DNA of 34,582 nt from Patescibacteria group bacterium (GTDB lineage Bacteria > Patescibacteriota > Minisyncoccia > UBA6257 > 02-FULL-45-10c), in contig JAGWKK010000005.1 of NCBI GenBank assembly GCA_028865335.1, positions 1 through 34,582 of the forward strand, in the 5' to 3' direction. Made by a program: the position numbers and the translations under genes. Positions 1 to 34,582 of the stretch are shown here, one piece after another (the first letter of the stretch is position 1; every line of letters starts with the position of its first letter). The notes under the pieces are model-generated. The model made no database searches and was not told the DNA's origin. It saw only the letters and a list, made by a program, of their open reading frames with translations.

Positions 1-409
1 CGGCGACACTCTTATATCTCCCTTGAAACAAGGTGCCGTTTCGCTCATATTTCTGATTGAAATATTTGGCATAACCCATATTCAGCTTCCGCATGAATAG
101 CGAAATGCCATTATCCAACTTCGGCCGTAGTAAGAGATGATAATGGTTAGGCATCAGGCAAAAAGCGAGAATTTCCACCAAAAGTTTCCTCGGTTTTCTC
201 TCAGCTCCAATATAAGGACTTGCGAGGTCCTTAGAGTTATTGCGGCCGTTAAAATGATAGGTGACGTTATTGATCGGGTTCTGATCATTGAATTCAAATA
301 AGTCGTGGATAAACCGGAAATAATCACTCTCATCAAGAAAGATCTTCCGTTTGTCCACTCCTCGATTGAGGACGTGATAGGTATTGCCGGTAACGGTTAT
401 TTCGCGCAT
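1..409 (-). CDS. REP-associated / IS200-like Y1 tyrosine transposase, 3' end truncated by window edge
   Basis: My own translation from ATG at 409(-): MREITVTGNTYHVLNRGVDKRKIFLDESDYFRFIHDLFEFNDQNPINNVTYHFNGRNNSKDLASPYIGAERKPRKLLVEILAFCLMPNHYHLLLRPKLDNGISLFMRKLNMGYAKYFNQKYERNGTLFQGRYKSV... Contains the Y1 transposase HUH motif (PNHYHLLL) and the 'YHVLNRG', 'FMRKLNMGYAKYFNQKYERNGTLFQGRYKS' signatures. Absent from the ORF track because no stop lies in the window. Confidence 0.93.
   Translation of the reverse strand, partial: MREITVTGNTYHVLNRGVDKRKIFLDESDYFRFIHDLFEFNDQNPINNVTYHFNGRNNSKDLASPYIGAERKPRKLLVEILAFCLMPNHYHLLLRPKLDNGISLFMRKLNMGYAKYFNQKYERNGTLFQGRYKSVA
213..233. repeat. Inverted copy of the REP-like hairpin inside the transposase CDS
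   Basis: TAAGGACTTGCGAGGTCCTTA is the exact reverse complement of 432-452; 7-bp stem, same 7-nt loop. Confidence 0.85.
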
Positions 410-427
410 GCCACAAAGGATACATGA

Positions 428-456
428 AAATTAAGGACCTCGCAAGTCCTTAATTT
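428..456. repeat. REP-like perfect hairpin AAATTAAGGAC-CTCGCAA-GTCCTTAATTT upstream of the transposase
   Basis: 11-bp perfect stem with 7-nt loop, read directly; 21 nt of it recurs inverted at 213-233. Confidence 0.85.
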
Positions 457-557
457 GAGCGGATATGGTATACTCAGGATATCGCAGAAGGCAGACGCTA
501 TTGTTTACATATTTCGAGTCGTCCGTCCGCCGATTGCGTAAAAAATTAATATTTATC

Positions 558-764
558 ATGGACGAGATGGATCCCATGCAGCAGAGTCGGCCGAAAACCA
601 TGCTCCACGACGTTTCAGCGTTACATCTGAAGTGTTCGGAGTGCGGTACGCCGATCGACAAGTTGCCGTTCCAGCCGAGTCAGCGGCAGGACGGAACCTA
701 TGGCAATCTGTATTGCTATGACTGCAATAAAAAGCGCCGCCCGGCGTTCCGCCGGAGCTTCTAA
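558..764 (+). CDS. Small zinc-ribbon protein (CxxC...CxxC), 68 aa
   Basis: MDEMDPMQQSRPKTMLHDVSALHLKCSECGTPIDKLPFQPSQRQDGTYGNLYCYDCNKKRRPAFRRSF; two CxxC knuckles. Start chosen at the internal ATG of the 465-764 ORF. Confidence 0.7.
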   Translation: MDEMDPMQQSRPKTMLHDVSALHLKCSECGTPIDKLPFQPSQRQDGTYGNLYCYDCNKKRRPAFRRSF

Positions 765-782
765 AAGGAAGCAGGTACCGAT

Positions 783-806
783 AAGTCCCCTTAACGAGGG
801 GATTTA
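783..806. terminator. Putative intrinsic terminator (tcccc-ttaacg-agggga hairpin)
   Basis: Inverted repeat between convergent 558-764(+) and 804-2225(-). Confidence 0.5.
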
Positions 807-2225
807 TTGTGCCCCGTCGGCGGGCGTGATCCGTTTCAAAATGAAGTAGCGGTTATCCAATTCCGTATATGTGTAATCTCCGGAGGACATATAGTAATCA
901 ACGTAGCTCTGAAATGCTTCGGGCGTCCCGAATCCGGAAAGATCCGCACCATCGATGATGAAATAGTCCACAGGGCGATAATCTTCGCTTCCGAAAAGAT
1001 AAACTTCTTTCCGTTCGGAAAGGTGGGGCACAAGATTGGAGAATGCGGATACGCTGGCATTGTCAGGAATCCGGGCCAGCAGGGAAGCATAGGTATCCCA
1101 AGTAAGATTGGACGAGAAGAGTGAGGACGGGAAGGTGAAGGGGCTGATCGGGGCGCGAAAAAGGAAGCCGATGGCAATAGTCGCAATAAGACCCGATTTG
1201 AGTTTATTTACATACGCGGGGTGACGGGCGGCGAGCCATTGGATGCCGTAAATTGTGGAGATGAAAAGGCCCGGAATAAGCAATGCGTCATACTGGTAAA
1301 GTCCGCTGAATTGCGGCTGATAGGAAGTGAGCAGATTCTCCGCGAGTCCGGGGGCAAGAAGGAGCAGTGCCGATCCGGAGGCGAGCGGTAAAAAGAGGAG
1401 GGGAGCGAACAGCCAGAATACATACATCAGTTTCGGGAATTGGAAAATCGTGTTTAGAAATGCCGCCGGCTTCAAAAACGGCGAAAGCAGGAGAGCGCTG
1501 AACGATCCGCCAAGCTCCTGGTAGCGGTCGATTCTCAGCAGTCCGCCCCCGAATGCCGGCATGATCATATATATAGTAGCCGCAAAATAGATTCCGGCGG
1601 CCAGCGCGAGGATGCCGCCGAATGATTTCACGCGCCTATCGCGATCGCGCCATCCCCGGATGAGGAAGAAAAGCCCCGCGAAAAGAATAACCAGCGGCGC
1701 ATCTTCCTTGGTCGCTGCGGCGAGAAGGAAAAAGGCCGAGGCCGGCAGATAGGAGCGCTGTTCGGCAAAATACCAGGCGGCAAGGAAGAGCGGAATGAAG
1801 AATGCGACCGAGTGGAAATCAAAGATATTGACCCATTGAAGCGCCGGCGACAGCAGGTAGGCGCCGGCGATGATCTCCGGAAACGGCCGCGTCAATTTCC
1901 TGCAGGCGATGCCATAGAGCGGGAAAACGCCCAGGGCCAGCGCGCCGGTCTGAAGAAAAAGAAGCGTATACGGAGAGGGAACGAGCGCGTATAGCGGAAC
2001 GAGCGCGAGCAGGAACGGGCTGAAATGGATTCCGAAATGTTGCGGCAGTTCTTCGAGGGTGCCCTGCATGAATCTGCCGTGCAGGGTATTCCAGAAGAGC
2101 TGATCGAAGATTCCCATATCCCATGCCTGGGTCTGGAAATGATACTGTCGGATGGCGGTGAAGATGCCGAAGATGAGCAGATATGCTCCCGCGGCGAGGC
2201 CCACTATAAGCGTATTGCGTCGCAT
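804..2225 (-). CDS. DUF2079 family integral membrane protein (GT-C glycosyltransferase-like)
   Basis: Multi-TM protein with N-terminal 'YHFQTQAWDMGIFDQLFWNTLHGRFM...HFGIHFSPFLLALVPLYAL', characteristic of DUF2079. Confidence 0.85.
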   Translation of the reverse strand: MRRNTLIVGLAAGAYLLIFGIFTAIRQYHFQTQAWDMGIFDQLFWNTLHGRFMQGTLEELPQHFGIHFSPFLLALVPLYALVPSPYTLLFLQTGALALGVFPLYGIACRKLTRPFPEIIAGAYLLSPALQWVNIFDFHSVAFFIPLFLAAWYFAEQRSYLPASAFFLLAAATKEDAPLVILFAGLFFLIRGWRDRDRRVKSFGGILALAAGIYFAATIYMIMPAFGGGLLRIDRYQELGGSFSALLLSPFLKPAAFLNTIFQFPKLMYVFWLFAPLLFLPLASGSALLLLAPGLAENLLTSYQPQFSGLYQYDALLIPGLFISTIYGIQWLAARHPAYVNKLKSGLIATIAIGFLFRAPISPFTFPSSLFSSNLTWDTYASLLARIPDNASVSAFSNLVPHLSERKEVYLFGSEDYRPVDYFIIDGADLSGFGTPEAFQSYVDYYMSSGDYTYTELDNRYFILKRITPADGAQ

Positions 2226-2261
2226 AGAATCATTGTACCTCAGAGAGGTTTGTATGGGAAA

Positions 2262-2288
2262 AATAAACCCCCCCGAGAGGAGGGGTTA
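2262..2288 (-). terminator. Intrinsic terminator (AACCCC...GGGGTT then U-rich on - strand)
   Basis: Minus strand reads ctaacccctcctctcgggggggtttattttt just after the stop of 2286-3329. Confidence 0.6.
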
Positions 2289-3329
2289 GAGTGTCACCAC
2301 GAGGTCTTTGGAGTAGAGCCAGAATGCGACCATCGACGAAAGGGTGATCTGCGCGAATGCAACCCAGAAGAGTCGGTGCGGCGCTATTGCATCACCGGCG
2401 ATGCCTAATGCGAGTTGGTTCAAAACTCCGGAGATCGCATAGATAACGAAAGAGTTTCTGCCGAACGGAATGAATACGTTCTGGATGATGCGGGAATGCT
2501 GAATTCTCTCGAAGAAAATTATGCCCGCACATGCAAGAAATGCGCTCAATGTCAGATATGGAGCATTTACAAGAGTTTTGTTCGGCGGAATTCCCCGTGT
2601 CGCGAAGAAAAGGAATACGCACAGATTGAAGAGGCCTACGGCCGTTATGCGCTGACCGGTGACATAGGCGCTAGAATCGGATCGGTAGAATTCTGAGATC
2701 GCAGAGCCCATAAGTACCATCGGAGACCATGCGATTGCTGCCGTCGGACCTCCCATCGCAAGGAGTCCTGCTATGGACCCCAGTGTCGGGCAGAATAAAT
2801 TTGCGATGAACCATCCGATGATGATACTGAAACTGGCTTTGAACCGTTGGAGGGGGGAGAGAAACATGATGAGCGGAGTTGATATGAGCAGGCATCCGCC
2901 GATCATTTCGAACGTTCCCCAGTGGAGATGGAGATCGTTATAACAGAAGATGCCTCCGATGGTGCCGAAGATGATCAATTTACATCCCTTGATGAGAATA
3001 TGGACAATCGCGTCGGCGGACCCATATTTTTTTGATCTTGATTTCAGTGATATCGGGAGCGCCATACCTGTCGCGAAAAGGAATAGGACAGCTCCGACGT
3101 CCGGAAACCGATAGCCATCACCTGGAGCATGTTGTAGCCACGCCGGGGCGTGCAGAAAGTCATAGACGCTGCAGGAGAGAATGAGTTTGGTGACTGCAAA
3201 CCCACGGAAGACATCCAACAATGGCCAACGTTCTTTAGAGAAGTCTACGGTGGAGATGGTAAAGAGATACCTTAACGGGCCGATGTTTATCGTCTTTCGG
3301 GAACTAGCGGCATTTTCTTGCGGGGGCAT
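2286..3329 (-). CDS. Multi-TM acyltransferase-like membrane protein (DUF5009 / HGSNAT-like)
   Basis: 'RWPLLDVFRGFAVTKLILSCSVYDFLHAPAWLQHAP...FPDVGAVLFLFATGMALPISLKSR' resembles the heparan-alpha-glucosaminide N-acetyltransferase-like superfamily; many TM segments. Confidence 0.6.
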   Translation of the reverse strand: MPPQENAASSRKTINIGPLRYLFTISTVDFSKERWPLLDVFRGFAVTKLILSCSVYDFLHAPAWLQHAPGDGYRFPDVGAVLFLFATGMALPISLKSRSKKYGSADAIVHILIKGCKLIIFGTIGGIFCYNDLHLHWGTFEMIGGCLLISTPLIMFLSPLQRFKASFSIIIGWFIANLFCPTLGSIAGLLAMGGPTAAIAWSPMVLMGSAISEFYRSDSSAYVTGQRITAVGLFNLCVFLFFATRGIPPNKTLVNAPYLTLSAFLACAGIIFFERIQHSRIIQNVFIPFGRNSFVIYAISGVLNQLALGIAGDAIAPHRLFWVAFAQITLSSMVAFWLYSKDLVVTL

Positions 3330-3487
3330 TTCCGCTCGCGTGTCAGAGGACTAGAACCAAGTATAAGGGGATTACGAAATTAGAGCAAGTTAAGAACTTA
3401 CATATGTCGCACAATATACCTTTTGCGACATATACCTCGTGCAGAATGAGGGGCCCTGCGCCGCCACCCTCGTATCATATATAGTAC

Positions 3488-3748
3488 TCAACCACCCATC
3501 CTTCCGACGATCTGCTGCAACAGTTGGAACAGAAACCCTGCGATTGCGATGATGATCTTCCCGATCGCGACCAGAAATAGCTGGACGCTGACGCCGAATG
3601 TGTTTCCCATCCAGACATCCATTTCGCGGCCCCATACCAGGACGTTTTTAAGCATATCCAGGAGCTGCGGCCCCGATTGCGGCAGATATCCCGCCAGCAT
3701 CTTGGCGGAGGCGTTAAAGAGGTCGAATAGCTGCAATAACTGGTTCAT
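3488..3748 (-). CDS. Small membrane protein, 86 aa, hypothetical
   Basis: ORF with a C-terminal hydrophobic segment (VQLFLVAIGKIIIAIAGFLFQLLQQIV); TGGTATACT extended -10 at 3756-3764 just upstream. Confidence 0.6.
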   Translation of the reverse strand: MNQLLQLFDLFNASAKMLAGYLPQSGPQLLDMLKNVLVWGREMDVWMGNTFGVSVQLFLVAIGKIIIAIAGFLFQLLQQIVGRMGG

Positions 3749-3819
3749 TACCCCTAGTATACCATAAAATAGGCCATTTTAGGCCTTAAAAGAGCCTCTG
3801 TAAGCCCAATGTCCGGTCC

Positions 3820-5235
3820 TTAGGAGGTCAGTTTGGCAAGGGCCAGTTCGATGCGGCGCAGGCTTTCGTCCTTTCCGATGACCGCCATGATTTCAAAAGG
3901 TCCCGGGGATTTCTCCTCGCCGGAAAGCGCGACGCGCAGCGGCCATAAGACGGCGGCACGTCCGGCATTGTCCGCGAACGGCATGATGGCCGTCTGCAGT
4001 CCCGATTCGGTGAATTCATGCAGAAGGGTCGCGCGGATCATCTCGCGCAGCTTGGAGAGATTTTCGGTGATTTCGGCGACGGGGATATTTTTCTTGCCTT
4101 GGAGCGTCGGAAGGCCGTAGTCGTGAAGCATGAATGAATCGTGGACGGCGGCATAGTCGCTCAATTTTTCCATGCGCACCTTCCCCGCCTCCAGTAATTT
4201 CAGCGTGGCTTCTTTGGTGCCGAATAGGACATCAGAATCGCCGTACAACCCGGCCAGAAGCGCGTACAATTCATCCGCGGATTTCTGCTTGATATATTCC
4301 GCGTTGAGCCAGTTCAGTTTCTGCACATCGAAGACCGCGCCGCTTTTCTGGATGCGCGAGATGTCGAATTTCGCGATGATTTCATCCGCGGTCATTTTCT
4401 CCGCGTCATCGCTCGGATGCCAGCCCAGCAGCGCGATGAAATTGACCAGCGCTTCCGGCAGATATCCCAGTTTGCGGTATTCATCGACCGACGTCGCGGA
4501 ATGGCGCTTGGACATTTTGCTCCGGTCAGGATCCAATATCAGCGGCAGGTGCGCGAAATGCGGTTCCGGGAATCCGAGCGCGCGGCCGATCATGATCTGT
4601 TTCGGCGTGTTGGCGATATGGTCTTCGCCGCGGATGACGTGGCTGATGCGCATGTCGGCGTCGTCCACGACGACGGCGAAATTATAGAGCGGGGTCCGGG
4701 TGTTTTTGGCGATGACGATGTCCCCGATGAGTCCGGTTTCGAACGAGATCGGTCCGCGGATGAGATCGGTGAATGAGACCGTTTCATTTTCCGGCATGCG
4801 GAAACGGATGACGCGTCCCTGTTCAGCGGACACGTACTTGTCGCGGCAGGTCCCGGCGTATTTCGGCGCCTCTCCCCTCATTTGCTGCTCGGCGCGCTCG
4901 GCATCCAGTTTTTTCTTGGTGCATTCGCAATAGTAGGCCTTCTGATCCGCAATCAGGCGATTGAGCTGCTGTTCGTAGATGTCGAGCCGTTCGGTTTGGC
5001 GGAACGGACCTTCGTCCCAGGTGAGCCCCAGCCAGGTCAGTCCCCGGACGATGTCGTCTTCAAATCGCTTCTCGGACCGTTCCAGGTCGGTGTCTTCTAT
5101 CCGGAAAATGAACGAACCGCCGTGCTTGCGCGCGAAAAGCCAGTTGAAAAGAGCCGTGCGGGCCGTCCCGATATGCAAATAACCCGTCGGTGACGGGGCG
5201 ATGCGGACACGGATGGGAGACGGCTTATCGGACAT
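3820..5235 (-). CDS. gltX: Glutamyl-tRNA synthetase
   Basis: 'VRIAPSPTGYLHIGTARTALFNWLFARKHGG', 'KMSKRHSATSV' class I aaRS motifs. Start set at MSDKPSP (5235) rather than the longer ORF. Confidence 0.97.
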   Translation of the reverse strand: MSDKPSPIRVRIAPSPTGYLHIGTARTALFNWLFARKHGGSFIFRIEDTDLERSEKRFEDDIVRGLTWLGLTWDEGPFRQTERLDIYEQQLNRLIADQKAYYCECTKKKLDAERAEQQMRGEAPKYAGTCRDKYVSAEQGRVIRFRMPENETVSFTDLIRGPISFETGLIGDIVIAKNTRTPLYNFAVVVDDADMRISHVIRGEDHIANTPKQIMIGRALGFPEPHFAHLPLILDPDRSKMSKRHSATSVDEYRKLGYLPEALVNFIALLGWHPSDDAEKMTADEIIAKFDISRIQKSGAVFDVQKLNWLNAEYIKQKSADELYALLAGLYGDSDVLFGTKEATLKLLEAGKVRMEKLSDYAAVHDSFMLHDYGLPTLQGKKNIPVAEITENLSKLREMIRATLLHEFTESGLQTAIMPFADNAGRAAVLWPLRVALSGEEKSPGPFEIMAVIGKDESLRRIELALAKLTS

Positions 5236-6382
5236 AGGTGAGCAGATGCTTGGCGATGACCGTCGCCGCATCGGGACGGAAGAAACTCTGCGCCGCCTGG
5301 CTCATGGCGGCGAAACGGGCGGGATCGCCGAGGATCGACTTCATGCGGTCGGCGACGATGGATCCGAGCAGGTTCTCTTCGGTAACAATGATACCAGCAC
5401 CCGCTTCCTCGTACAAGCGCGCGTTCTTTTTCTGGTGGCTGTTCGCCGAGTTTTCAAGCGGGACGATGATCGAGGGTTTGCCGAAGGCCGCGATTTCGAA
5501 CAATGTCCCGGAGCCGGCGCGCGCGATGATCAGATCCGCGGCGGCGTACGCGTCGGCGAGATCGCTTCCGAAAAACGCCTTAGGGATATACCGCCCCTTT
5601 TCCCGGTCGCTCCAATCCTTTGAGGCGAAGGCATATTCCTTTTCGTAACCGGCGAAATTGCGCGTCCCGACCTGGTGGATGACCTGGACATCGTTCAGCA
5701 GCATGTCCAGATTTTCCAGAACGAAGTCATTGAGCTTGCCGGCGCCCTGCGAACCGCCGACGACGAAAAGCGTCGGAGCGGAGACGTCCAGTCCGAATCC
5801 TTTGCGCGCATTCGTCCGGATGGCGTCTTCGGTGCCGCCGAGCGATGCCTTCTGATCCAATAATGATTGCCGGACGGGGTTGCCGGAAATTTCAACATCT
5901 GCATGAGGGAAATAATCGGCGGCCGGCGCGAATGCGAGAAAGACCTTGTCGGCGAATTTTCCGGAAATGGCGTTGGTAAGTCCCGGGACGCTGTCCGATT
6001 CATGGATCACCACGGGAATCCGGTAAAAGCGGCTTACCAGCACGACGGCCAATGCGCCGGGACCGCCTTTGGAAAAGACCGCATCAGGCATGAACCAGAA
6101 CAGTTTCCAGAGCAGCTGCGGGATGCTCAGGCAGAATTTTACGGCATCCACGATGTTCATCAGGGACGCATAGCGCCGCATTTTACTGGAAAGAATCGGG
6201 ACGAAATCCATGTCGGCATCCACGATATCCTGCGCATAGGCGCGTTCCGATCCGAAATACCGCATATCCAGCGGCAGATTGAACGCTTCAGCCTGTTTTT
6301 TCAGTTCTTGGGCGACGGCGATCAGCGGGAACACGTGTCCCCCGCTTCCGCTGCCCGTGAATACGATATGAAGCCGTTTCAT
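5225..6382 (-). CDS. murG: UDP-N-acetylglucosamine--LPS/lipid II N-acetylglucosamine transferase MurG
   Basis: 'IVFTGSGSGGHVFPLIAVAQEL', 'VVIHESDSVPGLTN', 'LIIARAGSGTLFEIAAFGKPSIIVPL'. Confidence 0.96.
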   Translation of the reverse strand: MKRLHIVFTGSGSGGHVFPLIAVAQELKKQAEAFNLPLDMRYFGSERAYAQDIVDADMDFVPILSSKMRRYASLMNIVDAVKFCLSIPQLLWKLFWFMPDAVFSKGGPGALAVVLVSRFYRIPVVIHESDSVPGLTNAISGKFADKVFLAFAPAADYFPHADVEISGNPVRQSLLDQKASLGGTEDAIRTNARKGFGLDVSAPTLFVVGGSQGAGKLNDFVLENLDMLLNDVQVIHQVGTRNFAGYEKEYAFASKDWSDREKGRYIPKAFFGSDLADAYAAADLIIARAGSGTLFEIAAFGKPSIIVPLENSANSHQKKNARLYEEAGAGIIVTEENLLGSIVADRMKSILGDPARFAAMSQAAQSFFRPDAATVIAKHLLTYVR

Positions 6383-7500
6383 AGTGAGCTGTATTGGGAT
6401 ACATTAACCATTATACCCGAAATGGTCATGAAAATGGCGAGCGCGGTGCCGCCGTAGCTGATGAACGGCAGCGGAACGCCGGTCAGCGGCGTCAGGCCCG
6501 AATTCGCTCCGATATGCATGAAGGTCTGCAGGGTGAGCAGGCTGCCGAATCCGATAAGCAGCAGCTGTCCGAATTTGTCGGGAGCTTTTTTCGCGACGAT
6601 GAAACAGCGGAGCGCCAGGATCGCGAAAAGCGCGATGATGAATGAGGCGCCGGCGAAACCGAGTTCTTCCGCGATGACCGCGAAAATGGAGTCATCGATC
6701 GGCTGCGGCAGGTATTTCAATTTCGTGGTCGATTGGCCGTATCCGACGCCCCAGAGTCCGCCGGAACCGATGGCGGTAAGCGCCTGGTTGATCTGATACC
6801 CGGAGCCTTGCGTGTTGGTGTCCGGATGCATGAACGTCATGATGCGCTGGAGCCGGTACGGCGTGACCAGTGCGAGAACGGCAAGTCCTACTACGCATAT
6901 GAGCATGGTGCCGAAAATATACGAAAGGCGCGCGCCGGAGGCGAAATACATGATCAGCGCGCTGGTGACCAAAACCGCGGCGACGCTGGTGGACGGCTGG
7001 AAAATAAGCAGTAGGCTGGTCACGCCCAGGATCGCGAGAAAGGGAAAGTATCCTCCCCAGAATTCCTGATGGCGGTTCGTGCGGGTGCTCAGCCACGAGG
7101 CGATGTAGACGATGAAGGTGATCTTCAGGAATTCGGACGGCTGGAAAGCGACAGGCCCCAGCTGGATCCAGCGCGCCGCGCCGCCTGACCGGAGCCCGAA
7201 CGGCGTGAATACCAATGCAAGCAGGAAGAACGATACGGCGATCAGCGGAATCGCCATCGACTGCCAGCGCCGGTAGTACATGCGGGAACCGAGAAGAAAG
7301 CCGGCGATACCCAGCGTCAGCCCGTAGAATATCTGATGTTTGAGATAGAAATAACTGTCGCCGAAGTTGACCTGGCCGCGGTCCGAGGATGCGCTGGTCA
7401 GCATGGCCAGACCGATGACGATCAGCAGGATGGTGCAGACAATGATGACGTAGTCGGGCGCATGAGGGCGGCCCGGCGGTTTGGAAAACAAAGATGCCAT
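6379..7500 (-). CDS. ftsW: FtsW/SEDS peptidoglycan polymerase
   Basis: 'GGAARWIQLGPVAFQPSEFLKI', 'DDSIFAVIAEELGFAGA', 'GLTPLTGVPLPFISYGGTAL'; 4-nt ATGA overlap with murG. Confidence 0.95.
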   Translation of the reverse strand: MASLFSKPPGRPHAPDYVIIVCTILLIVIGLAMLTSASSDRGQVNFGDSYFYLKHQIFYGLTLGIAGFLLGSRMYYRRWQSMAIPLIAVSFFLLALVFTPFGLRSGGAARWIQLGPVAFQPSEFLKITFIVYIASWLSTRTNRHQEFWGGYFPFLAILGVTSLLLIFQPSTSVAAVLVTSALIMYFASGARLSYIFGTMLICVVGLAVLALVTPYRLQRIMTFMHPDTNTQGSGYQINQALTAIGSGGLWGVGYGQSTTKLKYLPQPIDDSIFAVIAEELGFAGASFIIALFAILALRCFIVAKKAPDKFGQLLLIGFGSLLTLQTFMHIGANSGLTPLTGVPLPFISYGGTALAIFMTISGIMVNVSQYSSL

Positions 7501-7506
7501 AATTGG

Positions 7507-8994
7507 TTAGAGTGCCTTACCTGATTTCTTCGGCTGGACTGCTCCGTCACGGACCGCGAAATTGCCGTTGACGAGGAGGTGCGTGAGCGAACCGTCGCGG
7601 TACAGGCCGATGTCGGCGTATGCCCCTTCCGTGACCGTCCCCCGCTTCTCAAGGCGGAGCAGCCGGGCGGGCATGCCGGTGATGCGCGCGATGGATTCCT
7701 CGAAGGGTTCGCCGCGTTTCTGCGCCAACGCGAGATAGCGCGGGAATGTGCTGGTGGACCGTTCCGATTTGACGATGTCGGCGCGCGGTGCGAAGCTGGC
7801 GGTGTTGGATCCGATGAGCGCGCGCGGATGGAACAGCGTCTCCTCCAGAAGCTCACGGTTGATGTTGGATTCGGTGATAAGCGATTCCAGTTTCGTGATA
7901 TCCATGAGCGCGAGAAGCGCGTCCACGACCGGCAGTTCGCGCGATGCCGCGAATTCCCCGACGGTTTTCCCGACGATCGCATTGTTGCCCCGTGCCTCGG
8001 CGATCACCATCGGTCCGAAATCAGCGCCGGACTGGATGAGATCGTTCTTGATGCGCTCGCGGTGATCCGGATTGCGAAGGACGTCCGCCATCTCTTCAAA
8101 GTTCTTATGCTGCGCCCATCCCGGCAGCAGGGTGTAAATCGGCATGATGCTGAAAGTGAACGGATTCGCGTCAAAATACACATTGCGGGCATGGGTGGTG
8201 TCATTGAGCAGCGCGATGCTGTCGCGGAACGGTTCTTCAAAACCGACAATCGGGCGGAGATGGCTGATGACCGTCGGAATGTTCACTTTTTCAGCGAGGT
8301 CCAGCGTCTCTTTGACGCCGTCGAAGACGCCGGCGCGCTCATCACGCAGATGCGTGGTATACAGTCCGTTCTTTTGCGCGACTGTTTTCAGCAGGCGTTC
8401 CAGTTCCGCCGGAGAGACGTTCCGGGCATGCACATAGCCCAGCCCTGCCGAAAGGCCGCGGGCGCCTTCGCGCATCCCCTGCTCGATGGTGCGGGTGAAG
8501 ATATCGAATTCGGAGTCGGTGAGGTCGCGGATCTCTTCGCCGACGAGATCGCGGCGGACCGTGGAGTGGCCGATGAGGGTGGTGAAGTTCACGCCCAGTC
8601 CCCGCTTCCGGAGGATGTCGCGGAGTTCGCCGACGGCGTGCCAGTCGACGTTGACCTGGCTGATATTCCCCCACTTGCGGACAGATTTCAGCGAGCCGTA
8701 AAAAAGCGGAGCGAGCGAGGAACCGCATTGTCCGCCGACGATCGTCGTCACGCCCTGCAGGAGAAAGTCCTGCTGTTCGGGATTGCTGAAGAGGGTCAGA
8801 TAGTGGTCCGAATCGGTGTTGATGTCGATGAATCCCGGCGTCAGCGTCATGCCGAGGGCGTCGATCACTTCATCGCCCGGTTTCGGCGTGAACGTGCCGA
8901 TGGCGGAGATGCGGTCGTCTTTGATGAGAACGTCGGCGCGATAGGCCGGTTTTCCGGTTCCGTCGACGATGTTCGCTGATTTGAGAAGTATCAT
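7507..8994 (-). CDS. N-acyl-D-amino-acid deacylase-like amidohydrolase
   Basis: 'ALGMTLTPGFIDINTDSDHYL', 'QGVTTIVGGQCGSSLAPL', 'GARGLSAGLGYVHARN', 'THLRDERAGVFDGVKETL'. Confidence 0.88.
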   Translation of the reverse strand: MILLKSANIVDGTGKPAYRADVLIKDDRISAIGTFTPKPGDEVIDALGMTLTPGFIDINTDSDHYLTLFSNPEQQDFLLQGVTTIVGGQCGSSLAPLFYGSLKSVRKWGNISQVNVDWHAVGELRDILRKRGLGVNFTTLIGHSTVRRDLVGEEIRDLTDSEFDIFTRTIEQGMREGARGLSAGLGYVHARNVSPAELERLLKTVAQKNGLYTTHLRDERAGVFDGVKETLDLAEKVNIPTVISHLRPIVGFEEPFRDSIALLNDTTHARNVYFDANPFTFSIMPIYTLLPGWAQHKNFEEMADVLRNPDHRERIKNDLIQSGADFGPMVIAEARGNNAIVGKTVGEFAASRELPVVDALLALMDITKLESLITESNINRELLEETLFHPRALIGSNTASFAPRADIVKSERSTSTFPRYLALAQKRGEPFEESIARITGMPARLLRLEKRGTVTEGAYADIGLYRDGSLTHLLVNGNFAVRDGAVQPKKSGKAL

Positions 8995-9008
8995 AGTCCT
9001 TTCTTATA

Positions 9009-11336
9009 TTATACGGTATGTCGGGGCGATCCGTAGGCCGCGCGCGACGCTTCTTTCAGCGCATCCCTGACCCGGGAATCGCCGTTCGGAGCCGCAAGCG
9101 TATGGATATTGAACGGCTTCGTGGTCTGGCCGCTGATCAGCAGCTTGACCACAGCGTTGAAGTTGTCGATGTTGACAAGGTCGTTCTTCGTGAATACCGG
9201 TTCGAACTGCTTGATGAGCTCTTCGGCATCTTTGGCGCCGACGCGGAAGACCACCATGGACCCGACGTTGCCGAAGACGGCGTCGCGGGTCTTATCCTGC
9301 AGCTGCGCGATGAACTGGTGCGCGATGACGAGATTGAGGCGGTATTTGCGCGCTTCGGACAGGATGACGGAAATGGAATCGGTCGTGAAGTTCTGGAACT
9401 CATCGATGTAGAGATTGAAATCCTTGCGCTGGTCCTGCGGCATATCCACGCGCGACAGCGCGGCCATCAGCAGTTTGCCGACGATGATCATGCCGAGCAG
9501 GCCGGCGTTGATGTCGCCGATGCGGCCCTTGGAAAGGTTGACCAGCAGGATCTTCTGCGAATCCATGACGTCGCGGAACCGGAACGCCGATTTCGGCTGG
9601 CTGATGATCGGGCGCATGTAATCGTTCGCGATGAAATTGTTGAACTTGGAGGTGATGTACGGCGTGATGTTCTGGAGTGACGCTTCGCCGCCGACCATGG
9701 CCGCTTCCCGTTCCCAGAAATCCTTCACGACCGGATTCTTGCACCGCGCCAGTTTCTCTTCGCGGAACGACGCGTCGGTGAAGACGCGCGGGACATCCAT
9801 CAGCGTCGCCGGTTCGGTGGCGGCGTCTTCCATCAGAAGCAGCAGCGCGTTGCGCATGTACTGCTCGAACATCGGACCCATCGTTTCCTGCGAGAAGAGT
9901 TTGTTGAAAATGCCCTGCATCTCGTTGACGATGAAAGTCTTCTCTTCCGGATGATTCATGTCATATTCCAGCATGTTCAGGCCGAGCGGATAGAGCAGGT
10001 CGCCCGGATTGAAGACGACGACATCCTTCTGCCGTTCCGGCGGAACGAGCGCGAGGACGGAATCGATCAGGTCGCCGTGCGGATCGATCAGCGCGACGCC
10101 TTTGCCGCGCGCGATGTCGCTGACCGCCATGTTGATCATGAGGTTGGATTTACCGGTACCGGTCTGGCCGATGATATAGAGATGGCGGCGGCGGTCGTCA
10201 TCGCTCAGCATGACCTGGCGGCTGTCTCCGCGGAACCGGCTTTCGCCGATCAGCGTCCCCTCCTTCGGCAGGATTGCCGGCGGCGGCGCTTCGCGGAATT
10301 TCAGCCACTTCAGCTGAGGCGTCTCGGTTTCGGATGTCGGCAGATGGAACAGGCTGACCAGTTCATCGGTGCCGAGCAGCATCCGCTGGGAGTCCTGGAA
10401 GATGCGGAAGATGTACTGATACAGGAATTCCTTCTGGCTGCGCGGCTTCACCGCCTTGAATCCGTTCCGGAGCGGAGCCTCGAACTGGTCGAACGATCCC
10501 GCGAAACTCTGCGCGAGTTCATCCGCGCGCATCTGGTTGCCGGCGGACACCACGATGCGGACATTGACCGCGAAGAGCTGTTTGCTGATCTTCCGTTCCA
10601 GCGATTTTATCGTCTCCTCCTCCAGCACGGGATGCGCTTCGTTCCTGTCGTCCTTTTTCGGCGAGAGCGCTTTCTGGAAATCGCCCAGCGTGATCATCTT
10701 CGTGGATTTCAAAACTTCGTCCAGTTTCTTGCCTTTTTTGAGCTGGTAGATGAAATTCGTGACTGATTTCTTGATCGATGACGGAGCGGGCTTCACGAGA
10801 ATCTGGATCGCCGCACCCTCCCCCACTTCCTGGATTTTGGAAAGATTGCTGAGAATCGGCAGGAACGTATCCGCACCGGCTTCCTCGTAGGTGCGCACCG
10901 GCAACGCGAAGGTCTCCTTTTGTTTCAGATAGATTCCTTCGCTGACGCCTTCATGATTGAAAATATTGTAGTCATCCACCGGTTCCACCACCGCATCATT
11001 CCAGAGCCCGTTGATCTGGCGCGTGACGAACTGGATGGAATCCATCGGAACTGAAATATAGAAATGGATTTCTTCGCCGATGCTGTGCACCGCGGTTTCG
11101 AGTGAAAACGGGATGCTCAGGCCTCCGAGCGCGCTGAGCAGCTGGCCGGTGAGCGCCACTTCCTTGAGCGGTTCTTTTTTCTCCTCGCGGTCCGGCTGGG
11201 AAAGACGGATCAGCAGCGGACGGAGCTTGAGCGTGGTCAGGAGGAATTTGTGGCGCAACGCGCGCATCACCCACCAGGCGATGCCGGCGACCAGGATGGC
11301 GCCGAGTGCGAGCGAGCTGAGTACCAGAATGTCCAT
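9009..11336 (-). CDS. TraD/HerA-like ATPase, type IV secretion/conjugative DNA transfer family
   Basis: N-terminal TM, Walker A 'IIGQTGTGKSNLMIN', 'GVALIDPHGDLIDSVLALVP', Walker B 'LYIDEFQNFTTDSI'. Confidence 0.88.
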   Translation of the reverse strand: MDILVLSSLALGAILVAGIAWWVMRALRHKFLLTTLKLRPLLIRLSQPDREEKKEPLKEVALTGQLLSALGGLSIPFSLETAVHSIGEEIHFYISVPMDSIQFVTRQINGLWNDAVVEPVDDYNIFNHEGVSEGIYLKQKETFALPVRTYEEAGADTFLPILSNLSKIQEVGEGAAIQILVKPAPSSIKKSVTNFIYQLKKGKKLDEVLKSTKMITLGDFQKALSPKKDDRNEAHPVLEEETIKSLERKISKQLFAVNVRIVVSAGNQMRADELAQSFAGSFDQFEAPLRNGFKAVKPRSQKEFLYQYIFRIFQDSQRMLLGTDELVSLFHLPTSETETPQLKWLKFREAPPPAILPKEGTLIGESRFRGDSRQVMLSDDDRRRHLYIIGQTGTGKSNLMINMAVSDIARGKGVALIDPHGDLIDSVLALVPPERQKDVVVFNPGDLLYPLGLNMLEYDMNHPEEKTFIVNEMQGIFNKLFSQETMGPMFEQYMRNALLLLMEDAATEPATLMDVPRVFTDASFREEKLARCKNPVVKDFWEREAAMVGGEASLQNITPYITSKFNNFIANDYMRPIISQPKSAFRFRDVMDSQKILLVNLSKGRIGDINAGLLGMIIVGKLLMAALSRVDMPQDQRKDFNLYIDEFQNFTTDSISVILSEARKYRLNLVIAHQFIAQLQDKTRDAVFGNVGSMVVFRVGAKDAEELIKQFEPVFTKNDLVNIDNFNAVVKLLISGQTTKPFNIHTLAAPNGDSRVRDALKEASRAAYGSPRHTV

Positions 11337-11339
11337 GGT

Positions 11340-11723
11340 TTAAAGTAGTTTGCGCGCTTTCAATTCGTCGTATAATTTCGTCGTGAGCGTGTCGTGCAAA
11401 GCGTCCAGAATGAACGGACCGTATTTTTTCGCCTCAGTGACGGAGGCGTCGATACCTTTATGGAATGCGACATCCACCAACTCCTCCACTTTCAGGCGGA
11501 CATCCGGCGATTCGGCCTGCAGATAGTTCGGAAGCATCGTAGTGTCATCGGAACCGCTCGGAGCCGGAGCAGGCGCGGCCTGGATATGCGATCCGATCAC
11601 CGACCGGACGATCTCTTTCGGGTGTGTTTCAGCGGCCGATTGTTCCTGGCGCTGTTCATGCACCTCGTGCGAAAGGCGCAGAATGTCTTGTTCGAGTGCC
11701 GCGTCGAAGTTTTGATGGATCAT
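11340..11723 (-). CDS. Hypothetical protein, 127 aa, translationally adjacent to the TraD-like ATPase
   Basis: ORF 3 nt upstream of the ATPase ORF, same strand. Confidence 0.7.
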   Translation of the reverse strand: MIHQNFDAALEQDILRLSHEVHEQRQEQSAAETHPKEIVRSVIGSHIQAAPAPAPSGSDDTTMLPNYLQAESPDVRLKVEELVDVAFHKGIDASVTEAKKYGPFILDALHDTLTTKLYDELKARKLL

Positions 11724-11725
11724 CG

Positions 11726-11734
11726 TGGTATGAT
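11726..11734 (+). promoter_or_regulatory. Extended -10 promoter element TGG-TATGAT
   Basis: TGGTATGAT read directly; same layout as other extended -10 elements in the window. Confidence 0.45.
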
Positions 11735-11743
11735 AAGAATATG

Positions 11744-11875
11744 CCGGGTAGTGAGAATTTGACTGGTTCGCCTGCAGGCGAACGGCATGGATAACATTCC
11801 GCTCCTGGCCGTGATTCTTTTATCTAATCATGAATTATACATTGGTTGTAAAAAGGTCAAATTTCTACTACCCGG
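11744..11875. mobile_element. Candidate 132-bp miniature inverted-repeat element with flanking TATG repeats
   Basis: Terminal IRs CCGGGTAGTGAGAATTTGAC (11744-11763) and the reverse complement of 11856-11875 (CCGGGTAGTAGAAATTTGAC), 17/20 identical. TATG at 11740-11743 and 11876-11879. Perfect 18-nt palindrome GTTCGCCTGCAGGCGAAC at 11766-11783. Confidence 0.55.
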
Positions 11876-11876
11876 T

Positions 11877-13352
11877 ATGACGAAAAAGCAGGTTATTCTC
11901 ACGCTGGTTCTTATAGTAAGTATAGCTTCATTTTTGCGCCTCTACAATTTGATGCCTGCGGATAACCACGGCGCTTTTTCGCCTCCGGGACTCTATCCCG
12001 ACGAGGCCATGAACGGCAATAATGCCGTGGAAGCGTGGGCGAACCATGACTGGAAAGTGTTCTATCCGGAGAACTTCGGCCGGGAGGGGCTTTTCATAAA
12101 TATCCAGAGCTTTTTCGTGGCGGAATTCGGCAATACGCCGGGGGCATTGCGCCTGCCCAGCGCTCTTTTCGGCATCCTGACCGTTCTCGGCATGTATTTC
12201 CTGGCACGAGCCCTGTATCGGCATGAATCATTCGCGCTTTTCGCGTCGTTTCTGCTCGCGGTCAGTTTCTGGCACGTCCTGTTCTCGCGCATAGGTTTCC
12301 GGGCGATCGCCGCGCCGTTCTTTTTGGTCTGGGGCGTCTATTTTCTCATCAGCGCGACCAGGAACCGCCGGTGGCTGATTTCCGCCCTGGTTGGCGGCGT
12401 TCTGTTCGGCCTCGGCTTCTATACGTATATCGCCTACCGGATCACTCCGTTGCTGCTTGCGGCGATCCTGTATTTCCTGTGGCGGAAGACGCCGGCTGCG
12501 GGACGGCGGCAGCTGATGCGGGTATGCGCGGTGTATCTCATCGCGGCATTTGTTGTCGCTTTACCGATCGGACTCTATTTTCTGGGCCACCCGGCTGACT
12601 TCTTCGGCCGCACCACGGGTATTTCCATTTTCCACTCCCCGACTCCGCTGCAGGATCTTGCCTTGAACACGGTGAAGACCGTCGGCATGTTCAATATCGC
12701 CGGCGATTTCAACTGGCGGCAGAATTTTGCGGGACGGCCGGAACTGTTCCTGCCGGTGGGGCTGTTCTTCCTCTGGGGTCTGTATCTGGCGATTCAGAAT
12801 GTAAAGAAACAGAAAACCGCCGCGTTGGGCGACGCGACGGTGCTGAGCTGGTTGGTATTCGCGACTTTGCCGGTCGTGATTTCCGACGAAGGCATTCCGC
12901 ATGCGCTCCGGGCGCTTCTGATGGTCCCGCCGGTATTCCTGCTTGCAGCCCGCGGAGGCATGGATGCCTATGAGCGACTGAAGCGCCTGGTGTCGCCGGT
13001 CTGGAGGTATGTGATCGTCGCCTGTTTCTGCCTGGTCATGATCTTTGAAGTAAGTGCGGTGTATTTTGACGCCTGGGCGCAGAATCCCGCGGTGAAATCC
13101 GCGTTCGATTATCAGGATTACGTTACTGCTCAGCGCATCAATGCCTTGCCGGTTGATCAGATGAAATACGTGATCGTTCCCGGCACCAGCGGCACGATCC
13201 AGCGTGATTATCCGATTTCATTGCAGTCGATCCTTTTCCTGACGGATACGTTCAGTAGGGAAAGCCGTGCGGCGAAGCACATCGAATATCTTTCTCCTGA
13301 CGACGCGAAGAATCTGGTGCCGGCGCCGGGAAGCATGACGATTTCCTTGTAG
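11877..13352 (+). CDS. GT39/PMT-type membrane glycosyltransferase
   Basis: 'GLYPDEAMNGNNAVEAW...FGREGLFINIQSFFVAEFG...ALRLPSALFGILTVLGMYFLARAL', multi-TM. Start set at MTKKQVIL (11877). Confidence 0.85.
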   Translation: MTKKQVILTLVLIVSIASFLRLYNLMPADNHGAFSPPGLYPDEAMNGNNAVEAWANHDWKVFYPENFGREGLFINIQSFFVAEFGNTPGALRLPSALFGILTVLGMYFLARALYRHESFALFASFLLAVSFWHVLFSRIGFRAIAAPFFLVWGVYFLISATRNRRWLISALVGGVLFGLGFYTYIAYRITPLLLAAILYFLWRKTPAAGRRQLMRVCAVYLIAAFVVALPIGLYFLGHPADFFGRTTGISIFHSPTPLQDLALNTVKTVGMFNIAGDFNWRQNFAGRPELFLPVGLFFLWGLYLAIQNVKKQKTAALGDATVLSWLVFATLPVVISDEGIPHALRALLMVPPVFLLAARGGMDAYERLKRLVSPVWRYVIVACFCLVMIFEVSAVYFDAWAQNPAVKSAFDYQDYVTAQRINALPVDQMKYVIVPGTSGTIQRDYPISLQSILFLTDTFSRESRAAKHIEYLSPDDAKNLVPAPGSMTISL

Positions 13353-13375
13353 TCCCCGTCTTCCGGAAAAAAACG

Positions 13376-13403
13376 ACCCCACGCTGTTACGCGTGGGGTT
13401 TTT
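13376..13403. terminator. Bidirectional intrinsic terminator ACCCCACGC-tgttac-GCGTGGGGT
   Basis: Perfect stem with flanking A- and T-runs between convergent genes. Confidence 0.85.
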
Positions 13404-13623
13404 GGCCCTGAGGCCAGAACACCTTCCGGACGAGGATCCTGAGTCCGTAGCCCGCGAGAATCGCGGTGATCGAAGCGGCGACGATGCCGAAGATCACGAG
13501 CGCGATCATGACGAGGATGGCGGACACGGCTCCGGCGACCAGGACGGTCAGCGGCCGCAGGATCGGCTCCGGAATCTCGAGCCCGAAGGCCGTGACGCCG
13601 GTGTGCAGCTTCGCTTCGATCAT
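13387..13623 (-). CDS. Small membrane protein, 78 aa, hypothetical
   Basis: 'LTVLVAGAVSAILVMIALVIFGIVAASITAILAGYGLRIL'; SD gcaggaggacgtATG. Confidence 0.7.
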   Translation of the reverse strand: MIEAKLHTGVTAFGLEIPEPILRPLTVLVAGAVSAILVMIALVIFGIVAASITAILAGYGLRILVRKVFWPQGQKPHA

Positions 13624-13636
13624 ACGTCCTCCTGCC

Positions 13637-13933
13637 CTATACCGGGCTGGGTATCTTTGCGAACTCCTCCATCGCTTCCCGCATGCCGCTGACCGGCCGC
13701 GGACGCTTCGCCTTCCGCTCGGGGTTCTCGGCGCGCTTGAGTTCGAACTTCCTGCGCCGGGCGATCTGCTTTCGGAGCTTGGCGAGCCGGTTGCGCATCT
13801 TGGTCAGCTGCCCTTTGTCCGACGGATTCGGGTATCCTTTGGGGATGTACTTCATCCGGGCGATCGCCGCTTTGATGTCCTCCTCCAGCTCCTCTTCCAT
13901 CTTGTAAAACGACTGCAGTATTGATTGCTGCAC
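13637..13933 (-). CDS. Highly basic coiled-coil-like hypothetical protein
   Basis: VQQSILQSFYKMEEELEEDIKAAIARMKYIPKGYPNPSDKGQLTKMRNRLAKLRKQIARRRKFELKRAENPERKAKRPRPVSGMREAMEEFAKIPSPV; GTG start at 13933 behind agaggaggg. An ATG start at 13900 is an alternative. Confidence 0.6.
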   Translation of the reverse strand: MQQSILQSFYKMEEELEEDIKAAIARMKYIPKGYPNPSDKGQLTKMRNRLAKLRKQIARRRKFELKRAENPERKAKRPRPVSGMREAMEEFAKIPSPV

Positions 13934-13977
13934 TCGCCCTCCTCTGGCTGGGATTTCAACAAGGTACTGATAGGCAT

Positions 13978-14006
13978 AGTATACTATATAATACATCCAT
14001 TGTCAA
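13978..14006 (-). promoter_or_regulatory. Consensus sigma70 promoter TTGACA-17-TATACT
   Basis: -35 TTGACA (rc of 14001-14006), 17-nt spacer, -10 TATACT (rc of 13978-13983). Confidence 0.85.
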
Positions 14007-14025
14007 TACCCGCGCGGCACGGATA

Positions 14026-14054
14026 TTGACAATGTATATGGAATATGGTATATT
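14026..14054 (+). promoter_or_regulatory. Consensus sigma70 promoter TTGACA-17-TATATT
   Basis: -35 14026-14031, -10 14049-14054, 17-nt spacer. Confidence 0.85.
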
Positions 14055-14115
14055 AAAACAGCTGAGGGTCAATCCCCTCGCAATGATCTTTCAGTATCAA
14101 ATCAGAGGAGGGTGC

Positions 14116-14934
14116 ATGAAGCATATCAGGTGGATCGTGGCGGGACTCCTGGCTTTGGCGATGCCGGCTACGGCGTTCGCTCAGAGCACGAGCCTCAATC
14201 GGCTCGCGGAGACGAACCAGCAGCAGTTCCGGAGCCTCTTCCGCGAGTCGGAGGGGCTGTCGGATTCGGACTGGAAGTTCGAGGTGACGAGCGGCATGGT
14301 GAGGCGGTATTTCGCCAGCAACACCAACGCCGGTCTGAACCTCAACATGTTCATGACCGACTACCAGCTCGGCGTGCAGATGAAGTCGAAGAGGAACGAG
14401 CTTGAGTTCGCGATCGCGGGCGGCCACTCCAACGGCAAGGTGGACTACTTCACCAAGACCGTGGACAAGGGCGACCTGGTCGCCTGGAATTCGTACCTGC
14501 TGATCGCAAACGTGCCGGTGACGCTCAAGTACCAGGAGGACCTGCGGCTGTGGGACTTCAAGGTGAATTACTGGCGCACGCTGGGCCAGGAAGCACCCAT
14601 GCATTCCTTCGCCGTCGGCATCGGTCCTCGGCTGTACATCCTCCAGAAGACGACGAAGGTGGAGGCGGAGTACGCGGACTACGGTTCTGAGGTGACCATC
14701 CTGAGCCAGCACTACCAGAGCAGCCAGTCCCAGAATACGTATCTGATCCCGGGGCTGACGATCGGGGGGCGCGAGAAGCTCAAGATAAGCCGGAACCGGA
14801 ACCTCGGGTCGATCGCGCTGACCGGCGCATACGTGTTCGCAAAGCCGGTGAGCGAGGCGAAAGTCGCCAATCAGTCGCTCCCGACGTTCAGCAACCTGGC
14901 GTTCTCCGCATCGTACGTCGTGCAGTTCGAGTAA
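14116..14934 (+). CDS. Secreted, possibly beta-barrel-like, hypothetical protein
   Basis: Signal peptide MKHIRWIVAGLLALAMPATAFAQ; alternating amphipathic strands; ends ...FSNLAFSASYVVQFE. Strong SD cagaggagggtgcATG. Confidence 0.7.
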   Translation: MKHIRWIVAGLLALAMPATAFAQSTSLNRLAETNQQQFRSLFRESEGLSDSDWKFEVTSGMVRRYFASNTNAGLNLNMFMTDYQLGVQMKSKRNELEFAIAGGHSNGKVDYFTKTVDKGDLVAWNSYLLIANVPVTLKYQEDLRLWDFKVNYWRTLGQEAPMHSFAVGIGPRLYILQKTTKVEAEYADYGSEVTILSQHYQSSQSQNTYLIPGLTIGGREKLKISRNRNLGSIALTGAYVFAKPVSEAKVANQSLPTFSNLAFSASYVVQFE

Positions 14935-14942
14935 GATGCACC

Positions 14943-14987
14943 AAGGCCCCTCCAAGCGAAAGCTTGCGGGGGCCTTTTCTTTTTTTA
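14943..14987 (+). terminator. Intrinsic terminator AAGGCCCC...GGGGCCTT + T-tract
   Basis: aaggcccctccaagcgaaagcttgcgggggccttttcttttttt. Confidence 0.9.
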
Positions 14988-15050
14988 AAAAATATTGCGG
15001 TTTCTGAGGTTATCGAGTAGACTGTTATTGGATCATTGCGAGAGGAAATA

Positions 15051-15575
15051 ATGGCCAAGAAGACCAAGGAGCCGAAGCAGGTCGTTGTCCTCCAGCCGCG
15101 AGTAGTTGAGTTCGTTCAGGATAATCTCCAGGGTTATATCGACTACAATAAGCAGCAAATCCTTGAATTCCTTCAGGCTAAGGCGACTGCCGACCCTTGC
15201 CGTCTTTTCAAGCCGAATGATCTGGATGTGGCGCAGGCTCTCAAGATGGTCTTCGATTCATGCGATGGCCAGATCAGAGAGATAGCGCATATCATGGTCG
15301 GCATAAAAAGGCGCGAATATTGCATCGCGTCATGCGATAGGCGCTATGAGGATCCGACGGATTCACGGTTCGTTATTGCCTTTACGCGCTTGGAAGTGTA
15401 TCGGTCGATTAAGGAGATTGTCGACCTCGCCAACGCCATTCGCAAGGAGAAGAGCTTGAAGCTCTCCAACGTTTCCACGGCCATGGAGCTGATGATAATC
15501 GCCCTGGAATCACTCCCCGATCAGAACTTCTACATGACCTTCTCCGGCATCAAAGAAACAAAGACCCCGAACTGA
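15051..15575 (+). CDS. Hypothetical protein, 174 aa
   Basis: MAKKTKEPKQVVVLQPRVVEFVQDNLQGYIDYNKQQ...; SD gagaggaaataATG; candidate promoter TTGCGG-17-TAGACT upstream. Confidence 0.7.
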   Translation: MAKKTKEPKQVVVLQPRVVEFVQDNLQGYIDYNKQQILEFLQAKATADPCRLFKPNDLDVAQALKMVFDSCDGQIREIAHIMVGIKRREYCIASCDRRYEDPTDSRFVIAFTRLEVYRSIKEIVDLANAIRKEKSLKLSNVSTAMELMIIALESLPDQNFYMTFSGIKETKTPN

Positions 15576-15586
15576 TCGGGGCCTTT
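15564..15586 (+). terminator. Intrinsic terminator CCCCGAACTGATCGGGG + T-tract, containing the stop codon of 15051-15575
   Basis: accccgaactgatcggggccttttc. Confidence 0.85.
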
Positions 15587-15642
15587 TCATAATCAGCCTC
15601 ATATTTATCTTGTATAAATGGAAATTAAACGGTATCCTATGC

Positions 15643-15716
15643 TTGCACCTTAAGAATGACATCATGAAAGCGGTAAGCCGGCATGACTGAGCGCCGGTAA
15701 TGCCGTTAAGGTGCAA
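15643..15716 (+). promoter_or_regulatory. Structured 5' leader upstream of 15732 CDS
   Basis: Perfect 11-bp outer stem TTGCACCTTAA (15643-15653) / TTAAGGTGCAA (15706-15716) enclosing a 6-bp stem CGGCAT (15679-15684) / ATGCCG (15700-15705); SD starts 3 nt later. Confidence 0.6.
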
Positions 15717-15731
15717 CAAGAGGAAAAAGCC

Positions 15732-16340
15732 ATGAAACAAGGCATCGCCTCGAGGACGGAAAATGCCGAAGGTCAGCTGGCGGAATTTCATGCCAGCGTG
15801 CTGCGTAAGCTGCCGCGAGACATGGATTCCGAGACTCGGCAGAAATGGATCAATGATCCGCAGGCGCTCGGGAAAGCGCTTCACGAGGCATTGGTGCCAT
15901 TTCAAAAGACCCTTTCCGGATTCGTCGAGGTTGATTATGAGGTCGCTCTTTCCGAATCAATCCGTCGGTGTAAGCTCGATACAGTGTCTCCGGGCGTTAT
16001 TTCAGCTAACTTCCCTCCTTCGGCGGTTTCCGGGAAAGTGAAGTACGAGTACCGGCTTGTTTTGTACGAAGCCGGTGCGTCAGGCACGCTGATTGCCAAG
16101 GAACAAGCGAAGGACGGGTTCGGGAGCGCACGAATCAGGCATTTGCTTGCGTTCGCATCGAAGCAGAAGAGGCTGGAAGAATGCGTGATGGCCATCGGCG
16201 ACGATATTCAGTATGTGAGTGACAATGTGCTCGTTCCTTGCTTTAAGATTGCAAATGGGTCTCGGTGTTTGAGCCTGATCTGGGTCCCCTGCCATCAGCC
16301 AGCCCGGTCGTACCTGATGTTTGTCCGCAAGGTGTCTTAA
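15732..16340 (+). CDS. Hypothetical protein with N-terminal 'LPRDMDSETRQKWINDPQALGKALHEALVP' helical motif
   Basis: ORF with SD caagaggaaaaagccATG; terminator directly downstream. Confidence 0.7.
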   Translation: MKQGIASRTENAEGQLAEFHASVLRKLPRDMDSETRQKWINDPQALGKALHEALVPFQKTLSGFVEVDYEVALSESIRRCKLDTVSPGVISANFPPSAVSGKVKYEYRLVLYEAGASGTLIAKEQAKDGFGSARIRHLLAFASKQKRLEECVMAIGDDIQYVSDNVLVPCFKIANGSRCLSLIWVPCHQPARSYLMFVRKVS

Positions 16341-16352
16341 GTCGTACATTTA

Positions 16353-16381
16353 AAAAACCCCGAACTGATCGGGGCTTTTTC
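16353..16381 (+). terminator. Intrinsic terminator, same hairpin as 15564-15582
   Basis: aaaaaaccccgaactgatcggggctttttc. Confidence 0.88.
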
Positions 16382-16405
16382 TTTATCCGTGCCTGATCTC
16401 CATGA

Positions 16406-16475
16406 TCCCGCACTAAAAGAAGCCATGCCTTCTCGGCTTCGCCGGAAAGAGCGATGTGGCTTCTTTAGTGACGGG
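16406..16475. repeat. Imperfect long inverted repeat / cruciform 3' of ychF
   Basis: tcccg-cactaaaagaagcca (16406-16425) pairs with tggcttctttagtgacggga (16457-16475) with single-nt bulges; inner cggc-ttc-gccg hairpin. Confidence 0.6.
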
Positions 16476-16495
16476 ACAGGCGTCGCCTTTATTTC

Positions 16496-17506
16496 CTACC
16501 CGTGCCGTATCTCCATAACATCGCCGTCATGGACGACGTAATCTTTTCCTTCCAGGCGGAGCGTGCCTTTCTGCTTCGCCTTGCTCCACGAAGTCGCTTC
16601 CAGCAGTTTTTCCCAGTTGATGACTTCGGCGCGGATGAATTTCTTTTCAAAGTCGCTGTGGATCGCCCCCGCGGCTTCCGGCGCTTTCGCTCCGTTGCGG
16701 ATCGTCCATGCCCGGGATTCGTCTTCGCCGGTCGTGAAGAAGCTGATGAGGCCGAGGATCTCGTACGCTTTTTTGATGAGTCCGCCAAGATCGGGATTCC
16801 CCGCGAGATCCACCACGACGTAATCGGCTCCGAGGTCTTTGATCTTTTTAATCAATTCCGGGGAGACATGCTCCGGCGTGCCGTTCAGCAGATAGAGCTG
16901 CGGTTTCGCGGTCAGCAGATTCAGGAGTTTTAGTTTTTCGTTTCCGCGGACATCGGCGAATTCCGGAGCGAAAAGCATCTTCCCCTGCTCCAGCGCCTCT
17001 TTCGCCTTTTTGAACATCTCCAGATCTTCCCGTGCGCCTTTGACGTTGTTCCGCGCTTCGGTTTCCGCCTTTTTGAAATTCTTTTCCACGGTGTCCAGAT
17101 CCTTCAGTGCGAGTTCGGCGTTGATGATGTCCATATCGCGCGCCGGGTCCACGGAATTCTCCACGTGGATGATTTCATCGGATGGGAAACAACGCAGCAC
17201 CTCCACGATGGCGTTGGTTTCTCGGATATGGGTCAGGAACTGGTTGCCGAGCCCCTCCCCTGCGCTGGCGCCTTTGACGAGGCCGGCGATGTCATAGAAT
17301 TCCACGATGGCCGGGATCCGTTTCTTGGAATTGCTCAACGCGTTCAGCTTGTCCAGCCGCTCGTCCGGAACGGGAACGATGCCGACATTCGGGTCGATGG
17401 TCGCGAACGGATAATTGGCGACGAGGATGTCGTTATTGGTAAGCGCTTTGAACAGCGTGGATTTGCCGACGTTCGGTAATCCGACGATTCCCATGGAGAG
17501 TTTCAT
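16496..17506 (-). CDS. ychF: Redox-regulated/ribosome-binding P-loop GTPase YchF (Obg family)
   Basis: 'MGIVGLPNVGKSTLFKALTNN', 'YPFATIDPNVGIVPVPDERL', 'FYDIAGLVKGASAGEGLGNQFL', 'LISFFTTGEDESRAWTI'. Confidence 0.97.
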   Translation of the reverse strand: MKLSMGIVGLPNVGKSTLFKALTNNDILVANYPFATIDPNVGIVPVPDERLDKLNALSNSKKRIPAIVEFYDIAGLVKGASAGEGLGNQFLTHIRETNAIVEVLRCFPSDEIIHVENSVDPARDMDIINAELALKDLDTVEKNFKKAETEARNNVKGAREDLEMFKKAKEALEQGKMLFAPEFADVRGNEKLKLLNLLTAKPQLYLLNGTPEHVSPELIKKIKDLGADYVVVDLAGNPDLGGLIKKAYEILGLISFFTTGEDESRAWTIRNGAKAPEAAGAIHSDFEKKFIRAEVINWEKLLEATSWSKAKQKGTLRLEGKDYVVHDGDVMEIRHG

Positions 17507-17533
17507 ATTGATTTAAAATAGCATATTCCTTCC

Positions 17534-17562
17534 TTGAAATCAAAAGGGAGATGCATTAGAAT
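17534..17562 (+). promoter_or_regulatory. Sigma70-like promoter TTGAAA-17-TAGAAT for CYTH gene
   Basis: TTGAAA 17534-17539, TAGAAT 17557-17562. Confidence 0.65.
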
Positions 17563-17591
17563 ATCATCAGGACACAAACAAAAGGAGTCCG

Positions 17592-18110
17592 ATGATCGGA
17601 GACGACGAAGAGATCGAACGGCGGTTTCTGGTAACCCCGGGATTCACAGAAAAAGATCTGCTCAGGTGCCTGAAACTGAGACATCTCAGCATTTCCCAGC
17701 AATACCTGAATAAGGTGCCGGGAAAGTCCGGCAGGCCGAGAATCAGGATCGAACATGACGGCGAGACGAACACCAACAGCTTTCTTTTCACACATAAGCA
17801 CCGGAGCGCGGATCCGCGGGTTAGGCCTCAGAATGAGTATTCGATAACCGAAGCCCGTTACGAAGAACTGAAGGTTGACGCCGACCCCACTCGCGAATCG
17901 ATATTCAAGCGCCGCATCTGTTTCTATTGGAATGGTCAGCTTTTTGAGCTGGATTTCTTTCAATCGCCTCAGCGGACCCGAGGAATCGTGATCCTCGAGA
18001 TCGAACTGGAGCGTCCCGATCAACCGGTCGAGCTGCCCTATTTCATTCCAATTGCGGCGGAAATCACCGGATGCCTTTCCAACAGCGATCTCGCAAAACG
18101 GCCCCAGTAG
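17592..18110 (+). CDS. CYTH domain protein (inorganic triphosphatase/adenylate cyclase-type fold)
   Basis: 'EIERRFLV', 'RPRIRIEHDG', 'ITEARYEEL', 'FELDFFQS', 'VILEIELERPDQPVELP', 'EITG'. SD aaaaggagtccgATG. Confidence 0.85.
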   Translation: MIGDDEEIERRFLVTPGFTEKDLLRCLKLRHLSISQQYLNKVPGKSGRPRIRIEHDGETNTNSFLFTHKHRSADPRVRPQNEYSITEARYEELKVDADPTRESIFKRRICFYWNGQLFELDFFQSPQRTRGIVILEIELERPDQPVELPYFIPIAAEITGCLSNSDLAKRPQ

Positions 18111-18122
18111 GCCGTTTTTTTC
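18095..18122 (+). terminator. Intrinsic terminator AAAACGGCC-CCAGTA-GGCCGTTTT overlapping the CYTH stop codon
   Basis: Read directly; stop TAG lies in loop/stem junction. Confidence 0.9.
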
Positions 18123-18136
18123 ATGTATGGTGAACT

Positions 18137-18715
18137 TTACTTTACGGACTTTCGACCATGGACTATCTGTAAAAACCGATATTTCTTTTTGCTCCACACG
18201 GGGCCGGCATAGGCGACGCCGATGCGCGGAGCCATTTTTATTTTGAAGCCGCGCAATCCCCGATCTTCAATCCATAAACCTGATTTTATCGTCGCTACCT
18301 TCCCGTTGAGCTTCTTATCTATATGCAGCGCCTTCGTGAGCCGCGCCGGGCCGGCCAAATGCATCTGCGTTGTTCCGCGTTTAGATCCGCGTATATCCGC
18401 TTCTATGCTTCGGATGAGGATGGCGGCAGGATATTTCTCCGGTCCGGTGACGATATTCAGCATCCAGTGCATGCCATAGGTGAAGTAAACATACCAATGC
18501 CCCGCTTTGCCGAACATGATCTTGTTCCGCTTGGTCATGCCGCGGTGCGCATGGGATGCCTTGTCGCGGAAGCCGTCATAGGCCTCAACTTCGGTGATTT
18601 GATATGCGCGGGTTTTCCCGCGGTACCGCCGGACGAGAAATTTCCCCACCAGTTTCCGCGCAAGTGCCGGCGTATTACGGCTTTTGAAAAATGATTGAGC
18701 GAGTACTTTGCGCAT
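18137..18715 (-). CDS. DNA-3-methyladenine glycosylase (AAG/MPG family)
   Basis: 'LARKLVGKFLVRRYRGKTRAYQITEVEAYDGFRDKASHAHRGMTKRNKIMFGKAGHWYVYFTYGMHWMLNIVTG'. Confidence 0.95.
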   Translation of the reverse strand: MRKVLAQSFFKSRNTPALARKLVGKFLVRRYRGKTRAYQITEVEAYDGFRDKASHAHRGMTKRNKIMFGKAGHWYVYFTYGMHWMLNIVTGPEKYPAAILIRSIEADIRGSKRGTTQMHLAGPARLTKALHIDKKLNGKVATIKSGLWIEDRGLRGFKIKMAPRIGVAYAGPVWSKKKYRFLQIVHGRKSVK

Positions 18716-18721
18716 CTTACA

Positions 18722-19069
18722 TTACAGCAATTTTTCCAATTCAGACAAAATATCCTCCGGAATCGGGATTTCCTTCCCTTTCGGGCTGATGCCGGGGTAG
18801 CGCCAGGTGGAGATGATGGTCGTTTTGCCCCTTCCCTTCGATATTTTCGCCTTCCGAGTATACATGACCCACAGCTCCTCTTTCCGTTTCGGCGTGTCGT
18901 TGCGTTTCATGACAGCCGAGGTATCCGGTGCGATGCCTTCCTCTTTGCGTGACGGATTGCCGAGAATGGTTTTCACTTTCTGTTCCGAAATACGGTAGTG
19001 CAGCATCTTGTTCTTGACGTGGGTGGTCCAGGCGTAGTTTTTGTCGTCTTTGGGGAATCGGAATAGCAT
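18722..19069 (-). CDS. Hypothetical protein, 115 aa (DUF4258-like?)
   Basis: 'HVKNKMLHYRISEQKVKTILGNPSRKEEGI...ELWVMYTRKAK...KTTIISTWRYPG' resembles short DUF4258-type proteins; weak call. Confidence 0.6.
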   Translation of the reverse strand: MLFRFPKDDKNYAWTTHVKNKMLHYRISEQKVKTILGNPSRKEEGIAPDTSAVMKRNDTPKRKEELWVMYTRKAKISKGRGKTTIISTWRYPGISPKGKEIPIPEDILSELEKLL

Positions 19070-19090
19070 TGTATAATTAAAGCATAGCGT

Positions 19091-20974
19091 ATGCTTTTAC
19101 AAAAGATTGCGGTTTATGTGCAGCGTTTCATTCTCGCACTGATCATCCTCAGCGCGGCCTTATTCATGCTGAATGCCGCCCGGGGCGATTCGGCTATTTT
19201 TGACGAGACGGCGCATATCGTCGCCGGATACAACAATCTGGTTCATCAGGACTACCGGTTCAATCCGGAACATCCCCCGCTGATGAAGATGCTCGCTGCG
19301 GTGCCGCTGGCATTCGAGCATCTCTCCCTGCCGACCGACCAGGGCTACTGGACCGGAGTGAACGAGCAGTGGTGGGCGGGGAATTATTTCCTGTACCATG
19401 CGGGTAACAACGCAGATCAGATCATCTTTTCGGCGCGCATTTTTCCCATCATCGTCACCTTGCTGCTAATCCTGATGACGTATATCTTCGCGGTTGAGGT
19501 GGTGGGCCGCTGGTGGGCGCTGTTGCCGGCGTTCCTGGTCGGTTTTTCGCCGATGATCCTCGCGCACGGCCATTACGTGACGACTGACACCGGTGCCGCG
19601 TTCGGAATCATGTTTTCGCTGTACTGGTTCATCCGGTACCTACTCGATCCGCAGCGGAAGAATCTCGTCATCGCCGGGCTCGCTTTCGGCGTGGCGCAGT
19701 CCATCAAGTTTTCAGCCGTTCTGCTGATTCCCGCATTCGCGCTGATCGTCGCGGCGTTCCTCGGCGTGCGTATCGCCCAGGAATGGAATGACGTCGCTCC
19801 GGAAAGCCGTTTGCGCAAGTTCTCCCGCGAGGCATACCGCGTCATCGGCGGGACGCTGCTGGTGGGATTGATCGGCTATGTGCTGGTGGTGTATCCGCTG
19901 TATCGCTATGCGACGTGGCAGTATCCGGCCGTGAAACAGGTCGCCGACACCGAGGCGCTGATCGGCGGATTTTCATTCTCCCCCGCATCCCATCTGACGA
20001 TCGCGATGGCGGGCAATCCGGTACTGCGTCCGTTCGCGGAATACGCCCTCGGCGTCATCATGGTGTTTCAGCGCCAGGCCGGCGGGAACGGCGCCTTCTT
20101 CCTGGGTGAGCTTTCCTCGCGCGGCTGGCATTATTATTTCCCGCTCATGTATCTGATGAAGGAATCGCTCCCGACCCTGATCCTGCTGCTGATTGCGGTG
20201 GTGATCGGCTGCTCGCGGATGCTTGAGTCGTTCCGGCACGGAGCGCGGGAAGCCGGTAAGAAACTCCTGGAGTATGCGACGGTGCATTTCGTGGAAACCG
20301 GCATGTTCATTTTTGTCGCCTTATATTGGGCGAGCAGCATCAGCAGTCCGCTGAATATCGGCGTCAGGCATATCCTCCCGACCATTCCCCTCTTTTATAT
20401 TTTGGGGACGAGCGCCATCAGGAAATGGTTCGCAGTCCGGCCGAGCGTCTTCGAGTTCACGGTGTGGGACCGGCTGTATAACGTCCTCTATGCGATATTC
20501 AATATCTGGGTCAAAGCGATCGCCATCGGTTGTCTGGTGATCTGGGTCATGTTCGAGGCGGGGCTCGCTTCTCCGTATTTCCTCTCCTACTATAACCAGC
20601 TGTTCGGCTGGCATACGGACGGATTCTATTTCGCGACTGATTCCAATTTCGACTGGGGCCAGGATCTGAAGCGCCTGACGGCATGGACTGACGCGAATCT
20701 GGCGCCGGGAGAGAAAATCGCCGTGGACTACTTCGGCGGCGGCGATGCGGGATATTATCTGGGCGACCGGTACGTCGCATGGTCATCGGCGCAGGGCAAT
20801 CCGGCCGACGAAAACATCCATTGGCTCGCCGTTTCGGTCAATTCGCTCCAGGGCGCCGAGGCCTCATTGGCTCCCGATTTCACGCGTAATCCGCTGGATG
20901 AGTATCTGTGGCTGAATAATCCGTATCAGCCCGCGGCGCGCGTAGGCACTTCGATCTTTATCTATCACCTCTAG
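19091..20974 (+). CDS. GT39/PMT-like membrane glycosyltransferase
   Basis: 'DSAIFDETAHIVAGYNNLVHQDYRFNPEHPPLMKMLAAVPL', multi-TM, 'DSNFDWGQDLKRL'. TATAAT 13 nt upstream. Confidence 0.85.
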   Translation: MLLQKIAVYVQRFILALIILSAALFMLNAARGDSAIFDETAHIVAGYNNLVHQDYRFNPEHPPLMKMLAAVPLAFEHLSLPTDQGYWTGVNEQWWAGNYFLYHAGNNADQIIFSARIFPIIVTLLLILMTYIFAVEVVGRWWALLPAFLVGFSPMILAHGHYVTTDTGAAFGIMFSLYWFIRYLLDPQRKNLVIAGLAFGVAQSIKFSAVLLIPAFALIVAAFLGVRIAQEWNDVAPESRLRKFSREAYRVIGGTLLVGLIGYVLVVYPLYRYATWQYPAVKQVADTEALIGGFSFSPASHLTIAMAGNPVLRPFAEYALGVIMVFQRQAGGNGAFFLGELSSRGWHYYFPLMYLMKESLPTLILLLIAVVIGCSRMLESFRHGAREAGKKLLEYATVHFVETGMFIFVALYWASSISSPLNIGVRHILPTIPLFYILGTSAIRKWFAVRPSVFEFTVWDRLYNVLYAIFNIWVKAIAIGCLVIWVMFEAGLASPYFLSYYNQLFGWHTDGFYFATDSNFDWGQDLKRLTAWTDANLAPGEKIAVDYFGGGDAGYYLGDRYVAWSSAQGNPADENIHWLAVSVNSLQGAEASLAPDFTRNPLDEYLWLNNPYQPAARVGTSIFIYHL

Positions 20975-20983
20975 CGGAAAGGC

Positions 20984-21763
20984 CTAGCTCTTGTAATAGA
21001 TGCGGTTTTCCACGCGGAGGTCGATATAGCGCAATTTCGTGATGTCGACTTTCTGTTCGAGCGACGCCAATGAGGAGATGGTCGCCGTCGGATCGAAACG
21101 AATGCTCAGGAGAATCTTCGGCCAGCCGTAGCTTTGGACGGTGATCTCCTCCAGATGCGGATCGTAGGAAATATTCTCGATCGGAATGTTGAGCGTCATG
21201 AGGTTGTCGATGATGGCGATGAGGTTTCCGACGAACCGCTGTTCAACTACGGGGCTGTTCAAAGGAATGTGGCCCGTGCTTATGTCGTGGATGGCGATGA
21301 TGAGCGAGCCCTCGGCCTGCGGGGCGCTCTGGAACGGTATGCCGTTGCGGTCGATCCATGCGCATTCGTCCTCCGCATCGCACCAGATCGCGAAGCGGTT
21401 GCGCTCCTGAATGGCGATGCTGACGCTTTGGCGAAGCCAATCCCTGCGCACTGACGCCTCCGCAAGCGGCGTATTCGTGGTATCCGGGCGTGAATTGCCC
21501 CATGCCAGCAGGTTGTTCTGTCCGAGAAAAAGCGAAAGGTAGGAGGTGAATTCCCGCGGCGCGAGGATGCGCAGGACGTCGGCGTCGGTCAGATAATTCT
21601 CGCCCGTGATGGTGACCGACCGGATGCGGAAGACCGACGAATCAAGGACGGTATACATCAGGCCGACCACAAGCAAAAAAGCCCCGGCGGTCCAGAGGTA
21701 TATTTTGATGCGGCGCATGCGCCGGTTTTTTTGCGATTGATGCCGGTACAGGTATTGATCCAT
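20984..21763 (-). CDS. ftsQ: FtsQ/DivIB-type POTRA cell division protein
   Basis: Single N-terminal TM then 'FRIRSVTITGENYLTDADVLRIL' POTRA, 'VRRDWLRQSVSIAIQERNRFAIW', 'AWIDRNGIPF'. Start probably MDQYLYRHQ (21763); ORF extends to 21829. Confidence 0.8.
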   Translation of the reverse strand: MDQYLYRHQSQKNRRMRRIKIYLWTAGAFLLVVGLMYTVLDSSVFRIRSVTITGENYLTDADVLRILAPREFTSYLSLFLGQNNLLAWGNSRPDTTNTPLAEASVRRDWLRQSVSIAIQERNRFAIWCDAEDECAWIDRNGIPFQSAPQAEGSLIIAIHDISTGHIPLNSPVVEQRFVGNLIAIIDNLMTLNIPIENISYDPHLEEITVQSYGWPKILLSIRFDPTATISSLASLEQKVDITKLRYIDLRVENRIYYKS

Positions 21764-21856
21764 AGGGCCGTGTGAAGTGACGGCATACGCAGTGCCGCCC
21801 TCTCTCCTTATAGTAACAAAATAGCGCAAGGGCGGGTATCGGAATAAAAACGCAGC

Positions 21857-22669
21857 CTAGGGTGTGGCTGCGCATGCGTGCTTCGTATCTTCCAGTGCGA
21901 GTATCCGGCGGATCAATGCGGACCGGGAGTCGGGATTGAAACGGGTCCGGCGATCGCCGAAGTCATCGGTTTCCTGGTTCATGATCGAAAAGCGTCCCCG
22001 CGAGTGCGGAAGCCCATAGAGGTGGGCTTGCTCATGGACGAGCAGTTGGGCGAATCTCCGCCTAAAGAATTTCTTCGCAACTCTCCGGAGTCTCTCGTCC
22101 GAGTCGTAGGTTTCGGTCGTCTTGCCGAGATTCATGACGATGGTTCCGTTTCCTTCTTTCTTCTTCCAGAAAGCCCTTCCGGTCATGTCCCAGATTCCGT
22201 TGGAGGTCACGAAGATCAGGACATCCGGGTCGTAGAGTCGTCGCACGGTTTCGGCGCGCGGCCCCATCTCGTGCGTGAAGCACCAGTATTGGTTTTCAAA
22301 TTCCGAATTATAAAATTTGCACTTACTCGTGTCGGTATTCCAGCTTCGTACGATGATGTGCCTGGTATCGTAAGTCCCCGGGACGCGGTTTTCCCGCATG
22401 ACGGCATTCGCTTCGGTTACGATCTCGTCGATGGTAAGGCCGAATCTCTTGAGCGCCGACCGCGAACGGTCGTCCAGAAAAACAACGGCTTTTTTGGTGG
22501 GAGTGTAGCTGCAATCGCTTTTGGATATATACAGGGTGAACAGCGCGCGTTGCTGACGGACAACTCTCGTCAATTCGAAAACCATGACCGCATTCAGTAT
22601 GACGGCGAGCGCAATGAGTATCATCCTGCGGCTTCGTGCCGGACTCATCAGGCCCATCCTGATTGTCAA
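21857..22669 (-). CDS. Membrane-anchored metzincin (matrixin-like) zinc protease, predicted
   Basis: N-terminal TM, then HEQAHLYGLPHSRGRFSIMN: HExxHxxGxxH plus Met-turn. TTG start with AGGAGG SD. Confidence 0.72.
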   Translation of the reverse strand: MTIRMGLMSPARSRRMILIALAVILNAVMVFELTRVVRQQRALFTLYISKSDCSYTPTKKAVVFLDDRSRSALKRFGLTIDEIVTEANAVMRENRVPGTYDTRHIIVRSWNTDTSKCKFYNSEFENQYWCFTHEMGPRAETVRRLYDPDVLIFVTSNGIWDMTGRAFWKKKEGNGTIVMNLGKTTETYDSDERLRRVAKKFFRRRFAQLLVHEQAHLYGLPHSRGRFSIMNQETDDFGDRRTRFNPDSRSALIRRILALEDTKHACAATP

Positions 22670-22715
22670 TTCATCCTCCTATCACTATATGCCCCCCGGG
22701 GCGTAATTACCAGAG

Positions 22716-24002
22716 TCAGACGATCTCCTTTTTTCCGAGGAACGGCTGGAGCGCTTCGGGAATCCTGATGGTCCCTTCCTTCGTCTGATAGTTTTCAACG
22801 ATGGCGATCAGAATGCGCCCGATCGCGAAGACGGTGGCGTCATTCATGTGGACCAGCTCCGTTTTGCCGTCTGCGGCGCGTTTCACGCGGGTTTTGAGGC
22901 GGCGGGACTGATAGTCGGTCATAAGGTCGGACGTATGGGTTTCGCGGTAGGCATTCTGTCCCGGCATCCAGGTCTCAATATCGAGCTGCCGCGCATCAGG
23001 ACCGCCCATGTCGCCGGTGCAGACTGCCACGACGCGGTACGGCAGATTCAAACTCTGGACGAGGTATTCCTGAATGCTCACGATGAAATCCTGTTCCTGG
23101 CGGGAAAGTTCGGGAAGCGAGAATGATTCTATTTCCAGTTTATCGAATTGGTGGACGCGGAGGATCCCATGCACGTCCTTGCCGTAGCTGCCGGCTTCGC
23201 GGCGGAAGGCGGTTGAAAATCCGACATAACGGAGAGGCAATGCCGATTCGGGGATCGTTTCGTCCATATGCATCGGACCCAGCGTATGTTCGGCGCTGCC
23301 GACGAGGTAGAGGTCGTCTTTCGGCAGATAGAAACGTTCGTCCTGCGTGGAAGGATCCAGGCGCGCCATGCGGGTGAAGATTTCCGGTTTGATCATGACC
23401 GGCGGCACGACCGGTACGAACGGAGTCGCCGGAAAATCAGGACCGATCTTGGCCGCCATCGTTTTGATGAATGCCGGGTCGCTCAGCAGCGAAAAGACAT
23501 AGCTGACGAGCGCATATTCCATCCGGGCGAGATCTCCCTTGAGATAATTGAACCGGGAGCCGGACACTTCGCTGGCTACTTTGGTATCGATAAGGTTGAG
23601 CGCTTCGCCCAGCGCCATGTGGTCTTTCGGTTTGAAATCGAATTCCGGCGGATTCCCCCAGGTACGGATGACTTGGTTCCCCTCTTCGTTCTTGCCGACC
23701 GGCACATCATCAAATGCGAGGTTCGGAATCTGGTACAGCAGTTCAAGCCGGGCTTTTTCCGCCTCAGCGAGACTCGCCTCCACCTCTTTTATTTTTTCCT
23801 TGAGGGCCTTTGCTTCATCCACTTTCTTTTCCGCGCCGAGCTTTTTCTGCAGTGCGCGCTGTTCGTCGAATTGCTGCGTCAGCGAGCGCCACTGGGTATC
23901 CAGCTCCAGAAAGCGGTCGACAAGAGCAGGGTCGGTGTTTTTTGCCGCAATTCCCTTCTTGACCGCGTCGGGATTCTCCCGAATAAATGCAACGTCTAAC
24001 AT
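22716..24002 (-). CDS. serS: Seryl-tRNA synthetase
   Basis: 'MLDVAFIRENPDAVKKGIAAK', 'VGSAEHTLGPMHMDETI', 'TAFRREAGSYGKDVHGILRVHQFDKLE'. Confidence 0.97.
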   Translation of the reverse strand: MLDVAFIRENPDAVKKGIAAKNTDPALVDRFLELDTQWRSLTQQFDEQRALQKKLGAEKKVDEAKALKEKIKEVEASLAEAEKARLELLYQIPNLAFDDVPVGKNEEGNQVIRTWGNPPEFDFKPKDHMALGEALNLIDTKVASEVSGSRFNYLKGDLARMEYALVSYVFSLLSDPAFIKTMAAKIGPDFPATPFVPVVPPVMIKPEIFTRMARLDPSTQDERFYLPKDDLYLVGSAEHTLGPMHMDETIPESALPLRYVGFSTAFRREAGSYGKDVHGILRVHQFDKLEIESFSLPELSRQEQDFIVSIQEYLVQSLNLPYRVVAVCTGDMGGPDARQLDIETWMPGQNAYRETHTSDLMTDYQSRRLKTRVKRAADGKTELVHMNDATVFAIGRILIAIVENYQTKEGTIRIPEALQPFLGKKEIV

Positions 24003-24028
24003 GTCCTTTATTATAGCTTTTTACGGTA

Positions 24029-24056
24029 AAAAAGAAAGCTCCCCGTGGGGAGCTTA
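24029..24056 (-). terminator. Intrinsic terminator AAGCTCCCCGTGGGGAGCTT + U-tract (- strand)
   Basis: Palindrome at 24036-24055 followed on the - strand by tcttttttaccg; the upstream gene's TAA lies inside it. Confidence 0.85.
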
Positions 24057-24404
24057 GGAAACATCCGGATGGATCTGAAGTAGTCTGCTGGGAACAACGA
24101 TGATCTGGCCAGCGAGCCCCCTATTTTCAGGCGGCATATTCTCGTCAGTAAAGACCAGTACCGCGGTTCCGCTTTCGCAGCCGTGTTCCTTTGTGGCGCA
24201 CAGGACCTGCTGACCGTTGACAAGCGTAACGCCAAGGCCCTTCTTCAGGTGAGTTTCAATGCGGCCACTTTTGGGGTATGCGGCGGTAAGCAATGTTACA
24301 TCCTCCGTAAGCTGAAACGGGCACTTCGCATAAAATGATCGATCGCTTGTTTCGTAGCTGCCGCTCGGCTTGGACATCCTTTCTTCCTTTCGCATCTCTC
24401 CCAT
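24054..24404 (-). CDS. Hypothetical protein, 116 aa
   Basis: Start at MGEMRKEERM behind SD aatcggaggtgcgccATG; precedes terminator. Confidence 0.65.
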   Translation of the reverse strand: MGEMRKEERMSKPSGSYETSDRSFYAKCPFQLTEDVTLLTAAYPKSGRIETHLKKGLGVTLVNGQQVLCATKEHGCESGTAVLVFTDENMPPENRGLAGQIIVVPSRLLQIHPDVS

Positions 24405-24420
24405 GGCGCACCTCCGATTG

Positions 24421-24535
24421 TTAGAAAAGAAAAAGACCTTCGTTTCCATCGCTCGTATCTCTCAAAGATCAAAACCGGGGCCATGAGGCCGCAGATTGAT
24501 CCGTAGGGATAGAGTCGACAGACCGGAAGGTCTTT
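24421..24535 (-). ncRNA. Candidate structured leader RNA / attenuator
   Basis: Closing stem AAAGACCTTC (24432-24441)/GAAGGTCTTT (24526-24535), inner GATCAA/TTGATC (24467-24472/24496-24501) and GGCC-atga-GGCC (24479-24490). Followed on the - strand by a U-rich tract and then the SD. Confidence 0.45.
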
Positions 24536-24561
24536 GCCCTTTCCTTTTCAGGATTACTTCC

Positions 24562-24590
24562 AGCATATCATGCATGAAATTGATTGACAA
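24562..24590 (-). promoter_or_regulatory. Promoter candidate TTGTCA-17-TATGCT driving the structured leader
   Basis: -35 rc of 24585-24590, -10 rc of 24562-24567, 17-nt spacer. Confidence 0.5.
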
Positions 24591-24641
24591 GGGGTCAAAA
24601 AGAAGGGATTATGATAGAAGCAACTGAAATGCGAGAGTCAA

Positions 24642-25235
24642 ATGAGTCTTCTCGCGGCATGTATCCTTCTTTTACAATCGATAGCGGTTCCAGCCAATGT
24701 GCATTTCGCGGTCGATCGGGTCCAGTGCCAGATTCCCTGGGGCTCGACGGCGAATATGACCTTTATCCGAACACAGCTCTGGCCTCGGGTCGTGGCGAGA
24801 ACGCACCTGAATCCCCGTACACCGATGCCGAAGATCGTATTCGTGACCGATCCGAACAAGCAGGAATTCGAGGTCGACACGCATCAGGTGCAGTGGATTG
24901 TGTTCGGCGAATACAGCGATGATTCGGGAGTCATCACGATCTACACGTTCAACATCATCCAGAACGCACACGACATCGCCCTGCAGCACCACATCGTCCT
25001 CAAGCCGAACGAATACCGCCTTTCCATTGACGGCACGATCGCCCATGAAATGCTCCACCGGGCGTATTCACTGCTCTATAGCGAGGATTCCTATCGTGAT
25101 CACGTGCGGATGAAAAAGAACGGCGACCTCTACGTCATGATGCGCTACCTGTGCCGCCACGAACACGTGCGCAGGCCCTATGTCATCAATGACGCGTTCA
25201 ATACGCTCAATCAGGAGATTGCGAGTTCACAATAA
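24642..25235 (+). CDS. Predicted secreted HExxH metallopeptidase-like protein
   Basis: Signal peptide MSLLAACILLLQSIAVPA; 'IDGTIAHEMLHRAYSLLYSEDSYRDHV'. Confidence 0.6.
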   Translation: MSLLAACILLLQSIAVPANVHFAVDRVQCQIPWGSTANMTFIRTQLWPRVVARTHLNPRTPMPKIVFVTDPNKQEFEVDTHQVQWIVFGEYSDDSGVITIYTFNIIQNAHDIALQHHIVLKPNEYRLSIDGTIAHEMLHRAYSLLYSEDSYRDHVRMKKNGDLYVMMRYLCRHEHVRRPYVINDAFNTLNQEIASSQ

Positions 25236-25258
25236 AGCCACCTCTCAAAGGTGGCTTT
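25234..25258. terminator. Intrinsic terminator AAAGCCACCT-ctcaa-AGGTGGCTTT
   Basis: 10-bp perfect stem between convergent genes; overlaps the TAA of 24642-25235. Confidence 0.85.
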
Positions 25259-25259
25259 C

Positions 25260-26711
25260 CTATTCTTTCGGTCGCATCAGCGGGAAGATCTGGCATTCCC
25301 GGGCGGTCTTGTTCATCAGGAAACTGAAGACTCGTTCGCTCATGCCGAATCCGCAGGTGGGCGGCATGCCGTATTGCAGCGCTTCCACGAAATCCTCATC
25401 CTTGCGCTGGGCTTCCTCATCCCCCGCCTCGCGGAGTTTCATCTGCTGATTGAACCGTTCTTCCTGGTCCACGGGATCGTTCAGCTCGCTGTAGCCGTTG
25501 CCGAGTTCCGATCCGGCGATGATGACCTGGAACCGCTGGGTCAGACCGGGGTTGTTCACGTCCTTTTTGGCGAGCGGCGAGACGTCAACCGGGACGCCGA
25601 CAAGAAAGCCGGGGCCGGCGATGTGTTTGCGGCAGTACTTCCAGAGATTGTCGATGGCGCGGGTGGCGTTGAATCCCTTGGTGTCGTACGGCACCTTCAG
25701 CTCATTGAGTTTCGCGCGCATCTCGTCCAGTGTCGTGCTGAGGATGTCGATGCCGGTATATTTTTTGACGGTCTCGCGATAGTCGTAGCGTTCCCACGGT
25801 TTGCCGAGGTCCACGGCGAATTCGCCGATGGTGAACGTGAGCGTGCCGAATGCCGCCCGGGCGGTGTATTTGAAAAGATCCTCGACGAGGCGCATACCCT
25901 TCTCATAATCGGCGTATGCCCAGTAGAATTCCATCTGAGTGTAGTCCTGGAGGTGCTCGGCATCCATGCCTTCATTGCGGAATTGGCGGCCGATTTCAAA
26001 CGTCTTCTCGAATCCGGCGACCATCAGCTTCTTCTGCCACAGCTCGCCCATGGAGATGCGCAGATAGACATCGATATCCAGCGCGTTATGGTGCGTGACG
26101 AACGGCCGCGCATCGGCGCCGCCCGGCAGCGTTTCCAATACCGGCGTTTCCACTTCCAGGAATCCCCGCTCGATCAGAAAAGACCTGACGGCATTCCAGA
26201 ACCTGGCTTTCTTCTCAACCATGTCCTTCACTTCCGGATTGAACAGAATATCCAGATAGCGTTTGCGGAGGCGCTCTTCTTCGTCGTGGAAGCCGTACCA
26301 GCTCGCCGGCAACGGCCGGAGGCTTTTTGCGGCCATCGTGAGCGACCGCGCCTTGATGCTCCGTTCTCCTTTCTTGGTCTTGAACAATGTGCCGGTCGCG
26401 GAAATGAAATCACCGATATCGACGGTGTTTTTGAACAGCGCGAACTCCGCGAATTCCTTTTTATTCGTGACGACCTGCAGTTTGCCGCTGGCATCCTGGA
26501 CGTCGAGGAACATCACGCCGCCCTGCGCTCGTTTTCCCATGACACGGCCGGCGATGGAAACGGACTTTCTGAAGAGTGACCAGCTGAAAAAATGACCCAG
26601 CGCATCGGCGATGGTGGTGGTGCGGGGAACGAGTGCCGGATAGGGATCTTTACCGGCTTCCTGCAGTTCTGACCGTTTCTTTAGTCGTTCATTGATGAGG
26701 TCATCAAGCAT
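25260..26711 (-). CDS. lysS: Lysyl-tRNA synthetase (class II)
   Basis: 'GRVMGKRAQGGVMFLDVQDASGKLQVV', 'RFWNAVRSFLIERGFLEVETPVLE', 'FEIGRQFRNEGMDAEHLQDYTQMEFYWAYADY'. Confidence 0.96.
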   Translation of the reverse strand: MLDDLINERLKKRSELQEAGKDPYPALVPRTTTIADALGHFFSWSLFRKSVSIAGRVMGKRAQGGVMFLDVQDASGKLQVVTNKKEFAEFALFKNTVDIGDFISATGTLFKTKKGERSIKARSLTMAAKSLRPLPASWYGFHDEEERLRKRYLDILFNPEVKDMVEKKARFWNAVRSFLIERGFLEVETPVLETLPGGADARPFVTHHNALDIDVYLRISMGELWQKKLMVAGFEKTFEIGRQFRNEGMDAEHLQDYTQMEFYWAYADYEKGMRLVEDLFKYTARAAFGTLTFTIGEFAVDLGKPWERYDYRETVKKYTGIDILSTTLDEMRAKLNELKVPYDTKGFNATRAIDNLWKYCRKHIAGPGFLVGVPVDVSPLAKKDVNNPGLTQRFQVIIAGSELGNGYSELNDPVDQEERFNQQMKLREAGDEEAQRKDEDFVEALQYGMPPTCGFGMSERVFSFLMNKTARECQIFPLMRPKE

Positions 26712-26713
26712 GG

Positions 26714-27172
26714 TTAGCTGATGGAAAGGATTGCGTACTCCACTTTTCCTTTGGGAACGGCGACAGTCACCTTGTCGCCCACCTTTTTGCCGAGAAATGC
26801 GCGGCCCAGCGGCGATTCGTTGGAGATCATCCCCGCTTCCGGTTTCGCTTCATTCGAACCGACGATCGTGAATTTCATCTTGGCGCCGTTCTTCTCCACT
26901 TCCACCGTCGCTCCGATGGTGACGTTGCTGGTCGATGCGGATTTTGAAATGACCTCGACATTCTTCAGCATTTCCTCCAGTTCGCCGATGCGGGTTTCCA
27001 CCTGCGCCTGCTCTTCGCGCGCCTCGAAATATTCCGAGTTCTCGGAGAGATCGCCCAATTCTTTCGCACGCTTCAACCGCTCACCCACTTCGATGCGCTT
27101 GCGGCTCTTGAGGTCGGCAAGCTCCTGTTTTAATTCTTCCAGCTTTTCCTTGGAAACGTACTGTTTTTCCAT
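26714..27172 (-). CDS. greA: Transcription elongation factor GreA
   Basis: 'YVSKEKLEELKQELADLKSRKRIEVGERLKRAKELGDLSENSEYFEAREEQ', 'ISNESPLGRAFLGKKVGD'. Confidence 0.96.
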   Translation of the reverse strand: MEKQYVSKEKLEELKQELADLKSRKRIEVGERLKRAKELGDLSENSEYFEAREEQAQVETRIGELEEMLKNVEVISKSASTSNVTIGATVEVEKNGAKMKFTIVGSNEAKPEAGMISNESPLGRAFLGKKVGDKVTVAVPKGKVEYAILSIS

Positions 27173-27182
27173 ACGGATGGAG

Positions 27183-27920
27183 TTAGTTAGTTGTTATATG
27201 ATAGGCCTTTCGCCAAAGCCACCACCGTATTTTAGCAGTTTCGGCGAGCACTTGCAAATACGTCGTCATCGTCACGTGCGTGCGGGTATCGTTGGACCAG
27301 AAGACAGGCATCTCCTTGATCGGATAGCCGAACATGCGCGCCAGTGCCAGCGCTTCCGCGTCAAAGCCCCAGCGGTCGATTTTGGCGACGCTGAAGACTT
27401 TTTCCGCCGCTTCATCAGAAAAGCATTTGAATCCGCACTGGGTGTCCCAGACTCCGGGAAGCAGCAATGCCTGGATGATCAGATTGCCGATATGGCCCAG
27501 AAAACGCTTGTAGATCGGCTGCGGAGGCAGTGTGCGGGCGCCGCGGATCGTGCGCGAACCGAAGACGACTTCGTAGCCCTCTTTGAAGTACGGAATCATC
27601 TTGTTGAACTCGACGACCGAGGTTGAGTTGTCGGCATCCATGAAAAGCCGCCAGGTGCCCTTTGCGGCGAGCATGCCCTGCCGGATGACCGCTCCTTTTC
27701 CTTTGTTTTCGGCGTTGTCGATCAGTTTGAGGTTCTCGACCAGCGGAATAAAACGCCGCACGATTTCGGCGGTTTCATCGGTCGATCCGTCGTTGACGAC
27801 GACGATTTCGTAGGAGTATTCCTGCTGCTCCAGGTGCCGGTCGATATCCACCAGCGTCAGCGGAAGCCGCTTGGCTTCGTTGTAGGCGGGAATGATGACT
27901 GAGAGGAAGGGCTTTGCCAT
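27183..27920 (-). CDS. Family 2 glycosyltransferase (dolichyl-phosphate beta-glucosyltransferase-like)
   Basis: 'FLSVIIPAYNEAKRLPLTLVDID', 'VVNDGSTDETAEIV', 'FMDADNSTSVVEF', 'DTQCGFKCF'. Confidence 0.92.
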   Translation of the reverse strand: MAKPFLSVIIPAYNEAKRLPLTLVDIDRHLEQQEYSYEIVVVNDGSTDETAEIVRRFIPLVENLKLIDNAENKGKGAVIRQGMLAAKGTWRLFMDADNSTSVVEFNKMIPYFKEGYEVVFGSRTIRGARTLPPQPIYKRFLGHIGNLIIQALLLPGVWDTQCGFKCFSDEAAEKVFSVAKIDRWGFDAEALALARMFGYPIKEMPVFWSNDTRTHVTMTTYLQVLAETAKIRWWLWRKAYHITTN

Positions 27921-27926
27921 ATATCC

Positions 27927-27935
27927 ATTATACCA
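27927..27935 (-). promoter_or_regulatory. Consensus extended -10 TGG-TATAAT, 6 nt from start codon
   Basis: Minus strand TGGTATAATggatatATG. Confidence 0.75.
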
Positions 27936-27980
27936 GATGCCTCCTTTCCCTGTGTTTTGAGAGCTGATACTATAAGGGTA

Positions 27981-29399
27981 ATGTCTTCATTCAAGAAAGC
28001 CGTTATCGCTGGCGGACTGTTTCTGGTCGCCGCACTCCCCTTTGTCTGGCATTTGGGAAGCGCATCGCCGTTCCTGGATTACGATGAAGCGACGTACGCC
28101 CGCGTGTTCACGGAGGCGGTGCATTCGGGAAATTTCCTTTCGTTCACCTATCTGGGCAATCACTGGTTTGAAAAGCCGCCGCTCTATTTCTGGCTGATGG
28201 CGGGCAGTGCGAAAGTGTTCGGCATTTCGGAATTCGCTTTGCGATTCCCCTCGGCGCTGCTCGGTATTCTGTGTGTGCTACTGACCGCGGCGTTGGCATT
28301 GCGGCTCAGCAAGGATGTCCGTGCCGGAGCGCTGGCGGGACTTCTGCTCGCGGCTACCGGCGAGTTCGTCTATGCCGCCCGGCAGGTGCGCATGGATATT
28401 CCGGTGACCGCGGCGATTCTCGCGGCGGTGTATGTATTCGTGCGCGGATGGGACGATGACCGCTGGTATGCAGTCATCGGGCCGCTGGTGGGCCTGGGAG
28501 TGCTGATGAAAAGTGTCATCGGATTTCTTGCTTTCCCGATCATGCTGATATTCGCCGCTGTCTACCGCCGCTGGAAATGGCTGAAAGACAAATATTTCTG
28601 GCTTGGCATGGCGGTTATGGCGCTGGTTGCCGCGCCGTGGCATATATACGAATCGCTGAAATTCGGCATGCAATTCTGGGGCCCGTATTTCGGATATCAT
28701 ATTCTCTATCGCTTCACCCATACCATCACCGGTAACAGCCTGGGAACGACGTTGTGGTATATTTTCGTACTCGCCGAGCCGCTGGTACTTCTGTCGGCCA
28801 TCGGCCTGGTTCTGCTTTGGGACGGCTACACGACGCAGGACACCCGGTATCGCCTGCCGGTCGCTGCGGGATTGTCTGCGCTGTTCATCCTGGTGCTTTT
28901 CGCGTGTTCCCAGACCAAACTCATCTATTATTTCGAACCGATGTATCCGTTCGCCGCGATCTTCGTTGCTGCCGTAGTGCTGATGTTCACCGACCGCCTC
29001 TCGAGCACGGCTGTCAGGCGCATATCCTACGGATGTCTCGCCTTGCTGATCGCGACAGGAATCGCCGGATCATTCTGGCAGGGAGCCGGTGAACGCATCG
29101 GTTTTTCAACGGAATATTATTACACGGTTGATGAATATCATATCGCGACCTATCTCGCGGACCATCCTCTGCCGCAGGCGATCTATGCACTTGGGTGGGA
29201 TTTCTGGGAGACGCTCCGGTATTATGACCAGGGTCGTCCGATTGATGTCGCTCCTGCGCAAAGCGATCCGCATGGTTTCTTTCTGATTGTCCCTGGCCAG
29301 GTTTTGAGCCAGTATTCTCTCTCTCCCGAACTGCAAAAACGGGCCCATCTCCGTTATCAGGGCCCGGCACTCTCGCTATTCGAGGTAGATCCGGCATAA
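27981..29399 (+). CDS. GT39 (ArnT-like) membrane glycosyltransferase
   Basis: 'SPFLDYDEATYARVFTEAVHSGNFLSFTYLGNHWFEKPPLYFWLMAGSAKVFGISEFALRFPSALLG'. Confidence 0.93.
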   Translation: MSSFKKAVIAGGLFLVAALPFVWHLGSASPFLDYDEATYARVFTEAVHSGNFLSFTYLGNHWFEKPPLYFWLMAGSAKVFGISEFALRFPSALLGILCVLLTAALALRLSKDVRAGALAGLLLAATGEFVYAARQVRMDIPVTAAILAAVYVFVRGWDDDRWYAVIGPLVGLGVLMKSVIGFLAFPIMLIFAAVYRRWKWLKDKYFWLGMAVMALVAAPWHIYESLKFGMQFWGPYFGYHILYRFTHTITGNSLGTTLWYIFVLAEPLVLLSAIGLVLLWDGYTTQDTRYRLPVAAGLSALFILVLFACSQTKLIYYFEPMYPFAAIFVAAVVLMFTDRLSSTAVRRISYGCLALLIATGIAGSFWQGAGERIGFSTEYYYTVDEYHIATYLADHPLPQAIYALGWDFWETLRYYDQGRPIDVAPAQSDPHGFFLIVPGQVLSQYSLSPELQKRAHLRYQGPALSLFEVDPA

Positions 29400-29417
29400 G
29401 CGTCCGCGGACGAAAAA

Positions 29418-29437
29418 AAGACGCGCATGCGCGTCTT
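29418..29437. terminator. Palindromic intrinsic terminator AAGACGCGCATGCGCGTCTT
   Basis: 20-nt perfect palindrome with a T7 tract on the - strand. Confidence 0.75.
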
Positions 29438-29592
29438 CAGCATATCCCCAGTAAATATATCGCCGAAAGGACGGCGGAGGCAAAGTGGAACGGCCTCCAT
29501 GCGCTCCCTCGGGGACTTTTCCTGTAGTAGTAGGCGTTTCCGACTACGAAAAGCAGCCAAACCGCCTTTCCGGCGAGCCAGTGCGGGTTCAT
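29437..29592 (-). CDS. 51-aa two-TM small membrane protein (below ORF-track cutoff)
   Basis: MNPHWLAGKAVWLLFVVGNAYYYRKSPRGSAWRPFHFASAVLSAIYLLGIC*; SD cagggaggcaacaATG; terminator at its stop. Confidence 0.6.
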   Translation of the reverse strand: MNPHWLAGKAVWLLFVVGNAYYYRKSPRGSAWRPFHFASAVLSAIYLLGIC

Positions 29593-29635
29593 TGTTGCCT
29601 CCCTGAAGACCTGTGTCCACTCTAACGGAGAATCG

Positions 29636-30388
29636 CTACTGAGTCAATATTTCGTGGCCCTTTTCGGTGATGAGCACCGTGTGTTCGAAGTGCGCAGACA
29701 AGCTTTTGTCGCGCGTGGCGTAGCTGTCATCGGAAAGCTGACGGATATACGGGTCACCGGCGCTGACCATCGGCTCCAAGGCGAGGACCATGCCCGGCTT
29801 GAGCGCCATGCCGGTATTCTTCTGACCCTCATTGAAGACGGGCGGATCTTCGTGCAGTTCGATACCGACGCCGTGTCCGGTAAGGCCTTTGACGACCTTG
29901 AATCCCCGTTCGGTGACGTAGTGGCTGATCGCCCAGCCGATATCGCCCAGCGTCTTTCCCGGCTTGCATTCCTTGATGCCCAGCGCGAGTGCGTGATGCG
30001 TCGTCTCAATCAGTTCGCGTGCTTCCTTCGTAAGCTTGCCGATACCCATCGTGAACGCGCCGTCGGCGATGAATCCGTTATAGGTCACGCCGAAATCCAA
30101 CGACAAGATGTCGCCTGATTGCAGTCGGTAGCCGGTGGGGATGCCGTGCACGACGACGTCGTTGACTGACGTGCAGACCGATGCGGGAAAAGGAACATCC
30201 GCTCCGTAGGGCTGGTATCCCAGAAAGGTCGACTCCGCGCCGGCTTCTTCAATGAGTTTCCGCGTCAAAGCGTCCAGTTCCTTGAGCGTGACCCCTTCAT
30301 GCGCCGCCGCCTTCACTTTTTTCGCGACGCTGGCGAGGATCTTCCCGGCGACCCTGATATTTTTTATCTGATCGGAGGTTTTGATCAT
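29636..30388 (-). CDS. map: Type I methionine aminopeptidase
   Basis: 'GYQPYGADVPFPASVCTSVNDVVVHGIP', 'LSLDFGVTYNGFIADGAFT', 'GHGVGIELHEDPPVFN'. Confidence 0.96.
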   Translation of the reverse strand: MIKTSDQIKNIRVAGKILASVAKKVKAAAHEGVTLKELDALTRKLIEEAGAESTFLGYQPYGADVPFPASVCTSVNDVVVHGIPTGYRLQSGDILSLDFGVTYNGFIADGAFTMGIGKLTKEARELIETTHHALALGIKECKPGKTLGDIGWAISHYVTERGFKVVKGLTGHGVGIELHEDPPVFNEGQKNTGMALKPGMVLALEPMVSAGDPYIRQLSDDSYATRDKSLSAHFEHTVLITEKGHEILTQ

Positions 30389-31081
30389 TTAAGCGAGTCC
30401 GAGATGGAGCTTTTCCTTAATCTCGGCGAATACCTGATACGGCAGCGGGTGGCCGTTGATTCGGGTCAGGGCATATCCCTGCTTTTCAAGAAGTGCGAAG
30501 ATCGGCTCGGTGCGTTCCCGGTATTCCTTGATGCGCGTTTCGCCGACTGCCGGATTGTCCAGCGTGCGCGTACGGAGTTCGCCGCCGCAGAGAGGGCAGG
30601 TCTTATGCGTCGTGACATCGTCATACAATAAAGCGGTTCCGCAGACGGAGCAGATCTTCCGGTTCCTGTTGCGGGCGATGGACTCTTTCGGATCGATATC
30701 CAGAAAGACAGGAAGGACGTTTTCCCGCCCGTATTCGGACTCCAGCAAGGCGATCAGTCCCTGGTGGTCGGCGTCGCCGAAGGCTTCATAGACGGTGCGC
30801 GGCGATCCGCTGAAAACGATGCCGAATCCCGAGCCGGAGATTTCCCGCGCCTTCCGGGTGATGATTTTCAGGACAAAGGCCGGATCGAAAAGTATGCCGT
30901 CGTCGAATATCTTCCGCGCTTTTCCGATCTCAGGATCGGATTGCAACGTCGGATCGTGGACGAGTTGTTCGAGGTAGCGGCCGGTATCGAAATGGATCAT
31001 GCCGAATTTCGCCGCAAGCAGATTCGCCTGAGTCCCCTTTCCCGCTCCCGGCGGGCCGAATAACATGATGGCTTTTTTCAT
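30389..31081 (-). CDS. adk: Adenylate kinase / nucleoside monophosphate kinase with Cys4 LID
   Basis: 'MLFGPPGAGKGTQANLLAAKFGMIHFDTG', LID 'CSVCGTALLY...CPLCGGEL'. Start at MKKAIM (31081). Confidence 0.88.
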   Translation of the reverse strand: MKKAIMLFGPPGAGKGTQANLLAAKFGMIHFDTGRYLEQLVHDPTLQSDPEIGKARKIFDDGILFDPAFVLKIITRKAREISGSGFGIVFSGSPRTVYEAFGDADHQGLIALLESEYGRENVLPVFLDIDPKESIARNRNRKICSVCGTALLYDDVTTHKTCPLCGGELRTRTLDNPAVGETRIKEYRERTEPIFALLEKQGYALTRINGHPLPYQVFAEIKEKLHLGLA

Positions 31082-31106
31082 GGATGATGGTTGCTGATAT
31101 AAAAAC

Positions 31107-31115
31107 AGTATAGCA
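31107..31115 (-). promoter_or_regulatory. Extended -10 TGC-TATACT upstream of adk
   Basis: Read on the - strand, 25 nt upstream of the adk ATG and downstream of the secY terminator. Confidence 0.55.
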
Positions 31116-31121
31116 TAAAAC

Positions 31122-31150
31122 AAAAAGAGCCTGCGACAGGCTCTTTCTGA
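31122..31150. terminator. Intrinsic terminator AGAGCCTG-cga-CAGGCTCT after secY
   Basis: 8-bp perfect stem with A/T tracts on both sides. Confidence 0.85.
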
Positions 31151-31164
31151 AATAAACGGTTTAT

Positions 31165-32433
31165 TTAGAATCCGTCGTATTCGCGGAGCACGAGCTGCGA
31201 ATTGACCTGCTGCATGATTTCGAGAGCGACTGCGACGACGATCAGGAGCGCGGTACCGCCGATGGTCAGCAGCTGAATGCCGGTGAAGATCTGCGTGAGA
31301 CCCGGCAGGATGGCGATGACGCCCAGGAAAAGCGCGCCGAAGAGCGTGATGCGGTTGATGACTTTTTCCAGATATTCTCCGGACGGCTGTCCCGGGCGGA
31401 TACCGGGGATGAAACCGCCGGTGCGCTGGAGATTCTTGGAGATTTCCTGCGGATCGAAGGTTACCGCGGTATAGAAGTAGGTGAAGAGGACGACGAGGAC
31501 GAAATACGCTGAATTGTAGATCACCTGATTGCTCAGGAACTGATTGACGAGGTCATGCAGGCGCAGTGAGAGATCGGACGAGAATGCCGCGGAAATCTGG
31601 GCGATGAATTGCGGGAACAGCAGCAATGAAATGGCGAAGATGATCGGAATCACGCCCGCCTGGTTCACCTTCAACGGCAGGTAGCTGGAAACGCCGCCAT
31701 AGACACGGTTGCCGCGGACGCGCTTGGAGTATGAGACCGGAATTTTCCGTTCACCTTCGCTGATGAAGACCACGCCGGCAATGACCACGATGCTCAGGAG
31801 GACGAATGCGAGGTAGGTCGGCAGTTTGCTCGGATCATACGTCACCAATGCCTGCTGGATGGTGCTCGGAAGGCGGCTGATGATACCGGCGAAGATGATG
31901 ATGGAAATACCGTTGCCGATCTTCTGTTCCGAGATGAGGTCGCCGATCCAGACCAGGAACATGGATCCGGCAGTGGCGACGAGGACGTTGCGCAGCATGT
32001 CGAACGGCGACAGGATGCTCAGCACCTGCTGTGAAATGAGCAGATTCAGGAAGCCGTATGCCTGCAGCGCGGCAAGCGGTACGGTGATGTACATGGAAAT
32101 GCGATTGAACTTCGCGCGGCCGGCCTCCCCCTCCTCGTAATAGATCTCCTTCAGGCTCGGGAAGATCATCGTCAGCATCTGCATGATGATGGTGGCGGTG
32201 ATGTATGGCGCGACGCCAAGCATCGCGAGGGAGAGATTGGAAAGGCCGCCTCCGGAAAAGATATTGAAGAAGCCCAACAGCTGGTTGGATGCGAAAAATT
32301 GGCTCAAACGCGCGGCATCCACGCCCGGGACCGGAATCGTGGCCACGAAACGGGTTATGCCCAGAAGCGCGATGACGATGAGGATCTTCTTGCGGATTTC
32401 CGGGGTTTCGAATAAGAGAAAGAACTTTTCCAT
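31165..32433 (-). CDS. secY: Preprotein translocase subunit SecY
   Basis: 'FFNIFSGGGLSNLSLAMLGVAPYITATIIMQML', 'NQAGVIPIIFAISLLLFPQ', 'GGFIPGIRPGQPSGEYL'. Confidence 0.97.
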   Translation of the reverse strand: MEKFFLLFETPEIRKKILIVIALLGITRFVATIPVPGVDAARLSQFFASNQLLGFFNIFSGGGLSNLSLAMLGVAPYITATIIMQMLTMIFPSLKEIYYEEGEAGRAKFNRISMYITVPLAALQAYGFLNLLISQQVLSILSPFDMLRNVLVATAGSMFLVWIGDLISEQKIGNGISIIIFAGIISRLPSTIQQALVTYDPSKLPTYLAFVLLSIVVIAGVVFISEGERKIPVSYSKRVRGNRVYGGVSSYLPLKVNQAGVIPIIFAISLLLFPQFIAQISAAFSSDLSLRLHDLVNQFLSNQVIYNSAYFVLVVLFTYFYTAVTFDPQEISKNLQRTGGFIPGIRPGQPSGEYLEKVINRITLFGALFLGVIAILPGLTQIFTGIQLLTIGGTALLIVVAVALEIMQQVNSQLVLREYDGF

Positions 32434-32446
32434 AAGTGCGAGTGGA

Positions 32447-32833
32447 TTACGCAGTCACCGATCCGCCGGCTTTTTCAATTTTTGCCTTCGCCGATTGCGA
32501 TACCGGAAGTCCCGTCACCTTGATCGCCTTGGTGAGTTCACCTCCGCCGAGAATCTTGGCGTTGCCCAGATTCTTTTTGGAGAATTCAGTCTCTTTTCTG
32601 AGTGCGAGATCGCCGACATTGAAGCCCCGCGCTTTTTCGCGGATCGGTTTGTTGCGGTAGCCGCGCAGCTTCGGAAGACGGATCAGCAGATCGCGTTCCG
32701 CCGGACGGATGCGATGTCCGCTGCGGGAGCGCTGACCCTTGGTGCCGCGTCCGGAAGTGGTTCCCCGCTTGCCGCCGCGTCCGATCCGCTTTTCGCGGCC
32801 GTCTTTTTGTGAAGAGTGTTGGAAGAGTTGCAT
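32447..32833 (-). CDS. rplO: 50S ribosomal protein L15
   Basis: 'KRIGRGGKRGTTSGRGTKGQRSRSG...RLPKLRGYRNKP'; start at MQLFQHSSQ. Confidence 0.93.
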   Translation of the reverse strand: MQLFQHSSQKDGREKRIGRGGKRGTTSGRGTKGQRSRSGHRIRPAERDLLIRLPKLRGYRNKPIREKARGFNVGDLALRKETEFSKKNLGNAKILGGGELTKAIKVTGLPVSQSAKAKIEKAGGSVTA

Positions 32834-32841
32834 AGAAGTGA

Positions 32842-33447
32842 TTACGAGCGCCGCTCGGTTTTTAATTGCTTGAGCGCGTTCATAGTAGCCATGGCGTTCG
32901 TCAGCTTGTTCGGAGTGCGTCCGAGGCATTTCGCGGTCGCGTCTTTGACGCCTGCGAGGCTGAGAACCACGCGGACTGCGCCGCCGGCTTTCAGACCGTG
33001 GCCCTGGACGGCCGGCTTGATCAGTACGTTCGCCGCGCTGAATTTCGCATGCACTTCATGCGGAAGCGTTCTGCCGTTCAGCGGAATGCGCATCATGTTC
33101 TTTTTCGCGTCAGTTTTCGCTTTTTCAACCGATGCCTGCACGTCGAGTCCCTTGCCGACGCCGAGGCCTACCATGCCTTTTTCGTCTCCGAGGACGATAG
33201 TCGTGCGGAAGCGCATTCTTTTACCGCCGGCAACCACGCGGGTAACGCGCCGCAAATCAAGCACCTTTTCCTTATAGGCGTCACGAGCTTCCATCGGTCC
33301 GCGGCGACGAGGTCCGCCGGGGCGGCGGTTGCCGAAGGGTCGGCTTCCCGGGCCACGGCGCTGATCGCGACCATGTCCTGCCGCAGGAGCCGCATTCGCT
33401 CCGGCTGGCTGCGGATTCGCCGGCTGTTGTTGTGTTTGTTCGTTCAT
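32842..33447 (-). CDS. rpsE: 30S ribosomal protein S5 with N-terminal low-complexity extension
   Basis: 'EKVLDLRRVTRVVAGGKRMRFRTTIVLGDEKGMVGLGVGKGLDV', 'AGGAVRVVLSLAGVKDATAKCLGRTPN'. Confidence 0.96.
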   Translation of the reverse strand: MNEQTQQQPANPQPAGANAAPAAGHGRDQRRGPGSRPFGNRRPGGPRRRGPMEARDAYKEKVLDLRRVTRVVAGGKRMRFRTTIVLGDEKGMVGLGVGKGLDVQASVEKAKTDAKKNMMRIPLNGRTLPHEVHAKFSAANVLIKPAVQGHGLKAGGAVRVVLSLAGVKDATAKCLGRTPNKLTNAMATMNALKQLKTERRS

Positions 33448-33454
33448 AGAGATG

Positions 33455-33808
33455 TTATAATACCAATCCTTTCGCCCGGGCTCCGTCCGCGACTGCTTTC
33501 ACGCGGCCGTGGTAGCGATAGGGGCCTTTATTGAATACGGCCTTTTTGATTCCCTTGGCGAGCGCTTTCTCCGCCAGAGATTCCCCTAAGAGCTTGGACT
33601 GCTCGGTCTTCGTTTTCGCATTTTTGGAGAATTCCTTGGTCGATCCCGCAAAAAGAGTCTTGTGCTGGGTGTCGTCGATAAGCTGAGCGGTGATGTACCG
33701 GTTGCTGCGGAATACGGAAAGCCGCGGCTGATCGGCGCTGCCGGTGATCCGGGCGCGATTCCGTTTCTTTCTCCGTTCACGCAAAATGTTTTTATGGACT
33801 GTTTTCAT
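33455..33808 (-). CDS. rplR: 50S ribosomal protein L18
   Basis: 'RERRKKRNRARITGSADQPRLSVFRSNRYITAQLIDD', 'FNKGPYRYHGRVKAVADGARAKGL'. Confidence 0.95.
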   Translation of the reverse strand: MKTVHKNILRERRKKRNRARITGSADQPRLSVFRSNRYITAQLIDDTQHKTLFAGSTKEFSKNAKTKTEQSKLLGESLAEKALAKGIKKAVFNKGPYRYHGRVKAVADGARAKGLVL

Positions 33809-33828
33809 ATGCTTTGGATTGTTGTGCG

Positions 33829-34377
33829 TTACGCTCCTGTCGCGCCGGCGACTTTCTTACCGGCCTTCATCTTGACGACCTCGCCTTTGTAGCGGATACC
33901 CTTGCCCTTATACGGTTCAGGCTTCTTGAGTGACCGGATCTGGGCGGCTACCTGGCCGACCGTATTCCGGTTTGCGCCGAAAATCTTGATGAAGCTCTTT
34001 TCGACGGAAATCTTGATGCCTTCCGGCGGCTGGAATTTCACCGGGTGCGAGAAACCGAGGTTCAGCACCAGCGTATTCCCTTCCATCGATGCGCGGAAGC
34101 CGACGCCCTGGATCTCCAGTTCTTTCAGGAATCCTGACGCGACGCCGTTGACCGCATTCTGCAGAAGCGCGCGCATGGTCCCCCAGTTTGCATTCGCCTG
34201 CTTGTGTCCGCCTTCCGAAGTGACGAGAAGCTCGTTGTCTTTCTGCTCAAGGGAGGTATACGGAAGAACGGCAAGCGCGATGCTTCCCTCCTTTCCCTTG
34301 ACCAGCACATCGTTCCCGTTGACGGTCACGGTGACGTTTGCGGGCACTGCGATTGGTTTTTTTCCTACTTTAGACAT
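33829..34377 (-). CDS. rplF: 50S ribosomal protein L6
   Basis: 'MSKVGKKPIAVPANVTVTVNGNDVLVKGKEGS', 'EIQGVGFRASMEGNTLVLNLGFSHPV', 'PEPYKGKGIRYKGEVV'. Confidence 0.97.
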   Translation of the reverse strand: MSKVGKKPIAVPANVTVTVNGNDVLVKGKEGSIALAVLPYTSLEQKDNELLVTSEGGHKQANANWGTMRALLQNAVNGVASGFLKELEIQGVGFRASMEGNTLVLNLGFSHPVKFQPPEGIKISVEKSFIKIFGANRNTVGQVAAQIRSLKKPEPYKGKGIRYKGEVVKMKAGKKVAGATGA

Positions 34378-34408
34378 ATCGTTGGATTAGTTATAGTGAG
34401 CCTGAAGA

Positions 34409-34582
34409 TTACCAGATTTCGAACAATAATTGTCCGCCGAGCTTCTGCATTTTCGCCGATTTGCCGTCCATGACACCCTTCGGCGTCGAAAGCACGAGCA
34501 TGCCGTATCCCTGGCGGATCGGGCGGATATCCTTATATCCGGCATACAGGCGGCGCGACGGCCGGCTCAATATCCGGACGCC
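34409..34582 (-). CDS. rpsH: 30S ribosomal protein S8, partial (C-terminal part; 5' end outside window)
   Basis: My translation: ...GVRILSRPSRRLYAGYKDIRPIRQGYGMLVLSTPKGVMDGKSAKMQKLGGQLLFEIW*. Confidence 0.9.
   Translation of the reverse strand, partial: GVRILSRPSRRLYAGYKDIRPIRQGYGMLVLSTPKGVMDGKSAKMQKLGGQLLFEIW

Follow-up and report, generated by a model that had tools for sequence, protein, structure and literature searches.

A miniature inverted-repeat insertion at a glycosyltransferase start codon points to a candidate family of GIY-YIG transposons in Patescibacteria

At the very start codon of a glycosyltransferase gene, the 34,582-nt stretch of DNA analysed here (hereafter the window) carries a short inverted-repeat structure with TATG on both sides. 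What is this structure, was it inserted, what might have moved it, and how could the gene behind it still be expressed? The window belongs to a CPR genome, which measures 0.86 Mb and is assembled in 61 contigs. Positions 11740-11879 read as TATG, 132 bp and TATG, and the ends of the element are 20-nt inverted repeats, complementary at 17 of 20 positions (Table 1). Upon re-reading, the arms, the palindrome, the TATG borders and all coordinates given in an earlier sequence-only reading proved correct, as did its statement that the right TATG supplies the glycosyltransferase ATG (11877). The protein encoded downstream matches Pfam PMT_2/PMT. When the whole window was scanned for 20-nt arms with at most 3 mismatches, 40-400 bp apart and flanked by identical 4-mers, this element was the sole structure of its kind, and the same scan of five shuffled windows found none. 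As RNA, the element has a predicted fold of -56.8 kcal/mol (z = -6.0). A fragment of a Y1 (RAYT-like) transposase lies at the contig edge, at window 8-184 on the minus strand.

Table 1. Features of the element and its surroundings in the window.
Feature	Coordinates	Strand	Basis
Divergent neighbour, 127 aa, conserved beside the glycosyltransferase; anchor for the empty-site comparison	11340..11723	-	relatives compared
TGG-TATGAT-AAGAAT, extended -10 promoter dating from before the insertion, when the gene was leaderless	11726..11740	+	direct reading; promoter function inferred
TATG on the left, one of the two copies of the duplicated 4-bp target; holds the ancestral start codon (ATG 11741-11743)	11740..11743	+	direct reading; duplication by family-wide variable matching 4-mers
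Left terminal inverted repeat CCGGGTAGTGAGAATTTGAC	11744..11763	+	direct reading; family consensus
Interior, non-coding, no GIY-YIG gene (non-autonomous copy)	11764..11855	+	direct reading
Palindrome GTTCGCCTGCAGGCGAAC, inside the element interior	11766-11783	+	direct reading
Right terminal inverted repeat GTCAAATTTCTACTACCCGG	11856..11875	+	direct reading; family comparison
Right copy of the duplication TATG; ATG at 11877 is the present start codon	11876..11879	+	direct reading
GT39/PMT-like glycosyltransferase gene, 491 aa, intact; start separated from its promoter	11877..13352	+	reading frame; Pfam

Removal of the element together with one TATG leaves CAT-CG-TGG-TATGAT-AAGAAT-ATGACG, which reproduces the collapsed promoter as it had been written before. 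Of the three promoters then cited as having the same layout, 27920(-) is an exact parallel (TGG-TATAAT-6 nt-ATG), but 3748(-) has TGG-TATACT at 7 nt, and 2225(-) has TACAAT at 6 nt with no TG extension. We then compared the locus with relatives, where an empty site had been predicted. The glycosyltransferase gene and its 127-aa neighbour are divergently paired in about ten family relatives and, wherever the spacing is readable, their start codons are 15-21 nt apart and the element is absent. In the window the two start codons are 153 nt apart, i.e. 17 + 136 nt (the element plus one TATG), and the 17-nt spacer left after removal contains the leaderless extended -10. Because relatives keep the gene pair with a spacer of only 15-21 nt, the element is, as judged from these comparisons, a real insertion. 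The same spacer in G012 contains a different element, CCCACACATAAC...GTTATGTGTGGG, at the start codon of the neighbour (L171); two element families have struck the start codons on either side of one spacer.

At least 151 copies with ends of this family were collected, all named hosts being Patescibacteria/CPR. Three belong to this genome (the window copy, C8 and the GIY-YIG-coding copy C28) and more than 100 were found elsewhere. With the empty sites, these further copies support the MITE-like insertion at the start codon that the sequence-only reading had proposed. Among 200 genomes of the order, the pattern matched in 20, up to ten times per genome, although two of these (G081 and G041) are without left arm and look like chance; the reversed-pattern control matched in 0. 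In a set of 84,980 species, with one genome per species, at least 116 stretches matched, whose named hosts were all CPR groups, a few being labelled just 'bacterium'. The pattern used on this set left the flanks unspecified, so that targets were sampled without bias. IMG/VR contained one match to the element, a possible case of viral carriage. The left-arm consensus across 90 start-codon copies is CCAGGTAGTGAAAATTCGAC. Relative to the left arm, the right arm has an offset A.C mismatch and a G.T wobble, kept in nearly all family copies; among the copies collected, TCT is present on the right in 150/151 and GAA or GAG on the left in 148/151.

Exact 4-bp duplications flank 76 of 108 copies. When the left 4-mer is not TATG, both flanks are identical in 27/57 copies, versus a mean of 3.3 and a maximum of 10 after shuffling. 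Since the duplications vary and yet match, movement resembles transposition, and this demonstrates, at the level of compared genomes, that copies reach new sites and that 4 bp of the target are duplicated in the process. Nested copies were found as well, inserted inside the left arm of another copy with AAAA duplicated; at six loci, one copy was repeatedly inserted, in constant orientation, in the same AAAA of the other copy's left arm. By length, the family divides into three classes: 29 copies do not exceed 90 bp, 106 lie between 100 and 160 bp, and 12 reach at least 290 bp. The window element thus shows these features of a MITE: terminal inverted repeats, a target-site duplication, and dispersed copies without coding capacity.

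The 12 longest copies, of about 310 bp and including one in this genome, provide a clue to the origin of the others. Each one examined encodes a GIY-YIG nuclease of ~87 aa and no other gene, a feature of the coding relative which was out of reach of the sequence-only reading. Encoded proteins match Pfam GIY-YIG (PF01541) above the cut-off (E=9e-17 and 7e-19), with catalytic residues Y17, G19, R27 and E63 conserved at 97-98%. The predicted fold is that of a bare GIY-YIG domain, nearest to UPF0213 and then to Slx1, a branched-DNA nuclease, I-TevI coming far down the list. Same-end copies coding for the protein are present at L002, L035, L086, L150 and L155, and L099 is a relic of such a copy, by internal deletion. 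Internal deletion of a coding copy is the classical origin of MITEs. At L002, L086, L114, L150 and L155, the GIY-YIG gene start contains CGATTATGTTC, complementary to GAACATAATCG within several of those genes, a possible self-repressing mRNA structure.

Small GIY-YIG genes are present in 150 of the 200 genomes of the order. We sampled 102 small GIY-YIG genes, mostly from genomes of the order, and inverted repeats were sought around each. At a score of at least 11.5, repeats bracketed 71/102 genes, compared to 19/300 control ORFs and 1/78 offset flanks; at the stricter score of at least 14, numbers were 58/102 and 0/300 for genes and control ORFs, respectively. The repeats are of at least 8 sequence types, nearly all of which start with CC and end with GG. 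Bracketed genes are flanked by duplications such as TATG, ATGA and TTGA, exact over 4 bp in 39/71 cases where 13 are expected. Protein identity and repeat identity are correlated (Mantel r=0.63, permutation maximum 0.16). Such co-variation is expected if a nuclease acts on ends of its own, but genes and repeats that are simply inherited together would show it too.

No clear repeats were found around the remaining 31/102 sampled genes. At least seven repeat-less genes adjoin tRNA-Tyr or tRNA-Ser (class II tRNAs), and in front of several of these tRNA-adjacent genes the 5' half of the tRNA is partially duplicated; this is possibly a second targeting mode. Two other settings were observed. A repeat-bounded element (L266:1-1501) splits what resembles, by eye and with no Rfam match, RNase P RNA (GCGATAG<>AGGAAAGTCGGGAC). 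Three GIY-YIG elements, each from a different genome, are bordered alike by CCTTTA<>TGCTC/TGCGC; the structure around them is repeated and conserved.

Taken together, we consider it highly probable that the window element is a MITE of a very small mobile-element family of Patescibacteria, whose full-length form of ~310 bp consists of two 20-nt repeats and one ~87-aa GIY-YIG gene. The nuclease would cut the base of an extruded hairpin or cruciform as well as the target, and the same activity would mobilise full-length and deleted copies alike. A broader proposal, which we hold to be probable though with less assurance, is that of a new class of DNA transposons in Patescibacteria, with the ~87-aa GIY-YIG nuclease as sole mobility enzyme, subfamilies specialised in start codons, in -35 boxes and perhaps in class II tRNA genes, and a host spared by the rebuilt signal and by handling of the hairpin at the RNA level. 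A role of the GIY-YIG protein in moving its ends would agree with the protein-repeat co-variation. The sampled genes that have no clear repeats weigh against it, as does the relative G010, where MITE copies coexist with a single distant GIY-YIG gene. We know of no transposition by a GIY-YIG enzyme, and no description of GIY-YIG transposons was found in the open-licence literature searched. The element class is apparently undescribed; we call it new for want of such a description, and because no mobile-element kind that we can name combines inverted repeats and a target duplication with a GIY-YIG gene as sole gene. The ~310-bp element is possibly the smallest autonomous transposon.

The main alternative is a real mobile element that carries the GIY-YIG gene as a passenger and is moved in trans by a DDE or Y1 (RAYT) transposase whose gene lies elsewhere. 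Target duplications of 4 bp are typical of DDE elements, a Y1_Tnp fragment is present in the window and Y1_Tnp genes in 5/12 MITE-bearing genomes, and only one, distant GIY-YIG gene (36% identity) accompanies several recent MITE copies in G010, a relative of the same family. We nevertheless regard this as unlikely: Y1_Tnp is absent from the other 7/12 genomes, no repeat-bounded element longer than ~390 bp was found within the 2.5 kb searched, and the repeat types all enclose the GIY-YIG gene alone and co-vary with it. A classical IS with a DDE transposase was rejected, only GIY-YIG being found between the ends and nothing longer within the same distance; mobilisation by RAYT, or membership of the REP-RAYT group, was also rejected given the 5/12 carrier genomes.

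Which targets do the copies choose? The ATG next to the element is the gene's start codon in 90 of 100 NATG-flanked copies, versus 18% of non-coding TATGs at the same loci. Some of these 100 copies came from searches requiring TATG; in the flank-blind subset, the figure is 63/71 with a minimum of 60 aa. There is an orientation bias, the right end facing the gene in 100 copies versus 12. TTGA or TCAA duplications run on as TTGACA in 5/5 cases (background 6.4%) and, with GIY-YIG-coding elements added, a good -10 is present at 15-19 nt for 6/12 TTGA sites, versus 16% of TTGACA generally. This establishes, on simple reading-frame calls around the sampled loci and in genomes that are mostly metagenome bins, that copies cluster strongly at start codons (TATG) and that a smaller number lie in -35 boxes (TTGACA); the preference for start codons was likewise out of reach of the sequence-only reading. 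One copy is inserted inside a Shine-Dalgarno-like GAGG (L141). Start-codon copies are found at rpoBC, gyrB, dnaA, infB, alaS, serS, pheS, rpsL, rpsT and gatB, and the same copy is kept at pilM in two related genomes. At L119:1307-7999 (+), RpoB and RpoC are fused in a single frame, with the element at their shared start codon.

Beyond the insert, the duplicated 4 bp re-create the signal that was hit, and the gene body is therefore left intact. Where a start codon was hit, the ATG is re-formed but comes to lie behind a 20-bp stem. In the window, the insertion would have turned the leaderless glycosyltransferase mRNA into one starting with a hairpin of ~135 nt. Processing of the stem by an RNase III-type enzyme would then leave a near-leaderless AUG, and the gene would stay expressed; alternatively, ribosomes might initiate on the second AUG or reach it by hopping. 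RNase III is encoded in this genome. RNase III-like processing would be more economical than bypass, since insertions in structured RNAs agree with it as well. The leaderless promoter proposed for the collapsed site is plausible: upstream of such insertions, a -10 placed exactly as for a leaderless start is over-represented (20/90 versus 22/327, p=8e-5). By this test a leaderless origin would not be general, since only these 20 of the 90 start-codon copies have a strong -10 at that spacing. The right arm was searched as a source of a Shine-Dalgarno sequence, and no motif was found in family copies. An internal promoter at the right end was rejected, -10-like hexamers being scattered and not fixed in position, and so was an in-frame fusion through the element, copy lengths showing no frame constraint.

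In another reading, translation would begin at the first AUG and ribosomes would skip the hairpin to land on its identical counterpart beyond, much as in T4 gene 60, where a 50-nt bypassed insert lies beside a homing endonuclease (PMC5009743). The identical ATGs on both sides of the stem and the -10 enrichment would agree with such a bypass. It seems as doubtful to us as a passenger GIY-YIG gene: the frame from the first AUG enters an element whose length is free of frame constraint, most copies are missing a clear leaderless promoter, and insertions at -35 boxes or in reversed orientation need no bypass. Slightly less probable still is a glycosyltransferase gene silenced or strongly weakened by the insertion, which the sequence-only reading had offered as an alternative. 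A hairpin does stand between promoter and start codon, and the right 60 nt contain neither a Shine-Dalgarno motif nor a conserved internal promoter, but the 491-aa frame is intact, and a general silencing effect is made unlikely by the essential single-copy genes that have the element in this very position, the pilM copy moreover being kept in two related genomes. Finally, a conserved cis-regulatory leader RNA, with a 4-bp repeat due to chance, would account for the strong fold, the conserved arms and the mostly 5' location, but is excluded for practical purposes because orthologous sites in relatives are empty, and it is further opposed by unrelated downstream genes, variable matching duplications, both orientations and nested copies; an Rfam search of the element returned no family, the match to frnS being far below the cut-off.

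The transposon reading, if correct, has several consequences. Small GIY-YIG genes, found in most genomes of the order, have so far been unexplained; if they are transposons, they bring a new enzyme class among DNA transposons. It becomes testable how cells survive when an element separates the promoter of rpoB, gyrB or dnaA from the start codon, a question that bears on leaderless translation in uncultured CPR bacteria. Tiny nucleases acting on short ends would also be of interest to genome engineers.

How does this family compare with known systems? Like MITEs and insertion sequences of the DDE type, it has terminal inverted repeats, a 4-bp duplication and many deleted copies beside few coding ones; unlike them, it has a lone ~87-aa GIY-YIG gene, a full element of ~310 bp, and start-codon and -35 targets. 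With REP/RAYT hairpin elements it shares short palindromes moved in trans, with imperfect and asymmetric stems, but no tyrosine transposase is tied to its ends and a target duplication is present. GIY-YIG homing endonucleases and mobile introns (I-TevI, T4 seg genes) have the same catalytic domain family and a tolerated insertion, whereas here there is no intron, many unrelated genes are hit, inverted repeats are present, and in place of a long conserved target the sites share 4 bp only (plus CA at -35 boxes). The T4 mobA/gene 60 cassette, yeast mitochondrial byps and rRNA intervening sequences are likewise short structured inserts tolerated at the RNA level, but here start codons and promoters are hit, with target duplications. 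A last comparison is with the GIY-YIG inserts in CPR rRNA, which, according to a 2024 paper (PMC11270868), are neither introns nor spread by homing; its available portion concerns rRNA only and describes no inverted repeats, target duplication or start-codon targeting. We infer that they are the same kind of element as the one described here. If the small GIY-YIG genes are transposons, this may account for both the GIY-YIG and the short ORF-less inserts reported in CPR rRNA genes.
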